A stretch of DNA of 64,000 bases from Peptococcaceae bacterium SCADC1_2_3. Lineage in GTDB: Bacteria > Bacillota > Desulfotomaculia > Desulfotomaculales > Nap2-2B. The position numbers and the translations under genes were made by a program. Positions 1-64,000 of this stretch are shown here, one piece after another. The stretch spans positions 27,192-91,191 of the forward strand of contig JJNX02000002.1 in the NCBI GenBank assembly GCA_000681355.2, given 5' to 3'. Below the pieces are notes generated by a model that was not told where the DNA came from, did not search any database, and saw only the letters and a program-made list of their open reading frames with translations. The stretch's first letter is position 1; each line of letters starts with the position of its first letter.

Positions 1-616
1 GATTTTTTAACTTTTGGCGCAAACGCTTGATGTGCGTATCTATTGTCCGGTAATCACCAGGGTAGGCGTAGCCCCAAACATTTTCCAGCAATTGTTCACG
101 TGAATAGACGCGCCGGGGGTGGGAAGCTAAAAACCACAATAGCTCAAATTCTTTGGGGGTAAATTGAATTTCCCGGCCATTAACCTCCACCCTGCTAGCG
201 GAGTGATCAATTAACAGACCCGGGTAGCTCAGGACCGTATTTTGTTCGCCGGCTTGCTTTGCACGGCGCAGTACGGCCTTTACCCGGGCCAGCATTTCCC
301 GGGGGCTAAAGGGCTTGGTAATGTAATCGTCAGCACCCAGTTCCAAACCCATCACCCGGTCAAATTCTTCTCCCCTGGCGGTGAGCATAATGATGGGGAC
401 GGACATGGTTTTTCTAATTTCCTTGCAGACGGACCAACCATCCAGCCTGGGGAGCATGAGATCGAGTAAGATCAGGTCGGGGGCGAAAGAGCGCGCCATA
501 GTCAGCGCTTTCTCGCCGTCCTCGGCTGTTTCCACCCGGAAACCTTCCTTTTTCAGGTACATGCTGACCAGTTCCCGCACGGGTTCTTCGTCTTCCACGA
601 CTAAAATAGTTTCCAC
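1..616 (-). CDS. OmpR/PhoB-family response regulator, C-terminus cut by window edge
   Basis: Two-component transcription factor read leftward; its last residues lie beyond base 1. I translated it directly from a GTG start at 616, preceded by AGAAAGGTGAG about 8 bases upstream. The receiver domain shows the acidic pair near residues 8-9, phospho-acceptor D52 in LILLDLMLP, T79 in IIMLTA and K101 in YITKPF. A winged-helix output domain follows, with the usual EFELLWFL and REQLLENVWG segments. A cognate histidine kinase would be expected just downstream, outside the window. It is divergent from the secreted protein at 866, which it might regulate (inference only). Confidence 0.93.
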   Translation of the reverse strand, partial: METILVVEDEEPVRELVSMYLKKEGFRVETAEDGEKALTMARSFAPDLILLDLMLPRLDGWSVCKEIRKTMSVPIIMLTARGEEFDRVMGLELGADDYITKPFSPREMLARVKAVLRRAKQAGEQNTVLSYPGLLIDHSASRVEVNGREIQFTPKEFELLWFLASHPRRVYSREQLLENVWGYAYPGDYRTIDTHIKRLRQKLKN

Positions 617-794
617 GTGTAACACTCACCTTTCTGGTTGAATTAACCTTTTTGACCGACCCCGCAAATATAAAAATTATACCAGGTATTTGTTACAATT
701 TTGTGAACATATTATGGATAAATAATGAATTGTTTGGTTTGGGTAATTGTTCGGAAATATTCTATACTTTATTCACAGATTGGTCACAAACGCC

Positions 795-803
795 TGCTAT
801 AAT
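795..803 (+). promoter_or_regulatory. Extended -10 promoter for the secreted helical protein
   Basis: TGCTATAAT at 795-803 is a perfect extended -10 element. No good -35 lies at 17 bases, which extended -10 promoters tolerate. Transcription would begin near 810, giving a leader of about 55 bases before the ATG at 866. Confidence 0.5.
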
Positions 804-865
804 TAATAGTGACCGGTCAATTAAAAGAAAAACACATTTTCAAAATGGGAGGAGGTGAAAAGAGA

Positions 866-1483
866 ATGAACATGCCGAAGAAAAAAATTACCCTGGTTAC
901 CCTGATTGCTTTTGTGCTGGTAACGTTCATTGCGGGAATCGCCTTGGCCCAAACCGGGGATGAAAATAGCCAAGGTCAAAATGGCCCCCCGGCCCTTTTT
1001 CAGACATTCCTTGGTAAACTGGCAGCAAACTTGGGTATAGATCAGGATAAGCTCCAGCAAGCCATCCGGCAGACCGAGCAGCAGATGGTCGACGAGGCGG
1101 TCCAGCAAGGGAAAATAACCTCGGATCAGGCAGAGAAAATTAAGGCCCGGCAACAAAACGAGCCTGGTTTCTTTGGTTTATTTCGGAAAGGATGTCCGGG
1201 AGCCGGCGAGGGAAAAGGGTGGCTAGTCAAGGGCGCTAACCTTGAGACGCTGGCCCAGACCCTGGGTCTAAGTGCAGATGAACTGAAGGCCCAGCTAAAA
1301 GAAGGGAAAAAGCTTGCTGACATCGCCAAACAGCAGGGCGTATCCATGGATCAACTGCGCCAAAAAATGCAGGAGGCCAGGATTCAGGATATTAAACAAG
1401 CGGTAAAGGAGGGCCGGCTAACCCAGGAACAGGCCGACCGGCTTCTTCAGAGAATGCAGGACAATGTAAAATATGTGCAATAA
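866..1483 (+). CDS. Secreted helical repeat protein (DUF2680/YckD-like)
   Basis: A 205-residue exported protein of unknown function. The ATG at 866 follows a strong GGGAGGAGGTGA site. Residues 1-27 form a signal peptide: basic MPKKK, a hydrophobic core, and an ALA-Q cleavage region. The mature part is made of short helical units, for example GIDQDKLQQAI, GKITSDQAEKI, LGLSADELKAQL and GRLTQEQADRLL. Such units are typical of Firmicute DUF2680-like proteins often found beside two-component systems. It is divergent from a response regulator gene, so envelope-stress control is plausible but unproven. A hairpin at 1564 ends the unit. Confidence 0.8.
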   Translation: MNMPKKKITLVTLIAFVLVTFIAGIALAQTGDENSQGQNGPPALFQTFLGKLAANLGIDQDKLQQAIRQTEQQMVDEAVQQGKITSDQAEKIKARQQNEPGFFGLFRKGCPGAGEGKGWLVKGANLETLAQTLGLSADELKAQLKEGKKLADIAKQQGVSMDQLRQKMQEARIQDIKQAVKEGRLTQEQADRLLQRMQDNVKYVQ

Positions 1484-1563
1484 GCGGGAAAGCGCTAAGA
1501 ACATTTCCCATGAGTGAGGCCACCAGAATAGAACCAGGACTATGCACTAAAAGTTAATTTTTG

Positions 1564-1600
1564 AAATGGCATGTCTTTTTTATAGGCATGTCATTTTATT
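1564..1600. terminator. Terminator hairpin between convergent genes
   Basis: A 12-bp stem pairs 1564-1575 (AAATGGCATGTC) with 1585-1596 (GGCATGTCATTT), including two G-U pairs in the plus-strand RNA. The loop has 9 bases and a T-rich tail follows. At first sight it looks like a direct repeat of GGCATGTC, but it folds. It lies between genes ending at 1483 and 1643 and may serve both. Confidence 0.6.
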
Positions 1601-1642
1601 TATTGGTCTATTGTACAGCCTGATTTTTGGTCAGTTGTTACC

Positions 1643-1921
1643 TTATTTGTTTTGCCATCTTTTTAATTTTGGGATAAATCCTTCGGTTATTTCTTTTATC
1701 TGATCTTCCGGCATTATTTTCATTTCTGACATAAATCCCGCTACTTTCTCAATCATCTGTTCCATAGTTATGTCAGGGTCTGTAAATTGTCCATTTTGAT
1801 AGCAAAATTTACAGTAATCATCATTCTTGCTGCCACCGGCATTTGTTCCGAAATCTTCGGGCTTTTCCATGGGCATCCCACAGCTCTGACAAAAAGGCCC
1901 TTTTGGTTGTTTTTGTTCCAC
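1643..1921 (-). CDS. Zinc-ribbon domain protein
   Basis: A protein of about 92 residues with one four-cysteine zinc-binding ribbon: FCQSCGMPM followed about 20 residues later by DYCKFCYQNG. This matches the small 'putative zinc ribbon' family (Zn_ribbon_2), whose biochemical role is unknown. The rest is an acidic helical tail (DITMEQMIEKVAGFM). A GTG at 1930 overlaps the ribosome-binding site AAGGAGGTGA, so I prefer the in-frame GTG at 1921, 8 bases after it. It is a single gene, convergent with the secreted protein upstream. Confidence 0.85.
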   Translation of the reverse strand: MEQKQPKGPFCQSCGMPMEKPEDFGTNAGGSKNDDYCKFCYQNGQFTDPDITMEQMIEKVAGFMSEMKIMPEDQIKEITEGFIPKLKRWQNK

Positions 1922-2132
1922 TATTTTCACCTCCTTGTTTCAGGTACATTTTATAAGGGCAGCGTCCCAGAATTGGGTGGAATTTTACTTCCAAGATACA
2001 TCCTATCATTACCATAAAATCTTTTCAAGGATTTATCAAGCTATGTATAAATTTTTGCCTATTCATTTACTTTGCCGGCAACAGGTGCATGCATAAGCTG
2101 CCTGACCAAAAAGAGCATTATAGGTTGACTGT

Positions 2133-2185
2133 CACTCAACTATCATGATAAGTATAAAGAGAGAAAAAAAGAGGGGTTGAGTGGC
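2133..2185 (+). repeat. Copy A of a 50-bp repeat carrying a ribosome-binding site and start codon
   Basis: This 53-bp stretch closely matches 33692-33740, which holds the pyrB ribosome-binding site and start. Both contain AACTATCATGA, then a purine-rich GAGAGAAAAAAAGAGGGG, then TTGA and a start codon plus GGCA. The ends here are inverted (CACTCAAC / GTTGAGTG). The start-codon position is GTG at 2181, opening a 16-codon reading frame that ends at 2231 (contains AGCCL), just upstream of arsM. Whether that peptide is made is unknown. Confidence 0.65.
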
Positions 2186-2297
2186 AAAAAATATCCTTAG
2201 CGCTGGCTGCTGCCTGACCGGTATTGCTTAAATTAATGAAAAGTCAGCCTGGTGGCTTTGCTATGTTAAGAATTAAACAATGAAGGAGGTAAATATA

Positions 2298-3065
2298 ATG
2301 GATGAAAAAAAGAAAGAGAAAACAAAGGAGGTCGTAAAAGAAAGATATTCTCAAATAGCCAAAGAAGTAGGCTCATGCTGTCCTATATGTGCTCCTTGTG
2401 GATTTGATGCGATTGAGCAAGCGAAAAAAATCGGCTACTCTGAAGAAGAACTAAAAAATATACCAGAGACTGCTATTATAGGGTTAGGGTGTGGTAATCC
2501 AACTGCTTTGGCAGAACTAAAAGAAGGCGAGACCATTTTAGACCTCGGCTCGGGTAGCGGTATAGATGTATTTTTGGCTGCTAAAAGAGTCGGTAAAACA
2601 GGTTATGTTATAGGCGTTGATATGACAGAGGATATGGTCAAGAAGGCAAAAGAGACTGTAATTCGTTATGGGTATAAGAATGTAGAATTTAGAGTAGGCG
2701 AGATTGAGAATTTGCCGGTAGAAGATAGCTCAATTGATGTAGTTATAAGCAATTGTGTAATAAACCTCTCGGTAGATAAATTAAAGACTTATCAAGAAGT
2801 ATTCAGGGTTTTAAAGCCTGGAGGTAGAGTACTCATCTCTGATTTGGTAACCGAAGGTGAGCTCCCGGAAGATATTAAACATAGTTTTGAAGCTTGGGCA
2901 GGGTGCATCGCCGGAGCTCTGGAAAAGAAAGAGTATTTAAACACAATTAAAAATGCCGGCCTTAAAGATATTACGGTGGTTTCCGAAAAGCTATTTTCTG
3001 AACCAGAAATGGACAACAGACTACTTGAAAAAATAATTAGCCTTCAAGTAAAAGCATATAAATAA
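2298..3065 (+). CDS. arsM: Arsenite S-adenosylmethionine methyltransferase
   Basis: A cytosolic SAM-dependent methyltransferase that methylates As(III), turning arsenite into volatile or less retained species. The ATG at 2298 follows AAGGAGGTAAATATA. The SAM-binding fold shows ILDLGSGSGIDVFLA and GVDMTEDMVKKA. The arsenic-coordinating cysteines expected of ArsM are present: the GSCCPICAPCG cluster, GLGCGNP, SNCVINLS and WAGCIAGA. The 256-residue length is normal. No arsR or arsB is adjacent, so it stands alone here; the repeat at 2133 and a 16-codon frame lie in its leader. Confidence 0.92.
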   Translation: MDEKKKEKTKEVVKERYSQIAKEVGSCCPICAPCGFDAIEQAKKIGYSEEELKNIPETAIIGLGCGNPTALAELKEGETILDLGSGSGIDVFLAAKRVGKTGYVIGVDMTEDMVKKAKETVIRYGYKNVEFRVGEIENLPVEDSSIDVVISNCVINLSVDKLKTYQEVFRVLKPGGRVLISDLVTEGELPEDIKHSFEAWAGCIAGALEKKEYLNTIKNAGLKDITVVSEKLFSEPEMDNRLLEKIISLQVKAYK

Positions 3066-3232
3066 AATTGAAATGCTTGTGCCCGGCGTACTTTATGGGC
3101 TAACTTTAAAACCTTTGGCGTAAGGAATTATTGAATTGGTTACTGTTTTAAATTATAATATAATAAATTGGAAATTGCTAAAACTTAATGAGCTTAAAAA
3201 CTATTACCATATACTTACACTGAGGTTCACCA

Positions 3233-3667
3233 ATGAAAATAATAGAAAAAAAAGAGAAACAAAATTTATTGATCTTACAAAAAATATTCAGTCAATTCCA
3301 GGAAATAATTGCTGTATATTTATTTGGCTCATACCTGGAAAAAAAGGAGCAAGCCAGGGATGTAGATTTAGCAATTCTCTTAAAAAAACCTGTAAAAAGT
3401 GTTGTGCCTTTTTACATGAAGCTTTACCCCCTCCTGGCAGAGGTATTTGCTCCTTTAGAAGTGGATTTGCTATTTTTAAATTCTATTTCTTTACCAATAT
3501 GCTTTGAAGTTATTTCTACCGGAGCAACTTTATATTGTTCTGATGAAGATGCTCGAACCGATTTTGAATATATTATTTCCGGCAGACATATGGACTTCAA
3601 GTATCACCTGGAAAAGGCACGGCAAGAGCTTTATGAATTGCTAAAGGAGGAAGCTCCTTTTGTTTAA
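3233..3667 (+). CDS. mntA: MntA-type nucleotidyltransferase antitoxin
   Basis: A minimal nucleotidyltransferase. MntA proteins AMPylate and silence the partner HepT RNase. The active site is LFGSYLEKKEQARDVDLAIL, with GS, nine residues, then DVD; the family norm is GS-X10-DXD, so this loop is one residue short. VDLLFLN supplies the third acidic strand. The last 8 bases overlap the downstream hepT gene, the standard arrangement of the module. The start has only a weak ribosome-binding site (TGAGGTTC). The pair resembles a second one at 53035-53651 but the sequences are clearly different. Confidence 0.85.
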   Translation: MKIIEKKEKQNLLILQKIFSQFQEIIAVYLFGSYLEKKEQARDVDLAILLKKPVKSVVPFYMKLYPLLAEVFAPLEVDLLFLNSISLPICFEVISTGATLYCSDEDARTDFEYIISGRHMDFKYHLEKARQELYELLKEEAPFV

Positions 3668-4085
3668 TCAGGCCCTGATAGCAGAAAGGATAGGGATAAT
3701 TCAAAGTTCGGTAAGTAGATTGAAAAAACTTGCGCGTACGCCCCAAGAACAATTCTGTATTGATGAAGATTCGGTAGATATTGCTGAAAACAGGCTGCAC
3801 CGGGCACTGGAAGCTTTATTTGACCTGGGCCGTCACCTGGTGGTAAAGTCGGGGGCAGGTGTGCCGCCTGATTACCGTTCCGTAATTGAAAAATTAAAAG
3901 AAGCTCAAATATTGCCAATTGAATTTGCTCAACAAATTACAGGTATGGCTGGCTATCGAAACCGCCTGATTCACGAATATAATAAAGTTACTCCAGAAGA
4001 ACTTTATGAAATTATTCAAACCCGTCTATCAGATTTTACCATATTCTGTAAGTATGTGGTTGATTATTTGCAAGAAATAAAATAA
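3660..4085 (+). CDS. hepT: HepT-like RNase toxin (DUF86)
   Basis: HEPN-fold toxin of the HepT/MntA module, expected to cleave RNA when not AMPylated. The signature RX4HXY is intact in RNRLIHEYNKV, including the tyrosine that MntA modifies. The start is TTG at 3660, placed 9 bases after AAAGGAGG inside the end of mntA, so the two are translationally coupled. Length 141 is typical. It follows arsM by about 600 bases and has no other partner. Confidence 0.87.
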   Translation: MFNQALIAERIGIIQSSVSRLKKLARTPQEQFCIDEDSVDIAENRLHRALEALFDLGRHLVVKSGAGVPPDYRSVIEKLKEAQILPIEFAQQITGMAGYRNRLIHEYNKVTPEELYEIIQTRLSDFTIFCKYVVDYLQEIK

Positions 4086-4451
4086 GCTTCGGTATAATGA
4101 TGATTGATTTCTCGACCATTTTTTCTCCTCCATTTATCTGTGGCAACGTTCACCCTTGATACTCTCCACAATAGTTCCATTATTTTGCCACAAAGTTTGT
4201 TCTTGTTTCTAATTAATGTTCTCTATTATTTTTTTAAAAGTCAATAAACAATAATTACAAAAAAAAGCTATTAAACTAAAAAAATACTTTACACCCGATC
4301 TATTAAGTGCTATAATAAATCAAGCTCAATTTAATAGGTTTAGTGAGGTACACTTCTTTTATCCCTTCTCATAATTGTCTAAGTGGTCGGGGAAAGTAAG
4401 AAAGTGAATCCCTTTACCAAGTGGGCAATAAATATTTGAGGAGGAACTTTT
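4086..4451 (+). promoter_or_regulatory. Intergenic region: strong promoter and long leader
   Basis: No gene is visible. An excellent sigma-A promoter lies at 4288-4316: TTTACA, a 17-base spacer, then TATAAT preceded by TGC (extended -10). Transcription would start near 4323 and leave about 129 untranslated bases before the zinc-ribbon gene at 4452, unusually long for a 101-residue protein. I do not recognise a known riboswitch class in it. GAGGAGG sits just before the ATG. Bases 4086-4287 are AT-rich with nothing recognisable. Confidence 0.7.
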
Positions 4452-4757
4452 ATGTTTCAAGACAAAACCTTAACCTGTCGAGATTGCGGGAACGAATTTG
4501 TTTTTTCATCCAGTGAACAAGATTTCTTTGCTGAAAAAGGATTTACAAACGAACCAGGTCGTTGTCCCCAGTGTAGAGCGGCTCATAAGCAGCAGAACCG
4601 TGGTGGTGGTGGTTACGGCCGCATTAACCGTCCGCAACAGGAAATGCATGACGCTGTTTGTGCAACTTGTGGAATTGAAACCCAGGTACCTTTCCGTCCT
4701 AGTGGCGATCGTCCTGTATACTGTCGTGATTGTTTCAAAAAAAATAGCAGATATTAA
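4452..4757 (+). CDS. Double zinc-ribbon protein (zf-trcl type)
   Basis: A 101-residue protein with two CxxC pairs at each end. The N-terminal ribbon is LTCRDCGNEF ... GRCPQCRAAH, the C-terminal one AVCATCGIETQ ... VYCRDCF. A glycine/arginine-rich linker (RGGGGYGRI) joins them. This arrangement is common in small 'zinc-binding' proteins often expressed like cold-shock proteins. The Gly/Arg linker suggests nucleic-acid contact, but this is inference. It has its own strong promoter, a long leader and a strong terminator, so it is probably a highly expressed single gene. Confidence 0.85.
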   Translation: MFQDKTLTCRDCGNEFVFSSSEQDFFAEKGFTNEPGRCPQCRAAHKQQNRGGGGYGRINRPQQEMHDAVCATCGIETQVPFRPSGDRPVYCRDCFKKNSRY

Positions 4758-4770
4758 TTTTGGACAAAAA

Positions 4771-4807
4771 AAGCTCCCCTACTTCTTAGTAGGGGAGCTT
4801 TTTTTAT
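4771..4807 (+). terminator. Strong rho-independent terminator
   Basis: A perfect 13-bp stem pairs 4771-4783 (AAGCTCCCCTACT) with 4788-4800, with loop TCTT, followed by a run of T. It ends the zinc-ribbon transcript. Confidence 0.95.
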
Positions 4808-4911
4808 TTAACCTTGTTAAGCTTTCCCCGCACGTATTAAAATGGCACTAATTAAACTAAAATAGTTTAATTAGTTTCGATGTAAATTATGCTTTGGGGA
4901 GGGCATTGTTT

Positions 4912-5945
4912 TTGAATAAGTCATGTTGCCGCAGGGTTACTTTCATGCTCGTTGTGCCAACCCTGCTATTTTTATTTCTAAGCGGCTGTCAATTTACGAA
5001 AAAGGAGCAGTCGCTTACCGCTAACGGAACCATTGAGGCCACGGAAATAAAGGTCGTGGTTGAGGTTGGCGGAGCATTAAAGAAGCTGTCCGTAAAAGAA
5101 GGAGATCGTGTACAGGCAGGCCAGATCATTGGTCAGTTAGACGAAACATATTACCGGATCCTGGTAGAACAGGCTAAGGCTGGTGTAGCAGGAACCCAGG
5201 CTTCTTTGGCGGAAGCCCGGGCCGGGACCCGCGAACAGGAAATTGAAGCCGCCGGCCGGGAGGTAGATCGTTTAGCGTCTCAGGTGGCCAGCGCTCAGGA
5301 GCAAGTAGCTTTCCAGGAAGATAATTTGAAGCGGGCCAGGGAACTCTTCCAGGCTGGAGCGTTGCCAGAGCAGGAAATGATAACTCAGGAAGTCCATTAT
5401 AATAACGCCCGCCACCAACTGGAAGGAGTCAAAGCGCAACTGGAAGCCGCCAAGGCCAGGCTTGCCTTATTACAGGCAGGCACAGCCGGGAACAAACCAT
5501 AGAACGTTTGACAGCAGCAACCAGACAAAATGAGGGCAGCCTAGAGCTGGCTCAACTAAACCTTAAGAAGACTAGGCTGGTAGCACCAGCCAACGGGATA
5601 GTAGCCGGCTGTAATTTTGAAGAAGGTGAATTAATCCGCCCCGGAGCAGAAGTAGTAACTCTCCTTGATTATAAAAATCTGTGGTTGAATGTCTATGTTC
5701 CGGAAAATAAACTAAGCCAGGTGAAGGTGGGACGACGGGTACAAATCCAGGTGGATACTTACCCGGGTAAGACCTTTTCTGGTCAGGTAGAGTATATTTC
5801 TCCGCAGGCCGAATTTACTCCCCGCAACGTTCAAACCAAAGAAGACAGGGTAAATCTGGTTTTTCAGGTGAAAATCCGGGTGATTGAAGGACAGGAAGAA
5901 CTTAGACCGGGATTGCCGGCCGATGTTAAATTTATTTCCAATTAA
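4912..5945 (+). pseudogene. HlyD-type membrane fusion lipoprotein, frameshifted
   Basis: Periplasm-side adaptor of an ABC exporter of the YbhG type. The TTG at 4912 has a GGGGAGGG site 8 bases away and opens a lipoprotein signal peptide ending LFLSGC. A biotinyl-like half (GDRVQAGQIIGQLD) and a coiled coil follow, but this frame stops at 5502. The remainder (LELAQLNLKKTRLVAP, then a beta-barrel) continues in another frame. Adding one C near 5487 would fuse them as LLQAGTAREQTIERL, the family's normal sequence. So one base is missing, by gene decay or a sequence error. It is the first gene of an operon with two further lesions. Confidence 0.85.
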
Positions 5946-6003
5946 TCTTGTAATGAAGAATGACTATAAACATGGGCTAAAAATTTATTTTGAGGGATTA
6001 AAG

Positions 6004-6772
6004 TTGTCTACCGGGTTAATAACAAACAACGGGAATAAGCCAGAGTACGCTATTGAAGTAAACGGCTTAAGCAAAAACTTTGGCCCCCTCCAGGCAGTAC
6101 GAAACGTTAGCTTTCAAGTGCCCACCGGCAGCATCTTTGGCCTTTTAGGCCCCAATGGTTCCGGCAAAAGTACTATTATCCGCATGCTCTGCGGACTTAT
6201 GCACCCCAGTGCCGGCAATGGACAGGTAGCTCGGGCTGGATATTGTTACTAAGGCTGAAAACATTAAGGCCAGCATAGGGTATATGTCCCAAAAATTTAG
6301 CCTTTACGAGGACTTAACGGTAACCGAAAACCTGTATTTTTTTGGCAGTATTTATGGTCTGGGCAAACCAGAAATAACCCGGCGGTGTCAAGAACTCTAC
6401 CAAAAGATGAAGCTAAACGGGTTGGAAAAACAGTTAGTCAGCACATTATCCGGCGGCTGGAAACAACGTTTGGCTCTGGCTTGTGCTTTTATTCACCAAC
6501 CCCGGTTGTTGGTGTTGGATGAACCAACTGCCGGGGTAGACCCGGTTTCGCGCCGTCTTTTATGGGATTTATTAGGTGACCTGTCTACTGAAGGAATAAC
6601 TATTTTAGTTACTACCCACTACCTGGATGAAGCCAATCACTGCCACTTGGTGGCCCTAATGAACCGGGGGTTTTTATATGCCTTCGGGCCTCCCGGACAG
6701 TTAGCGGCCGAGGAAGGTCTGGACAGCCTGGAAGACGTTTTTATTAAAATGGCCTCCAGTGGAGGTGATTAA
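6004..6772 (+). pseudogene. ABC-2 exporter ATPase, frameshifted
   Basis: Nucleotide-binding subunit of the same exporter. The first frame carries Walker A (GPNGSGKST) and runs out at 6252. The second carries the signature LSGGWKQRLALA, Walker B LLVLDEPTAGVDP and the H-loop TTH. One extra base near 6229 separates them: reading CTC at 6230 instead restores [24 protein letters not shown], as in intact relatives. I chose TTG at 6004 because GAGGG precedes it; an ATG at 5953 lacks a ribosome-binding site. The signature LSGGW differs from the common LSGGM/Q but is seen in this subfamily. Confidence 0.85.
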
Positions 6773-6799
6773 ATGAACTAGCGGCGTTTATTTACCATT

Positions 6800-7909
6800 A
6801 TGCGTAAAGAATTCACCCAAATCCGCCGTGATCCCCCCAGTTTGATTATTGTTTTTATTATGCCGGTTTTTATGCTGCTGCTTTTCGGTTACGCCGTAAA
6901 CACTGATGTGGATCATATTCCCCTGGCGGTATGCGATCAAGACCAGAGCCAGGCCAGTCGCTTGCTGACGCAAAATCTCATCAACACCGGGTACTTTGAC
7001 CTGGCTTACCAGGTGAAAAACAACGAAGAGTTAAAAGCTCTTTTGGATAGCGGGAAGATCCGGGCCGGACTTGTAATTCCCGCCGGTTATGCCCGGGACT
7101 TGCGCCGGAGGGAGACTGCCACTGCTCAACTGCTGGTGGATGGTACTGACCCTTTAGTTGCCCGTACTGCTTTTTCTGCGGCAGAAATAGTGGGTCAAGT
7201 TAATTCCCAGGAACTGCGGCTAACTGCTTTAGGCAGAGAAGGCCTAACCATTGACCTGCGAGGCCCGGCCATCGACCTGCGCACCAGAGTCTGGTATAAT
7301 CCCGGCCTGGAAAGCTTGAAGTTTAATATCCCGGGTCTGATTGGCCTGATTATGCAAAACGTAACTATGATGCTCACAGCCTTTGCTCTGGTGCGGGAAC
7401 GTGAACGAGGCACCTTAGAGCAATTAATGGTTACTCCGGTAAAAGGGTCTGAACTAATGATTGGTAAGCTTATCCCTTACGTAATCATTGCCTTCGTGGA
7501 TATGGGCCTGGCTTTAAGTATCGGTACCCTATGGTTTAAAGTACCGGTAGCGGGAAGCATTTTTTTACTCCTGGGGTTGACCCTGCTCTTTCTGGTCTTT
7601 GCTTTGGGATTAGGTATGTTTTTCTCCACCATTGCCCGCACCCAACTGCAGGTTATGCAGATGACCATGCTTTTTATTTTACCTAGCGTATTACTAAGTG
7701 GTTTTATCTTTCCCCGGGCCTCTATGCCCTTACCCATCCAATACCTGGGAAATATCATCCCCCTTACCTATTTCCTGGATATATTACGGGGAATCATGCT
7801 TAAAGGCATTGGTATTAACTACCTCTGGGGTGATATTATTCCCTTGCTTGGGTTTGGCCTGGGAATTATTGCCCTGGCTTCGTGGCGCTTCCGGAAGCGA
7901 ATAGAGTAA
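6800..7909 (+). CDS. ABC-2 type permease (YbhS/YbhR-like), amber codon near natural start
   Basis: Membrane subunit of the HlyD-ATPase-permease exporter. It has one N-terminal membrane segment (LIIVFIMPVFMLLLFGYAV), a large extracytoplasmic domain, then five membrane segments with the ABC2 motif RERERGTLEQLMVTPVK. The best start is ATG 6773, directly after GGAGGTGATT, but its third codon is TAG (6779-6781) where relatives have Trp. Translation would have to begin at ATG 6800, which has no ribosome-binding site, or read through the stop. With the two upstream frameshifts this makes a decaying operon likely. The rest of the frame is intact. Confidence 0.8.
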   Translation: MRKEFTQIRRDPPSLIIVFIMPVFMLLLFGYAVNTDVDHIPLAVCDQDQSQASRLLTQNLINTGYFDLAYQVKNNEELKALLDSGKIRAGLVIPAGYARDLRRRETATAQLLVDGTDPLVARTAFSAAEIVGQVNSQELRLTALGREGLTIDLRGPAIDLRTRVWYNPGLESLKFNIPGLIGLIMQNVTMMLTAFALVRERERGTLEQLMVTPVKGSELMIGKLIPYVIIAFVDMGLALSIGTLWFKVPVAGSIFLLLGLTLLFLVFALGLGMFFSTIARTQLQVMQMTMLFILPSVLLSGFIFPRASMPLPIQYLGNIIPLTYFLDILRGIMLKGIGINYLWGDIIPLLGFGLGIIALASWRFRKRIE

Positions 7910-8028
7910 AATAAAAAATCCTTGGTATTCTTTCACTGCAAAAGCAGGAAAAAGACCTGAACTTGTTGAAATATTCATAATAAGCTATCTAAGCTATGGT
8001 ACATAATAGCCAGAGGCGGTGAATATTA

Positions 8029-8841
8029 ATGCCCGGGTTACAAATAGCGGTATGTGTTAAATTTATTCTCGACCCAAAAGATATATCTGAAGAAAGCATA
8101 GATCCTGCAACAGGCACAATAAATCGCACTAAATACAAACTAGTTATTAATCCTTTAGACAAACATGCGCTTTTTGCCGCCCGTCAACTGCAAAAGATAG
8201 CCGGAGGGGCAGTTACCGTAGTTAGTATGGGACCGCCTTCCATTGCTGAAGATTTAACCGAAACTTTAGCCCTAGGTGCAGATCATGCTTTTCTACTTAG
8301 CGACCCGCTATTTGCCGGAGCAGATACATTAGCCACTTCTTACGCCCTGGCCTGCGGCATTAAAAAGTTCGTCAGCGACTTTGATATAATTTTATGCGGA
8401 GCCAGAAGTCTGGATGGAAGCACCGCCCAGGTAGGACCTCAACTGGCAACTCATTTAGAGGTGACTTGCGTAACCAACATATCCGCCTTAAGTTGGAAAC
8501 AGGATGGATTTTTTAACCTCAGGATGAAGCTGGAAGATGGTTATTTGTCTTTCGCCGCCAAACCCCCGGTGCTGTGTACGGTAAACCGGGATCTTAACAC
8601 GCCTCACCCACCAACATTAATGGATATTGTTATGGCTCGAAGTAAAAATGTTGCCGTTATTTCTACCCAAGATTTAGACCTTGATTTAAACCGCGTAGGA
8701 CTAGCCGGTTCCCCTACCCGGTTTAAAGACATGTTTTACCCCCCGTCAAAGCGAAAAAGAGATTTGCTTACAGGTTCACCGGAGGAAATGGTAAAGACAT
8801 TATTTCAAGAATTAAGAACGAAAGGCATGTTCGGCCAATGA
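8029..8841 (+). CDS. etfB: Electron transfer flavoprotein beta subunit
   Basis: Small subunit of the EtfAB heterodimer, which passes electrons between an acyl-CoA dehydrogenase and the redox chain. Typical segments are CVKFILDP at the start, DKHALFAARQL, LALGADHAFLL and CGARSLDGSTAQVGPQLA. At 270 residues it is normal length. GAGGCGGTGA precedes the ATG. It overlaps etfA by four bases (ATGA). EtfAB of anaerobic Firmicutes can bifurcate electrons to ferredoxin; I cannot decide that here by eye. Confidence 0.93.
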   Translation: MPGLQIAVCVKFILDPKDISEESIDPATGTINRTKYKLVINPLDKHALFAARQLQKIAGGAVTVVSMGPPSIAEDLTETLALGADHAFLLSDPLFAGADTLATSYALACGIKKFVSDFDIILCGARSLDGSTAQVGPQLATHLEVTCVTNISALSWKQDGFFNLRMKLEDGYLSFAAKPPVLCTVNRDLNTPHPPTLMDIVMARSKNVAVISTQDLDLDLNRVGLAGSPTRFKDMFYPPSKRKRDLLTGSPEEMVKTLFQELRTKGMFGQ

Positions 8842-9821
8842 AACCTGAAATTTGGGTATTTATAGAAACGCGTTGGGGAAAAATAATGGCGGTAAGTATA
8901 GAATTAATTGGTCAAGCGCGTAAGTTGGCCTCACAAAACTATGAGGTGGCGGCTATTTTAACGGGAGATAACTTAAATCCTTTTTTAAGCCCGCTAATTA
9001 AAGCCGGGGCTGATAAAATCTACGTTTTTGCCCATCCCGCTTTAACCAGTTATCGCAGCGATTTGTATCCTAGCCTTATTGCCCAGTTAGCCAATAAATA
9101 CCAGCCAGCCGTGATTTTGGTAGGAGCTACCACTATAGGCCGGGACCTGGCCCCGGCAGTCGCAGCGCTATTATACACCGGTTGTGTAGCTGATTGTTGC
9201 CAATTATACTTTGACGCCAAGGGAGAATTGCTTCAAATTGTACCTGCTTTTGGTATCCATGCCATGGCTACCATTGTCACTCCCAATCACCGGCCTAAAA
9301 TAGCCACCGTACGTCCTGGTGTTTTTCCTAAACCAAAGGATGCTTCATGTACCGGCAAAATAGAATATTTATCCCTTAGCTTGCCTCCTGAAAGATTAAT
9401 TTTTCAAGAAGCTATACGCGAGACAATTTCTCCTTCCTCCTTAATTGAGGCAAGCGTTGTTGTTGCCGGAGGTAGCGGTATAGGCTGTCAAGAAGGGTGG
9501 GACATGTTGCAAGAACTAGCTATCCTCCTGCATGGCGCTTTAGGTGGCACCCGTCCTGCCGCAGATGATGGCTGGATTCCGGAAAGCCAAATGATTGGGC
9601 AAAGTGGGCAAATTATTCGCCCGGATTTATATATTGCGGTAGGTATTTCCGGAGATATGCAACATATGGTCGGGGCTCAAGATGCAAAAGTGATTGTGGC
9701 TATTAATAAAGATAAGCGGGCCCCTATTTTTCAACAAGCAGATTATGGTATAACAGGTGATTATAAAGTAGTTATACCCCTTATGCTTAATTTTATTAAA
9801 AATAAAGAGGAGGATTTTTAA
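8838..9821 (+). CDS. etfA: Electron transfer flavoprotein alpha subunit
   Basis: Large EtfAB subunit, 327 residues. The C-terminal FAD-binding domain is clear: GALGGTRPAADDGW, MIGQSGQII, YIAVGISGDMQHM and VIVAINKDKRAPIFQQADYGI. The N-terminal half has LVGATTIGRDLAPAVAALL. It is fused by overlap to etfB and followed two bases later by the dehydrogenase gene, so the three form one operon. No ferredoxin-like extension is present. Confidence 0.93.
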   Translation: MKPEIWVFIETRWGKIMAVSIELIGQARKLASQNYEVAAILTGDNLNPFLSPLIKAGADKIYVFAHPALTSYRSDLYPSLIAQLANKYQPAVILVGATTIGRDLAPAVAALLYTGCVADCCQLYFDAKGELLQIVPAFGIHAMATIVTPNHRPKIATVRPGVFPKPKDASCTGKIEYLSLSLPPERLIFQEAIRETISPSSLIEASVVVAGGSGIGCQEGWDMLQELAILLHGALGGTRPAADDGWIPESQMIGQSGQIIRPDLYIAVGISGDMQHMVGAQDAKVIVAINKDKRAPIFQQADYGITGDYKVVIPLMLNFIKNKEEDF

Positions 9822-9822
9822 G

Positions 9823-10968
9823 GTGAATCTTCAATTTACCACCGAACAAGAACTATTACGTAAAACAGTAAGAGAATTTGCGGAAACCCAAGTTGCCCCT
9901 TTGGTAGAAGAAATGGAACGAACAGATGAAATGCCCATGGAGTTGGTTAAAATAATGGCCGACCAGGGCTATTATGGAGTCACGATTCCGCAAACCTATG
10001 GAGGATCGGGTCTGGGTCATGTAGCCCGGCTTATTATCCTGGAGGAAGTGGGCCGGATTTCAGCCGCCGTTAGTATGTCCTTGCAGTGTCTTCAATTTGG
10101 CGGGGGCTGCCTTAGTAGTTCAGGAAATGAGGCGCAAAAACAAAAATACATTCTTGATTTTATCCAGGGAAAAAATATAGCCGCTGCTGCCATTACCGAA
10201 GCTACGGGAGGATCTGACCCTTCAGCCACAGCCACAGAAGCAATTGAACATGATGATTATTATCTTCTTAACGGACGTAAGGTCTTTATTACTAATTCTA
10301 ATATTGCCAATATGGCCGTTGTTCTGACCAAAACAAAAGACGAACCAAAAAAAGAATTTAGTACATTTATTGTAGATAAAAGCATGGCTGGTTTTCGGGC
10401 CGGACGAGTTGAAAATAAAATTGGCTTTAAGGGTTGTGGAACTGGTGAGCTAGTTTTTGAAAACTGTAGAGTACCAAAAGAAAATCTTTTAGGCAAACCA
10501 GGTCAGGGGTTAGCTATTGCCTTAAAAGGAGTTAGTGAATATGGCCGGGTTGGTATTATTGGAGTGGCGTTAGGAATAATGCAGGCTTCTTACGAGGCAG
10601 CTTTAAAATTTTCCCGCGAGCGGGTAATGTATGGAAAACCAATCAGCAACCTTCCTGCTGTTTATTACCGCATTGCGGAAATATACGCTGACCTTGAAGC
10701 CAGCAGGTTATTGGCTTACCGGGCCGTTTGGCTGCTTGACCAGGAAAAATATGCTGATGTCGAAATAGCGGCGGCAAAATTTTTCGTTACGGAAGCTGCA
10801 CTGCGCTGCACACGTAAAGCAATGGACATTCATGGTGGTTATGGTTGCATTAAAGAATACGCAGTAGAAAGATACTGCCGTGATGCTCAGCTTTTAATTC
10901 CTGCTGATGGAACTAACGATATTCAACGGATGGTGGTTGGCCGCACCCTTGCGTCCAGTAAAAAATAG
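9823..10968 (+). CDS. Acyl-CoA dehydrogenase with Asp in place of the usual catalytic Glu
   Basis: A 381-residue flavin acyl-CoA dehydrogenase, the EtfAB partner. The GTG start at 9823 follows AGAGGAGG. Family landmarks: ITEATGGSD near residue 125, ENKIGFKGCGTGEL, RERVMYGKPI, and the C-terminal HGGYGCIKEYAVERYCRDAQ. Short-chain enzymes then have YEGT-N/S-EIQR with the catalytic base Glu; here it reads PADGTNDIQR, placing D362 in that position. An Asp base is known in some alicyclic acyl-CoA dehydrogenases (from memory), so the substrate may be unusual. Function as an acyl-CoA dehydrogenase is well supported; the substrate is not. Confidence 0.9.
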   Translation: MNLQFTTEQELLRKTVREFAETQVAPLVEEMERTDEMPMELVKIMADQGYYGVTIPQTYGGSGLGHVARLIILEEVGRISAAVSMSLQCLQFGGGCLSSSGNEAQKQKYILDFIQGKNIAAAAITEATGGSDPSATATEAIEHDDYYLLNGRKVFITNSNIANMAVVLTKTKDEPKKEFSTFIVDKSMAGFRAGRVENKIGFKGCGTGELVFENCRVPKENLLGKPGQGLAIALKGVSEYGRVGIIGVALGIMQASYEAALKFSRERVMYGKPISNLPAVYYRIAEIYADLEASRLLAYRAVWLLDQEKYADVEIAAAKFFVTEAALRCTRKAMDIHGGYGCIKEYAVERYCRDAQLLIPADGTNDIQRMVVGRTLASSKK

Positions 10969-11006
10969 TTTAAAAAACAAATATCCGGAACCGGAATAAT
11001 ATTTAA

Positions 11007-11034
11007 TTGACAACAAAAAACTTAATGGTAAAAT
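11007..11034 (+). promoter_or_regulatory. Sigma-A promoter for the bifunctional nuclease gene
   Basis: TTGACA at 11007-11012, a 16-base spacer and TAAAAT at 11029-11034 preceded by TGG (extended -10). It leads into the gene at 11096. Confidence 0.75.
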
Positions 11035-11095
11035 ACTTGTAAATATAATCTTACCGAAATTTCTAAAAGTCTTAAGTAAGAGAGAGGGTAAAAAT

Positions 11096-11572
11096 ATGAT
11101 TCCCGTTAGTGTAAAAGGAATTGCTTATGATGCTTCCGGCAACCCGGTTGTTCTTTTAATTGACCAAAAAGAAGAGCGGGTTTTACCTATTTGGATAGGT
11201 CCGTTAGAAGCCCATGCTATTGCCGTAGCTTTGGAGAAAGCAAACTTACCCCGCCCTTTAACTCATGATTTATTGAAAAACGTATGTGATCGTTTAGGTG
11301 CTCAGGTATCCCAAGTAGTAATTAGTGACTTGCTGGATAATACTTTTTACGCTGAGGTTCACCTGGTGTTACCAAAAGAAGAATTGGTTTTAGATGCCCG
11401 GCCAAGTGATGCAATAGCATTAGCCCTGCGTGCCGTTACACCTGTTTTTTTAAGCGATAAACTTACCAGTCATATGTTAAACATTAAAGATTTATTTGAC
11501 GAAGAAGCCCAGGCCGAATTGCAAAATATACTCAATACCAGCGAAGAAGAGGAAAAAAAGTTGCTGCATTAA
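11096..11572 (+). CDS. Bifunctional nuclease family protein (DUF151)
   Basis: A 158-residue single-domain protein of the bifunctional DNase/RNase family. Diagnostic segments are VLLIDQKEERVLPIWIGPLEAHAIA, PLTHDLLKN (with the conserved His-Asp) and DARPSDAIALALR. Its role in clostridia is not established. It is transcribed from its own promoter at 11007 with GAGAGAGGGT before the ATG, and ends four bases into the convergent pheA gene, leaving no room for a separate terminator. Confidence 0.88.
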   Translation: MIPVSVKGIAYDASGNPVVLLIDQKEERVLPIWIGPLEAHAIAVALEKANLPRPLTHDLLKNVCDRLGAQVSQVVISDLLDNTFYAEVHLVLPKEELVLDARPSDAIALALRAVTPVFLSDKLTSHMLNIKDLFDEEAQAELQNILNTSEEEEKKLLH

Positions 11573-12435
11573 CATTGGTGCGCAGGATAAGAGCCTAATA
11601 CTCGTAACGAAAGAGTATGATTTACAATTTCGTCTAGTGCTTTACGCACCTCTTTGTCTAAACGATGGCCTAAAAAATCAATAAAAAAGAGGTAATCTCC
11701 CAATTTACGTTTGGCGGGACGGGATTCAATCCGGGTAAGGTTAATATTGCGCCGGGCAAATTCGGCTAAAATACTGTAAAGCGCTCCGGGACGATCCTTA
11801 ATTGTAACTATAACGGACGTCTTGCAACCAGGGACTTGTTCATTATCTTCCAGTCCAACGACCATAAAGCGGGTAGCATTATCGGGATAATCATTTATAT
11901 TACTAGCCAATACCTGTAAGCCGTTATTTTCAGCCGCCAAAGTTGTCCCAATAGCTGCCCAAGGCTCATGACTGCCGGCTACTAAGGCGGCAGCACTAGC
12001 GGTGCTGCTTGTTTCTATGGTCTCTACGTCAGGAAAATTTTGTTCAATATAGTTCCTGCACTGAGCCAACGGCTGGGGATGGGAGATAATTTGCTTTAGG
12101 CCGGACAGCTTCGTACCGGGACGGACTAATAAGTGATGTATTACCGCTAGAATTATTTCTTTTTGGAAATATATATTAAAAAAATTATGGGCCAGTAAGT
12201 CTAGAGTTTGGTTAACCGCTCCTTCTACAGAATTTTCTAAAGGTACTATTCCCACCGTCACGGTCCCTTTTTCTACGGCTAACAGCACTTTTTGCAGAGA
12301 CGAAAAGGGGGTAAGCATAATTTCGTCTTGGTGCTCATTTTTAGACATATCTTTTTTTATCTTTTCTTCAATATAATAACGGACCGCCAACTCAGAAAAG
12401 GTACCCGGAGGGCCAAGGTAACCAATATTTAGCAT
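11569..12435 (-). CDS. pheA: Prephenate dehydratase
   Basis: Converts prephenate to phenylpyruvate in phenylalanine synthesis. The catalytic domain begins IGYLGPPGTFSELA and contains the catalytic Thr in NATRFMVVG; ASNINDYPDN is also typical. A C-terminal ACT domain (VTIKDRPGALYSILAEFA, then ESRPAK) gives phenylalanine feedback inhibition. It is monofunctional, with no chorismate mutase domain. AAAGGAG precedes the ATG. trxB lies 41 bases upstream on the same strand. Confidence 0.93.
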   Translation of the reverse strand: MLNIGYLGPPGTFSELAVRYYIEEKIKKDMSKNEHQDEIMLTPFSSLQKVLLAVEKGTVTVGIVPLENSVEGAVNQTLDLLAHNFFNIYFQKEIILAVIHHLLVRPGTKLSGLKQIISHPQPLAQCRNYIEQNFPDVETIETSSTASAAALVAGSHEPWAAIGTTLAAENNGLQVLASNINDYPDNATRFMVVGLEDNEQVPGCKTSVIVTIKDRPGALYSILAEFARRNINLTRIESRPAKRKLGDYLFFIDFLGHRLDKEVRKALDEIVNHTLSLRVLGSYPAHQC

Positions 12436-12476
12436 TAATAACTCCTTTCTATAAAAATACTGCTTTCCTTAAAAAT

Positions 12477-13418
12477 TTATTTTTTTATTTTATTTTTTCG
12501 TTCTATTTCCTGATGGTACTTTTTGGCTGCGGTGGCCGCTATGGCGCCATCCGCTACCGCCGTTACGATTTGACGCAAGTTCTTTTTCCGCACATCACCG
12601 GCCGCAAATAACCCCGGACATTTGGTCCCCATTTCCTCGTCAGTAACAACATACCCCTGCTCGTTTAATGTTGCCAGGTCTTTTACCAGTTCAGAGTTGG
12701 GCCGTGTCCCACCATAAACAAAAACTCCTGCCACCTCAAGATGCCGGCTTTCACCGGTACGCACATCTTTAATCTTAATTCCTGTTACCACTTCATCTCC
12801 GTGTATTTCCTTTACGGTATGATTTAAAATAAATTCTATCTTAGGATTTTCCCTGGCCCGAAGCAAGTTGATTGTTGCTGCCTGCAGTTCTTCTCTTTTG
12901 TGGATAAGATACACCTTAGCCGCAAAGTTAGTCAAAAACAAAGCTTCTTCAACCGCGGCGTCGCTACCGCCAACTACCGCAATATGCTTATCCCGAAAAA
13001 AGGCGCCGTCGCAAGTAGCACAATAAGAAACCCCCCGGCCATGAAAATCATGTTCTCCTTTTACTTTTAGCAGCTTTGGTTGCGTGCCGGTAGCCAGGAT
13101 GACGGCTTGCGCCTTTATTTCCTCACTGCTTGTATTAACCATAAAGATACCGTTGGCCCAAGTTAGGGACTGTACCTGATCAATAATAAATTTTACCCCA
13201 AAGTGACGGGCCTGCTTTTCCATTTGCGCCATCAGCTCAGGACCGCTAATCCCATCGGCAAAGCCAGGGTAATTCTCAACCAGGTATGCAGTCGCCGCTG
13301 TACCGCCGGGGACTCCTCTTTCAATTAAAACTACGTCTAGATTAGCCCGGGCAGCGTAAATTCCTGCGGCCAAACCTGCGGGTCCGCCGCCAATAATGAT
13401 GAGTTCTCCTTTTTCCAT
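12477..13418 (-). CDS. trxB: Thioredoxin reductase (NADPH, FAD)
   Basis: A 313-residue low-molecular-weight thioredoxin reductase. FAD site GGGPAGLAAGIYAARA at the N-terminus, redox-active CATC (in SYCATCDGAFF), the NADPH-binding region VVGGSDAAVEEALFL, and the closing LFAAGDVRKKNLRQIVTAVADGA. All functional residues are visible. GAGGTAAAAATAAG precedes the ATG. No thioredoxin gene is adjacent. Confidence 0.93.
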   Translation of the reverse strand: MEKGELIIIGGGPAGLAAGIYAARANLDVVLIERGVPGGTAATAYLVENYPGFADGISGPELMAQMEKQARHFGVKFIIDQVQSLTWANGIFMVNTSSEEIKAQAVILATGTQPKLLKVKGEHDFHGRGVSYCATCDGAFFRDKHIAVVGGSDAAVEEALFLTNFAAKVYLIHKREELQAATINLLRARENPKIEFILNHTVKEIHGDEVVTGIKIKDVRTGESRHLEVAGVFVYGGTRPNSELVKDLATLNEQGYVVTDEEMGTKCPGLFAAGDVRKKNLRQIVTAVADGAIAATAAKKYHQEIERKNKIKK

Positions 13419-13435
13419 CTTATTTTTACCTCCGC

Positions 13436-13482
13436 TTCGGGCAGGCAGGATGCCTACCCTACAAGCCTGCCCTACTTATCCT
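13436..13482. repeat. CAGGC/GCCTG palindromic repeat
   Basis: GGGCAGGCAGGATGCCTACCC followed by GCCTGCCC forms overlapping inverted repeats between thrB and trxB. It resembles the elements at 19481, 27728, 34823 and 47685 and is counted here as a member of that family. Confidence 0.55.
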
Positions 13483-13485
13483 GTT

Positions 13486-14391
13486 TTATGGCTTAACCTC
13501 TAAAGCCCTTGCTCCCGTCAGACTGGGTTCCAAAACCATGGTTTTGGCCGGCACCCCATTTTCTCTAAAGGTCTCACTCATCACCTGGGCAATATGTTCC
13601 GGATTACGGTCAACAAAAGCAGCTATGGCCGGGCCAGCACCACTTAAGGTCACCCCTCGCGCTCCGGCCAGGCGAGCCGCGGCAAAAACTTTTTTCATCC
13701 CCGGAACAAGTGGCGCCCGGTAAGGTTGGTGAAGGCGGTCTTCCATAGCCGTAGCCAAAAAACTTAAATCTCCCTGGTGCAAGGCAGCTACTAACAAGGC
13801 TAACCGGCCCAAATTAAAAACCGCATCCTGTAAACTTACCTGTTGGGGCAGCACTTCACGTGATTTTTTCGTCGCTAAAGAATAACCAGGAATGCCAATG
13901 ATCACCCTTAACCCGGGAGGAGGGGAAATCTTCAGGCATTTTATTTCACTATCTACCGGAACAGAAACTAAAATTCCTCCGTAAATGGCCGGCGCCACGT
14001 TATCTGGATGCCCTTCTATGTTTGCCGCCAGGGTAAGAATATCTTTTAAGGATAGCTTGCCGCCGGATAACGCGTTGGCACCAATTAAACCACCCACAAT
14101 GGCGGCCGCGCTGCTCCCCAATCCCCTGGTCACCGGAATATGATTAATTAACTTAATTTTAAGACCCTTTAGGGGATAATTAATTTGCTTAAACAAGCGA
14201 CATACTGCCTGGTAGACAATGTTTCTTTCGTCACGGGCTATTTCTTTTGCTCCTTCGCCAATCACTTCTATGGAAATACCAGCGGCTTTTTGTTCCAGCT
14301 CAATAATATTATAAAGCTTAAGCGCCATTCCCAGGCAATCTAAGCCGGGTCCGAGGTTAGCCGTGGTGGCAGGAACCTGGACGCGGACCAT
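13486..14391 (-). CDS. thrB: Homoserine kinase
   Basis: GHMP-family kinase phosphorylating homoserine in threonine synthesis. It shows the start VQVPATTANLGPGLDCLGMAL, the ATP-binding PVTRGLGSSAAAIVGGL and the C-terminal GARGVTLSGAGPAIAAF. Length 301 is normal. It follows hom on the minus strand with 14 bases between them, so both are cotranscribed from the promoter near 15750. No thrC lies in the window. Confidence 0.94.
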   Translation of the reverse strand: MVRVQVPATTANLGPGLDCLGMALKLYNIIELEQKAAGISIEVIGEGAKEIARDERNIVYQAVCRLFKQINYPLKGLKIKLINHIPVTRGLGSSAAAIVGGLIGANALSGGKLSLKDILTLAANIEGHPDNVAPAIYGGILVSVPVDSEIKCLKISPPPGLRVIIGIPGYSLATKKSREVLPQQVSLQDAVFNLGRLALLVAALHQGDLSFLATAMEDRLHQPYRAPLVPGMKKVFAAARLAGARGVTLSGAGPAIAAFVDRNPEHIAQVMSETFRENGVPAKTMVLEPSLTGARALEVKP

Positions 14392-14405
14392 AAAAATCCC
14401 CCATT

Positions 14406-15707
14406 TTAAGTTTCTTCCCCTTCTACCCTAATAAAATTACATACTTCTTTAACTGCTGACAACTGGCTTATCAGATTTAGGGCTGCGCGGAAATTTTGTT
14501 CCTTAACCCGGTGGGTAACCAAAACAATTTCAGCCTGCTGGTCAAGGTTAAGCTTTTGAATTACGGAAGCCAGACTAACTTTTTTATCCCCAAAAGCATA
14601 AGCTATGGAAGCCAATACTCCAGGACGGTCATCTACTATTAAGCGTAAGTAATACTTACATTCAACTTCTCCTATTGGTTTGATTGGTTTTTGAGCATAA
14701 CAAGTACACTTAATAATTCCCGGTACTTTATACAAACGGTGGCGAGCAGCGTCCATAATATCCGCAACCACTGCGCTGCCTGTTGGCAGCGCTCCGGCTC
14801 CTTGCCCGTAAAACATTGTATCCCCCGCCGCATCACCCCTGATGAAAATAGCGTTGAACACTCCATTAACCGCCGCTAAAGGATGACTTTGGGGAATGAG
14901 AGCCGGATGTACCCGTACTTCCACCCCTTCCGGAGTTTCTTTGGCCATCCCCAACAACTTAACGGCATAGTTCAGCTCCCGGGCGTAATTAATGTCCCTG
15001 GCGGTTATACGGGTGATTCCCTCAACGTATACATCGTTAATTAACACGCGGGTATTAAAAGCAATAGAAGCTAAAATAGCAATTTTACGCGCGGCATCCA
15101 GCCCTTCAATATCGGCTGTCGGGTCTCTTTCCGCGTAACCTAACTCTTGCGCCTCTAAAAGAGCGTTGGTAAAATCAACTCCCTGATAGCTCATTTTAGT
15201 TAAAATATAATTGGTCGTACCGTTAATAATCCCCATAACTTCTTTAATCTGGTTTGCCGCCAGACATTGCTTTAAGGGACGGATAATAGGTATACCGCCG
15301 GCTACGCTGCCTTCAAAAAGCAAATCTGCTTTCCCTGCGGCGGCGGCTTCAAAAAGTTCTTTCCCGTGTAAAGCTAGCAAATCTTTATTAGCGGTAACTA
15401 CACTTTTACCACGTTCTAAAGCGGAAAGCACGTAATTTAAAGCAGGTTCTAGACCACCTATTAATTCCACCACAATCTCTATTTCAGGATCTTCTAAAAT
15501 ATCGCGATAATCTTTGGTTAAAAGTGCCGGGTCAAGCTCCATGCCCCTGTCTTTGGCTAAATCACGCACTAAAATACGGGTTACTTTAATTTCCGCTCCT
15601 ACTTTTTGCGTAAGATTGTCTTTATTACCCGTCAGGATACGGTAAGTCCCTTGTCCTACAGTCCCTAAGCCTAATAAGCCTACCTTTATTATTGGAAACA
15701 AGCACAT
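14406..15707 (-). CDS. hom: Homoserine dehydrogenase with ACT domain
   Basis: NAD(P)-dependent reduction of aspartate semialdehyde to homoserine. N-terminal Rossmann motif VGLLGLGTVGQGTYRIL; catalytic region GGIPIIRPLK and NYILTKM; C-terminal ACT domain (LIVDDRPGVLASIAYAFG) for threonine control. The AAAAAGGAG site is only two bases before ATG 15707, whereas TTG at 15701 sits at the ideal 8-base distance, so translation may really begin at 15701. Confidence 0.94.
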   Translation of the reverse strand: MCLFPIIKVGLLGLGTVGQGTYRILTGNKDNLTQKVGAEIKVTRILVRDLAKDRGMELDPALLTKDYRDILEDPEIEIVVELIGGLEPALNYVLSALERGKSVVTANKDLLALHGKELFEAAAAGKADLLFEGSVAGGIPIIRPLKQCLAANQIKEVMGIINGTTNYILTKMSYQGVDFTNALLEAQELGYAERDPTADIEGLDAARKIAILASIAFNTRVLINDVYVEGITRITARDINYARELNYAVKLLGMAKETPEGVEVRVHPALIPQSHPLAAVNGVFNAIFIRGDAAGDTMFYGQGAGALPTGSAVVADIMDAARHRLYKVPGIIKCTCYAQKPIKPIGEVECKYYLRLIVDDRPGVLASIAYAFGDKKVSLASVIQKLNLDQQAEIVLVTHRVKEQNFRAALNLISQLSAVKEVCNFIRVEGEET

Positions 15708-15743
15708 TACTCCTTTTTACCAAAAAAACTTAATGTGCTTATT

Positions 15744-15772
15744 ATTATAACATTAAAGAATTTTAGAGGCAA
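15744..15772 (-). promoter_or_regulatory. Sigma-A promoter of hom-thrB
   Basis: On the minus strand: TTGCCT (15767-15772), a 17-base spacer and TATAAT (15744-15749), with TGT just before it (extended -10). It reads into hom. Confidence 0.75.
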
Positions 15773-15817
15773 TGTTAGCTAATCAAAAATTCAATTAATC
15801 TATATATGGCTCAATAA

Positions 15818-17296
15818 TTAAATAATAATGCAAATTATACCGCCACCTTCGTTAACAATACGCTGCATAGTTTCTTGCAGTTTATATTGGGTATTTTCCG
15901 GTATCCGGTATAGTTTATTTTGAATACCCTCCCGCACTAAATCATGCAAGGATTTACCGAATATTTCTGACTGCCAGATTTTTTGGGGATTTTCTTCAAA
16001 TTCAGCCATCATATAGTGCACCAACTCTTCACATTGTTTTTCCGTTCCAAAAATAGGAGTAATTTCAGTGTCAATATTGGCCTTAATCAAGTGAATTGAT
16101 GGGGCACTGGCTTTAAGTCTTACTCCAAAACGACTGCCCTGTCTCATTAATTGGGGTTCTTCTAAAATCAATTCGTCTATACCGGGAATAACCACTCCGT
16201 AGCCGGATTCTTTCACCTCTTCCAAGGCGCCGGCCACTTTATCGTACGCTCTTTTAGCCCCGGTCAATTCCTTAAATAAACGGTATAGCAAACGTTCATC
16301 ATCCACCTGAAAGCCTGTTTCCTCGCTTAACGCTTTAAAATACATTTCAGGAGGTGAGGATGTATCAATAACGGCTACACCGGTACCCATATCCATTTCG
16401 TTTAGTTTTGTTCCGGAAATAAAATCGTACTGCGCCAAATTTTCTACGGCACTATTAACGTCCCGTAAGCGCCGGATGTTTTGAACTGTTTCCTGAACAA
16501 CCTGATCGAATTTTTCCCGTAACCAATGCTGAGAGTATAATTCCTCTATCCAGGAAGGTAAGTTAATTTTTACTTCATTTACGGGGAATTCAAATAAAAC
16601 ATTTTCCAAAATAAATAAGATGTCTTGTTGGGTTAGGTGTAAACAATCCACAGGCAAAACAGGAACGTCATATTTTTGGGATAAATCTTCCGCTAATTGA
16701 ATGGTTTCAAAATAATCCGGGCTCGTGCTATTTAGCAGTACTAAAAAGGGGCGGTTGATATCTTTAAATTCCGCAATAACCCTTTCTTCTGCCTCTACGT
16801 AATTTTCCCGCGGTATATCAGTTATGCTGCCATCGGTGGTTACCACAATGCCCATGGTGGAATGTTCAGAAATAACTTTACGCGTTCCCACCTCGGCTGC
16901 TTCCTGAAAAGGAATGGGTTCTTCAAACCACGGGGTGGTAACCATCCGCGGCCCGTTTTCTTCCTCTTCATAACCAAGCGCTCCCTCCACCCGGTAGCCC
17001 ACACAATCAATTAACCGTATTTTTACTTGAAGACCAGGGGCAATGCTTATTTCTACGGCCTCATTTGGTACAAATTTTGGCTCTGTGGTCATTATGGTTC
17101 TCCCCGCACCACTTTGCGGTAATTCATCTTTAGACCTTTCCTGATCATACGGATTTTTAATGTTGGGAATAACTAATAATTCCATAAAACGTTTAATAAA
17201 GGTTGATTTACCTGTACGTACTCCACCACTTACGCCCAAATAAATATCACCACCAGTACGTTCAGCAATGTCCCGAAAAAGATCTGATTTTTCCAT
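15818..17296 (-). CDS. spoIVA: Stage IV sporulation protein A
   Basis: Coat morphogenetic ATPase that polymerises on the forespore surface and anchors the spore coat. Length 492 equals that of the Bacillus protein as I recall it. The N-terminal ATPase domain has Walker A GVSGGVRTGKSTF and RTIMTTEPKFVPNEAVEI. The hydrophobic C-terminus GGGIICIII anchors to SpoVM at the membrane. Presence of spoIVA is strong evidence for an endospore former. A candidate sigma-E promoter lies upstream at 17352-17381. Confidence 0.97.
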   Translation of the reverse strand: MEKSDLFRDIAERTGGDIYLGVSGGVRTGKSTFIKRFMELLVIPNIKNPYDQERSKDELPQSGAGRTIMTTEPKFVPNEAVEISIAPGLQVKIRLIDCVGYRVEGALGYEEEENGPRMVTTPWFEEPIPFQEAAEVGTRKVISEHSTMGIVVTTDGSITDIPRENYVEAEERVIAEFKDINRPFLVLLNSTSPDYFETIQLAEDLSQKYDVPVLPVDCLHLTQQDILFILENVLFEFPVNEVKINLPSWIEELYSQHWLREKFDQVVQETVQNIRRLRDVNSAVENLAQYDFISGTKLNEMDMGTGVAVIDTSSPPEMYFKALSEETGFQVDDERLLYRLFKELTGAKRAYDKVAGALEEVKESGYGVVIPGIDELILEEPQLMRQGSRFGVRLKASAPSIHLIKANIDTEITPIFGTEKQCEELVHYMMAEFEENPQKIWQSEIFGKSLHDLVREGIQNKLYRIPENTQYKLQETMQRIVNEGGGIICIII

Positions 17297-17351
17297 GCCT
17301 AAGACTCCTTTCTAAAAAATGAAATTTTTACTGGCATACATTAACAATAAT

Positions 17352-17381
17352 ATATATATGAGCCTGGCAACAGAATATAAC
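17352..17381 (-). promoter_or_regulatory. Candidate sigma-E promoter of spoIVA
   Basis: Minus strand GTTATATT (17374-17381), a 13-base spacer and CATATATAT (17352-17360) resemble the mother-cell sigma-E consensus (-35 like TCATATT, -10 like CATACAAT). spoIVA is a sigma-E gene in Bacillus, which agrees. Confidence 0.45.
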
Positions 17382-17525
17382 TTTAACCAAAAAAAACTGG
17401 ATTTTTATTTTTAATTTTTTTTTAAAAAAAGAAGGAGATTGGCAAAGATTGTCGAACAATTTAATATAATAAAGAAGTTGGCAGAGAAAGCGAGGTGATT
17501 TAAGGCGCATTTACTAAGGGTTCTG

Positions 17526-18149
17526 TTGGTAGTATTGTTGAGTGTGGCTTTATTTCCACTAAGCGCTATGGCCGATGTTTACGTGGTTGAAAAGGGAGAT
17601 ACTTTATATTCCATTGCCCTCAAAAATAATACTACCGTAAGCGCTTTACAAGATAAGAATAATTTAAAAGATACATCTATTTTTACCGGACAAAAATTAA
17701 ATATATCTGTTGTATCTACTGCTTACCATTCATCCTTAACGACAGACAGTGTATCGCGTGGAATAAGTTTTTCAGGTGTACGTACGATTTTAGGAAAAGC
17801 CTTATCTTTGCTGGGAAGTAGGTATGCGTACGGCGCTAGTGGACCAAGGGTATTTGATTGCTCTGGTTTTACTTCTTATGTTTTTAAAAGTCTTGGTTTT
17901 AACCTGCCTCATAATGCTGCTGCCCAGGCTGCCATTGGTAAGCCGGTAAGAAAGTCAGAGCTTTTACCCGGCGATTTGGTTTTCTTTAGTTATTACGGTA
18001 ATAGAGGAATCAATCACGTAGGAATTTACAGCGGCAATAACAAGTTCATTCATGCATCCTCTTCTTCCAGAGGGGTAATTTATTCCTCATTACGCGACGC
18101 TTATTATCAAAATAATTACCGGGGAGCAAGAAGGATACTTTATAAGTAA
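17526..18149 (+). CDS. LysM-NlpC/P60 cell-wall endopeptidase, start uncertain
   Basis: Secreted peptidoglycan hydrolase. A signal sequence (VVLLSVALFPLSAMA) precedes one LysM domain (YVVEKGDTLYSIALKNN) and a C-terminal NlpC/P60 domain with catalytic Cys in FDCSGFTSYVF, His in INHVGIY and a third polar residue near FIHASSSS. TTG 17526 lies 26 bases from the perfect ribosome-binding site GAGGTGAT (17493-17500), which is too far. GTG 17495 would give M-I-stop, but removing one T from 17499-17501 would give a complete signal peptide MIKAHLLRVLL. A one-base insertion or a non-standard start is therefore possible. Divergent from spoIVA. Confidence 0.82.
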   Translation: MVVLLSVALFPLSAMADVYVVEKGDTLYSIALKNNTTVSALQDKNNLKDTSIFTGQKLNISVVSTAYHSSLTTDSVSRGISFSGVRTILGKALSLLGSRYAYGASGPRVFDCSGFTSYVFKSLGFNLPHNAAAQAAIGKPVRKSELLPGDLVFFSYYGNRGINHVGIYSGNNKFIHASSSSRGVIYSSLRDAYYQNNYRGARRILYK

Positions 18150-18157
18150 CTATAATC

Positions 18158-18291
18158 GTAACTACTCAGGTTCATAGGGGCAAAGGCACAGAGGCACAAA
18201 GTTTTTTTGCCAGACTTGCAGATCTCTATACGTTTTCATTTCACTTTAGACCTTTGTGCTTTTGAACCTATGTGCCTACCTAAGTAGTTAC
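18158..18291. mobile_element. MITE-like element, copy 1
   Basis: A 134-bp non-coding element bounded by GTAACTACTCAGGT and its inverted copy ACCTAAGTAGTTAC (13 of 14 match). Inside each end are related AAAGGCACAGAGGCACAAAG / CTTTGTGCTTTTGAACC segments. A related, larger copy lies at 46849-47089. It sits just downstream of the NlpC/P60 gene. From 18357 to 18570 I see only AT-rich sequence. Confidence 0.75.
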
Positions 18292-18326
18292 CTATTATAT
18301 CATAATATCTTATCTTTTCCAGATAA

Positions 18327-18356
18327 TTTAAGGCGTCTTATAACAGACGCCTTAAA
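18327..18356. terminator. Terminator-like hairpin
   Basis: An 11-bp perfect stem: TTTAAGGCGTC (18327-18337) with GACGCCTTAAA (18346-18356) and an 8-base loop, in AT-rich surroundings between the convergent NlpC/P60 and phosphorylase genes. Confidence 0.55.
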
Positions 18357-18570
18357 ATTTACTTCTTTTGATTACCTTATCCATATTTACTATAATTATT
18401 TATCTCTTTACTACATCCATTTACCTTTGACATTTACTTTAAAAACTAAATTAATTTACCTCAAATTTACGGCTATACGCTTAAAGCTTAACCCATTTCC
18501 CACCCCCTCAAATCTACTGTTGTTATATTATATGACCGACTATAACCCATCTTTCCTGGTAATTTTTGAT

Positions 18571-19401
18571 TTACTCGCCAAGTAAAGTAGGGTAACGCAG
18601 TTGAGGACAGTTGCACTCCGGGTCAAGCTTTATATTGCGTAAAGCGTAGAGCAAAATTTTTCCCATTCGCGGGGCTTCCTGATAAAATATCCTGCTTAGC
18701 GTATCATGCTGCCAATCTTCAACAACCCCTTCGGCATAATTGGCGACTATATCTATTCGAGCGTAACAGGCAGCTATTTCTCTGGCCAGATATGCTTCCG
18801 GACACATACTTTGCCCCACTATATCGGCCCCTAAACGCCCCAACATGGCAATTTCCGCCGGGCTTTCAAAGTGGCGGCCGTCGGTGACGGCGTATATGCC
18901 GCGGTCAAAAACACGTCCTGTTCCATCTGCATTACACAACCGGGCAGCTTTTATCAAGTTAATTCTGATTTGCGGACAAACAGCCTGGCGCATAGCCAAA
19001 AGATAATCGCTGCTTAACTCTATATCTTTGCGCAAGGAAAAATCCAGGTAGTCAGAAGATATAACCAGGTCATACGGGTTTAAAAGGTGGTTTATAGAGC
19101 CCACGCCACCTTCGGCAATAATCTTTTTCACCCCGGCTTCTTTTAACACCCAGAATAACCGTAGTGAAGCCTGTCCCCGCTTAATTCCTTTTCGCCACCC
19201 GTGGAGTTTAACGTGAAGTACTTTTTTGTCTTCAAAAATAAACAATTTAAACCGCGGACTTTCTCCGTACGGAGTATCGAAAACTAAATTATTTTTTAGT
19301 ATCTTTAAGCCAGGAAAATTCAGGTCTTCCGGAAAATTACTTCCGCACGTTCCTGAACCGCCAATTATAGCAAAATCTACCTGGGGAATTTCCTGGCACA
19401 T
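18571..19401 (-). CDS. MTA phosphorylase / purine nucleoside phosphorylase family enzyme
   Basis: Phosphorolytic cleavage of a purine nucleoside, by family probably 5'-methylthioadenosine or inosine. Landmarks: phosphate-binding IIGGSGTCGS at the N-terminus, HGWRKGIKRGQ, AEGGVGSIN, YAVTDGRHFESPAEIAML and the substrate segment GQSMCPEAYLARE. ATG 19401 is chosen because AAGGTGA lies 6 bases before it; a TTG at 19407 overlaps that site. Substrate choice (MTA or hypoxanthine nucleosides) cannot be settled by eye. Confidence 0.85.
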   Translation of the reverse strand: MCQEIPQVDFAIIGGSGTCGSNFPEDLNFPGLKILKNNLVFDTPYGESPRFKLFIFEDKKVLHVKLHGWRKGIKRGQASLRLFWVLKEAGVKKIIAEGGVGSINHLLNPYDLVISSDYLDFSLRKDIELSSDYLLAMRQAVCPQIRINLIKAARLCNADGTGRVFDRGIYAVTDGRHFESPAEIAMLGRLGADIVGQSMCPEAYLAREIAACYARIDIVANYAEGVVEDWQHDTLSRIFYQEAPRMGKILLYALRNIKLDPECNCPQLRYPTLLGE

Positions 19402-19480
19402 AAACAATCACCTTATTAGTACCTTTTAGTACTTTATTATTAATTAATCAAAAATAACTAAAAATAACTAAGTACATTTT

Positions 19481-19508
19481 AAGTAGGGCAGGCTTCTAGC
19501 CTGCTCTT
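19481..19508. repeat. CAGGC/GCCTG palindromic repeat
   Basis: AAGTAGGGCAGGCTTCTAGCCTGC directly after adk; its GCAGGCT/AGCCTGC core and AAGTAGG lead match the repeats at 34823 and 47685. Confidence 0.55.
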
Positions 19509-20201
19509 TTAGCAACAAGAGGGAAGAGAATCATCATAATCTGAAATATTAGAAGTGGTCTTTATACTGGTAATAACCTCGGTTAACACTTTATTAATTT
19601 CCTGATCCCCGTTAATATTTTTAAGCAGTTTCTTTTGAATATAATATTCAATCAAAGGCTGGGTTTGATTTTCGTAAACATCCAAACGGTTAGAAACGGC
19701 CTCTTCATTATCATCGCTGCGCTGATATAATTCCCCGCCACAGTTATCGCATTTTCCTTCCTGCTGGGGGGGATTAAATAAAATATGATAGCTTGACCCG
19801 CAATTGCGGCAAATCCGTCGCCCCGTTAACCGGGCCATAAGTCTTTCCCGGGGAACGTCAATATTAATTACCCCGTTTAAATTAATCTTTAAGGCTTCAA
19901 TTGCTTCATCCAAGGCAATAGCCTGCGGTAAAGTCCGGGGAAAACCGTCAAGTAAAAAACCTTTTTCTTGACAATCATCCTGGGATAAACGTTCATTCAC
20001 CATTCCCACCACAACTTCGTCAGGTACCAGCTCTCCTTTATCCATGTACTCTTTGGCTCTTTTACCCATTTCGGTACCTGCTTTAATTGCTTCCCGAAAC
20101 ATATCTCCGGTAGACACATGGACAAGGCTAAATTCTTTTACCAGTCCTTCGGCTTGTGTTCCCTTACCGGCACCCGGTGGGCCCATGATTAAAAGTTTCA
20201 A
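19509..20201 (-). CDS. adk: Adenylate kinase, zinc-binding lid type
   Basis: Interconverts ATP + AMP and 2 ADP in the cytosol. P-loop [12 protein letters not shown] at residues 6-17, AMP site [16 protein letters not shown]. The lid carries four cysteines (CRNCGSSYH ... [14 protein letters not shown]) that bind structural zinc, as in Gram-positive enzymes. The C-terminal tail LPSCC is unusual but short. It stands apart from the ribosomal-protein operon where clostridial adk usually lies, beside tRNA-Pro. Confidence 0.95.
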
Positions 20202-20223
20202 ATAAACCCCTCCCTAAAAATAA

Positions 20224-20300
<77 letters not shown>

Positions 20301-20338
20301 CCTAACTAGTTTATTATGCTACAATTCCCACCTAAAAG

Positions 20339-20851
20339 TCAAGGCCGGAAGTCCTGGGCTTCAAAATTAATAAAGCGTAAAGCCTGTTCGAAAAATGGTT
20401 TTACAAGCATAAACTTATCCTGGGCCAAAGAAGTTTCTGGCTTAAAATAAGCTAAAAGTTCTTTTTTAAAAAAGCCGATTTTTTGCCAGGCCGCATACGT
20501 ATTTTTCTCCCCTCCGTTAAATAAAAACGAGAAATCTTTTTGGTCAGCCAAACCGGTATCCCTTAAGATATTAATTAAACCAGTTACTAACCAGCTAGCA
20601 CTTATTTCTTTTTCGGTTAATTCTTCAGCCTTTGCATATTCTTTTCGGTCTTGAACTTGAGTTAAAAGAAAATCAAACAGCGCATAAACATCATCTTCCT
20701 GTAAAATATTTAATGACTCGACGGCTAGAACAGCTACCGCCCTAGCGCTTACTTTTTGCGTTAAACTTTCCCCATAACTCATACCAATAACCCTGCATAT
20801 TTCTTTTACTTTTTCTGCCGTCCAAAGGTCCAGGTTACAACAACCGTACAT
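20339..20851 (-). CDS. Hypothetical helical protein
   Basis: 170 residues, not recognised. It begins MYGCCNLDLWTAEKVKEIC and is predicted by eye to be mostly alpha-helical, with no signal peptide, membrane segment or cofactor motif. It has two adjacent cysteines at residues 4-5. It lies alone between tRNA-Pro and the nuclease lipoprotein. Composition resembles the neighbouring genes, and the reading frame is long enough to be real. Confidence 0.65.
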   Translation of the reverse strand: MYGCCNLDLWTAEKVKEICRVIGMSYGESLTQKVSARAVAVLAVESLNILQEDDVYALFDFLLTQVQDRKEYAKAEELTEKEISASWLVTGLINILRDTGLADQKDFSFLFNGGEKNTYAAWQKIGFFKKELLAYFKPETSLAQDKFMLVKPFFEQALRFINFEAQDFRP

Positions 20852-20966
20852 TTTTTCAACCCTCCATTTTTAACAAGCAAATTTGTTATTGTTAGCCTAA
20901 AATTTATTATACCAAAAAATGTCCGTGCTTTCCAATTAAACTTTTATCCTAACCCGTTTATTTACT

Positions 20967-21773
20967 TTATGGTTTGCACGTTTTACACGGTTGATACCCT
21001 GTCTTTATTGCTTCCTCTCGCTTCCCAAACTCCACTCTGTTTCGCGGCGCTATTTTTTGGGCCCATTGACAGTTGGGCCGGTGGAACTTTTTAGAGTTGG
21101 AATTGCCAATGTATTTCGTTTCGGTGTTTGCCTTGTTGAAAACGGAAGCAGGCGCTGGCACCTTTATGATTCCCCACAGCCCTTTTTCCGCTTCCCTTGC
21201 CTCCTTTTGGAATTCTATAAACATATCCGCGTATTTTACATTTGGCGGAACAGTCATTACCTGAGCCATGCCAACCAGGAGTAATGCAGCGTTAAACATT
21301 ACCTTCCGCACCTCGGTCTTTGAGCTATCACGAGGCGGCATAAGCCACACGTAAGCTAAGAGACGACCGTACTTGTCCCGCTGGGCCACGTCAATTTCCA
21401 AGTAAATGGTTTTATCAGACAACTCTTTCCTGGTGTAAATTGCCGCCTCTTTCCCGTACGGCTCTATTGTGCGAGTGCTCTCCGGAGTATCTACGCCAAT
21501 GAAGCGCACTTTTTCCTTACGGCCGTTTTCCAGGCGCACATGGATCGTATCCCCGTCTACCACGTAAATAACAGTAGACTTAAGAACAGGCAAACCTTTT
21601 CTTTCAGGTAAGGCAGTTACAGGAGATTTTTCCGCTGCCTCAGGTTTATTTTCAATCTGCCCATTCATACCCCCTGGCGCTTCCGGGGCAACAACTCCTT
21701 TCCCGCAACCCGCAGGCAAAATCAATAAAATCATTAAAATTATAAAAAGACGAACCAAAAGCATTTTAGACAT
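20967..21773 (-). CDS. Secreted thermonuclease-family lipoprotein with C-terminal Cys motif
   Basis: A 268-residue lipoprotein: basic start, hydrophobic stretch and lipobox ILPAGC. The staphylococcal-nuclease fold follows with YVVDGDTIHV, VRFIGVDTPES and RDKYGRLLAYVWL, containing the Asp, Arg and Glu expected at the active site. The C-terminal module FHRPNCQWAQKI ... REEAIKTGYQPCKTCKP is an Ada-like zinc/DNA-binding motif often joined to secreted nucleases. Likely degrades extracellular DNA or RNA. Confidence 0.88.
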   Translation of the reverse strand: MSKMLLVRLFIILMILLILPAGCGKGVVAPEAPGGMNGQIENKPEAAEKSPVTALPERKGLPVLKSTVIYVVDGDTIHVRLENGRKEKVRFIGVDTPESTRTIEPYGKEAAIYTRKELSDKTIYLEIDVAQRDKYGRLLAYVWLMPPRDSSKTEVRKVMFNAALLLVGMAQVMTVPPNVKYADMFIEFQKEAREAEKGLWGIIKVPAPASVFNKANTETKYIGNSNSKKFHRPNCQWAQKIAPRNRVEFGKREEAIKTGYQPCKTCKP

Positions 21774-21885
21774 GATATTTCGCTTGCTCCACTAATTCAA
21801 AAAATATATCTTGTTTTGCCGGTTTATTTATATTATACTATGTTAGGCAATAGGATAGCCGACAAAAATAACTTTATACCATTAT

Positions 21886-21962
<77 letters not shown>

Positions 21963-21977
21963 AAGGATATTTTATTT

Positions 21978-22631
21978 ATGATACGAAAGTTTCGCGGAAT
22001 ATTACTTGTAATCATTCTGCTCCTGTTCTTTTGTAAGCTGTTTAAAGATATGGCCTCCCATAAAATCTGTGCTTTCGATAGGACAATTACCCATTTAATC
22101 AGATACTACACAAACTCAGAAATAACAGTAGTAATGAAAGGTATCACTTTACTGGGTTCTGCCAACGTAATATTTCTAATTGCAATAGGGACAATCTCCA
22201 CCTTTTTTATCCTGCGACGGCAACTATTAGAACCTCTATTTTTGACTGTTGCTACAACGGGAAGCTGGCTATTGAGCGAGTTATTAAAATGGAGTTTTCA
22301 CCGGCCCCGTCCAACTGTAAACCAACTATTAAATATCACCGGCTACAGCTTTCCCAGTGCCCATTCCATGGTAAGCTTGGTTTTATATGGCGCCATTGCC
22401 TATTTGCTTTGGATACGTTTACCTTCCACACGCTTGCGTTGGTTTTTAACAAGCAGCTTTGTTTTGCTTATCGTTTTTATCGGCATAAGCAGAATTTATT
22501 TAGGAGTCCATTATCCCAGTGATGTGTTGGCTGGATTTGCCGCCGGTGGAATTTGGCTAACCTGTTGTGTGCTGGCACTAAATGTTGTTAGTTACCGTAC
22601 GAGGTTAGCCCGCAAGGATCTGATCAATTAA
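21978..22631 (+). CDS. PAP2-family membrane phosphatase
   Basis: An integral membrane lipid phosphatase, 217 residues with about five membrane segments. The three PAP2 signature motifs are intact: KWSFHRPRP, SFPSAHS and SRIYLGVHYPSDV (catalytic His residues in the second and third). Candidate substrates are undecaprenyl pyrophosphate or phosphatidylglycerol phosphate; the sequence does not decide. It follows tRNA-Arg by 15 bases and may be cotranscribed with it. Confidence 0.9.
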   Translation: MIRKFRGILLVIILLLFFCKLFKDMASHKICAFDRTITHLIRYYTNSEITVVMKGITLLGSANVIFLIAIGTISTFFILRRQLLEPLFLTVATTGSWLLSELLKWSFHRPRPTVNQLLNITGYSFPSAHSMVSLVLYGAIAYLLWIRLPSTRLRWFLTSSFVLLIVFIGISRIYLGVHYPSDVLAGFAAGGIWLTCCVLALNVVSYRTRLARKDLIN

Positions 22632-22660
22632 ACCGCTTATTGGAGAGCGCTTAAGCGGTT
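22631..22660 (+). terminator. Weak terminator hairpin
   Basis: AACCGCTT (22631-22638) pairs with AAGCGGTT (22653-22660) with a 14-base loop and a modest GTTTCAATT tail after the PAP2 gene. Confidence 0.4.
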
Positions 22661-22889
22661 GTTTCAATTCTCTCTTAGGGTAATTTTTACTAATACCGAG
22701 AGTTTACATAATACTATGTTCCTTTCAGTATGGCGCGTAATTTTGAGTTTTAAGAAAGAATTAAGGCTCATTGCTTACGGCAAAAGTTTCGCCACTTGGT
22801 CTGGTTAAATATGACATTACCCAAACGAACGATGCTCACTTTATTTTGCGGAACCGCTATTTTTTTCTTTCTTAAGTTTAAGCCTTAAT
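22661..22889. other. Unassigned intergenic segment with inverted and swapped modules
   Basis: No gene. AATTAAGGCT (22759-22768) is inverted at 22881-22890 and the module AAGAAAGAA appears beside both, but in swapped order. I recognise no riboswitch or insertion sequence. Confidence 0.3.
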
Positions 22890-23801
22890 TTAAGCCCGGG
22901 GATGGGTCTGGTTATAAACTTCTCTTAAACGTACATCAGTCAAGTGAGTGTAAATCTGGGTAGTAGTAATATCTACGTGTCCCAGTAATTCCTGGACTGA
23001 CCTTAGATCAGCCCCGTTTTCTAACAGGTGAGTGGCAAATGAATGGCGTATAGTATGAGGAGCAATTTCTTTTTTAATGCCCGCTAGGCGGGCGTATTTT
23101 TTAATAATTTTCCAAAAACCCTGCCTGGTAAGCTGTGTGCCCCTTTGGTTGACAAATAATATTTTAGTTCTTTTGTTTTTAAGGAGCTTTGACCTTCCTT
23201 GCGTAAGGTATAGGGAAACATAACGGGCGGCTACCGACCCCAGGGGAATAATCCGCTCCCGGGACCCTTTTCCCAAAGCCAGCACAAAACCATGCTCTAA
23301 ATCAAGATGCTCTAATTCAAGAGAAATAAGCTCGGTTACCCGCATGCCGGTAGCGTATAAAAGCTCTAACATTGCTTTGTCACGCAGTCCCGCCGGTTTG
23401 GCTAGGGAAGGTTGACTTAAAAGAGTTTCAACCTCCCGGAAAGTAAGCACCTGAGGCAAGTGCTGGACGAGGTGCGGGGATTCCAGGCTATCTGTTGGGT
23501 CAACACTAACATACTCTTCGTTTAAAAGAAAACGGTAAAATGATCGAATGGCGGCTAAATGACGGGAAATTGTAGCCGGTGTAAGGTTTTTCCGGTGAAG
23601 TTTTAACAAGTATGCCTGCACTGTTTGCCGGTTTATTTGGGTTGTCAGATCTAATTCTTTTTTAAGACAATAGGAAAAAAAATCCCTAAGGTCAAAACGG
23701 TAAGAAACCAGAGTATTTAAGGCCAGCCCTTTTTCTACGGCTAAATAATTTAAAAAATTGGTCAATAATTCTTCCGGATTTTCCGCTTTTGTACTTTCCA
23801 T
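22890..23801 (-). CDS. xerD: Tyrosine recombinase XerD
   Basis: Chromosome-dimer resolution recombinase acting at dif. The catalytic set is complete: Arg in ATGMRVTELISL, HTIRHSFATHLLENGADLRSVQELLGH, and Tyr in TTQIYTHLT. Length 303. Position close to spoIIM matches the xerD (ripX) neighbourhood of Bacillus, which is why I call XerD rather than XerC. It is the last gene of the spoIIM-DUF362-xerD group. Confidence 0.9.
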   Translation of the reverse strand: MESTKAENPEELLTNFLNYLAVEKGLALNTLVSYRFDLRDFFSYCLKKELDLTTQINRQTVQAYLLKLHRKNLTPATISRHLAAIRSFYRFLLNEEYVSVDPTDSLESPHLVQHLPQVLTFREVETLLSQPSLAKPAGLRDKAMLELLYATGMRVTELISLELEHLDLEHGFVLALGKGSRERIIPLGSVAARYVSLYLTQGRSKLLKNKRTKILFVNQRGTQLTRQGFWKIIKKYARLAGIKKEIAPHTIRHSFATHLLENGADLRSVQELLGHVDITTTQIYTHLTDVRLREVYNQTHPRA

Positions 23802-23822
23802 TTGCTTAGCCGGTCCTTTCTA

Positions 23823-24932
23823 TTAAATTCGAATTAGCCGATATTTTCTTGTGCCTAAGCCGGTTTCTTCACCATACTTTAGCTGGCGCTGCCAGTCTAT
23901 CGTGGGCCAAAGAGCTTTAAATTTATCTTCTCCTTCGGGGCACGCGGCAAGACGTGAATTAGGCAAACCTCTTTCTTTATTCACCAAATCTACGCAGGCC
24001 TGATCCAGGGCTACCGGATCAAGCGAAGCCAATATACCAATATCTCTTACGATTGAAGCATCCGTCCAGCCGTAACAGTCGCACTCCGGGGAAACATTTT
24101 GGACAAAATTAATAAAACCGGCTTTGCCTGGTTTATTTTGCAATACTCCGGCACAATACTCAACTATTTTTTCCTGGATAATGTCCGGTTCAGTCTTCCA
24201 GTTAATGGCAATTGCTTGCTCAGGACAGGTGACGGTACATTCCCCACAGCCAATACATTTTTTAGAATCAATGGTGGCCTTAAAAATTTTTCTATTAACT
24301 TTAATAGCCCCGGCAGGACACCATTTACTGCAACGGGCACAACCCATACATTTTTCCTGATTTATTTCCGGCAAAATATCGGAATGCATCATTTGTTTGC
24401 CGCTGCGGGAACCAGAACCCATACCCAGATTTTTTAATGCTCCGCCAAAACCAGTAGCTTCGTGACCTTTAAAATGGCTAACCACCAGTAAGGCATCGGC
24501 ATGGTAAATGGCACTGCTTATTTTTACTTCTTTAAAGTGTTTTAGCTGCACCGGTACATTAAGAAAATCTTTGCCCGTCAGGCCATCAGCAATAATTAAA
24601 GGAGCATCCACCACGGCGTAAGCAAAACCATTTTCAATGGCTATTTGCAAGTGATCAACGGCATTGGCCCGGCTGCCCACGTAAAGTGTATTGGCATCCG
24701 TGAGAAAAGGTTTTCCGCCTATTGATTTTACTATATTTACCAGTCTCCGGATATATTGGGGACGAATGTAGCCGGTATTTCCCCTTTCCCCAAAATGTAA
24801 TTTAAAAGCCACTAAATCTTTGGGGGCCACAATTTCCCTTAACCTGGCCTGAACAAACAGCTTTTCTACTTTTTCCAAAAGGCCTTGTCCGGGCGTGATG
24901 CGCAAATCGGCCCAATAAACCTCGGCGGCCAT
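23823..24932 (-). CDS. DUF362 protein with two [4Fe-4S] ferredoxin motifs
   Basis: A 369-residue DUF362 (iron-sulfur) protein of unknown reaction. Two ferredoxin-type motifs are clear: CMGCARCSKWCPAGAI and CIGCGECTVTCPEQAI. The flanking DUF362 domain includes HFGERGNTGYIRP, TDANTLYVGSRANAVDHL, SHFKGHEATGFGGALKNLGMG and DPVALDQACVDLV. It probably transfers electrons in the anaerobic cytosol. It lies between spoIIM and xerD with 21 bases to xerD. Confidence 0.85.
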   Translation of the reverse strand: MAAEVYWADLRITPGQGLLEKVEKLFVQARLREIVAPKDLVAFKLHFGERGNTGYIRPQYIRRLVNIVKSIGGKPFLTDANTLYVGSRANAVDHLQIAIENGFAYAVVDAPLIIADGLTGKDFLNVPVQLKHFKEVKISSAIYHADALLVVSHFKGHEATGFGGALKNLGMGSGSRSGKQMMHSDILPEINQEKCMGCARCSKWCPAGAIKVNRKIFKATIDSKKCIGCGECTVTCPEQAIAINWKTEPDIIQEKIVEYCAGVLQNKPGKAGFINFVQNVSPECDCYGWTDASIVRDIGILASLDPVALDQACVDLVNKERGLPNSRLAACPEGEDKFKALWPTIDWQRQLKYGEETGLGTRKYRLIRI

Positions 24933-24989
24933 TTTTTCACCTCAATTATATAAAATTCTTCCTGATTGATTTTTTTCCTGTTTTTAAGT

Positions 24990-25616
24990 TTAAAAATATT
25001 TAACTATAACCTGGGTTAACCAGGAAGAAAAATAAGCTTTTATAAAAGCAGATCCTAGAATTACTACGGTTATAACCAGCATTATCAAAGTGTAACGCAA
25101 AAAGGTGGGCCACAGGGCAAAATTAAAGTTTCTGGGCTTGCGGACAAGGTATAAAGAAAAAGAAATAGCTGTTCCGGCCCCTATTATTAAGGCCGGCAGG
25201 TATAAAAGACCGGCGGGCAAAATAGCGGCGGCGAATAAAAAAAACCCCGGCCAGCCAATATTTTGGACCAAAAAAAATGTCGTAAACCCGAAGATAAAAC
25301 CCTGCCCAAAAATTAACCCCAGGATTAACGGGACACCAATCACCGTTAACCCTAATAAATATACTATTCCAATAATAATTAAATGATCTGCCAGCGTACT
25401 TTTAACTACCGTAAGAGACGTGACGGGTAACTGCCCTGCCTGACTGGTGAATTTATTTACTAATCTAGCTAATTCGTTGACCTGGTTGGAAGGAAGGCAG
25501 TTTACACCCTTGCCGCCACTAATTACGCCCGACGTAAAGACAACCGCGATAATCAGGTAAAGTAGCCAGCTTTGCCGGATATGGCTCATAAAAGACCGTA
25601 GCCAGCTTTGAAGCAC
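24990..25616 (-). CDS. spoIIM: Stage II sporulation protein M
   Basis: Membrane subunit of the SpoIID-SpoIIM-SpoIIP complex that thins septal peptidoglycan during engulfment. 208 residues with about five hydrophobic segments, including SWLLYLIIAVVFTSGVISG and FFLFAAAILPAGLLYLPALIIGAG. The central LGLTVIGVPLILGLIFGQGFIFGF is typical of the family. Its neighbourhood with xerD matches Bacillus. Confidence 0.92.
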   Translation of the reverse strand: MLQSWLRSFMSHIRQSWLLYLIIAVVFTSGVISGGKGVNCLPSNQVNELARLVNKFTSQAGQLPVTSLTVVKSTLADHLIIIGIVYLLGLTVIGVPLILGLIFGQGFIFGFTTFFLVQNIGWPGFFLFAAAILPAGLLYLPALIIGAGTAISFSLYLVRKPRNFNFALWPTFLRYTLIMLVITVVILGSAFIKAYFSSWLTQVIVKYF

Positions 25617-25756
25617 CTTTTTTCTTCCTTTCCCTGCCTCTTCTTTGTTTATACATTTTGTACTTGTTTTATACTTATGGAAGAAAAAAAGGATTTATAC
25701 CGGTGGACAGAAAAGCAATAGTAGAGCAATGCGGACCGGCCCGAAACTTTATTAGT

Positions 25757-27226
25757 TTATTCTGGCAGCGATAAATCCAACTGAAAGCGCACGGGTCCCC
25801 GATATTTTTTACCATTATTTAAACTGAAAGATTTATGCAAAGCGTACTTAGAATCGGGATGTGACCAAGACGTGGCTATCGCTCCGTGTCCTTTTGGAAA
25901 AACCGTTACCTCAACCGTTCCCGGATCTGTACCCTCTTTAAGATAATCTAACGGTGCAAGAGAAGCCTCTTTATCAACCAAGTCGTCCTGCTCCGATACA
26001 CACAGCAGCCACCTTATTTTTTTATCTTCAATATGCCTCAGGTTAAGTTCCCTGCCGAACAACCTTACGGGCAGAGTTCCGTCTTTGGTTATGGGTATAG
26101 TGTAAGAATCATAGCTCATTTTAACAATATTTTCGGGAAGATCTCTCCGGTCGCAAACCAACCAATAGTTTACGGCTGCTGCCGTTTTACTAATGCCTCC
26201 GTTTTCAAAGTTTTGCAGTTCCTTTAAAAAAACAGCCACGGGTGTTTCGCGCTCAATACTCTTCAGTTTATATACCCATGACATTATATCCCCGTCAACC
26301 ACCTGATTGCCGTTGGGTAAAACTTTAGTGGCGTAACCTAAATCCTTAAACCTTGGAGGTAGATTTTTCATGTATTCTACAAGAGAACCGCTTTTTGTGC
26401 CATCCACCGGCGCCACGCACGTTATAACGGCATCAGCCAGTTCGTCCAGTTTGCCCGAAAGGATACTGCACAAAGCAATAAAACCTCCCTGACAGAAGCC
26501 ATTTAAAGTTACTTTCTTACCATATTTTTCTTTTAACTGACTACAGAAAAACATAGTATCGTTTATATCGTCTTCGCCGGTCATTGCCTGTACTTCCGGA
26601 GTATTTTCAATGTCTTTTACTACTCGCAAGTAGGTCGGTATCCCTTGATTTGCGAAGGCATGTACATAGCTTTTTTGCTCTTTAGGTAAAAAGGCGAGGA
26701 TATTTGGACCTAACACGTAAGGTGGTATAACAAGAATTGGTTTTTTGCCGTTTGTTTGAGCAGGTTCCATGTTTTTGTCGACCGGAAGTATTTTATAGAG
26801 CATAAAACGGTCTGTCTCGCTCACCTTAACGCATTCACCCTTTTCGGGATGAAGGCCGTATTCTGTCTTAATTTCTTTTAAAGCCTTCGGATATTCAAAG
26901 GCCATCATATCTATACCTCTCAACAATGCCGACAGATAACTGTAGAGAGTTTCTCCTTCTTCGTATAATACGGTATTCAACCATGCGTTAAACAATCTTT
27001 GATTATAATTAAATACAGCTTTCAGACTGCCTTTATAACTTTCTTCGATAAGCCAAAAATTAAACCGCAAAAGCTCTAAAGAATCATACATATTCTGGTA
27101 TACTGTTGTCCTTGCTGATTTTTCCCGCTCTACCCTTAAAAAAGCCTCGAACGATTTCCAAAAGGGCAACATATAATCAAATTGATATTTTTCTGTTATT
27201 TGCGTTATTTCCATTTTTATAACCAT
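25757..27226 (-). CDS. PhaC-like alpha/beta hydrolase (polyhydroxyalkanoate synthase family)
   Basis: A 489-residue protein with the PHA-synthase lipase-box variant: GFCQGG supplies the nucleophilic Cys, SEQDDLVD the Asp, and PKGHGAIATS the His. The preceding PILVIPPYVLGPNILAFLP is the usual oxyanion-hole strand. No phaE, phaR or phasin gene is adjacent, so polymer synthesis is not shown; an acyl-transferase or depolymerase role is also possible. ATG 27226 almost touches its AAAGGG site; ATG 27214 is an alternative. Confidence 0.78.
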   Translation of the reverse strand: MVIKMEITQITEKYQFDYMLPFWKSFEAFLRVEREKSARTTVYQNMYDSLELLRFNFWLIEESYKGSLKAVFNYNQRLFNAWLNTVLYEEGETLYSYLSALLRGIDMMAFEYPKALKEIKTEYGLHPEKGECVKVSETDRFMLYKILPVDKNMEPAQTNGKKPILVIPPYVLGPNILAFLPKEQKSYVHAFANQGIPTYLRVVKDIENTPEVQAMTGEDDINDTMFFCSQLKEKYGKKVTLNGFCQGGFIALCSILSGKLDELADAVITCVAPVDGTKSGSLVEYMKNLPPRFKDLGYATKVLPNGNQVVDGDIMSWVYKLKSIERETPVAVFLKELQNFENGGISKTAAAVNYWLVCDRRDLPENIVKMSYDSYTIPITKDGTLPVRLFGRELNLRHIEDKKIRWLLCVSEQDDLVDKEASLAPLDYLKEGTDPGTVEVTVFPKGHGAIATSWSHPDSKYALHKSFSLNNGKKYRGPVRFQLDLSLPE

Positions 27227-27243
27227 CCCTTTCTTTCTGGAGC

Positions 27244-27816
27244 TTAAACAAGATTTAGGACGCGTGCCAAGCCGTAAGCCATTTCATTGGCCAAACCCTG
27301 CAGGAAACTTTCATCAGCTAGTTTTTCAGCGTCGGTTGATGTATCAATAAAAAGACACTCAAGCAAAACGGCTGGCATGGCAGTAGAGCGCAACACGGCA
27401 AAATTAGCTGCTTTTTTGCCCTGACCATGTTCTTTTACATTTATTTTCTTTAGATAAGCCATAATTTGATCGTGTAAAATCGCCCGCAGTTCATCAGTAT
27501 GTTTTTCCACTGCCGTTGAATGAACATAGCTTTCAAAGCCTGTTCCCCCGCCGGCGTTGATATGAATACTACAAAAGTAATCTGCTTTCAACCGGTTGGC
27601 AATGTTAGCCCGCTCATAAAGCGATACGTAACGATCATCTTCTCTGGTGAATTTAACGTTTAAATCATAAGGAGCCAGTTTTTCGGCGCAAACCTTTGCC
27701 AGTTTTAAAGTTAAGTCTTTTTCCTTTAGTAGCACAGGCATCTTGCCTGTGGTTTTTCCAACTGCCCCAGGGTCTTCTCCACCATGGCCAGGATCCAGAA
27801 CTAAAATTTTAGGCAT
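27244..27816 (-). CDS. cwlD: N-acetylmuramoyl-L-alanine amidase (CwlD-like)
   Basis: Zinc amidase of the Amidase_3 fold, cutting the MurNAc-peptide bond; CwlD-type enzymes make muramic lactam in spore cortex. Zinc ligands: His in LVLDPGHGGEDPG, Glu in ERANIANRL, His in FCSIHINA, and the catalytic Glu in VLLECLFID. ATG 27816 follows GGGAGG; no signal peptide is visible, which is odd for a wall enzyme. Between GAVG and LKEKDL lies an extra segment GKMPVL encoded by a palindromic repeat at 27728-27759. The relation to CwlD is by family only. Confidence 0.82.
   Translation of the reverse strand: MPKILVLDPGHGGEDPGAVGKTTGKMPVLLKEKDLTLKLAKVCAEKLAPYDLNVKFTREDDRYVSLYERANIANRLKADYFCSIHINAGGGTGFESYVHSTAVEKHTDELRAILHDQIMAYLKKINVKEHGQGKKAANFAVLRSTAMPAVLLECLFIDTSTDAEKLADESFLQGLANEMAYGLARVLNLV
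27728..27759. repeat. CAGGC/GCCTG repeat inside the amidase gene
   Basis: AGTAGCACAGGCATCTTGCC and the following TGTGGTTTTT match the core of the 79-bp repeats at 34823 and 47685, with ATCTT replacing TTCCA in the loop. It lies in frame within the coding sequence. Confidence 0.65.
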
Positions 27817-28000
27817 TTCTAATCCTCCCAAGCTTATTTACTTGTTTTTGTTATATCAACCAGATATTATCGTAATGCTATCTATGTTTCTAGAAATATC
27901 CTAAATTACTTTATTCTATAAATATTTTCTTTTTCCTTCATATTTCGCGAAAAGAATAGTATTATAATTAAACAAAAACTGAACGGGTGAAAATACAGCC

Positions 28001-28291
28001 ATGAAATGTTGTTCAGTTCGATTTTACGCTGAACTCAATGATTTTTTTCCCCGGGAGCGAAGGCAAGTTGCCTTCAACCATTTCTTTTCCGGGCAGCCTA
28101 CCATTAAGGACTTAATCGAGTCCCTGGGTGCACCCCATACTGAAGTGGATTTAATCCTGATTAACGGTGAGTCCGTGGAATTCTCCCGGCGAGTGCAAAA
28201 CGGCGACCGTATCAGCGTTTATCCAGTTTTCGAAACCATTAATATTTCTTCCATCATACATGTCCGCCCTTTTGGATCAGGCGGGCCTTAA
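28001..28291 (+). CDS. Stand-alone Mut7-C ubiquitin-like domain protein
   Basis: A 96-residue beta-grasp protein. VRFYAELNDFFPRERR, TIKDLIESLGAPHTEVDLILING and DRISVYPVFE match the ubiquitin-like domain usually fused N-terminally to the Mut7-C RNase. Here the protein ends GSGGP, and no Mut7-C domain follows; a hairpin and tRNA-Leu come next. The terminal Gly-Gly-Pro recalls sulfur-carrier tails, but a true carrier ends in Gly-Gly. Either a free-standing carrier-like protein or the remains of a longer gene. Confidence 0.75.
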   Translation: MKCCSVRFYAELNDFFPRERRQVAFNHFFSGQPTIKDLIESLGAPHTEVDLILINGESVEFSRRVQNGDRISVYPVFETINISSIIHVRPFGSGGP

Positions 28292-28317
28292 AAAAATAAC
28301 TGCTTTGAAGCAGTTAT
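28290..28317 (-). terminator. Terminator of tRNA-Leu
   Basis: ATAACTGCT (28296-28304) pairs with AGCAGTTAT (28309-28317). Read on the minus strand it is followed by seven T, fitting termination of the tRNA transcript. Confidence 0.75.
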
Positions 28318-28400
28318 CGAAAACTAATCGGAACCTACTAATCTGATAGGGGCCGAAAAATTATTGTCCCAAATCTCAGAGCGAAAATTAACATATTAAA

Positions 28401-28489
28401 TGGTGCCGGAGACCGGACTTGAACCGGTACAGTGATTACTCACCGCGGGATTTTAAGTCCCGTGCGTCTGCCAATTCCGCCACTCCGGC
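28401..28489 (-). tRNA. tRNA-Leu (anticodon TAA)
   Basis: 89 bases including CCA, with the long variable arm of a class II tRNA. Acceptor GCCGGAG/CTCCGGC, anticodon stem CGGGA/TCCCG around CTTAAAA. Anticodon TAA reads TTA. Confidence 0.96.
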
Positions 28490-28552
28490 AACAAGACTCA
28501 TCACTACAAATTTACCATAATAATTGTGAGTTTGTCAACCGGCTTTATGTTG

Positions 28553-28774
28553 CTATACCTGGATTACTTCTTTAACTTCGGGAATTGATTGTTTAATTGT
28601 GCGCTCAATTCCTTGTTTTAATGTGAATGTGGACATGGGGCAACAGCCGCAGGCTCCTGTAAGCCGCACTTTTACCACGCCATCGTCAGTAACATCTACT
28701 AATTCTACATTCCCACCGTCTCTTTCTAAGGCGGGTCTTATTTTGTCCAAAACATCCTCTACTTTTGTGCGCAT
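28553..28774 (-). CDS. NifU C-terminal-domain iron-sulfur protein (Nfu)
   Basis: A 73-residue Nfu-type scaffold/carrier for [4Fe-4S] clusters. [18 protein letters not shown] and the cluster ligand motif [18 protein letters not shown] (CxxC) are diagnostic. It consists of this domain only. AAAGGAG precedes the ATG. It is not in an operon with isc or suf genes here. Confidence 0.92.
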
Positions 28775-28987
28775 TCTACCTCAAAACTCCTTTCTTTTTT
28801 CTGCTTATTTCCTAGTCTTGATTATCCCTAAAACCATTTTAACTAAGCTCTCTTTATAATATCCAAAAGCAGTTTTATTAGCAAGAAGAATTTAAAGCAT
28901 ATTTTTGTTTATAATCTTATAATCCTTGAAAACTAAGGTTTTTCAATATTTATAGCCTAAAAAGGGGTGATTAAAAAATATCATTTT

Positions 28988-30169
28988 TTATTCCTGCCTT
29001 AAAGCTTCAATGGGGTTCATTTTAGCCGCCCTACCGGCAGGATATAAGCCAAAGAAAATACCAATGGCGGCGGAAAAGGCAAAGGCAATAAGCACGGTAC
29101 CAAAGGAAATTAAAGGCGGCCATTTGGCCAGGCGGGCAACCAGCATTGAGCCCCCGGCCCCAATGATAATTCCCAAAAGACCCCCGGCCAGACACAAGAC
29201 TATCGCTTCAATTAAAAACTGCTTTAGGATATCCTTTCGCCTGGCCCCCAGGGCCAGGCGAATACCGATTTCACGCGTTCTTTCCGTAACCGAGACCAGC
29301 ATAATGTTCATTACCCCAATGCCGCCTACCAGCAAGGAAATACCGGCTACCGCCCCAATAATCAGGGTAATTATGCCGGTTATTTTACCGGCAATTTTCA
29401 TTTGCTCTTCCAGGCTGATGGCTTTATAGCGGTCTTTAACGTTATGACGGCGCTCTAAAACTATTACCGCTTTGGCCATAGCGGCACTAATTTTTTCCCG
29501 GTTAGCCACTATACCTTCCATTTGTTGAATTATCCTTTGACCCGATATATCCTGGGCAAAGCTCAAAGGTACATAGATTCTTTTGATGGTCTGGATTCCC
29601 AAAAAGCCGCCTTCTTCTTTGGTTAAACCAATCACTTGGACCGGACGGTTATTGATGGTGACCCTTTTGCCCACGGGGTCAAGGCGGCCAAAGATTTCTT
29701 CGGCCAGGGCCTGGTCCAGCACAACAACCGCCCTGGTTGTTCCCGGCCTTTGACTAAGAAAACGGCCCTTTACCACTTTAACGTTGGCAATTTGAGCATA
29801 ATCAGCCTCCGTGCCAATTACCTGGGCCGGTTTTTTATCTTTTGGCCCCCGCACTACGGCCGAAATATAATTGGTTGGGGCCAGGTAAGTAATTTCCGGC
29901 ACTAATTCTTTTATTACGGCTATATCCTGATAGGTAAAGTCATGCTCTCCCAGTGGTTCTCCTTCCTGCCAGTTTACGGAAATGGCAAAAATATTAGTCC
30001 CTATTTTCTGCAGTTCAGCCATTAATACGGCCTGACCTCCTTGTCCTACGGCTACCACGGTAATTACAGCGGCAATACCAATCACAACGCCCAGGATAGT
30101 TAGGGAAGAGCGCATTTTATTTACCCAAAGACTTTCCAGGGCAAGGCGTAAACCTTCGATGAAATTCAC
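28988..30169 (-). CDS. MacB/FtsX-type ABC transporter permease
   Basis: A 393-residue permease of the MacB class. N-terminal membrane segment (SLTILGVVIGIAAVITVVAVG), a large extracytoplasmic MacB-PCD domain, then three membrane segments with the conserved MNIMLVSVTERTREIGIRLALGARRKDI. It overlaps the ATPase gene by four bases. With the ATPase and fusion protein it forms a MacAB-like exporter; the substrate (peptide, lipoprotein or drug) is unknown. Confidence 0.9.
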   Translation of the reverse strand: MNFIEGLRLALESLWVNKMRSSLTILGVVIGIAAVITVVAVGQGGQAVLMAELQKIGTNIFAISVNWQEGEPLGEHDFTYQDIAVIKELVPEITYLAPTNYISAVVRGPKDKKPAQVIGTEADYAQIANVKVVKGRFLSQRPGTTRAVVVLDQALAEEIFGRLDPVGKRVTINNRPVQVIGLTKEEGGFLGIQTIKRIYVPLSFAQDISGQRIIQQMEGIVANREKISAAMAKAVIVLERRHNVKDRYKAISLEEQMKIAGKITGIITLIIGAVAGISLLVGGIGVMNIMLVSVTERTREIGIRLALGARRKDILKQFLIEAIVLCLAGGLLGIIIGAGGSMLVARLAKWPPLISFGTVLIAFAFSAAIGIFFGLYPAGRAAKMNPIEALRQE

Positions 30170-30867
30170 CGGTTATTCACCTCTGGTGGAACAGATATGA
30201 TTTCTTCTTTAATTAATTGGCCATCGCGAAAAAACAAAATGCGTTTGGCGTAAGCGGCTATTTCCTGCTCGTGAGTAACCAGCACAATAGTGGTTCCCTG
30301 CCGGTGCAGTTTTTTAAAAATGGTCATGACTTCCGTACTGGCGCGAGAATCCAGGTTTCCGGTAGGCTCGTCGGCCAAAATTACGGCGGGCTGGTTGACC
30401 AGGGCCCTGGCGATAGCCACCCGCTGTCTTTCTCCCCCGGAAATTTCCGGAGGGCGGTGCCCGGCCCATTCCAAAAGGCCTACCTGGTTTAGGACTTCCT
30501 GAGCACGCTGCCGGCGTTCTTTGGCCGGCGCTCCGGCGTAAATCATGGGCAACTCTACGTTCCGCAGGATATTTAAACGGGGTAAAAGATTAAAGGTTTG
30601 GAAGACAAAACCTATTTTCTGGTTGCGGACGCGGGCCAGTTCATCTTCGTTTAAGAGACTGACTTCACTATTGTCTAAGAAATAGCTTCCCGAAGTGGGG
30701 CGGTCAAGACAACCAAGGATATTTAAAAAAGTGGATTTGCCGGAGCCGGAAGGGCCCATAACGGCCACAAACTCTCCTTTTTCAATGGCCACGGATACTT
30801 CCTTTAAGGCCGTAAAAGAAATTTTTCCGCTCTGGTAAACTTTTGTTAATTGCTTGACGGTTATCAT
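30166..30867 (-). CDS. MacB/LolD-type ABC transporter ATPase
   Basis: A 233-residue ATPase driving the MacB-type permease. Walker A GPSGSGKST, Q-loop FQTFNLLP, signature ISGGERQRVAIARAL, Walker B VILADEPTGNLDS and H-loop THE are complete. It overlaps both neighbours by four bases, so it is translationally coupled. The order fusion protein - ATPase - permease is standard for this exporter class. Confidence 0.93.
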   Translation of the reverse strand: MITVKQLTKVYQSGKISFTALKEVSVAIEKGEFVAVMGPSGSGKSTFLNILGCLDRPTSGSYFLDNSEVSLLNEDELARVRNQKIGFVFQTFNLLPRLNILRNVELPMIYAGAPAKERRQRAQEVLNQVGLLEWAGHRPPEISGGERQRVAIARALVNQPAVILADEPTGNLDSRASTEVMTIFKKLHRQGTTIVLVTHEQEIAAYAKRILFFRDGQLIKEEIISVPPEVNNR

Positions 30868-32114
30868 TTTTCTTTTTCCTTTTCCTTTACGGTTTGTCCC
30901 TGCCGCAGGTTTTTAGGAGGGTTAATAATTACTTTTTCGCCTTTTTTAACTCCTTGTTTAACCTCCAGGTAAAGTTCATTACCCGGACCGGTCTTAACCA
31001 GGGTGTACCTGGCCCGGCCCTCTTTAACCACAAAGACGGCCTGTTCCTTGTCTTTCTCTATTACGGCTTCGTAAGGAACTACCGTAGCCCTTTTGCTTTC
31101 TTTGGTGGTGATGGTTAAATCAACCGTGTAACCGGGGCGCAAGCCTTCCGTTGAGCCAAAAGGCTTTATTTCTACGGCAACGGCGGGATTTGGGTTGTCT
31201 TGTTTGGCTTCATCCAAAGCAGACTTAACGGCCGTTGGCGCTACCCGGCTAATCATCCCCCGGTATTCTTTTTGGGGCAGGGCGGGGCAGGAAAACCTTA
31301 CTTTTTGGCCTTGAGCTAAAAGGCCGCTGTCGCTTTCGGCTATATCAGCGTTTATCTCCAACTGTTCAGGGTTGCCGATAACAAAAAGAAGGGTGCCGGG
31401 TGAAACATAGCTTCCCTTCTGACCGTTGCAAATTAGCACCACTCCCTCTTGACCGGCCCTTAAAACAATATTTTCCATCTGCTGACGGATGTTTTTTACC
31501 TCCACCCGGGCCTGCTCCATCCTTGCCCGGGCGGTTTCTACTTCTTCTTTGGAAGGGCCGTTAACTAAAAGGTCATAACCGGCTTTGGCCGCCTGGTAAT
31601 TTGCCTCCCGTTTTTTTGCCTCCCTTTCAGCCTCTTCCAGCTCTATTATTGTGATCGCTTCCTGTTCAAATAACCGGTGGGTGCGCTCCAGTTTCTTTTG
31701 GGCGTCTTTTAATTCCAATCCGGCTTGGGTTAAAGCAGCCTTTTCCCGTACAATTTCTTCCGGACGGGGACCGCTTTGCAGTTTGGCCAGTTCTATTTCC
31801 TGGATGTTTAAACCGGCCAGAGCCTCTTCCAGGCGGTTTTCAAGGGAAGTTTGATCCAAACGGGCAAGAACCTGGCCTGCCCCTACCATATCTCCTGCCT
31901 CTGCCGCAAGTTCGGTTAGCAAGCCGCTGCTTTCAGCGTAAATTTCTTGTTTACCTAAAGCCTCAACCCGGCCGGTGGCAAAAACAGTAAACACCAGGTC
32001 TTTTAATTCCACTGAAGCGGTCTGGACCAAAACAGGTGCTTCTTTAGCCTGCCTGGATAGATTAAAGTAAACCGTGGCCCCGATAACTAAAATAAGACCA
32101 ATAATTAACAGCAC
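30864..32114 (-). CDS. MacA-type membrane fusion protein
   Basis: Adaptor of the MacAB-like exporter: membrane anchor (LLIIGLILVIGATVYFNL), lipoyl half (AGDMVGAGQVLARLD), long coiled coil (about residues 85-190), second lipoyl half and a beta-barrel ending in GVKKGEKVIINPP. GTG 32114 has no ribosome-binding site, and the frame stays open upstream through SAEINTQPVVKKRFFPGK, a plausible basic N-terminus. AGGAGG lies inside the end of the upstream gene, but only ATT is found where its start codon should be. The true start is thus uncertain. Confidence 0.88.
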   Translation of the reverse strand: MLLIIGLILVIGATVYFNLSRQAKEAPVLVQTASVELKDLVFTVFATGRVEALGKQEIYAESSGLLTELAAEAGDMVGAGQVLARLDQTSLENRLEEALAGLNIQEIELAKLQSGPRPEEIVREKAALTQAGLELKDAQKKLERTHRLFEQEAITIIELEEAEREAKKREANYQAAKAGYDLLVNGPSKEEVETARARMEQARVEVKNIRQQMENIVLRAGQEGVVLICNGQKGSYVSPGTLLFVIGNPEQLEINADIAESDSGLLAQGQKVRFSCPALPQKEYRGMISRVAPTAVKSALDEAKQDNPNPAVAVEIKPFGSTEGLRPGYTVDLTITTKESKRATVVPYEAVIEKDKEQAVFVVKEGRARYTLVKTGPGNELYLEVKQGVKKGEKVIINPPKNLRQGQTVKEKEKEK

Positions 32115-32178
32115 TTTTCCCGGGAAAAAGCGCTTTTTTACAACCGGTTGAGTATTTATTTCCGCACTTAAAATGGAC

Positions 32179-32928
32179 TTAAAAACCTCCTAATCCTTTA
32201 GCGCCAAAGGGGTTGGCTATTATAACCGCCCCGTAAATTACCCAGAGAATAAAGATAAAGGCCGCGGTTTTACTAAAGCTTGTTTTTAAAGCCACCGCTC
32301 CACCCAAGGCAAGCAAGGCAATAGACCACAGGCCAAAAGGGTCAACGAGGGATAAAACCCTAAAGGTCAAACTGCCGCTTTCGGCCGGTAAAAACATGGC
32401 TAAACTGGTGGTGATATTTTTTAAGTCTTCGGCCGGGCGCAGGGCAATTAAGACGCCCTGGATTAAGCCGGCTATGGTGGTGGGGACATAAGCAAACACA
32501 CTCACTGCGTAAAGAGATCTGAAAGATGTTCTTTTGCTCGTTAAGTAGCCAAACAAAAGAAGTAAAACTGCGGTAAGCAGCCAGAACAAAAGGGGTCCGA
32601 TAACCGCACCTAAAATAGCCGTAACCGAGGTTACCGTCCCGGCTATTCCTTTAAAGGCCGCGGCCTCTGGCGGCATTGGCCCGGCTTTTTCCATCATTAA
32701 AGCCGTAAAATCTTTTAGCTTGGGTAAACAAAGCAAGGCGATCAGCAAATTTACCGCGCATAATACGATGGCACCGCCAATAAAATTAGGACGTTCGGCA
32801 ATGTCCAAAAAAGCAGGGCGAGGGTTGACTATTACGCCGGTTAGTCTTTGCCAGAGGCTAAGGTTTTTAATCCCGGCGCCAGGCTCAGGGGTATTATCAG
32901 GAACATTATCAGGAACATCATTAACCAA
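32179..32928 (-). CDS. YIP1-family membrane protein
   Basis: A 249-residue integral membrane protein of the Yip1 family. SLWQRLTGVIVNPRPAFLDIAERPN is the typical lead-in before five to six hydrophobic segments. It heads the operon with the MacAB-like exporter and may modulate or assemble it; its function is otherwise unknown. The only in-frame start is TTG 32928 with a weak site. The N-terminus has a 12-base tandem duplication (VPDNVPDN). Confidence 0.8.
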   Translation of the reverse strand: MVNDVPDNVPDNTPEPGAGIKNLSLWQRLTGVIVNPRPAFLDIAERPNFIGGAIVLCAVNLLIALLCLPKLKDFTALMMEKAGPMPPEAAAFKGIAGTVTSVTAILGAVIGPLLFWLLTAVLLLLFGYLTSKRTSFRSLYAVSVFAYVPTTIAGLIQGVLIALRPAEDLKNITTSLAMFLPAESGSLTFRVLSLVDPFGLWSIALLALGGAVALKTSFSKTAAFIFILWVIYGAVIIANPFGAKGLGGF

Positions 32929-33048
32929 TTTATAACACCGCCTTTAAAAATAATGATTCTTAGTTTAATATTATTCTTCTTTAACTTCCTAATTTCCTGC
33001 AAAATATTACATTTTCTAAAAATTATTAAGGACAAAATGCAAAACAAA

Positions 33049-33441
33049 ATGGGGGTCAGGTCTTGAAATATCATTTTTTAACCAGCCTTTACTTGAACAC
33101 CTTACTGGTCGTTGCTGACCGTTGTGTAATGAATTTTTATCTGCTTAGCTGTCTCATGCCGGTAGAAATGTTAGCGTCAGGAGTTTCGAACATGAGGTGA
33201 TAATGGTTATCCATGAAACAATAAACATGACATGACCAATTGTATCGTTTTAAAACCAAGCCCAGTATACTTTAGAAAATTTTCTCTATCCCGGTCACCG
33301 CTGAAAATCTTTTGCTTCGCATTTCCGCGGGTAGTGATATGGTGATATGGCAGACAGCACCAGGATACTCTATTCTTAATGGTCTGGTCATGTGGATATT
33401 ATAATAAACATTTTCTTATATTTCAAGACCTGACCCCCATT
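33049..33441. mobile_element. Relic REP-associated (RAYT) transposon with 24-bp inverted repeats
   Basis: A 393-bp element bounded by a perfect 24-bp inverted repeat, 33049-33072 and 33418-33441 (core GGGGGTCAGGTCTTGAAATA). It contains a decayed minus-strand transposase (33137-33391). Short GGGGTCAGGTCTTG-type ends flanking a Y1 HUH transposase are typical of RAYT elements. Bases 32929-33048 and 33442-33499 show nothing else. Confidence 0.85.
33137..33391 (-). pseudogene. REP-associated tyrosine transposase, degenerate
   Basis: Minus strand ATG 33391 gives MTRPLRIEYPGAVCHITI, the normal RAYT start. An 8-base duplication (ATATCACC/ATATCACT) then shifts the frame; TTRGNAKQKIFSGDRDRENFLKY continues in the next frame. 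A deletion then joins RYNWSCHVYCFMDNHYHLMFETP with the catalytic HYH, ending at MRQLSR-stop. The catalytic tyrosine region is gone, so it is inactive. Confidence 0.85.
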
Positions 33442-33499
33442 CACCCCCTGACAAGACAACACCGCTAATTGGTTTTCATAAAGTTACCGTAAAAATTTC

Positions 33500-33528
33500 T
33501 TGACAACGAATTAAAAGTTTGTTAAATT
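33500..33528 (+). promoter_or_regulatory. Promoter of the pyr operon
   Basis: TTGACA (33500-33505), 16-17 base spacer and TTAAAT/TAAATT (33522-33528), about 30 bases before the PyrR-type leader structure. Confidence 0.7.
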
Positions 33529-33549
33529 AATTAGGACATTTAAAAAACT

Positions 33550-33655
33550 CCTTGAAAGCGGTCCCGTGAGGCCGGTAAGGAAAAATAAGGGTTAAAAATA
33601 AGATTTTTAAGAGGTTAAACTTAAACCTGCTTACCGGTGAAGCAGGTTTTTTAAT
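33550..33655 (+). promoter_or_regulatory. PyrR-type attenuator leader
   Basis: A transcription attenuator controlling pyr genes by uridine nucleotides. The PyrR-binding loop is GGTCCCGTGAGGCC (33560-33573) on a stem TCCTT/AAGGA. The terminator pairs AAACCTGCTT (33623-33632) with AAGCAGGTTT (33640-33649) plus trailing T. CCGGTAAG (33572-33579) is perfectly complementary to CTTACCGG (33630-33637), giving the alternative antiterminator. All three mutually exclusive parts are visible. No pyrR gene is in the window. Confidence 0.85.
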
Positions 33656-33691
33656 GTAAACTTAAATGACCACTCAATTACCATGACCTAC

Positions 33692-33740
33692 CATTTAACT
33701 ATCATGACAAGTAAAAGAGAAAAAAGAGGGGTTGAATGGC
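33692..33740 (+). repeat. Copy B of the 50-bp repeat, containing the pyrB start
   Basis: Nearly identical to 2133-2185. GAGGGG (33726-33731) and ATG 33736 of pyrB lie inside the repeat. Confidence 0.65.
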
Positions 33741-34692
33741 ATTAAAGAATGAAAGTATGAGCTTAAAAAAGAAGCACTTGCTTGATATGCAAAGTATTGC
33801 TCCAGAGGAAATTAAACTTATTTTAGACACTGCTTCTTCAATGAAAGAAATTCTTTTCCGGTCCATTAAGAAAGTGCCTACCCTAAGGGGACGTACTATT
33901 GCCAATGTTTTTTACGAACCAAGCACCAGAACGCGCGTCTCTTTTGAGCTGGCGGCTAAGTACTTGAGCGCTGATTGTATTAATGTTTCTGCTGCGGCCA
34001 GCAGTATTGTTAAAGGTGAAAGCTTGGTGGACACCGCCCGCACCCTAAGAGCCATGGGGGCTGATGTAATTGTGCTGCGCCACCCGTATTCAGGGGCCCC
34101 ATATCATCTAGCCAAACTGGTTTCGGCTTGTGTAATTAACGCCGGCGATGGAACGCACGAACACCCTACCCAAGCACTTTTAGACCTGTTTACGGTGCAG
34201 GAGGCAAAAGGTGAACTAGCAGCCTTAAAAATAGCAATTGTTGGTGATATTTTACACAGCCGGGTGGCCCGTTCGAACATTTTGGGTTTTACTAAAATGG
34301 GGGCAACGGTGAGAATATGTGGGCCAACTACCATGATTCCCGTAGCTATTGAGCGCACTGGCGCCCATCTTTACACCCAGGTGGAAGAGGCTTTAGACGG
34401 GGTTGACGTGGTTATGATGCTGAGGCTGCAGTTAGAGCGGCAGCAACAAGGACTGTTTCCTAGTGTAAGGGAATACACCCGGTTATACGGGTTAGACCAG
34501 CAGAGATTGGCCCTGGCAAAGCCCGATGCCTTGGTAATGCATCCGGGACCGTTAAATAGGGGCGTGGAAATTACTAGTGCGGTCGCCGATAGTGCTCAGT
34601 CGGTAATTAATACTCAGGTAACTAATGGGGTGGCGGTACGAATGGCGCTTTTATATCTTTTAGCCGGACGTTTTACGGGAGGTCAAGAATGA
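33736..34692 (+). CDS. pyrB: Aspartate carbamoyltransferase catalytic subunit
   Basis: Joins carbamoyl phosphate to aspartate, the committed step of pyrimidine synthesis. Carbamoyl-phosphate site [24 protein letters not shown]; aspartate loop [21 protein letters not shown] near the end. Length 318. GAGGGG sits four bases before ATG 33736; ATG 33757 (MSLKKKHLL) is an alternative but has a poor site. It overlaps pyrC by four bases. Controlled by the attenuator just upstream. Confidence 0.95.
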
Positions 34693-36053
34693 AGTTACTG
34701 CTTAAAGACGGTAATGTAATCAATCCTTTAAATAAAACTATTAATATACAGGACATACTAATTGTAGATGGTAAAGTGGCAGCCATAGGAAGGGAATTGG
34801 CCGCCAGCTTAGACTTAGACTTAAGTAGGTCAACCAGTGGCACAGGCTTCCAGCCTGTGGTTTTTAATGATGAAGAGACAATCAAGGACGCTTGTCCTAC
34901 CATTTCTGTTATTAACGCCAAAGGTAAGTATGTGGTTCCAGGATTAATTGATATGCATGTCCACCTGCGTGAACCAGGTTTTGAAGAGAAGGAAACAATT
35001 GCTACCGGTACCCAGGCTGCGGCCCGGGGGGGATTTACCGGTATAGTTTGTATGCCGAACACTGAACCGCCTGCCGATAATCAGGCGGTTATTTCTTTTA
35101 TTCAGCAAGTGGCCCAAAAAACAGGAGTAGTTAATGTCTTTCCGGTAGGAACCATAACGCAGGGCCGGGCCGGAAAAGAGCTTTCGGAAATGGCCTCACT
35201 GGCGGCGCAAGGGGTAGTCGCCTTCTCTGATGACGGGGCCCCGGTAGTTAACGCCAAATTAATGCGTCACGCTATGGAATACGCTAAAATGTTGGACTTG
35301 CCCGTTATTTCCCACTGTGAAGAACCGGCTTTGGCTGCGCAGGGCATGATGCACGAAGGGTTTACGTCAACCATGTTGGGCTTGAAAGGTATTCCTGCCG
35401 CCGCTGAAGAGGTTATGGTCGCCAGGGATATTATCTTAGCCAATTTAACCGGTTGTCACCTTCATATTGCCCACGTAAGCACTGCCGGCAGCGTAGAGTT
35501 GGTGAGAGCGGCCAAAGAAAAGGGAATAAAGGTAACCTGCGAGGTTACCCCTCACCATTTTACCTTAACTGATGAGGCGGTAAGTAGTTATGACCCCCAA
35601 ACAAAAGTAAATCCTCCCTTGCGAAGCAAAGCCGATGTAGTTGCTCTTCAAGCAGGACTTAAGGACGGAACCATTGACGTTATTGCAACTGATCACGCGC
35701 CGCATACGCAAGAAGAAAAAGAACTGGAATTTGAGCTAGCCCCTTTTGGAATGGTGGGCTTAGAAACAGCGGTTGGTTTAGTCTGGACAAAACTGGTTAT
35801 CCCAGGAATTCTGACTTCTTGCGAAGCCGTGGCCAAAATGACGGTTAATCCAGCCCGTATTTTAAACCTTAAGAAAGGCTTAATTGAAATAGGAGCGGAA
35901 GCAGATATTACCGTTATTGACCCTGAATTAACTTGCGTGGTAAAACCAGAAGAATTTGCCAGTAAAGGACGCAATACCCCTTTTAGCGGTTGGTCCTTAA
36001 AAGGCTTACCTGTAGCTACCATTGTAGGTGGCGAGGTTAAGTGGATAAAATAA
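34689..36053 (+). CDS. pyrC: Dihydroorotase, with an extra repeat-encoded segment
   Basis: Zinc enzyme closing carbamoyl aspartate to dihydroorotate (class I type). Zinc ligands in [19 protein letters not shown] and HIAHVST; catalytic Asp in ATDHAPHT. The protein has 454 residues, about 25-30 more than usual. The excess is residues 46-71 ([15 protein letters not shown] and following), encoded by the palindromic repeat at 34823-34901 between IGRELAA and [12 protein letters not shown]. The insertion keeps the frame and lies in a surface beta-sandwich region, so activity is probably retained. Confidence 0.94.
34823..34901. repeat. 79-bp palindromic repeat inserted in pyrC
   Basis: Two palindromes in tandem: CACAGGCTTCCAGCCTGTG and a GACAATCAAGGACGCTTGTC arm pair, led by AAGTAGGTCAACCAG. 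The copy at 47685-47763, inverted, agrees over nearly the whole length. It adds 26 codons without a stop. Confidence 0.85.
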
Positions 36054-36145
36054 GGGGACGGTTCTGTTGACAGCTAAGACAGCTAAGAGTAAATATGACT
36101 GGACTTGAAAAGGATTTAATATACGCTGTCAACAGAACCGTCCCC
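36054..36145. repeat. 92-bp perfect palindromic element upstream of carA
   Basis: A 21-bp perfect inverted repeat, GGGGACGGTTCTGTTGACAGC at 36054-36074 and its complement at 36125-36145, enclosing 50 bases. A shortened relative lies at 40529-40579 after carB. No coding capacity; MITE- or REP-like. Confidence 0.8.
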
Positions 36146-36167
36146 AAGGCAAGGTGGTGAAATGTAA

Positions 36168-37283
36168 ATGAAGGCCCTGATTGCTTTAGAAGACGGTACT
36201 ATTTTTGAAGGGGAATCTTTTACCGGTTCCGGAGAGATTAGCGGGGAAATTGTTTTTAACACCAGCATGACCGGTTACCAGGAAATCTTGACCGATCCTT
36301 CTTATAAAGGGCAAATTGTAACCATGACTTACCCTTTAATCGGTAATTATGGTATCAACCAAGAGGATATGGAATCCCGGCGCATCCAGGTAGAAGGTTT
36401 TATTGTGCACGAGTACCAACCTTTTTACAGCAACTGGCGCGCGAATAAAAGCCTGGCGCAATTTTTAAAAGAGAACAAGGTTTTAGGAATTGAAGGGGTA
36501 GATACCAGAGCCCTGACGCGGCACCTGCGCCTGGAAGGAGCTATGAAAGGGGTGATTTCCACGCTTGATTTAGATCCTGCTTCCCTGGTAAAAAAAGCGA
36601 TTAATGCTCCTTCTCTAATCGGGCGTGATTTAGTGCGTGAGGTTACCTGGCCCAAACCATATTACTGGAAAGGTGGTCCGATTGAAGAACCGCTTCCGAC
36701 ACCTTTGACACCATACCGGGTGGTGGCTTTAGATTTAGGAGTAAAATTTAACATTCTCCGTCAACTGGAAAAAGAATGTACGGTACTGGTTTTGCCGGCC
36801 CATACCAGCGCGGCCAAAATTCTTTCCTTAAACCCGGACGGTATCTTTTTATCTAACGGCCCGGGCGACCCGGCCGGGGTTAGTTACGTGGTGGAAACTG
36901 TCCGCCGGTTAATTGGCCAAAAGCCCATTTTCGGTATATGTCTGGGGCACCAGATTTTAGGGCTAGCATTAGGGGGTAAAACCTTTAAACTAAAGTTTGG
37001 ACACCGGGGGGCCAACCAGCCGGTAAAAAATTTATTATCTGGCCGGGTGGAAATAACCGCTCAGAATCACGGCTTTTGTGTTGATCTTGATTCTCTTGAT
37101 CAAGAGGCAGTCGAGCTTACCCACCTTAATTTAAACGATAACACGTGCGAGGGGATGCGACACCGCCAACTACCTATTTTTTCCGTGCAGTACCACCCGG
37201 AAAATTCTCCTGGACCGCATGATGCCAGTTATCTTTTTGACCAGTTTTTTGAACTCATGAAAAAACATAAAAACAGGAGCTAA
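36168..37283 (+). CDS. carA: Carbamoyl phosphate synthase small subunit
   Basis: Glutaminase subunit supplying ammonia to CarB. N-terminal domain start [16 protein letters not shown]; class I amidotransferase domain with nucleophile Cys in [12 protein letters not shown] and the His-Glu pair in [12 protein letters not shown]. 371 residues. AAGGTGGTGA precedes the ATG by 7 bases. Separated from pyrC by the palindrome at 36054. Confidence 0.96.
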
Positions 37284-37288
37284 AAAAT

Positions 37289-40200
37289 ATGCCGAGACGA
37301 GACGACCTAAAGAAAATATTAATTATTGGTTCGGGACCTATTATAATTGGGCAGGCCTGTGAGTTTGATTACTCTGGGACCCAAGCATGCAAAGCGTTAC
37401 GTGAGGAAGGCTTTGAGGTGGTGCTGGTAAACAGCAACCCGGCCACCATTATGACCGACCCGGAGATGGCTGACCGTACTTATATTGAACCCATTACTCC
37501 TGAGGTAGTAGCTAAAGTAATTAAAAAAGAACGGCCGGATGCCCTTTTACCGACCCTGGGGGGGCAGACTGCTCTTAACACGGCCGTTAAGGTTGCGGAA
37601 ATGGGCGTGCTTAGCTCTTTTGGGGTGGAAATGATTGGTGCTTCCCCGCAGGTAATTCATAAAGCAGAGAACAGGGAGCTTTTCCGGCAGGCCATGCAAA
37701 ATATTGGCCTGCGTGTTCCAAAAAGCGGTATTGCCCGCAATCGTGAGCAGGCCGGACAAATTGCCCGGGAAATAGGGTTTCCCCTTATTATTCGCCCCAG
37801 TTTTACCTTGGGAGGAACAGGAGGCGGTGTCGCGTACAGCCGTGAGGATTTGGATGTTTTGGTCGCCCAAGGGCTTGACCGCAGTTTGATTCACGAGATT
37901 ATGCTGGAAGAATCTGTTATTGGCTGGAAGGAATATGAACTTGAAGTAATGCGCGATAAAAAAGATAATGTGGTTATTATTTGCAGCATTGAAAACCTTG
38001 ACCCGATGGGGGTTCATACGGGGGACAGTATTACCGTTGCTCCCGCGCAAACTTTAACGGATAAAGAATACCAGTTAATGCGGGACGCGGCCATTGCCAT
38101 TATCCGCGAGATAGGGGTAGAAACAGGCGGCTCTAACATTCAATTTGCGGTTAACCCTGAAAATAGCGAAATGGTAGTCATTGAAATGAACCCGCGGGTT
38201 TCGCGCAGTTCAGCCCTGGCTTCTAAGGTTACGGGCTTTCCCATTGCTAAAATTGCCGCCAAACTAGCGGTAGGATATTATTTAGATGAGCTTCCCAACG
38301 ATATCACCAAGGAGACAAAGGCTTCCTTTGAGCCTACCATTGATTACTGCGTGGTAAAAATTCCCCGCTGGACCTTTGAAAAATTTCCGGATACCGAAGA
38401 TTTAATTACCACGTCCATGAAATCAGTGGGCGAAGTGATGGCCATTGGCCGGACTTTTAAAGAAGCCTTGCAAAAAGGCCTGCGCTCTCTAGAAATTGGC
38501 TGTCCTGGCTTAGATACCGGTTGGCTGAAAAGCTCCTTGCCTTCCCGGGAAGAAATTGAACAAAATCTTCTAACCCCTAACTCCAAGCGTATTTTTTACC
38601 TGGGGGCGGCTTTTAAAGCTGGTTTAAAATGCGAGGAGGTTTATGAACTAACCAAAATTGACCCCTGGTTTTTGCAGCAGGTTAAGCAAATTATAGACTT
38701 AGAGCAGGAAATTGCCGGCACGAAACCTCTACCGTTAGACCGGTTAAAAAAAGCAAAAAAGTACGGGTTTTCCGACCGCCAGTTAAGTATTTTAACATCA
38801 AGCACCGAGGAAGAAATAAGGCAAAAGCGTAAGTCAGCCGGCCTACACCCGGTTTATAAACTGGTGGATACTTGCGCGGCTGAGTTTGAGGCTTATACTC
38901 CTTATTACTACTCCACATACGAAGTAGAAGATGAAGTAAGGGTTGATCCAACCAATAAAAAGAAGGTAATGATTTTAGGGAGCGGGCCTAACCGCATCGG
39001 CCAGGGTATTGAGTTTGATTACTGCTGCGTGCACGCCTCCATGGCCTTGCGGGAAGAAGGCTATACCTCCATTATGGTGAACAGCAATCCGGAAACGGTA
39101 AGTACGGATTATGATATTTCTGACCGGCTTTACTTTGAACCTTTAACCTTAGAGGATGTCCTGCATATTGTGGAAAAAGAAAAACCCTTAGGGGTGATTG
39201 TTCAGTTTGGCGGGCAAACTCCCCTTAATTTAACCATTCCGCTTCACAAAGCCGGCGTTCCAATTTTAGGTACTTCCCCGGACAGCGTTGACCGGGCTGA
39301 AGACCGCAAGCGTTTTCAAGTCCTCCTAAAAAAATTAGGTTTGAGCCAGCCACCAAACGGCACAGCCATAAATTTAAAAGAAGCCATCCAGGTGGCCAAC
39401 TCAATTGGTTATCCGATTGTGGTGCGACCTTCGTACGTTTTAGGAGGAAGGGCAATGCGCATTGTTTATGACGCAGCGGACTTAAAAACCTATATTACCT
39501 CCGCCGTTCTTGCTTCTCCGGAGCACCCGGTGCTAATTGATAAATTTTTAGAAGATGCAATTGAGGTGGATGTAGACGCCATTTCTGACGGAGAAACGAT
39601 TGTTATTGGGGGCATTATGGAACACATTGAAGAAGCCGGTATTCATTCCGGAGACAGCGCCTGTGTGCTTCCCTCCCACACTTTAAAGCGTGAGGTTTGC
39701 GCCCAAATTAAAGAAAGTACCCGGGCATTGGCCAAAGAGCTAGGGGTAATTGGTTTAATGAACATTCAGTACGCGGTTAAAAATGACCTGCTTTACGTGT
39801 TGGAAGTTAACCCCCGTGCTTCCCGCACCGTTCCTTTTGTCAGTAAAGCCACCGGAATTCCTTTAGCCAAACTGGCCACCAAGGTAATGCTGGGTAAAAG
39901 CTTAAAAGAACTGGGATTGACGTCAGAAAAGGAAATAACGCACATTGCAATTAAAGAATCTGTTTTTCCCTTTGACCGTTTTCCTGGGGTGGATATTTTG
40001 CTGGGACCAGAAATGAAATCTACTGGCGAAGTAATGGGCATTGATTCTTCCTTTGGCCTTGCTTTTGCTAAATCTCAGTTAGCCGCAGGGCAAATGCTGC
40101 CTACGGCAGGTAGTGTCCTACTCAGCGTGCGTGATCATGATAAGCCGGCCCTTTACGCGGTAGCCGAAAAGTTTCACCAGATGGGTTTTGGTATTTTGGC

Positions 40201-40507
40201 CACCCGCGGAACAGTTGCCTATTTAAACCAAAAAGGCATTCCGGCCAAAAGAATATTAAAGGTTTCGGAAGGACGTCCTCACGTGGTAGATCGCATTAAA
40301 AACGGGGATATTCAAATGGTAGTAAATACCTCTTTAGGCAAAAGACGTACTCAGGATTCTTACCTAATTCGCCGTGCTTGTGTGGAGTACCGTCTTCCAT
40401 ACGCCACCACTATTGCCAGTGCTCACGCTATGGCTCAGGGTATCGACGCCATCAAGCATAACCGGCTTACAGTAAAAGCAATTCAAGAATACAACTTTGG
40501 TAGTTAG
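37289..40507 (+). CDS. carB: Carbamoyl phosphate synthase large subunit
   Basis: A 1072-residue synthetase with the usual duplicated architecture. Two ATP-grasp halves begin [19 protein letters not shown] and [18 protein letters not shown]; a C-terminal allosteric MGS domain follows ([20 protein letters not shown]). All domains are complete. It lies 5 bases after carA. The pyr operon stops here: pyrK, pyrD, pyrF and pyrE, which commonly follow in this group, are absent and an integron relic begins. Confidence 0.97.
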
Positions 40508-40528
40508 TAGAGTAAAAAAGAGAGACAA

Positions 40529-40579
40529 GGGGACGGTTCTGAAAAGGATTTAATATATGCTGTCAATAGAACCATCCCC
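40529..40579. repeat. Short copy of the GGGGACGG palindrome after carB
   Basis: GGGGACGGTTCT (40529-40540) and AGAACCATCCCC (40568-40579) match the ends of the 36054 element; the shared interior GAAAAGGATTTAATATA is kept while the rest of the left half is deleted. Confidence 0.75.
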
Positions 40580-40586
40580 TTGGCTC

Positions 40587-40675
40587 TCCTAACGGGTGCA
40601 AATCACCGGCTGCAAATGAAGCGCATCTGAATTTGCAGTCCGAGTCCGAGTCCGAGTAAATTTGCCTTGTTAGAC
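40587..40675 (-). repeat. attC-like site 3 (distal cassette end)
   Basis: Minus-strand R'' GTCTAAC (40669-40675) and R' GTTAGGA (40587-40593). Inner arms GGCAAAT and ATTTGCACC pair with extrahelical bases, and CTGCAAAT/ATTTGCAG forms a central stem. 89 bp is within the attC size range. It contains three tandem TCCGAG units and lies 24 bases from the stop codon of the TPR-like gene. Confidence 0.75.
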
Positions 40676-40698
40676 ATTTTGGGGGTATCTGCCAATAG

Positions 40699-41475
40699 TC
40701 AAAAAATAATATCTGCAAATAAAAGGTCTCTTAATTCAAAGTATTTGTCGTACTCTGAATCACTCATTTCCCCGAACATAGCCTTACGGTCTAAATATAG
40801 ATATTCATTTTTTAACTCCTCAAATTTACTTTTGTTTAATTTGGGGGGTATCTCAAAATCTTCGTCTTCAAAATCATCCTCATCCGATTCGGATGTCAGG
40901 TATGTAAGGTAATGCTGTTTATACAATTTACAATACAATTGATATGGTTCCATTTTAGAATATTTCTCGTAATACTTATTCCATATACCTTCAATAAATT
41001 TCTTTTCTTCATCACTTAAAAGATTTTCCATGTATGTTTTGTACCTGTATTTGTCGAACGATTTTTCCAAATTTTTTGAAATCCATTTATCAAACGATTC
41101 TTTTGCTTCTTTTTTTTCTCCGTTTTTCAAATATGAAAACGCAAGAAATAGACCTTGGTCATAATCAATGGTATTTGAGGTCTTTAAAGTTTCTATTGCC
41201 TTTATATAGTTTCTTGTGAAGAGATATGCTTTACCAAGTTGGTTATCCCATATAAGCTCGAAAGTATCTTTTCTATCAATAATTTTCTGATAAGTTTTCA
41301 CACCGTTGTTTGTATCACCCATTTCAAGATATGAAACAGCAATATCTGATAAAGAAATCATATCTTCAGGATATTTTAAGGCTATCTCTTCTAATTTATC
41401 TATTCTTTGTTGAACATTTTTTGAGTTACGCCATGCATCGTTTCTTTCCTTTTTGCATTCCTCGCTTTTATCCAT
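40699..41475 (-). CDS. TPR-like helical repeat protein, integron cassette 3
   Basis: A 258-residue cytosolic protein. Residues about 22-130 resemble tetratricopeptide repeats (ALKYPEDMISLSDIAVSYLEMGD, QLGKAYLFTRNYIKAIETLK). The C-terminal half is acidic and helical (SESDEDDFEDEDFE). No enzymatic motif. ATG 41475 follows GGAGGGAGAAT. It occupies one cassette, with attC sites on both sides, like many integron genes of unknown function. Base composition is more AT-rich than the core genes. Confidence 0.75.
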   Translation of the reverse strand: MDKSEECKKERNDAWRNSKNVQQRIDKLEEIALKYPEDMISLSDIAVSYLEMGDTNNGVKTYQKIIDRKDTFELIWDNQLGKAYLFTRNYIKAIETLKTSNTIDYDQGLFLAFSYLKNGEKKEAKESFDKWISKNLEKSFDKYRYKTYMENLLSDEEKKFIEGIWNKYYEKYSKMEPYQLYCKLYKQHYLTYLTSESDEDDFEDEDFEIPPKLNKSKFEELKNEYLYLDRKAMFGEMSDSEYDKYFELRDLLFADIIF

Positions 41476-41498
41476 ATTCTCCCTCCATCATACTACAT

Positions 41499-41634
41499 AC
41501 CTAACGCTTGAGCCCACCTGCCCTTGACACAATGTCTTTGCGGATTAACCCTTAAAAGTATATTGTCTCTTCTGCCAGTGAATATTCAATTTGCCGCACG
41601 GGTGACAAGGGTCAGGTGCAGCGATTTGCTAGCC
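41499..41634 (-). repeat. attC-like site 2
   Basis: Minus-strand R'' GGCTAGC (41628-41634; consensus GGCTAAC with one change) and R' GTTAGGT (41499-41505) preceded by CTCAAGC. Arms CACCTGACCCTTGTCAC and GTGTCAAGGGCAGGTG pair with one extrahelical A and one mismatch. 136 bp. The clearest of the three sites. Confidence 0.85.
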
Positions 41635-41650
41635 GTAATGAATATTATTT

Positions 41651-41998
41651 CTATTTCTTGACAGCATCTTTTTCTCTAAGCCACTTTTCTGTTCCGATTT
41701 CCTGTCTCTCAGTAATTTCACTCTGTCGAGCAAGAACAGATTTTTTTGCTTCTTCTATACTCAGAGACGGGTCATAGAAGTCTGTAAACGTTTTGCATGG
41801 AAATTCATCGCATAGACCACAATGCTCTAATTGTTTCTTGTTAATGCAACAATCGTATAATGGACAAACTTCAACTTTCATCTGAGCTGTCCAGAATGGC
41901 TTACCGTTTACATTGCCACATCCTTGGCACTGCTTCTCAAGGTACTCGCAAGTGCCACAATATAACCCGCATACAGGTGCTAATGCCTTGTCAATCAT
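41651..41998 (-). CDS. DUF3795 cysteine-rich protein, integron cassette 2
   Basis: A 115-residue DUF3795 protein, cysteine-rich: VCGLYCGTCEYLEKQCQGCG, CPLYDCCINKKQLEHCGLCDEFPC. The cysteines probably bind metal; no function is known for the family. ATG 41998 has AGGGAGG about 9 bases before it and overlaps the stop of the upstream chimeric frame (ATGATTGA). attC site 2 follows 16 bases after its stop, the normal cassette arrangement. Confidence 0.85.
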   Translation of the reverse strand: MIDKALAPVCGLYCGTCEYLEKQCQGCGNVNGKPFWTAQMKVEVCPLYDCCINKKQLEHCGLCDEFPCKTFTDFYDPSLSIEEAKKSVLARQSEITERQEIGTEKWLREKDAVKK

Positions 41999-42326
41999 CT
42001 CTGTCTGCCTCCCTTTGCACGCCAGAATAACAGGCCTTGCAGGGTTCAATCTTAACATCTGCTAATTGCAATGCTTCTGTCTCAATGGATTTGTCTTCCT
42101 CCTTTACTCCTTCAAAGGCTGATTGGAGTAGTTGATACGAGCTGCCATCTTTTAAGGTATCACATATTTTTTCTGTTAATCCCGCAATATCTTGAATCAG
42201 TCGCTCACTTCCATCTTGAATACGAATGGAAACGGGACATCCTGCTCCCAACAAAAATGCAATTCTGCTCTTATCAGACGCCAATGCTTGTTGCAGAATT
42301 TCTATTTGACGATATGGATAGTTCAT
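41991..42326 (-). pseudogene. Chimeric frame: SIR2-type N-terminus joined to a flavin-reductase fragment
   Basis: 111 codons made of two unrelated pieces. Residues 1-80 (IAFLLGAGCPVSIRI, LIQDIAGLTEKI) match the N-terminus of SIR2-family proteins, NAD-handling domains common in phage defence. Residues about 81-111 (ETEALQLADVKIEPCKACY) look like the middle of an NADPH-dependent FMN reductase. Neither domain is complete, so I call it a fused relic, though it is translatable (AAAGAGGA before the ATG) and overlaps the DUF3795 gene. Confidence 0.6.
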
Positions 42327-42353
42327 TTTAAAATCCTCTTTATTTTGCTCAAA

Positions 42354-42444
42354 CTACAACGCATGCCTATTTTTTTGAGTACACATAATGACTGAACTCA
42401 TCTGCCGCCAACACTGCGAGTTCGGCTGCAGCGACTTGTTAGGT
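42354..42444 (-). repeat. attC-like site 1
   Basis: Minus-strand R'' ACCTAAC (42438-42444), which includes the stop codon of the brnA-like gene, followed by AAGTCGCTGCAGC. R' GTTGTAG (42354-42360) follows GCATGC. GAACTC/GAGTTC forms an inner stem. R' deviates from GTTRRRY, so this site is less certain than the other two. Confidence 0.65.
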
Positions 42445-42717
42445 TTTCTTCTCCTTTACTTTATACTTTTTGGGCAGCAGTGGAATTAAACAACGTAAAG
42501 CCCTATTCACAGATTCCGAGTCTGGAAAATACGTTCGAATATCTGGTTCTAGAATAACTGCGCCCTCCTTTGGCATCACGTCTTTAACAACCGTTGTGCC
42601 ATCCGCCTTATGAACAGTGATCGTATATCCAGCTTGCATGGCCCTATAATGCTTACCACGCACTCCGCCCGTAAAATCATATTCGGCACGCATATCGTTA
42701 CCCTCTACCTGTGCCAT
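42439..42717 (-). CDS. BrnA-like antitoxin, integron cassette 1
   Basis: A 92-residue protein with MRAEYDFTGGVRGKHYRAMQAGYTI and YFPDSESVNRALRCLIPLLPKK, the sequence usually found directly after BrnT toxins. ATG 42717 has AGGGGGTGA before it and follows the brnT-like stop by one base. Its own stop codon lies in the attC R'' box. Antitoxin role is inferred from position and resemblance. Confidence 0.8.
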   Translation of the reverse strand: MAQVEGNDMRAEYDFTGGVRGKHYRAMQAGYTITVHKADGTTVVKDVMPKEGAVILEPDIRTYFPDSESVNRALRCLIPLLPKKYKVKEKKT

Positions 42718-42718
42718 T

Positions 42719-42997
42719 TTAGTCACCCCCTTCTTCATGAAGTTTCCGCTCTGATAATGTTGCCTTACGACAACTGATAATACGTATGTTTGACCTGCGC
42801 TCGGTATAAACCACTACCAGCACACGGCCTTTGTCAGAACTGCCGATGTCAATATACCGTTGTTCATCCACTGAGTGGTCAGGGTCAGGTATCGTTATTG
42901 AGAAGGGGTCGAGAAAAACCGTTATAGCTTCATCAAAACTGACTCTGTGCTTTTTGAGATTCGTTTTGGCTTTCTCTTCGTCCCACTCAAATAGTTG
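42719..42997 (-). pseudogene. BrnT-type RNase toxin lacking its start codon
   Basis: I read this frame directly. It gives QLFEWDEEKAKTNLKKHRVS, then FDEAITVFLDPFSITIPDPDHS, DIGSSDKGRVLVVVYTER and IRIISCRKAT: a nearly complete BrnT. No start codon lies where BrnT should begin (M-x-FEWDE). Instead the sequence runs backward out of frame into the relE-like gene. A deletion seems to have fused the two toxins. Translation could occur only by frameshifting or by a non-standard start. Confidence 0.85.
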
Positions 42998-43176
42998 CCG
43001 ACACGGATGCGATAGCGTCTTGGATATTTCCTCATCGATTTAACGCCATGAATCTTTTGCAATGTTGTGATTTCTGACAAAACCGTAAAAACAAGCTCAA
43101 CAATCTGATCGTAAATAGGCTGCTTGCTTAACTTTTTAAGGTCTTTAAGAAATAGTTTACGATATAAAACCTTCAC
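42922..43176 (-). pseudogene. RelE/ParE-type toxin, C-terminus replaced
   Basis: Residues 1-63 are a RelE/ParE-type toxin: MKVLYRKLFLKDLKKLSKQP, then GVKSMRKYPRRYRIRVGNY. The last strand and catalytic tail are missing. From about 42997 the DNA is brnT-like and this frame gives an unrelated tail (SGTKRKPKRISKS). GTG 43176 follows TTAAG five bases after the antitoxin stop. Probably inactive as a toxin. Confidence 0.75.
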
Positions 43177-43181
43177 CTTAA

Positions 43182-43397
43182 CTATTCCTCTAAATAAGCC
43201 AACGCTTCTTTGTGATTCAACAAAGGAGTATTTTGGGCTTCATCCATTGCCTTGCTTAGACAGTAATCCTCAATTTCCTCAGATAATTCTTTAATAGAAG
43301 CATCATCTTTTAGAAACAGCTGTCTCCATAGTTCAATGGGAAGCACAACCGCCTTTTGTTGACCGTTTTTGTCTGTCAAATACTCAACTTCAAACAT
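43182..43397 (-). CDS. RelB/Phd-type antitoxin, integron cassette 1
   Basis: A 71-residue acidic protein (MFEVEYLTDKNGQQKAVVLP, LSEEIEDYCLSKAMDEAQN, KEALAYLEE) directly upstream of the relE-like frame, as in RelBE/YefM-YoeB pairs. ATG 43397 is chosen because AATAGGAGGATT precedes it. It is the first gene after the candidate attI crossover (43425-43431), so it would be the newest cassette. Confidence 0.75.
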   Translation of the reverse strand: MFEVEYLTDKNGQQKAVVLPIELWRQLFLKDDASIKELSEEIEDYCLSKAMDEAQNTPLLNHKEALAYLEE

Positions 43398-43665
43398 AAA
43401 TAATCCTCCTATTGCATGTGTTAAACCCAACGATTATTATACCGGATCGGTACATTCCCTCAATTTATGGTTAATGATAATATATTTTAATCAAAGAAAC
43501 AAGTAATTATTGAAGAAAAATCTTCTTGACTGCCCTAATTGGTCCATAATAGATATTATATTATGCAGAATCCATATATCGTAGGCAGGAACTTATATGA
43601 GAGAGAAAATGTTACCTTCACAAACCCTTCTTGATTTTCAGTAATATCTGCTTTCACGAAAGCTC
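43398..43665. other. Candidate attI region between cassettes and integrase
   Basis: Minus-strand GTTGGGT (43425-43431) fits GTTRRRY and marks the likely cassette insertion point, preceded by ATAATC. The rest, to 43665, is AT-rich and lies between divergent integrase and cassettes, exactly where attI and the cassette promoter should be. TTGACTGCCC (43528-43537) could be part of a promoter. No clear IntI core repeats were identified. Confidence 0.55.
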
Positions 43666-44243
43666 GTGCCGGAAAAAAGCGTAACCTTCTACGCCTATTG
43701 GGCCAACCGGTATCTCACGTTCTCGAAACGCCTGAAGAATGCTGATGCGGCAGAGGTGCTCCGGATATTTCTTGAGGACCTACAATCCCGGGATAACATT
43801 GCCGACCGGCAGATACAGCAAGCCAAAGAGACCATTCAGCTCTACAGCGATCATTTTCACGGTGGAAAAACGGCCGGGGTTGATGACGACGACGCAAAAA
43901 CGCCCCTCGCCCCTTTCGACAAGGATTTGGTCATGGTAAACATCCGGGAGGCCATCCGTGTGAAACACTATTCTTTTAGCACGGAAAGAACTTATATGGA
44001 TTGGGCAAGGCGCTTTTTCGATTACGCCGGCACTATGAAAGGCGGGCTTCTTCGAGAAACACCGGGCGCTGAAGATATCCGGGAGTTCTTGACGCATTTG
44101 GCCGTCCACAAGAAGGTTTCCGCTTCGACACAGAATCAGGCATTTAACGCCCTCCTGTTCCTGTTCCGGAATGTTTTAAAAATCGAAATCGGCGATTTGA
44201 GCAGCACCATCCGGACAAAGCGTGGACCGAAACACCCTGTCTC
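43666..44243 (+). pseudogene. Integron-type tyrosine recombinase (IntI-like), C-terminal catalytic domain missing
   Basis: About 193 residues of an integrase. After an N-terminal extension (SVTFYAYWANRYLTFSKRL) comes the core-binding SAM-like domain in IntI style: REAIRVKHYSFSTERTYMDW, ARRFFDYAG, DIREFLTHLAVHKKVSAS, TQNQAFNALLFLFRNVLKIEI. The catalytic R-H-R-Y domain is absent; after TKRGPKHP the frame enters the antisense of hemL and stops at 44292. GTG 43666 is the likely start. It cannot recombine by itself. Divergent orientation to the cassettes matches classical integrons. Confidence 0.85.
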
Positions 44244-45557
44244 TCAAGTGCCGGTAAAGGCTATGGCCTTTTTAAAAGCCTCAATGGTTTGACTAATTTG
44301 CTCTTCCGTATGGCTCAAAGAAATGAAACAGGTTTCAAATTGGGAAGGCGGGAGATAAATTCCTTGGGCTAACATTCGATGGAAGAAACGGGCGTATTTT
44401 TCTGTATCTGAATGACAGGCTGTTTGGTAATCTTTAACTTTTATTGGGGTAAAAAAGATGGTCACCATAGAACCAATATAGTTAATCGTAATTTCTGCTT
44501 CCGCTTCCTGAATAAGGCAAGTTAAATTGCTAACTATATATTTAGTCTTACGGACTAAATCATCGTAGATGCCTGGTTGTTTTAATGTCCTTAAAGTAGC
44601 CAAGCCTGCGGCTACCGCTAAAGGATTGCCCGCCAATGTTCCGGCCTGGTACACTGGTCCAACGGGGGCAACCTGTTCCATAATCTGGCGTTTACCCCCG
44701 TAAGCCCCTACAGGCAAGCCGCCCCCAATTATTTTACCTAAACAGGTTAAATCAGGTTCAATCCCGTAAATTTCCTGGGCGCCGCCATACGCCAGGCGAA
44801 AACCGGTAATAACTTCGTCAAAAATTAATAAAGCTCCGAAACGCCGGGTTAATTCCCGTAAACCTTCTAAAAAACCTGGTTGGGGTAAGATAACCCCCAT
44901 ATTACCGGCAACGGGCTCAATAATTACCGCGGCAATATTTTCCCCTTCTCTGGTAAATACTTCATTCAGAGCTGTCAAATCGTTGTAAGGAACAACAATT
45001 GTTTCCGCAATAATATTGGGCGAAATACCGGCACTGGTTGGCATTCCAAGCGTAAGCGCACCTGAGCCTGCTTTAACTAACAAATAATCGGCGTGTCCGT
45101 GGTAGCAACCTTCGAATTTTATTATTTTATTTCGTCCGGTATATCCCCGGGCTAACCTTAAAGCACTCATGGTTGCTTCAGTCCCAGAATTAACCAGGCG
45201 AACCATTTCTATCGAGGGTACGGCCGCTACAATTTCTTTGGCTAAAGCTGTCTCCAGCTCAGTGGGGGTACCAAAGCTAGTACCTTTATTTAATGTTTCT
45301 TCCAGGGCTAAAATTACCCTGGGATGCCGGTGGCCTAAAATTAAAGAACCCCAACCACCCAGATAATCTACGTACCGGTTTCCGTCAATATCATAAAGAA
45401 ATGCTCCTTCACCTTTTTCCATAAAAACAGGTTGGCCGCCGACAGCTTTAAAAGCCCGCACCGGGCTATTTACCCCACCAGGAATAAACTGTTGGGCCTT
45501 TTGGTAACTATCTATAGATTTTGAGAAATTTTGAGACACATATTTCACCTTCTTCAA
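44244..45557 (-). CDS. hemL: Glutamate-1-semialdehyde 2,1-aminomutase
   Basis: PLP enzyme making 5-aminolevulinate in the C5 heme/corrinoid route. Landmarks: [54 protein letters not shown] and the PLP lysine in [17 protein letters not shown]. 437 residues. The truncated integrase abuts its 3' end, but the hemL frame is complete to [11 protein letters not shown]. Other hem genes are not in the window. Confidence 0.95.
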
Positions 45558-45619
45558 TCTCTTCGCGTGTATAGTTAATTGTTGATGTATAATTCGCTAA
45601 GCAATTATAAGTTAAATTA

Positions 45620-45949
45620 TTACTTTTTATTATCTGTATTATCTTCAAGCCACTTAAGATAATCCTTGCTTCCTGTAACCAGAGGCAGGGCTATAACTTC
45701 GGGTACTTCGTAAGGGTGCATTTCTATTATGGTACTTTCCAGTTCACTGTAAAGTTCTTTTTTGGTCTTAATAAGACATAACCATTCTTCAATTTTTTCA
45801 ATTTTATTATGCCACCAGTAGGTGCTTATTATTGGTCCTACAATTTGAACGCAAGCGGCTAGTCTTTTAGCTACGATTTTTTGAGCGATTTCTTCGGCCG
45901 TATCTTTATTTTCCGTAGTAGTAATTACCTGTAAATAATTTTCTAACAT
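45620..45949 (-). CDS. cutA: CutA1 divalent-cation tolerance protein
   Basis: A 109-residue trimeric ferredoxin-like-fold protein. AEEIAQKIVAKRLAACVQIVGPI, STYWWHNKIEKIEEWLCLIKT and HPYEVPEVIALPL are diagnostic. Binds copper or other divalent metals in vitro; physiological role unclear. Same strand as hemL, 62 bases upstream. Confidence 0.94.
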   Translation of the reverse strand: MLENYLQVITTTENKDTAEEIAQKIVAKRLAACVQIVGPIISTYWWHNKIEKIEEWLCLIKTKKELYSELESTIIEMHPYEVPEVIALPLVTGSKDYLKWLEDNTDNKK

Positions 45950-46083
45950 TAGACACCATCCTATACCCTGTTTTGAATGAAGAAATAAAAGAAAAGGCAG
46001 GGGTTAAAAGGTTAAATTAAAGTTTTTGGCGGCTTTTAACTTCCTACCTTATAGTAACAGTAGCTTCAGAAAATCAAGCTTTT

Positions 46084-46692
46084 TTATTCTACCAATAGCT
46101 TGTATGATTCGGATAACTTAATGCCTGTGTAGCCTCTAATTTGCTCAATCCCTTTGTCAGTTATTTTTATCCAATCAGAGCTATCTACTATATTACCGCT
46201 GCCTCTTCGTTCAATCAGATCTCCTTGATGTAAAACTAAGATTTCCGGGGCTAAAATTCCGGTGGTTGTTTTCATCAGAGAAGCAAAGTTTTTCACGCTA
46301 AGGCTACTTTTTGGAGAATGACGATTTTCTTCCTCTAAGATTTTAAGGGCTACATTTTGAACGGAATATGAATTATAGTATAAAGCCAGATCTTTTTTAT
46401 CTTTCCAAAGCTTATATTCTTCTTCAGTTATGATGGGCCAATAGTCTATATTTACTAGTTGGTCGGTAAAAATATTAAGATACTCGTAAACCGGTTTCTT
46501 AAAGGCTAAATCCTTAAGTTTGCGTAAGCCAATAAGCTCTACTTCCATCTGGGCCATCTTAATAAATTGTTCACTGATTCTAAAAGTACCGTACCTCTCG
46601 TTAAATTTTCCGTTTAACTCTACGCCAGGAACTTCAAAATTACCTTTTCGGATAAAGTTTAACCTTACAATAACCGGCCTTTTCAGTTCCAT
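46084..46692 (-). CDS. Hypothetical protein
   Basis: 202 residues, not recognised. A beta-rich first third (MELKRPVIVRLNFIRKGNFE, GTFRISEQFIK) is followed by a charged helical part and a possible small winged-helix-like end (SDWIKITDKGIEQIRGYTG). No signal peptide or catalytic motif. GGGGG precedes the ATG. It lies alone between cutA and the MITE-like element, with core-like composition. Confidence 0.6.
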   Translation of the reverse strand: MELKRPVIVRLNFIRKGNFEVPGVELNGKFNERYGTFRISEQFIKMAQMEVELIGLRKLKDLAFKKPVYEYLNIFTDQLVNIDYWPIITEEEYKLWKDKKDLALYYNSYSVQNVALKILEEENRHSPKSSLSVKNFASLMKTTTGILAPEILVLHQGDLIERRGSGNIVDSSDWIKITDKGIEQIRGYTGIKLSESYKLLVE

Positions 46693-46848
46693 GTTGTATG
46701 CCCCCTTTTTAATATAATTTCTTTAATTTCTTTTTCTGCCCGTTTGTTACTATCTAGTTTAATAATAACTTATTTTTTTTGTTTTTGTCCATAGTTTAAA
46801 CTAAAAATTACTCTCTTCCTGTTTTTTTAAATAGAATGTGTTATGATA

Positions 46849-47089
46849 ACTATTCAGGTAGGCACATAGGAGCAAAGGCACAGAGGTCCAAAGGGAAATA
46901 AAAACAGGTTGTTTAGGCTATAGGCTGTAGGCTGTTAGTCGCGCATAATTTTCTTCTACAGCCTAACTGCCTATAGGCTATCCACCTGAATAGAACGAAT
47001 GCTTAGCAGTTTAATCAGAAAGTTAAGCAGCAAGTAGGCAAAAAACTTTGTGCCTGTGTGCCTTTGCCCCTATGAACCTGAGTAGTTAC
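46849..47089. mobile_element. MITE-like element, copy 2, with 11-bp target duplication
   Basis: Starts ACTATTCAGGTAGGCACATA and ends CCTGAGTAGTTAC, matching the ends of the element at 18158. It is flanked by the direct repeat GTGTTATGATA at 46838-46848 and 47090-47100, which looks like a target duplication. Inside, ACCTGAATAG at 46984-46993 is another inverted end, so the element is composite. A hairpin (46914-46980) sits in the middle. Bases 46693-46837 are AT-rich with nothing else. Confidence 0.75.
46914..46980. repeat. Nested hairpin built from TAGGCT units
   Basis: TAGGCTATAGGCTGTAGGCT and its inverted counterpart ending GCCTATAGGCTA form an imperfect stem of about 25 bp around TCGCGCATAATTTTCTT. 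Confidence 0.65.
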
Positions 47090-47139
47090 GTGTTATGATA
47101 AATATGTTATTTTTTTTTGTTTAAGTAAGGATAAATGTT

Positions 47140-47688
47140 ATGCGCCTTCTTTTACATACTTGCTGCGCTCCCTGTACAATATTCCCGGTCGAGTACTTGC
47201 GGACCCAAGGATACGAGGTTTACGGCTATTTTTTTAATCCGAATATTCATCCTTATACTGAATGGCTCAAACGTAAAGAAGCCTTGCAAAATTATGCTCA
47301 AGTGGTTCAATTGGAAATGCTTTACGACGAAGGATACCAGTTAGAAGAATTTTTGCAGCAAGTTGTTTACCGGAAAAAAAATAGGTGTTTATTTTGTTAT
47401 GCTTTTCGTTTGCATCAGGCAGCCAAAATAGCTAAAGAAGAGAATTTTAATATTTTTAGTACCACTTTATTGGTCAGTCCTTACCAGCAACACGATCTAA
47501 TTAAAGAAATTGGCAAAGCAGCAGGAGCAAAAAACGGGCTAACTTTTCATTACGTAGATTTTAGACCGGGCTTTAGAAAAGCACAAAAACAAGCTAAAGA
47601 ATTAAACCTTTACCGTCAGCAGTATTGTGGCTGTATTCTTAGCGAACGCGACAGATATTACCCAAAAGTAAGCAGAAAGAAGCGGTAG
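47140..47688 (+). CDS. queH: Epoxyqueuosine reductase QueH
   Basis: Last step of queuosine tRNA modification: reduction of epoxyqueuosine, by the iron-sulfur QueH family (DUF208) rather than QueG. The N-terminus has LLLHTCCAPC; further cysteines are in RCLFCYAFRL and QQYCGCILSERDRY, which bind the cluster. ATG 47140 is preceded by only a weak site. 182 residues. The stop codon lies in the first bases of the repeat at 47685. Confidence 0.93.
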   Translation: MRLLLHTCCAPCTIFPVEYLRTQGYEVYGYFFNPNIHPYTEWLKRKEALQNYAQVVQLEMLYDEGYQLEEFLQQVVYRKKNRCLFCYAFRLHQAAKIAKEENFNIFSTTLLVSPYQQHDLIKEIGKAAGAKNGLTFHYVDFRPGFRKAQKQAKELNLYRQQYCGCILSERDRYYPKVSRKKR

Positions 47689-47763
47689 GATAAGCATCCT
47701 TGCTTGTCTCTCCATCATTAAAAACCACAGACTGGAAGCCTGTGCTACTGGTTGACCTACTTG
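47685..47763. repeat. 79-bp palindromic repeat, inverted copy of the pyrC insertion
   Basis: Reads as the reverse complement of 34823-34901 with a few differences: GGATAAGCATCC palindrome, then CATCATTAAAAACCACAGAC, GAAGCCTGTG and TGGTTGACCTACTT. It fills the gap between queH and the malic enzyme gene. Confidence 0.85.
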
Positions 47764-47766
47764 ATA

Positions 47767-48948
47767 TTAGCCGGTTTTTCTGGCTATACCAGATGAAACG
47801 GCTTCCGTAGCTACTGCTTTGGCTACTGCCGGAGCTACTCTTAAGTCAAACGGGTTAGGAATAATATAATCTTCCTTAACCTCCGTATCAGATACCAAAG
47901 AAGCAATAGCGTAAGCAGCGGCAATTTTCATTTCTTCCGTAATGGCTCTTGCCCTTACGTCAAGCGCACCTCTAAAAACACCAGGAAAAGCCAGGACATT
48001 ATTTATCTGGTTAGGAAAATCAGAACGGCCCGTCCCAACTATTCTGGCCCCGCCAGCTTTAGCTTCTTCAGGGTAAATTTCAGGAACAGGATTAGCCATG
48101 GCAAAAACTATGGCTTCCTGGTTCATGCTTTTCACCATCTCTTTGGTAACTATCCCGGGCATGGATACCCCAATAAACACATCAGCCTGTCTGATTGCCT
48201 CCCTTAGACCGCCGCAGATTTTTTCCCGGTTGGTATGTTTGGCTATTTCCTCTTTAAAAGGATTAAGACCACCGGCACGGCCTTCGTAAATGGCCCCTTG
48301 GCGATCACAAACAATTAAAGATTTTACTCCCATTCGCAGCAACAACCGGGTGCACGCAATCCCGGCTGCCCCAGCCCCGCTGATGACAACCTTAATACTT
48401 TCGATTTTCTTGCCCGTAAGCCGCAGCGCGTTTAGCAGGGCGGCGGTAACTACAATGGCCGTTCCGTGCTGGTCATCGTGGAAGATAGGGATATTTGTTT
48501 CGGTAATAAGACGTTTTTCAAGTTCAAAACAACGCGGAGCGGCAATATCCTCCAGATTAACTCCCCCAATGGTCGGCTCAAGCCATTTTACAAACTGGAC
48601 AATTTCTTCTACTTCCCTGGTTTTAAGACACAAAGGAAAGGCATCCACTCCGCCAAAGTGTTTGAATAATACGGCCTTACCTTCCATTACCGGAAGCGCC
48701 GCTTCCGGCCCTATATCGCCTAGCCCTAAAACTGCTGTTCCGTCCGTGATTATGGCTACCAAGTTTCCTTTACCGGTATACTTATAAACCAGCTCCACAT
48801 TTTGGCTAATTTCTTTACATGGTTCGGCCACCCCTGGAGTATACGCCAAACTAAGGTCTTGAATGTTTTGCAGGGGAACCTTGCTTTTTATTTCAATTTT
48901 TCCTTTATACAAACAGTGAAATTTTAAGGCTTCTTCCTTAAGTCCCAA
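47767..48948 (-). CDS. NAD(P)-dependent malic enzyme
   Basis: Oxidative decarboxylation of malate to pyruvate. Short bacterial form, about 394 residues. N-terminal domain AYTPGVAEPCKEI, catalytic GDIGPEAALPVMEGKAVLFK, metal site FHDDQHGTA, NAD fold VVISGAGAAGIACTRLL. I prefer TTG 48948 because a run of G lies 7 bases before it; an upstream GTG at 48978 lacks a site and adds residues not seen in the family. It borders the defence island at 49050. Confidence 0.92.
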   Translation of the reverse strand: MGLKEEALKFHCLYKGKIEIKSKVPLQNIQDLSLAYTPGVAEPCKEISQNVELVYKYTGKGNLVAIITDGTAVLGLGDIGPEAALPVMEGKAVLFKHFGGVDAFPLCLKTREVEEIVQFVKWLEPTIGGVNLEDIAAPRCFELEKRLITETNIPIFHDDQHGTAIVVTAALLNALRLTGKKIESIKVVISGAGAAGIACTRLLLRMGVKSLIVCDRQGAIYEGRAGGLNPFKEEIAKHTNREKICGGLREAIRQADVFIGVSMPGIVTKEMVKSMNQEAIVFAMANPVPEIYPEEAKAGGARIVGTGRSDFPNQINNVLAFPGVFRGALDVRARAITEEMKIAAAYAIASLVSDTEVKEDYIIPNPFDLRVAPAVAKAVATEAVSSGIARKTG

Positions 48949-49049
48949 ATTTATACCCCCCCCATAACATTTAACCACTGTTAAACGAAAACGCGTTCCT
49001 GTTTTTGTCCCATAACTTGCCGGTGTTTGAACAGGGGTTCAATACTACG

Positions 49050-49595
49050 TTATGCTCCGTCTGCTTTTTGCACCGCCTTATGTTTCTCATTGGCTAAACA
49101 TCTCTGCAAGTATGCTTGAACCTCGTTTGTTCGCTTTTTCAGAATTTCGCCGGCGTAATCGGTGACTACATGCGGAAATTCCTGATTGATTTCGTTCTGT
49201 AAGTTGGGTATGGCACGCGTTTCCAACCTTCCAATCATAATATCACCATAAGGAATACCCTTCGCTTTAGCAATTAACCAATCAGAAAACAGCCCCAACC
49301 GCAAGACCGCGAAGGCTGCTTCATATCCGTCCTTGGCTTTTATCTCCAAGCCTTTAATGTCCTTTTGTCCAATCTGCACTGTGTCGCTAAGTGTCGTCTT
49401 CACCTCGATCGAGAAGTTGGGGAATGTCGAGTGGTCGCTAACGTCTATATCCACTCCTTGAACAGAACGCTCGACAACCCGCTTAAAACCTAAGCGACAA
49501 AAGGAGATCGCCAATAGAATCTGGCATACTTTACCAAACTCAGTCGGATGTCGTTCGCGCACTCTCTTTAGCCTGTCGAATGTTCCGGCATCCAT
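49050..49595 (-). CDS. PD-(D/E)xK nuclease-like protein of the SMC gene unit
   Basis: 181 residues. The core VQGVDIDVSDHSTFPNFSIEVKTT gives D49/D51, E64 and K66, the pattern of a PD-(D/E)xK nuclease, with QIGQKDIKG as a possible following helix. It is the last gene of a three-gene unit; its ATG begins three bases after the SMC-like stop, with GGTGGAG upstream. The expected role is an effector cutting nucleic acid under control of the ATPase (inference). Its stop codon lies in GCATAAC, reminiscent of an attC box. Confidence 0.65.
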   Translation of the reverse strand: MDAGTFDRLKRVRERHPTEFGKVCQILLAISFCRLGFKRVVERSVQGVDIDVSDHSTFPNFSIEVKTTLSDTVQIGQKDIKGLEIKAKDGYEAAFAVLRLGLFSDWLIAKAKGIPYGDIMIGRLETRAIPNLQNEINQEFPHVVTDYAGEILKKRTNEVQAYLQRCLANEKHKAVQKADGA

Positions 49596-49598
49596 CGG

Positions 49599-51755
49599 TT
49601 ACTCCACCTTAACTTCTGGTCCTGTACCCTCAGTCCACTTTTCCATCGTGTAGATTCCTTTCTTCTTCGTCAACTTGCTGCGTAGGTGTGTGCCAAAATC
49701 ATCCTCTGACGTGGCGATGACAAGTTGCTTGTCCTCCAGCACACGATTGAGAATATTGGCGAGCCTCTCCTTATGAGCAGGGTCAAGGCTCTGCGAAGGA
49801 TCATCAAGCAAAATAGAGGCGATATTGTGCGTGAGGTCCTTCGAGGTCGCCAGTGCCAGGAAGATACTCAAGGCTGCGCAGTTTATGTCCCCCTTGTTCA
49901 AAATCCGTAATGCAACTTCGGACTCTCCATCACGTACTGCCATCACCTCGTATTTTTCTGGGTCGATCTCGATGTCGGGGTAATCGCTGCGCTGAGCCAG
50001 TTCACGATAGATGGCAGAAATCGCGGTCTTCGTGGATTTAATTTTTGCTTCGGCAGTTGTTCGCAACACGGCTTGAATCGCCTCACGAATTGTCTCAATC
50101 CTATCGCCGAAGGTGTGGGCAGCGCTCCGCGATTCTCCGGCCTTCTTGTATTCAGGGCTATCCTTGACTTTGGACAGGTCATCAATACCTTTTCGAAGAT
50201 TAAGCACCGCGATGATTAGCCTTACGTCTTCCAACCCATCATCCATTGCGTTCAGGCGGTTGTTGCTTTGCTCGACGGCAGTACGAATCGCCGCTAAATC
50301 CTCGTCCACCTTTGCAATCTCTTGAGTGACGAGAACCAACGGGTCTTCCGCATCTGAAATCTTTTTCTTTAGAGCAGTGGCGATTGCATTGGTGGAGTCT
50401 CGAACCTCTTTGCTCTTAATGCTAACTTGCAGTTGCAAGGATTCAACCTGTCGAATCACTCCCTTGAGATTCGTTTGCTCAGACTCCAGATTTCGAATTT
50501 CCTCCTCAATCAGTGCGAAGGTACCCTTCATCTCCTCCCGCCACGTTTTTAAATGATCGCGCACATGGACAGCATCAAAGTCACCCCGCTGACAAACTGG
50601 GCATTCCTTCATTTCTTCACTTTTTGCAGATTCCAGAAGTTTCAATGTCTCTCGAATAACGCCGGCACGGTTGTTTATAGTGGTGAGACGATTCCTTGCG
50701 TTAGGCAGCAGTTCATCTTTGACTTTCCTCAACCTTTCCGCAACGACCAATGAGTCGCCGTGCGTGTTCTTCAGTTCCTGAATCTTGCCATCCAGTTCCC
50801 TCAGGGTATTTCGCTTGCCTTCAAAGTTGGTTTTCAGACTGTTGAGTTCATTTCTGCGCTCCAGCAATTCAGTCTGACGAACAAGGACAGGTTGCTTATC
50901 CCGTAACTTCCTGACAGCCCCCTTTCCCGAGTTTACAAACGGCTCTAAATCCTCAAGAATCTGGAACCCGGGCAAGGTTGGCGACGTCAATCCATAGTCG
51001 TTAGCAAAGCCCTCGATTGTCCTTGCAACGGCTTCGCAACACACCTTTGCTCCGTTGAGGGACAGTTTTTCTTGTTGAATACCGCGCGCCTTGGCATCAT
51101 TCTCAGCCCGAACCAAATCATTGCGCTTAATCTCCCTTGTCATCGTTACGGTTTGCTCAATACTGTTAAATTGACTATCTATCTCACGCAGCTTATCAGG
51201 GACTTTCGCTCGCGTGATTCCCTCCAACTGGTTGCGCAAATCTGCAAGTCCCATGAGCCGATCAAGCGCGTTCTTTCGGGCACTAGGTGATTCAACAAGC
51301 AACGCATTAATGACCTCTTGGTGAAGATGAACGCAACTGATGTAATCAGGCAGTTCAACTCCCAGCATGACGCGTAGTCCTGCCTCGTCTTCGTGGAGGC
51401 TGCCGTCATTCATTTGATAGTAAAATTGGGGCTGTCCACGTCGTTTGTGGTCGCAACGATAAACCTTAAGCAGTTCTCCATCCCGCTCAAAAGTGACTTC
51501 CACACTTGCCTCACTTGACCTTTTGTTTCTGACCAACCAATCTTTACGCTCCTGTATTCCCGTGTCACTCATGTTAGCGACCTTGTTACCAAACATACAC
51601 CACTCAATAGCACTCAACGCGCTGCTTTTGGCTCCTCCCTGAATCCCTAAGAGCAGGGTGCATGGTTCGTCGAACCTAAATTCCTTGGTACCCGCTTCTT
51701 CCGGAAACCCCCGAAATCCTTTCACTTTGACCGAGGCCAGCCGATAGTTTCCCAT
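49599..51755 (-). CDS. SMC/Rad50-like ATPase with zinc hook, probable defence component
   Basis: 718 residues. Walker A region LLLGIQGGAKSSALSAIEW (residues 37-45) has Ala where Gly normally precedes Lys. Two long coiled-coil arms flank a zinc hook CPVC (C385, C388). The second ATPase half has a signature-like KGDINCAALSIFLALA, Walker B SILLDDPSQSLD and a switch region VIATSED. This is the architecture of Rad50/SbcC and of LmuB in Lamassu-type phage defence. AAGGAGG precedes ATG 51755 (GTG 51758 also possible). It is flanked by a small helical gene and a nuclease gene in one unit. Confidence 0.85.
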   Translation of the reverse strand: MGNYRLASVKVKGFRGFPEEAGTKEFRFDEPCTLLLGIQGGAKSSALSAIEWCMFGNKVANMSDTGIQERKDWLVRNKRSSEASVEVTFERDGELLKVYRCDHKRRGQPQFYYQMNDGSLHEDEAGLRVMLGVELPDYISCVHLHQEVINALLVESPSARKNALDRLMGLADLRNQLEGITRAKVPDKLREIDSQFNSIEQTVTMTREIKRNDLVRAENDAKARGIQQEKLSLNGAKVCCEAVARTIEGFANDYGLTSPTLPGFQILEDLEPFVNSGKGAVRKLRDKQPVLVRQTELLERRNELNSLKTNFEGKRNTLRELDGKIQELKNTHGDSLVVAERLRKVKDELLPNARNRLTTINNRAGVIRETLKLLESAKSEEMKECPVCQRGDFDAVHVRDHLKTWREEMKGTFALIEEEIRNLESEQTNLKGVIRQVESLQLQVSIKSKEVRDSTNAIATALKKKISDAEDPLVLVTQEIAKVDEDLAAIRTAVEQSNNRLNAMDDGLEDVRLIIAVLNLRKGIDDLSKVKDSPEYKKAGESRSAAHTFGDRIETIREAIQAVLRTTAEAKIKSTKTAISAIYRELAQRSDYPDIEIDPEKYEVMAVRDGESEVALRILNKGDINCAALSIFLALATSKDLTHNIASILLDDPSQSLDPAHKERLANILNRVLEDKQLVIATSEDDFGTHLRSKLTKKKGIYTMEKWTEGTGPEVKVE

Positions 51756-51770
51756 CACCTGTCCACCTCC

Positions 51771-51989
51771 TTACTTCAGTCTCATCTTTTTCATCAACGC
51801 CCCGTGGGCATCATTGTAAGCACTATGTAGTTCTTGCATCTTAGCGCCGACAATGCCGGCCACTCCTTTTGACGAATTGCTTTCAAACGCCGCGAGGACT
51901 TCTTTATAGAGGTCTGTCAACGCTTGCTCGTGCTTCGAATCAGTCGCTCGACTCTTCAGTTCTGCAAAGACCTTTTCGTTGTCTGTCAT
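51771..51989 (-). CDS. Small helical protein, first gene of the SMC unit
   Basis: A 72-residue helical, charged protein (MTDNEKVFAELKSRATDSKH, KMQELHSAYNDAHGALMKKM). Not recognised. ATG 51989 follows GGAGG with 8 bases spacing. Sixteen bases separate its stop from the SMC-like start, so it belongs to the same transcript. A structural or regulatory subunit is likely by analogy to three-gene SMC defence systems. Confidence 0.65.
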   Translation of the reverse strand: MTDNEKVFAELKSRATDSKHEQALTDLYKEVLAAFESNSSKGVAGIVGAKMQELHSAYNDAHGALMKKMRLK

Positions 51990-52181
51990 TTGCCGTTCCT
52001 CCAACCTTTTGTAATTCGACGGACCGTTCTGACCTCACTGAAACAAACCAATAAGAATTCTTACTGCTTCCTCAATGGGCGCAATTTCATATTACGATTC
52101 CACTATAAATGGAGTTTTTGCGAAAAAAATTTGGGTAAGTGTCGTCAGGCACGAACCTTTTATGCTGTGTGAGGCGACGTC

Positions 52182-52559
52182 CTATAGGAACAAAATTTCC
52201 ACATCCCTTATCTTTTCAAAATCCTTGTTCATTGTAACCACTTTCAACCCACAATATTTGGCCATGCTGTATTGATAAGCATCATCAAAATCTAAATTCA
52301 GACTTTTCCTGACGTTTACAACCTCTCTATACAGTTCCATCGGCAATGAGAGAAGTTGGGTAGTGGGTAAGACGTCTTCAACAAATTTCTGAAGAATGTC
52401 CTCTTTGCCGTATTTGAACAAGATTACACCAATAGAGTGCAAAGAGAAATCTGTTATGTTGAGATTTCCGATATTGTTATCCAGAAACTTCTTACAACTT
52501 TCCTTCTTATCCTGCCTCAACAGTATTTCTAAAAATACATTCGTATCCACTAAAAACAT
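52182..52559 (-). CDS. vapC: PIN-domain VapC-type RNase toxin
   Basis: A 125-residue PIN domain. Acidic catalytic residues: FLVDTNVFLEIL, DFDDAYQYSMAKYCGLKVVT and MNKDFEKI. VapC toxins cleave tRNA or rRNA. ATG 52559 shares its A with the stop codon of the upstream antitoxin (ATAATG), showing translational coupling. Confidence 0.9.
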   Translation of the reverse strand: MFLVDTNVFLEILLRQDKKESCKKFLDNNIGNLNITDFSLHSIGVILFKYGKEDILQKFVEDVLPTTQLLSLPMELYREVVNVRKSLNLDFDDAYQYSMAKYCGLKVVTMNKDFEKIRDVEILFL

Positions 52560-52777
52560 TATCTCCACTCCAAAGCCCTATGTTGCAATTCAACAGAAGT
52601 GAATTTCTCCCGTATCTCAGATAAGCCCCCTTCCCAGTCAAACTTGAACTTCTTTGCCTTGGTTTCCTTGCCCTTGTACTTCTTTAGCAGAAACTCCATA
52701 TAATCCAAAACCTCCCTCCTTAAATCTTCAGGGAGCTCTTGCATTTTCACCTCGATTTCCTTTTCATATTCATACAT
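52559..52777 (-). CDS. VapB-type antitoxin (DUF2281)
   Basis: A 72-residue acidic antitoxin: KMQELPEDLRREVLDYMEFLLKKY is the DUF2281 helix, followed by a basic FKFDWEGGLSEIREKF toxin-binding tail. ATG 52777 is preferred over 52789, which touches its AAAGGA site. Immediately upstream of and overlapping vapC. Confidence 0.85.
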   Translation of the reverse strand: MYEYEKEIEVKMQELPEDLRREVLDYMEFLLKKYKGKETKAKKFKFDWEGGLSEIREKFTSVELQHRALEWR

Positions 52778-52891
52778 GATTATAACCATTCCTTTCTAGG
52801 CACAAAACCTTAATGAAAGCATTTCTTACAGACTTTTCGCCTCCTTAATATATTCTATCTCTGTTTACTTAAAGGATGTCGCCCATCGGCT

Positions 52892-52962
52892 GAGCGTATC
52901 TGAAGTCCAGCCGTTAGGCTGGATTTAGGCGGAATGCTGAAGGTACGAAGCCAGATACGCTC
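52892..52962. repeat. Palindrome with nested stems
   Basis: GAGCGTATCTG (52892-52902) is inverted at 52952-52962; inside, CCAGCC/GGCTGG forms a second stem. It lies between the VapBC and HepT/MntA pairs; GC-rich relative to its surroundings. Confidence 0.6.
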
Positions 52963-53034
52963 TGTTGTCCGAGTGCGATAGCACCGAGCAACCCAAAGGG
53001 TTGCGAGAGTTCCGAACCCCGCTCATTTCTTCGT

Positions 53035-53370
53035 TTATTTTTCAATAATATCTCCCAATTTACTTTTCAAAACAGGAATATCCTTTTTAACCGTATCCCA
53101 TACAGCATCTATATCCACACCTAAATAATCATGTATCAGTTTGTCTCTCATTCCTGCTATATCTTTCCAGGGTACTTCAGGATATCTTTCTCTAATCTCT
53201 TTAGATAACCTCTTTGTAGCCTCACCTATTATCTCGATCTGCCTTATTACCCCATCCTGTGTAAGATGATTATCTATGAATTCTCCATATCTTATACCGT
53301 GGGTATATTCCTCTATTCTGGATATGGCATCTAAAACGTGCTTTAGATACACAGAGTCGTCTTTTTTCAT
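53035..53370 (-). CDS. hepT: HepT-like RNase toxin (DUF86), second copy
   Basis: A 111-residue HEPN toxin. RX4HXY is intact in [37 protein letters not shown] is the characteristic middle helix. It overlaps mntA by four bases (ATGA). It belongs to a different DUF86 subgroup from the hepT at 3660, so the two were acquired independently. Confidence 0.92.
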
Positions 53371-53651
53371 CCGTAAATTACCTCCATCTCTTTTCTTATC
53401 GTATCAATTAAATATGGACTTATGGATTTTTCCGTCAACAAATCCACTTTTATTCCTAAAACTTCAGATAACTCTCTTTCTATCCTCACAAGTTCAAGAA
53501 GGCTTTTTCTTCCTGAAAATTCCACGATAACGTCTATATCGCTTTCAGGTTTCTCTTCTCCTCTTACATAAGAACCAAAGATAGCTATTTTTCTCGCCCC
53601 TTGATTTTTAAGGGCTTGGACAATTTTTTCGAAGACTTCTTCTCTATTCAT
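53367..53651 (-). CDS. mntA: MntA-type nucleotidyltransferase antitoxin, second copy
   Basis: 94 residues. Active site [20 protein letters not shown] fits GS-X10-DXD exactly; [11 protein letters not shown] supplies the third acid. It AMPylates HepT in studied systems. First gene of the pair; its upstream region is the GC-rich hairpin block at 53690. Confidence 0.92.
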
Positions 53652-53690
53652 GCTTATTCACCTCTCAAAGCAGGGTTCGGAATTTCGGAC

Positions 53691-53882
53691 AACGGGGCGC
53701 GGGGTTTGCGAAGGGGTCGCGTAGCGCACCCTTTGGGTGCAGCGAAGCGAAACCGCAAACCCCGAAGATGGGCGAAGTTCGCGAGCGAAGCGAGCGAACA
53801 GAGACCATCAAGGGGCGAAGCCCCGCGCCCCGATGGGTGGGAAGCTTATGAGCGAGCGAAGCGAGCGAATTTCCCGCCCATC
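53691..53882. repeat. Dense nested GC-rich hairpins
   Basis: Outer stem GGGGCGCGGGG (53694-53704) with CCCCGCGCCCC (53821-53831) encloses GGGGTTTGCG/CGCAAACCCC, GCACCC/GGGTGC and GGGGCGAAGCCCC. A second hairpin pairs GATGGGTGGGAA (53832-53843) with TTCCCGCCCATC (53871-53882). GCGAGCGAAGCGAGCGAA occurs twice (53780s and 53850s). No gene in it. Bases 53883-53960 hold two near-copies of AGACGACAATGTCG and nothing else. Confidence 0.7.
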
Positions 53883-53960
53883 TCATTCACAGACGACAAT
53901 GTCGTTTTTTGTTCAGTTTTGGAGGTATAGACGACTATGTCGGATATACCTTCCTATAGA

Positions 53961-54145
53961 CTAACTGCTTTTATCTTCCTGAAAGATCTGGTCTAAAGGA
54001 TTTCTTATTCTCATAAAATCTTTGTTGCTTACATGAGTATATATCTCGGTAGTTTTAGAGCTTTTATGTCCTAATTGCTTTATGCTTTAGGTTATCAATT
54101 GAGGAGAGGATCGCTACAATTTCTTCCTTGCTTAAAATTATGGCT
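53961..54145 (-). pseudogene. Tyrosine recombinase with internal deletion
   Basis: Minus strand: IPAIILSKEEIVAILSSIDN, then LKHK is one frame (54145 to about 54080), the start of a catalytic domain. From about 54080 another frame gives KQLGHKSSKTTEIYTHVSNK and DFMRIRNPLDQIF, the C-terminal end with the catalytic Tyr, stopping at 53961. The middle (the Arg and His boxes) is deleted. 54146-54203 shows nothing. It marks the right edge of the accessory island. Confidence 0.8.
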
Positions 54146-54203
54146 GGGATTGCTTCGGCGTTTCCTTACTCAGTTCGGAACGCCTTACAATCTTTAGGTA
54201 TAT

Positions 54204-55463
54204 TTAAGTCCTGACCTGTCCTTCTCCCATGATAATATATTTATAAGTGGTAAGTTCTTTCAATCCCATGGGACCGCGGGCGTGCAGCTTTTGCGTGGAA
54301 ATACCTATTTCGGCGCCAAACCCGTACTGATAGCCATCAGTAAAGCGGGTGGAAGCGTTTACGTACACTGCGGCGGCGTCTACTTCCCGTAAAAAACGCC
54401 GGGCTTTAGTGTAGTTTTCCGTAATAATGGCCTCGGAGTGGCCCGTGCTGTATTTATAAATATGATTTATAGCCTCATCCATACTGTCTACTACCCGTAC
54501 GGCTAAAATTAAATCCAGGTACTCGGTCGCCCAATCCTCTTCCGTAGCCTCGAATACCCAAGGAATTATATCTTTTGTTACCGGGCAACCCCTTATTTCC
54601 ACCTTTAATTCTTTTAATTTTTCCAGCATAACCGGCAAAAAAGAAGAAGCAATTTCCTGGTGCACCAGTAACGTTTCCATAGCGTTGCAAACCCCGGGCC
54701 GCTGGCATTTGGCATTTATTGTAATCTCTTGCGCCATATCCAGATTGGCCTCGTTATCCACATAAATGTGACAGTTTCCTACCCCGGTCTCAATTACCGG
54801 AACGGTGGCATTTTGAATGACGGTTTGAATTAACCCGGCCCCACCGCGCGGAATAAGGACATCAATCAACCCGTTTAACTTTAGCATTACGTTAACTGCC
54901 GCCCGGTCGGTATTTTCAACCAACTGAATAGCTCCTTCGGGAACTCCTGCATAACGAGCCGCCGTAGAAATAACAGTCGTAATGGCCAGGTTAGAATTAA
55001 TTGCTTCTGATCCACCGCGTAAAATAACCGCGTTGCCTGCCTTTAAGCACAGGCCGGCCGCATCTACCGTCACATTGGGCCGGGCCTCGTAAACAATACC
55101 CACCACTCCAAGGGGAACGCGCTGCCGGCCCACCTGAATGTTTTTCGCCGCCAGCCACATAGCCTCAACCTCACCCACCGGGTCAGGCAAAGAGGCTACC
55201 ACGTGCAAGCCTTCAGCCATTTCTTCAATCCTCTTGGGATTTAAAGTTAAGCGGTCAATTAGGGCTGAAGTTAACCCTTTGCTTTGGGCTTTTTGGACGT
55301 CTACTTCATTAGCCTCTAAAATAGCGCTCTTGTTTTTTACCAGGTTATCTGCCATAGCGTAAAGAGCCTTGTTTTTTACCTCGCCGGGCAAATAGGCTAG
55401 CCGCCGTGCGGCTTCTTTGGCCCGGGATGCTTTTTCTCTTACCTCGTTTTCTACCGTTAACAT
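54204..55463 (-). CDS. proA: Gamma-glutamyl phosphate reductase
   Basis: Second step of proline synthesis. 419 residues of aldehyde-dehydrogenase fold. Catalytic Cys in CQRPGVCNAMETLL; VGIVYEARPNVTVDAAGLCLK, ILRGGSEAINSN and GFGAEIGISTQKLHARGPMGL are typical. It follows proB by 36 bases on the minus strand. Confidence 0.96.
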   Translation of the reverse strand: MLTVENEVREKASRAKEAARRLAYLPGEVKNKALYAMADNLVKNKSAILEANEVDVQKAQSKGLTSALIDRLTLNPKRIEEMAEGLHVVASLPDPVGEVEAMWLAAKNIQVGRQRVPLGVVGIVYEARPNVTVDAAGLCLKAGNAVILRGGSEAINSNLAITTVISTAARYAGVPEGAIQLVENTDRAAVNVMLKLNGLIDVLIPRGGAGLIQTVIQNATVPVIETGVGNCHIYVDNEANLDMAQEITINAKCQRPGVCNAMETLLVHQEIASSFLPVMLEKLKELKVEIRGCPVTKDIIPWVFEATEEDWATEYLDLILAVRVVDSMDEAINHIYKYSTGHSEAIITENYTKARRFLREVDAAAVYVNASTRFTDGYQYGFGAEIGISTQKLHARGPMGLKELTTYKYIIMGEGQVRT

Positions 55464-55499
55464 AAAAAATAAAACCCCCTTCTAGCTTTTAAACGATTA

Positions 55500-56621
55500 T
55501 TATCTTATAACCAGATTATTACGGTGAATTATTTCTTCATAGTCCTTATGTCCCAGGATATGGGATATTTTTTTTGTTTGTATCCCTTTAATTAATTCAA
55601 CTTCCCGGGCCGTAAAATTAACTATTCCGCGGGCAATTTCTTTACCTGCCGGGTCAATAACGCTAACGGTATTACCAATTTCAAAATCTCCTTCGACTCC
55701 CAAAACCCCCGAAGGAAGCAAACTTTTCCCTTTCTTTGAGATGGCCTCCGCTGCCCCGGCATCCACCTGGATTTTACCCTGTAAGAGAGTATTATAGGCA
55801 ATCCAGCGTTTTTTGTTTTCTAATCTGCCGGTGGGCCAAAAAACCGTACCTAATTTTTCTCCGTCCATTATCCGCCGGATTACATTTTTTTCACCGGCTA
55901 AGGCCAGCACCGTTATTATCCCTGAATGCATGGTTATCTGCGCGGCCTGAAGCTTGGTAGCCATTCCCCCGCTGCCTAAAGCCGTGCCCACTCCACCCGC
56001 AAGCTGTTCTACTTCGGGTGTTATTTCTTTAACCTCAGAAACAAAGCAGGCTTTTGCCGAACGCCGGGGGTCGGCCGTATACAGCCCGTCAACATCTGAA
56101 AGAAGAATGAGCAATCCGGCATCCGCCAGCCCGGCTACCAAGGCAGCCAGGTTATCATTGTCGCCAAACTTAATCTCCTCTATGGCCACCGTATCATTTT
56201 CATTAATAATAGGAATAACCCCTATATGAAGTAAAGTGCATAAGGTATTGCTAATGTTTAAAAAACGCTTGCGGTCAGCAAAATCTTCCCGGGTAAGAAG
56301 CACTTGACCAACCGTCACCCCATATTCCGCAAAAAACTTGGCGTATAGGTTTAACAAAGCCCCCTGCCCTACCGCCGCCGCCGCTTGTTTTTCGGGAATA
56401 GTTTTAGGGTGCCGCAAATAACCCAGCTTGTTTACTCCCATCCCGATAGCCCCGGAAGTTACCAGCATGACCTCCCGCCCTTGATTGTGCAAATCAGCTA
56501 ACTGGCGGACAAGGTGCTCTATTTCTGTTAACTTAGGGCGGCCGGTAGGATAAATTAAGGAGCTAGAGCCTACTTTGACTACTAGCCGGTTTACTTTAGT
56601 AAAATCTCTTTTCTCTGTCAT
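55500..56621 (-). CDS. proB: Glutamate 5-kinase
   Basis: First enzyme of proline synthesis, 373 residues. Amino-acid-kinase domain (VVKVGSSSLI, TSGAIGMG, INENDTVAIEEIKFGDND, GTALGSGGMATKLQAAQI) followed by a C-terminal PUA domain (LPSGVLGVEGDFEIGNTVSVI). A TTG at 56624 directly precedes ATG 56621. Proline feedback is expected from family knowledge. Confidence 0.96.
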   Translation of the reverse strand: MTEKRDFTKVNRLVVKVGSSSLIYPTGRPKLTEIEHLVRQLADLHNQGREVMLVTSGAIGMGVNKLGYLRHPKTIPEKQAAAAVGQGALLNLYAKFFAEYGVTVGQVLLTREDFADRKRFLNISNTLCTLLHIGVIPIINENDTVAIEEIKFGDNDNLAALVAGLADAGLLILLSDVDGLYTADPRRSAKACFVSEVKEITPEVEQLAGGVGTALGSGGMATKLQAAQITMHSGIITVLALAGEKNVIRRIMDGEKLGTVFWPTGRLENKKRWIAYNTLLQGKIQVDAGAAEAISKKGKSLLPSGVLGVEGDFEIGNTVSVIDPAGKEIARGIVNFTAREVELIKGIQTKKISHILGHKDYEEIIHRNNLVIR

Positions 56622-56661
56622 CAAGTCACCAACGTAAATAGACCTTATGTCATTTTATTTT

Positions 56662-57666
56662 TTATTTTCTTGGCAGACTGGCTAAAATATCAGCTACCCG
56701 GTACGTAAGAGCCTTCAGGCCCTCTCCGGTTAGGGCGCTTACGGGAAAAATTTCATACTGGTTTCCTAAGGTTTCTTTTAACCCGGTTAAATTTTGGGCC
56801 GCGTCAGGTAAATCTATCTTATTGGCGGCAATTATTTGGGGACGTGAGGTTAAAGCAGGGTCATAAAGGGCTAGTTCTTCTCTTAGGATGCGCAAATCTT
56901 CGCGCGGGTCCCGTCCTTCCATACCAGATACATCAAGCACATAAATAATCAAGCGAGTTCGTTCAATATGACGTAAAAAACGGTGCCCTAAGCCAACTCC
57001 TTGGTGAGCACCCGCGATTAAACCCGGAATATCCGCCAACACAAAGCTATACCCGGTTTCTACCCTAACCACACCCAAATGAGGGTTAAGGGTGGTAAAA
57101 GGATAATCCGCAATTTGGGGGCGGGCGGCTGAAACACGTGAAATAAGGGTAGACTTACCGGCATTAGGAAATCCCACCAAACCTGCATCTGCCAACAGCT
57201 TTAACTGTAATATTAACTTCTTTTCTTCACTTAATTCACCTTTTTCCGCCGTACGAGGCGCCTGTTGGGTGGAGGTAGCAAAATGAGCGTTGCCTCTCCC
57301 CCCTTTTCCGCCCTTGGCTACCACAACTTCCTGACCGTGAGCAGTTAAATCGGCAAGGATCTCTCCGCTAAGAGCATCCTTCACCACTGTTCCCACCGGT
57401 AACCGAACTATCAAGTCTTCTCCTGACTTACCGTGCTTATTTTTACCCTGACCGTGCATACCCCGGTCAGCTTTGTAGTGCTGTTGGTAACGAAAGTCAA
57501 CCAAGGTATTTAAACCTTCGTCAGCATGCAGGATAATACTACCCCCGCGGCCCCCGTCTCCTCCCCAAGGCCCGCCAAAAGGCACGTATTTTTCTCGCCG
57601 GAAAGCTATACATCCGTTTCCCCCATCCCCACCTTTAATGTAAATTTTAGCCTCATCATAAAACAT
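56662..57666 (-). CDS. obg: Obg GTPase without the C-terminal OCT domain
   Basis: Ribosome-assembly and stress GTPase. Glycine-rich Obg fold (IKGGDGGNGCIAFRREKYVPFGG, GKGGRGNAHFAT), then the G domain: G1 GFPNAGKST, G3 DIPGLIAGAHQG, G4 NKIDL, G5 SALTGEG. It ends at 334 residues, directly after the G domain, whereas many Firmicute Obg proteins have about 420-430 with an OCT domain. Lies after the Spo0B-like gene, as spo0B-obg in Bacillus. Confidence 0.95.
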   Translation of the reverse strand: MFYDEAKIYIKGGDGGNGCIAFRREKYVPFGGPWGGDGGRGGSIILHADEGLNTLVDFRYQQHYKADRGMHGQGKNKHGKSGEDLIVRLPVGTVVKDALSGEILADLTAHGQEVVVAKGGKGGRGNAHFATSTQQAPRTAEKGELSEEKKLILQLKLLADAGLVGFPNAGKSTLISRVSAARPQIADYPFTTLNPHLGVVRVETGYSFVLADIPGLIAGAHQGVGLGHRFLRHIERTRLIIYVLDVSGMEGRDPREDLRILREELALYDPALTSRPQIIAANKIDLPDAAQNLTGLKETLGNQYEIFPVSALTGEGLKALTYRVADILASLPRK

Positions 57667-57676
57667 ATTTTTCCAC

Positions 57677-58231
57677 CTAAATAATTACGGTGATACAGCC
57701 TTCTTCCTTTTTTTCCGTTAAGGTTACCTCACCCTTGTACAAAGCTAACCGCTGACGAAAGAGGTTAATTTGCTGGTGCACAAGCGCAGGAATTTCTCTG
57801 GCCGCCGGTTTGGCAAAGCAAAAACGCCAAATACATCGTTTTCTTTCCCAGACCAGACTAACCTCTAACCGGCCGTTAGCCAAACCAAAAGAAGCCAGGT
57901 AGGAAATAATTACGTAAAATACGGTTTCCAGTAACGTCCCTATTACGTCACCAGAGGTAGAACAATTAGCTAAGTCATCCTGAATATCAAAAATAACTTC
58001 AATGCCATAATCCCTGGCTTTTTTTTGTTCCACTAAAAGTACGGTGGTAACCTCGGGGATTTTTAAACAAAAAATTTTTCCCTGCTCTCTAAGCAGACCG
58101 CTAATTTTTTGGATGTAGTCGTGGGCAATTTCTTGTTTCTGCAACTGCAAATATCCAGAAATTACTTGCAAGTGATTGATAAAATCATGCCGCTGTTCCC
58201 TAACCACTTCTAATATTCCCTTCAAGTCCAT
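57677..58231 (-). CDS. Spo0B-like sensor phosphotransferase
   Basis: 184 residues. The N-terminal hairpin has EQRHDFINHLQVISGYLQLQK, with the phospho-accepting His of Spo0B-type proteins. A degenerate ATPase-like C-terminal domain follows. In Bacillus, Spo0B relays phosphate from Spo0F to Spo0A; in clostridia the role is less clear. It keeps the rpmA - spo0B - obg order. 10 bases separate it from obg. Confidence 0.85.
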   Translation of the reverse strand: MDLKGILEVVREQRHDFINHLQVISGYLQLQKQEIAHDYIQKISGLLREQGKIFCLKIPEVTTVLLVEQKKARDYGIEVIFDIQDDLANCSTSGDVIGTLLETVFYVIISYLASFGLANGRLEVSLVWERKRCIWRFCFAKPAAREIPALVHQQINLFRQRLALYKGEVTLTEKKEEGCITVII

Positions 58232-58250
58232 CTTTATTTACCTACCTAAA

Positions 58251-58285
58251 CTAAAAAATGGCCAGCTAGGGCTTTAAAGCTGGCC
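58251..58285 (-). terminator. Terminator after rpmA
   Basis: GGCCAGC arms at 58279-58285 and 58260-58266, followed on the minus strand by ATTTTTTAG. It may partly separate the ribosomal-protein genes from spo0B-like/obg. Confidence 0.75.
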
Positions 58286-58313
58286 TATTAAATAAATCTT
58301 TTAAATCCCCCGG

Positions 58314-58580
58314 TCAAACTACCTGCGCTACAGGCATTATATGGACCTGTTTCTTATCTTTACCCTTGCGCTGGAAGGAAACCATCCCATCTACCAGGGC
58401 AAACAATGTATCATCTCCACCCTTGCCTACCCACTGGCCAGGGTGAATTTTCGTTCCTCTTTGACGCATAATAATGCTTCCGGCTCTGACAAACTCGCCA
58501 TCCTGACGCTTAACGCCAAGCATTTTAGGCTGCGAATCCCGGCCATTCCGGGAACTACCTACTCCTTTTTTATGAGCCAT
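58314..58580 (-). CDS. rpmA: 50S ribosomal protein L27, without the cleavable N-terminal extension
   Basis: 88 residues starting [23 protein letters not shown] 58580 follows CAGGAGGTGGATATA, which fixes the start. Most Firmicute L27 proteins have a short N-terminal extension removed by the protease Prp, whose gene lies between rplU and rpmA; here neither extension nor prp is present, only 47 bases separating the two genes. Confidence 0.95.
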
Positions 58581-58627
58581 TATATCCACCTCCTGATTTT
58601 CTAACGGCAAATTTTCTTAACTTTAAC

Positions 58628-58939
58628 TTACGCCTCTATTTTTTCTACCGCCACCTGGGTAAATGACTGCCGATGCCCCTTTTTGCGCCGGTAATTTTTC
58701 TTGGCTTTATATTTAAAAACAATAATCTTACGGTCTCGCCCTTGACGGACAGCTTTAAGAATGACGCGGGCTCCTTCTATCACTGGCGTCCCTACCCGAA
58801 ATTGACCATCTTTTTCTACCGCCAGTACTCTTGAAATCTCTATCTTTTCCCCGGGTTGAATAGGCAGCTTTTCCACCCGCAACACATCGCCCTCCTGCAC
58901 CCGGTACTGCTTGCCACCCGTTTCCATAATGGCGTACAA
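58628..58939 (-). CDS. rplU: 50S ribosomal protein L21
   Basis: 103 residues: [24 protein letters not shown], then [19 protein letters not shown], normal for L21. The start is TTG 58939, placed 6 bases after GGGGGAG, matching the family's N-terminus MYAI-ETGGKQY. Its promoter is at 59000-59028. Confidence 0.96.
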
Positions 58940-58999
58940 AAATACTCCCCCTTTTATAACTTAAGCCCGTCTTAGGCGATATAATCTATTCCTTTACTA

Positions 59000-59028
59000 A
59001 CTATAAACACATCTTGCTCTTTTGTCAA
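59000..59028 (-). promoter_or_regulatory. Sigma-A promoter of rplU-rpmA
   Basis: Minus strand TTGACA (59023-59028), a 17-base spacer, TATAGT (59000-59005). About 55 leader bases follow before the TTG start; a short GACGGGCTTA/TAAG stem lies in them but no ligand-RNA could be identified. Confidence 0.85.
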
Positions 59029-59080
59029 TATATCCGTAAAAACCACTTATTTTATTTTCTAAATAAACCACTATTTTTAT

Positions 59081-60028
59081 TTAACTACGTTCATCTACCA
59101 CGTAATTTTCCAGCACCCCTATTTTTTCAATTTCAATTCGCATCACATCCCCGGGTTCTAAGTAAACTGGGGGTTCGCAAAAAGCACCCCCTCCTGCCGG
59201 GGTACCCGTAGCAATAATATCACCAGGAAGCAAAGTCACTACTTGGGAAATAAAAGTGATTAAATAATTAAGGCTAAAAATCATTTGAGCCGTACTGGAG
59301 TTTTGGCGCAACGCCCCATTAACCCAGCAACGAATGTAAAGATTTTGGGGGTCAACAATTTCGTCAGCCGTCACTAAAAAAGGTCCCAAAGGAGCAAAGG
59401 TGTCAAATGTTTTACTCCGCACCCACTGCCGGTCGCGCCGCTGAATATCCCGGGCCGTAACATCGTTCATAATCGTATAACCGGCCATAAATTTTGGCGC
59501 TTCTTGCCTTTGAATATTCCTTCCTTTTTTACCGATAATTACCGCTAATTCCGCTTCGTAATCCAGTTGACTGGTAATTGAAGGACGAATAACCGGCTGT
59601 TTTGTAGCGCAAAGGGCAGAATTAAATTTCGCAAAAATTATAGGGCTTACCGGTATTTTTGCCTTTTGTTCTTCACAATGGTCGTAATAATTTAAACCAA
59701 TACAAATTATTTTCCCTGGCCGGGTTAAAGGGGGAAGAAAATCAATTTTTTCCTCCCTAAAAAGTATCTTTTCAGGGAGCGAAGCAAGAAGTTCTTTTTC
59801 ACCTGCTATTTCTTCCATATATTTTAAAACTTTTTTTGTTACTTTTTCAGCCCACTGCAACCCCTCCGGTCCGGCCGCCAAAAGTTCTTCCATCTCCTGC
59901 ACCAAAAATTTTTCCGCAGGACAAAAAACTAAACTGGCCTGAACAAGGTCAATTACCCAACCCTGAACCCAAACACCCAGCTTTTTTTTAGATTGCTCGC
60001 CTTTAGCACAATAGGTCACTAATTTCAT
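59081..60028 (-). CDS. Fumarylacetoacetate hydrolase family protein
   Basis: A 315-residue FAH-family enzyme: hydrolase, decarboxylase or isomerase of acidic ketones. LPPLTRPGKIICIGLNYYDHCEE, QLDYEAELAVIIGK (metal-binding Glu), TIMNDVTARDIQRRDRQWVRSKTFDTFAPLGP and GDIIATGTPAGGG are the diagnostic segments. ATG 60028 follows GGGGGTAAAGAAG. The true substrate is unknown. It lies between rng and rplU. Confidence 0.88.
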   Translation of the reverse strand: MKLVTYCAKGEQSKKKLGVWVQGWVIDLVQASLVFCPAEKFLVQEMEELLAAGPEGLQWAEKVTKKVLKYMEEIAGEKELLASLPEKILFREEKIDFLPPLTRPGKIICIGLNYYDHCEEQKAKIPVSPIIFAKFNSALCATKQPVIRPSITSQLDYEAELAVIIGKKGRNIQRQEAPKFMAGYTIMNDVTARDIQRRDRQWVRSKTFDTFAPLGPFLVTADEIVDPQNLYIRCWVNGALRQNSSTAQMIFSLNYLITFISQVVTLLPGDIIATGTPAGGGAFCEPPVYLEPGDVMRIEIEKIGVLENYVVDERS

Positions 60029-60087
60029 CTTCTTTACCCCCGAAAAGTAGCCCAAAGGAAACGTGCGCGTTCCCGTAAGAAACTTTT

Positions 60088-61755
60088 TTACTTTACCAGC
60101 TTTGCCCGGGCATAAGTACGGTAAACTTTGCTAACTTCAACGGGCACTATTTCACCTACCAGGGAGCCGGCTCCCTCAATGTCCACTATGAAACCATTTA
60201 AACGGGCAATTCCGTCATTAAGTTTGTTAACGTGGGGTTCTTCTACCTTAACTTCTAACACCTGTCCCGGTTTAACCGGCTGGAAGCCACCGGCTTGAAT
60301 ATCGGCCTGATCATATAACGGACGCATGGTTACGGTTTCAATATGCTGGACTGTCGAGCCGCGAATATAAAGTCTTTTACCTGTTCTTTGCTCTAATTCC
60401 TTTAAATTAGCGCCGCCGCTGCCGATTAAACGAGCCGCAACTGCCGGATGAGCTTCAATTAAAATGGTAGGGCTTGAGGTACGCGCCGCAAACTCATAAA
60501 TATTATTTTTAAAATTAATACCTACGGTTTCTTCAGATAAAACTTTTCCTCGACCTTCACAATACGGACAAGGTTTTTGCATTACTTCAGCCAGGCTGGG
60601 CCGTGCTTTTTTCCGGGTCATTTCTACCAACCCCAAAGGCGTAATGCCTAAAATATTTACTTTAGTCTTATCCTTTTTAATTTCCTCTTCCAGTGCCTGC
60701 AAAATTTTTTGGCGGTTTTCCTCTTTCTCCAAATCAATAAAATCTACAATAATAATCCCGCCTATATTTCTAAGCCTTAAGGAGCGTCCTATTTCCGCCG
60801 CGGCTTCCAAATTTGTCCTTAATACGGTCTCCTCTAAATTTTTATCTCCTACATATTTCCCGGTATTTACGTCTACCACGGTTAAAGCCTCGGTCTGGTC
60901 AAAGATAAGATAGCCCCCGCATTTAAGCCATACTTTGCGCAACAAGGCCTTTTCCAATTCCTGTTCCAGGCCGTATTCCCAAAAAATATTATCGTGTTCT
61001 TCTAGAATTACCTTGCTTTTTAAGTGAGGAGCAGAAAGGTCCAACAATTCTATTATTTTTTCGTACTCGTGGCGCGCATCCACAATTAACCGGTTTACCT
61101 CAGGGTCAAATACATCCCTTAAGATACGCTGTATTAATTCCAGATCCCGGTGGATTAAATTAGGAGCAGAGCTGTTTTTGGCCTTATTTAAAATTTTCCG
61201 CCAAAGCTTAACCAGCACGTCAATATCTTGACCCAGTTCTTCCTCCTCCAACCCTTCAGCCATGGTACGCATAATTATACCCATACCGGCCGGTTTAACC
61301 TTCCGGGTGAACTCTTTTAACCTTTCACGCTCTTTTTCGGCTTCAATCCGGCGGGAAATCCCCACGTTATCTACGGTAGGCATCAATACGGCGTAACGCC
61401 CGGGTATGGTCAGGTGGGTTGTTACCCGTGGACCCTTAGTCCCAAGAGGTTCTTTAACAATCTGGACAATAATTTCCTGGCCTTTTTTAACCACGTCAGT
61501 AATGTTGTTCTGTCCGTTTGTTCTTACGGCAGATAGGGCGTCTTCAACATATAAAAAGGCATTTTTTTCTAAACCTATATCCACAAAAGCCGCCTGCATG
61601 CCGGGCAGCACATTTTCAATCCTTCCCTTAAAAATATTCCCTACCAGGCGCTGCCCTACCGCTCTTTCTATATGTACTTCAACCAGCAATTTATTTTCTA
61701 AAACGGCTACTCTTGTTTCTTCTTCGCCTGCGTTAATAATAATTTCTTTAAACAT
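60088..61755 (-). CDS. rng: Ribonuclease E/G
   Basis: Endoribonuclease for rRNA maturation and mRNA turnover. 555 residues: an S1 domain (VGNIFKGRIENVLPGMQAAFVDIG), the catalytic DNase-I-like domain with metal-binding Asp in VVDVNTGKYVGDKNLEETVLRTN, and the zinc link MQKPCPYCEGRGKVL. AAGGGGAG precedes ATG 61755. It stands downstream of the two radical-SAM-linked genes, the usual clostridial order before L21. Confidence 0.95.
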   Translation of the reverse strand: MFKEIIINAGEEETRVAVLENKLLVEVHIERAVGQRLVGNIFKGRIENVLPGMQAAFVDIGLEKNAFLYVEDALSAVRTNGQNNITDVVKKGQEIIVQIVKEPLGTKGPRVTTHLTIPGRYAVLMPTVDNVGISRRIEAEKERERLKEFTRKVKPAGMGIIMRTMAEGLEEEELGQDIDVLVKLWRKILNKAKNSSAPNLIHRDLELIQRILRDVFDPEVNRLIVDARHEYEKIIELLDLSAPHLKSKVILEEHDNIFWEYGLEQELEKALLRKVWLKCGGYLIFDQTEALTVVDVNTGKYVGDKNLEETVLRTNLEAAAEIGRSLRLRNIGGIIIVDFIDLEKEENRQKILQALEEEIKKDKTKVNILGITPLGLVEMTRKKARPSLAEVMQKPCPYCEGRGKVLSEETVGINFKNNIYEFAARTSSPTILIEAHPAVAARLIGSGGANLKELEQRTGKRLYIRGSTVQHIETVTMRPLYDQADIQAGGFQPVKPGQVLEVKVEEPHVNKLNDGIARLNGFIVDIEGAGSLVGEIVPVEVSKVYRTYARAKLVK

Positions 61756-61769
61756 TTTAAAACTCCCCT

Positions 61770-62528
61770 TCAAGGTATTAATAATTCTTGGGGACCCAGT
61801 TCGGTACGGATAATTTTTGCTTCATCAAGGTCAACTTGAGCCGGAAAATCCGCTAAAAAAACCTGTAGAACCTGATCCGGGCGAACATTGCCCATACTTC
61901 CCAACCTTAATTCCATTTCCAAAAAAATTTCATTTGCTTTTACCTGTCCTTTTAAAGAAAAGATTCCCGGCCGAATATTTTGCTCTTTTTCTTTTTCTTC
62001 CTTTTTCTTGTTTTTTTTCTTAGGCTTAAGCAGACGATGAATAATAATTTCGTCGGCCGCTAAAAAAGTCTGAATATAATTAGCCAGCTCTTCGGCCTTA
62101 ATTTCTCCGGTTAAAGGTATCCTGGCCTGATAAGCAGCCCGGCGGGCGAGCATCACCAGCGAGGGTCTGTCTTTTGACATTTTTGGCAGCATCCAGGCTT
62201 TATTTACCCTTAAGCCTTCCGGAAGCACATCATTTAACAAAGAGCATAAGCTGTCCGGCGTTAACGCCCTAATTAAATTCAGGTCCAGGTATTCTTTTTC
62301 CCCAGCTATCCCTACGGGCAACGGAGGTCCATAGCTTAAATCAGGATGAGGGTTAAACCCCTGGGTTAAAGCTACGGGCAAACACGCCCGCCGGACAGCC
62401 CGGGTAAAGGTTCTGATTAAATCATGGTGCGAAAAATAACGGGCCAAACCCATTTTAGAAAACTGGAGCCGGTACCACCAAAAGGTATTTACTGGTTTTT
62501 GCGGGAGTACAGGGCTAAGATCTACCAT
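61770..62528 (-). CDS. TIGR03936-family (DUF2344) radical-SAM-linked protein
   Basis: 252 residues. YRLQFSKMGLARYFSHHDLIRTFTRAVRRACLPVALTQGFNPHP and LSYGPPLPVGIAGEKEYLDL are the family signature. A lysine/glutamate-rich insert (KPKKKNKKKEEKEKE) lies near residue 170. It overlaps the upstream radical SAM gene by 14 bases; the two act together in an unknown process, probably RNA- or ribosome-related by neighbourhood. Confidence 0.9.
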   Translation of the reverse strand: MVDLSPVLPQKPVNTFWWYRLQFSKMGLARYFSHHDLIRTFTRAVRRACLPVALTQGFNPHPDLSYGPPLPVGIAGEKEYLDLNLIRALTPDSLCSLLNDVLPEGLRVNKAWMLPKMSKDRPSLVMLARRAAYQARIPLTGEIKAEELANYIQTFLAADEIIIHRLLKPKKKNKKKEEKEKEQNIRPGIFSLKGQVKANEIFLEMELRLGSMGNVRPDQVLQVFLADFPAQVDLDEAKIIRTELGPQELLIP

Positions 62529-64000
62529 TCATTACCTCCGGGTTTCCGGCTATAACTTCGTTTACTTCCGGGGCTATTATTTCCGGAGCCACCCCAAAGG
62601 CCGGACATAAACCACACCCTGCACATTTTCCCCTCCGGCAGGCAGGAGTCTGCTGGCCCTTTAGGGCCAATTCCATCTCCTGCCGTAAAAAATCCTTACT
62701 TACCCCAAGATTTAAATGATCCCACGGCAGTACCTCGGCATAATCATAACACCGGTTAGCGTAAAAAGCCGGGTCCAGTCCCATCTGTTGAAAAGCATCG
62801 CTCCAACGCTCAAATTGAAAGTATTCCGACCAGCCATCAAAACGGCATCCTTCCCGCCAGGCTTTTTCAATCACCCGGCCAAGCCGGCGATCTCCCCGGG
62901 CTAACACGGCTTCAATAAAACTCATTTCGGGCTCGCTCCACCGAAAAATCAGGTTGCGTCCTTTTAACTGCTCCCGCAAGCGTTTTTGCCTCTGCCGCAA
63001 GACAGCTATCTCGGCCTGGGGTTCCCACTGAAAAACAGTGTGCGCTTTAGGAACAAAGGAAGAAACGCTTACGGTAACCTTTAACCTGGCGGGGGAGACT
63101 TTTTGGTCTATCCCCATCCTTAACACCCGGTAGGCCAGCCTGGCTATCTCAATTACATCCTCCTCAGTTTCCGTGGGTAAACCAAGCATAAAGTACAGCT
63201 TAACCGCGGACCAGCCAGCCTTAAAGGCGGACGAGACCGCGGCCATTAAATCTTCTTCCGTAACCCCCTTGTTAATTACCTCGCGCAACCGCCGGCTGCC
63301 GGCTTCCGGAGCAAAGGTAAGGCCGGCCCGGCGAACCCGTTGGACTTCCTGCGCCAAAGCCACCGAAAAGGTATCCACCCGCAAGGAGGGCAATGAAACG
63401 TTTATCCCTTGATCTTCAAAACGGTCAAGCAAAAATCTGGTTATTTCTTTTATCTGCGAATAATCGGCCGAACTTAAAGAAATAAGTGAAATTTCATCAT
63501 AACCAGTACTATGGACTAATTTTTCCGCCTGGGAAAGCAGGGTAGCGGGAGTTTTTTCCCGCACGGGACGGTAAATAATCCCGGCCTGGCAAAAACGGCA
63601 GCCGTGCGTACAGCCCCGCATAACCTCCAGCATGACCCGGTCATGTACAATTTCTATTCCCGGCACAATCAAGCGGGTAGGAAAAGAAGCCTGGTCAAAA
63701 TTAGTCACCACCCGGCGCGTTACCCGGGCGGGAATGTCGTCCTGCGTTGGCTTAACCGCTTCAATTCTCCCGTCAGACCGATAACTCACCAGGTAAAAAG
63801 AGGGGACATAAATCCCGGCAATCTTCGCCGCCCGGTAAAGAAACTGGCGGCGGGAACAGCCTTCTCTTGACATCAGCTTGTAAAGGTCTAACAATTCCTG
63901 AATTACCTCTTCACCCTCCCCAATTACAAACAAGTCAATAAAATCGGCCAGGGGCTCAGGGTTGCAGGCACACGGCCCGCCGGCAATAACCAAAGGTTCT
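62515..64000 (-). CDS. TIGR03960-family radical SAM protein, N-terminus cut by window edge
   Basis: At least 495 residues visible; the start is beyond base 64000. The end of a B12-binding-like domain (VIAGGPCACNPEPLADFIDLFVIGEGE) is followed by the radical SAM core with cluster motif CTHGCRFCQAG and RPVREKTPATLL. FAPEAGSRRLREVINKGV and YFMLGLPTETEEDV are also typical. A Cys-rich tail (CRRGKCAGCGLCPAFG) may bind another cluster. Paired with the DUF2344 gene downstream. Confidence 0.93.
   Translation of the reverse strand, partial: EPLVIAGGPCACNPEPLADFIDLFVIGEGEEVIQELLDLYKLMSREGCSRRQFLYRAAKIAGIYVPSFYLVSYRSDGRIEAVKPTQDDIPARVTRRVVTNFDQASFPTRLIVPGIEIVHDRVMLEVMRGCTHGCRFCQAGIIYRPVREKTPATLLSQAEKLVHSTGYDEISLISLSSADYSQIKEITRFLLDRFEDQGINVSLPSLRVDTFSVALAQEVQRVRRAGLTFAPEAGSRRLREVINKGVTEEDLMAAVSSAFKAGWSAVKLYFMLGLPTETEEDVIEIARLAYRVLRMGIDQKVSPARLKVTVSVSSFVPKAHTVFQWEPQAEIAVLRQRQKRLREQLKGRNLIFRWSEPEMSFIEAVLARGDRRLGRVIEKAWREGCRFDGWSEYFQFERWSDAFQQMGLDPAFYANRCYDYAEVLPWDHLNLGVSKDFLRQEMELALKGQQTPACRRGKCAGCGLCPAFGVAPEIIAPEVNEVIAGNPEVMNGRS

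Follow-up and report, generated by a model that had tools for sequence, protein, structure and literature searches.

Some bacterial 23S rRNA genes, for example those of Coxiella burnetii and Leptospira, carry intervening sequences (IVSs) in which a gene for an S23p/IVP protein (family PF05635, solved relative 2gsc) is enclosed by inverted arms. In the Coxiella IVS, heptamer repeats adjoin the start codon (PMC4990558). Where 23S IVSs come from and how they spread has been described as unclear ever since they were discovered, and the standing hypotheses describe them either as a 'remnant of transposition' or as a 'mobile element whose ORF is needed for mobility' (PMC4990558). Two further kinds of described system bear on the locus considered here: MITEs and mobile insertion cassettes (MICs), the latter consisting of IS ends around a passenger gene (PMC3281130), and the IS66 family, which is marked by a GTAAGCG start and 8-bp repeats (PMC11946415). 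Searches of open-access papers brought up no earlier account of IVP or S23 as the passenger of a MITE or other mobile element.

The window analyzed here, a stretch of 64,000 nucleotides from Peptococcaceae bacterium SCADC1_2_3, contains a 244-bp element at 46846–47089, in the intergenic space between two divergent genes. Judged from sequence comparison, this element is very probably a MITE that arrived in one insertion with an 8-bp target duplication, and that derives by deletion from an IVP cassette mobilized in trans by IS66. Its left IS66-like end (46846–46859, plus strand) reads ATAACTATTCAGGT against the consensus GTAACTAYTCAGGT; the first base, G in nearly all other copies, is A here. 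The right end (47076–47089) reads GTAACTACTCAGGT on the minus strand. Inward of the left end lies a hairpin arm of degenerate short repeats (AGGCACATAGG...CACAGAGG; 46860–46893, plus strand), which shows 82% pairing with the inverted right arm (47046–47079, minus strand). The first-pass annotation had matched the ends to the inverted ends of another copy at 18158–18291, and rightly so: exact counterparts stand in inverted form at 18158 and 47089, and the number of such matches to be expected at random is 0. Around this second window copy, which is 134 bp long, the duplication has decayed to 6 of 8 matching positions (CTATAATC / CTATTATA). The copy encloses the first 12 codons of an outer-type IVP gene (MKTYRDLQVWQK; 18204–18239, minus strand), a 36-nt remnant that is found in other copies too.

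Both window copies belong to a family of roughly 60 transposase-less copies in the source genome, a 2.59-Mb draft of 259 contigs that is about 90% complete. The 13-nt end, with at most one mismatch, occurs there at 116 sites, versus 2 for a reversed control pattern. When some 60 copy-bearing loci were taken and their ends paired, 54 pairs resulted, spanning 85–396 bp, with interiors that hold only pieces of IVP genes. The copies are thus typical of MITEs in being multicopy and shorter than 600 bp, in having terminal inverted repeats and a target duplication of fixed length, and in encoding no transposase ORF. Neither the pairs nor the unpaired ends of the source genome include a long autonomous element with the full arms of the MITE, and an exact pattern scan of the named genomes gave no match.

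An identical 12-nt string, GTGTTATGATAA, stands at 46838–46849 and 47090–47101, and an 11-bp target duplication had been proposed for the element. That length is not supported by the statistics of the 54 pairs, in which exact flank matches were examined from 3 to 12 bp and showed no excess at any length other than 8 bp. Exact 8-bp flanks border 21 of the 54 copies and flanks agreeing at 7 or more of 8 positions border 29, compared with means of 0.42 and 1.2, respectively, for mispaired flanks; about 45% of copies have no recognizable duplication. The duplication in the window is accordingly GTGTTATG, at 46838–46845 on the left and 47090–47097 on the right. The match runs on for four more bases because the native target continues with ATAA and this copy also begins with ATAA, the start of the element elsewhere in the family being GTAA. 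Empty sites in related strains, the check suggested in the first-pass annotation, were found in three sister species of the same genus (G001, G002 and G003), each with a single, uninterrupted copy of the target. Together with the family-wide duplications, they back the original call of a MITE-like insertion with a target duplication.

The family ends (GTAACTAYTCAGG) and the 8-bp duplication are IS66-like. By inference from sequence, an IS66-family transposase acting in trans would cut or copy the element at its GTAACTAYTCAGG ends and insert it into AT-rich 8-bp targets; transposition itself is likewise deduced. The source genome contains two complete IS66 elements. Their ends are GTAAGTATTCAGTGAACC and GTAACCATTCAGTGAACC, and the 8-bp duplications around them (AAAAATTC and TATAGCTC) are exact; both start with GTAA, and about 9–12 of their first 12 bp are common to the MITE ends. 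Among relatives of the same order, IS66 elements have 12–13 bp identical to the GTAACTACTCAGG ends of the element. One of these, in G097 (L213:2386–4869), consists of an IS66 transposase between GTAACTGCTCAGGT and GTAACTACTCAGCC with an exact 8-bp duplication, TTTATAAT; in G019 (L212), GTAACTACTCAG ends surround one IS66 transposase without a duplication, and a 354-bp relative of the latter element (L217) has the same ends. Both transposases match PF03050. The window element encodes no such DDE transposase and so is not itself an IS66 member. Its family partly resembles IS66 (both the single-ORF ISBst12-like group and the elements that also carry DruA) in the GTAA start and the 8-bp duplication. 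It lacks a transposase, has only about 13 terminal bp in common with the IS66 elements of the order, and begins GTAACTA, whereas the classical IS66 terminal repeats, 20–30 bp long, begin GTAAGCG.

The main competing explanation assigns the ends to a different DDE transposase family with 8-bp duplications, and puts the match to IS66 down to coincidence or to a short motif common to both. Its appeal lies in the shortness of the common sequence (about 12–13 terminal bp), in the failure to find any IS66 bounded by exactly GTAACTACTCAGG in the source assembly, itself about 90% complete, and in the production of 8-bp duplications by other IS families as well. A 43-residue fragment query of the G019 L212 transposase type also found no match in that assembly. 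This explanation is nonetheless unlikely, given that the same order has IS66 elements, complete or nearly so, with GTAACTACTCAG / GTAACTRCTCAGGT at their borders, one of them with an exact 8-bp duplication, and that the IS66 elements of the source genome show the GTAA start and exact 8-bp duplications published as hallmarks of the family (PMC11946415). A further candidate IS66 end, L161 (G019:C38), has no adjoining transposase and was taken as a chance match. L158 had the look of a chance match within a gene and was set aside.

Both IS66 elements of the source genome (L131:912–4183 and L132:1979–4732) carry a second gene beside the transposase, which matches DruA (PF14236), a name known from the Druantia defence system. 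In G023, six contig ends (L179, L185, L190, L194, L196 and L198) carry a GTAACTACTCAGGCTAACG end, which suggests that a multicopy element, possibly IS66, breaks the assembly there.

The interior of the element can be traced to an IVP gene, a point beyond the reach of the first-pass annotation. Both window copies contain fragments of a gene for a four-helix-bundle protein (23S_rRNA_IVP family, PF05635), and 43 of the 54 paired copies match IVP gene DNA, compared with none of 54 after shuffling. A search with the TIGR02436 model returned 17 hits in the source genome, many of them inside copies, and 29 in Firmicutes bacterium UBA4049 (G009). In the window element, a degenerate start of the outer IVP gene was read by eye at 46898–46906 (plus strand), as ATA AAA ACA against ATG AAA ACA (M-K-T), on the basis of an alignment of composite copies and a comparison with gene-bearing copies. 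The last 15 codons of the same gene follow at 46993–47037 (plus strand), encoding E-R-M-L-S-S-L-I-R-K-L-S-S-K-stop (ERMLSSLIRKLSSK-stop); over 47 bp, this region and the gene end in G003 agree at 91% of positions (screening-grade E-value 1e-14; compare L226). The window element therefore very probably descends, by deletion, from a mobile IVP cassette, and the 'TAGGCTG' and CACAGAGG repeats, which are numerous in the source genome and its relatives, may find their explanation as remains of such cassettes. The parent cassette would have measured about 440–500 bp and comprised an IS66-like end, an arm of roughly 7-nt repeats, the IVP gene, a mirror-image arm and an end; internal deletion would then have removed the gene, leaving copies that became MITEs. 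A GxxExxY nuclease was also considered as cargo and was dropped, with 0 hits in the family.

Full-length cassettes of this kind occur in the relative UBA4049, where about ten units of some 500 bp have the order IS66-like end, 7-nt-repeat arm, IVP gene, arm and end, every unit being flanked by a matching 8-bp duplication. The assembly of this genome breaks inside the cassettes, and complete ones were read across contig breaks from the flanks at contig ends. When 20 left flanks were compared with 21 right flanks, 12 of the left ones found an exact match over an 8-mer (offset controls, 0 or 1), and ten of the 12 pairs join two contig ends. One join, through an overlap of 107 identical bases, gives a 501-bp cassette with an ORF of 117 codons preceded by AGGAGG; its 117-residue product matches the Pfam family 23S_rRNA_IVP (PF05635) with a screening-grade E-value of 2e-30, and its closest solved structure is 2gsc.

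Desulfobacterota, Ignavibacteria and Planctomycetes also have cassettes of the UBA4049 type. When named genomes were scanned, 361 relatives emerged, of which 80 were retained, at 68–96% protein identity (the UBA4049 copy itself reaching 100%); their hosts include Desulfobacterota, Verrucomicrobia, Lentisphaerae, Bacteroidetes, Nitrospira, Planctomycetes, Ignavibacteria and others. The end motif, at 11 or more of 13 positions, is present in 32 flank windows of these 80 loci, versus 1 of 143 control windows. Exact 8-bp duplications border three of the loci (L323, L334 and L303) and a 7-of-8 match borders a fourth (L341), while three others (L307, L367 and L300) have both ends and no duplication. 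The UBA4049 cassettes and the three with exact duplications thus combine IS ends, an intact passenger and a target duplication, as MICs do. The ORF is intact and ungapped at 75 of the 80 loci, and the median pairwise dN/dS, a screening-grade figure from unsaturated pairs only, is 0.09, which indicates strong purifying selection on the protein. Plasmids gave 22 IVP records, mostly cyanobacterial, with one at 60% identity or more and no obvious vehicle.

These data bear on a second alternative, namely that the family is an ordinary internally deleted IS66 MITE with simple-sequence junk as interior repeats and chance captures as IVP pieces. The interior of short copies does consist mostly of low-complexity repeats, and MITEs can pick up host DNA. 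Against this, the same gene lies at the same place between the arms in 43 of the 54 copies, whole cassettes with an intact gene and duplications exist in UBA4049 and in other phyla, and purifying selection on the gene is strong, so that junk with chance captures is very improbable. The cassette origin that is preferred here places the family among MITEs and MICs, with which it shares small size, IS-like ends, lack of a transposase, presence in multiple copies and a full-length form with one passenger gene; it differs from them in that the passenger is an IVP four-helix-bundle gene within hairpin arms built of repeats. The IVP gene family of split 23S rRNA is here found as the cargo of DNA cassettes that make clean target duplications, that in one genome are multicopy and look recently active, and whose proteins are about 70–96% identical across phyla.

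Inside the window element lies a second, TAGGCT-type unit (46905–46993, minus strand), truncated at both ends. The additional internal end and the TAGGCT hairpin reported there by the first-pass annotation are both present, the former as ACCTGAATAG at 46984–46993 and the latter as a stem of 46914–46928 with 46966–46980. With the same ends and arms as the full copies L091, L101, L114 and L117 and the UBA4049 cassettes, the unit is a second kind of IVP cassette that has lost its gene. The gene in full cassettes of this type, compared with a UBA4049 ORF, runs ATGCGTGAC...ATGCGTGACTAA; in the window it is reduced to a scar, ATGCGCGACTAA (M-R-D-stop; 46935–46946, minus strand), which probably arose by deletion between two 9-nt repeats. 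The same inner junctions recur in nine copies of the source genome (that of the window and eight others) over 221–245 bp, with 89–96% identity to the window copy, and a further full-length composite copy in the sister species G002 is 91% identical. The shared junctions imply that the composite formed a single time and was propagated whole. The proposed layering of at least two insertions consequently stands for the history of the family and is ruled out at the window site, where a single insertion took place. The inner unit lacks outer bases on both sides (GTAACTACT and TTAC), has no duplication of its own and joins the outer element through short matches (CA and ATAG). From the missing bases and the microhomology, its entry was probably by illegitimate recombination and not by clean transposition.

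The strong hairpin potential of the element (z −6.3), the slippage-like variation of the arms and the microhomology joins of the inner unit might recall a REP/BIME-like hairpin spread by replication slippage or recombination with direct repeats by chance, an idea made barely credible by the empty sites with a single target copy and by exact 8-bp duplications far above control with no exact-match excess at other lengths. No Rfam family matched the element above threshold, and identity as a structured RNA family was dropped.

The cassettes also invite comparison with 23S IVSs. An intact IVP gene lies inside a 23S rRNA gene of the source genome itself (L222:1475–1837; G000:C16, about 9115–9477), as a 147-residue open frame at the helix-45 position between GTCGGAGGTCA-type arms; when folded, the arms form a long hairpin, and the whole is a classic 23S intervening sequence. 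Among 26 IVP loci of the order that were measured in detail, whether resident in 23S or not, the gene sits between inverted arms, mostly of 7-nt periodicity. Local complementarity scores of the arms reach at least 30 in 21 of these 26 loci and in 0 controls (median 42.5 versus 14), and the same level is reached in 53 of 76 cross-phylum loci versus 0 of 68 controls. Copies inside 23S genes and free copies are thus built alike, with an IVP gene within inverted arms, an architecture which the full cassettes retain and the gene-less window copy does not. IVSs differ in residing in rRNA genes, with no recognized GTAAC ends or 8-bp duplication, whereas the window element is intergenic, outside any 23S helix. 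GTAAC ends were not seen on the 23S IVSs of the order, so that the IS66 route is shown for the cassette lineage only. The idea of TAGGCT-type IVP cassettes within 23S rRNA was also dropped, since 23S motifs are present at 0 of the 80 loci.

A broader reading, offered tentatively and at somewhat less than even odds, is that an IVP gene in a hairpin of 7-nt repeats is the mobile unit, that 23S IVSs are copies which landed in rRNA and are removed by RNase III, and that one lineage gained IS66-type ends. Those ends would have made the unit visible as a duplication-making transposon family that crosses phyla, and the IVP protein, being under selection, may assist persistence or movement. The spread of IVP, a question open for decades, is thus made testable through a named end, a candidate transposase and a 117-residue protein under selection, with rRNA intervening sequences as landed cassettes being the hypothesis at stake.

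Across the order, practically every gene among IVP loci L369–L397 lies between inverted arms of roughly 7-nt repeats, and the arm repeat sequence varies from locus to locus. In two species (L219, G006:C69; L220, G009:C76), a gene that by eye resembles a type III restriction-modification methylase (mod) is split at the same place by an IVP gene with TTGACAG arms. In the intergenic region that holds the window element, G002 has a separate insertion of about 75 bp (L134, about 1328–1402; G002:C20), absent from the others. The target of the window element, GTGTTATGAT (46838–46849 and 47090–47101), was not among the sites listed by a promoter scan; its sequence is similar to an extended −10 box lying upstream of queH (TGTTATAAT in G001), and the duplication leaves one copy of this −10-like target on the queH side.
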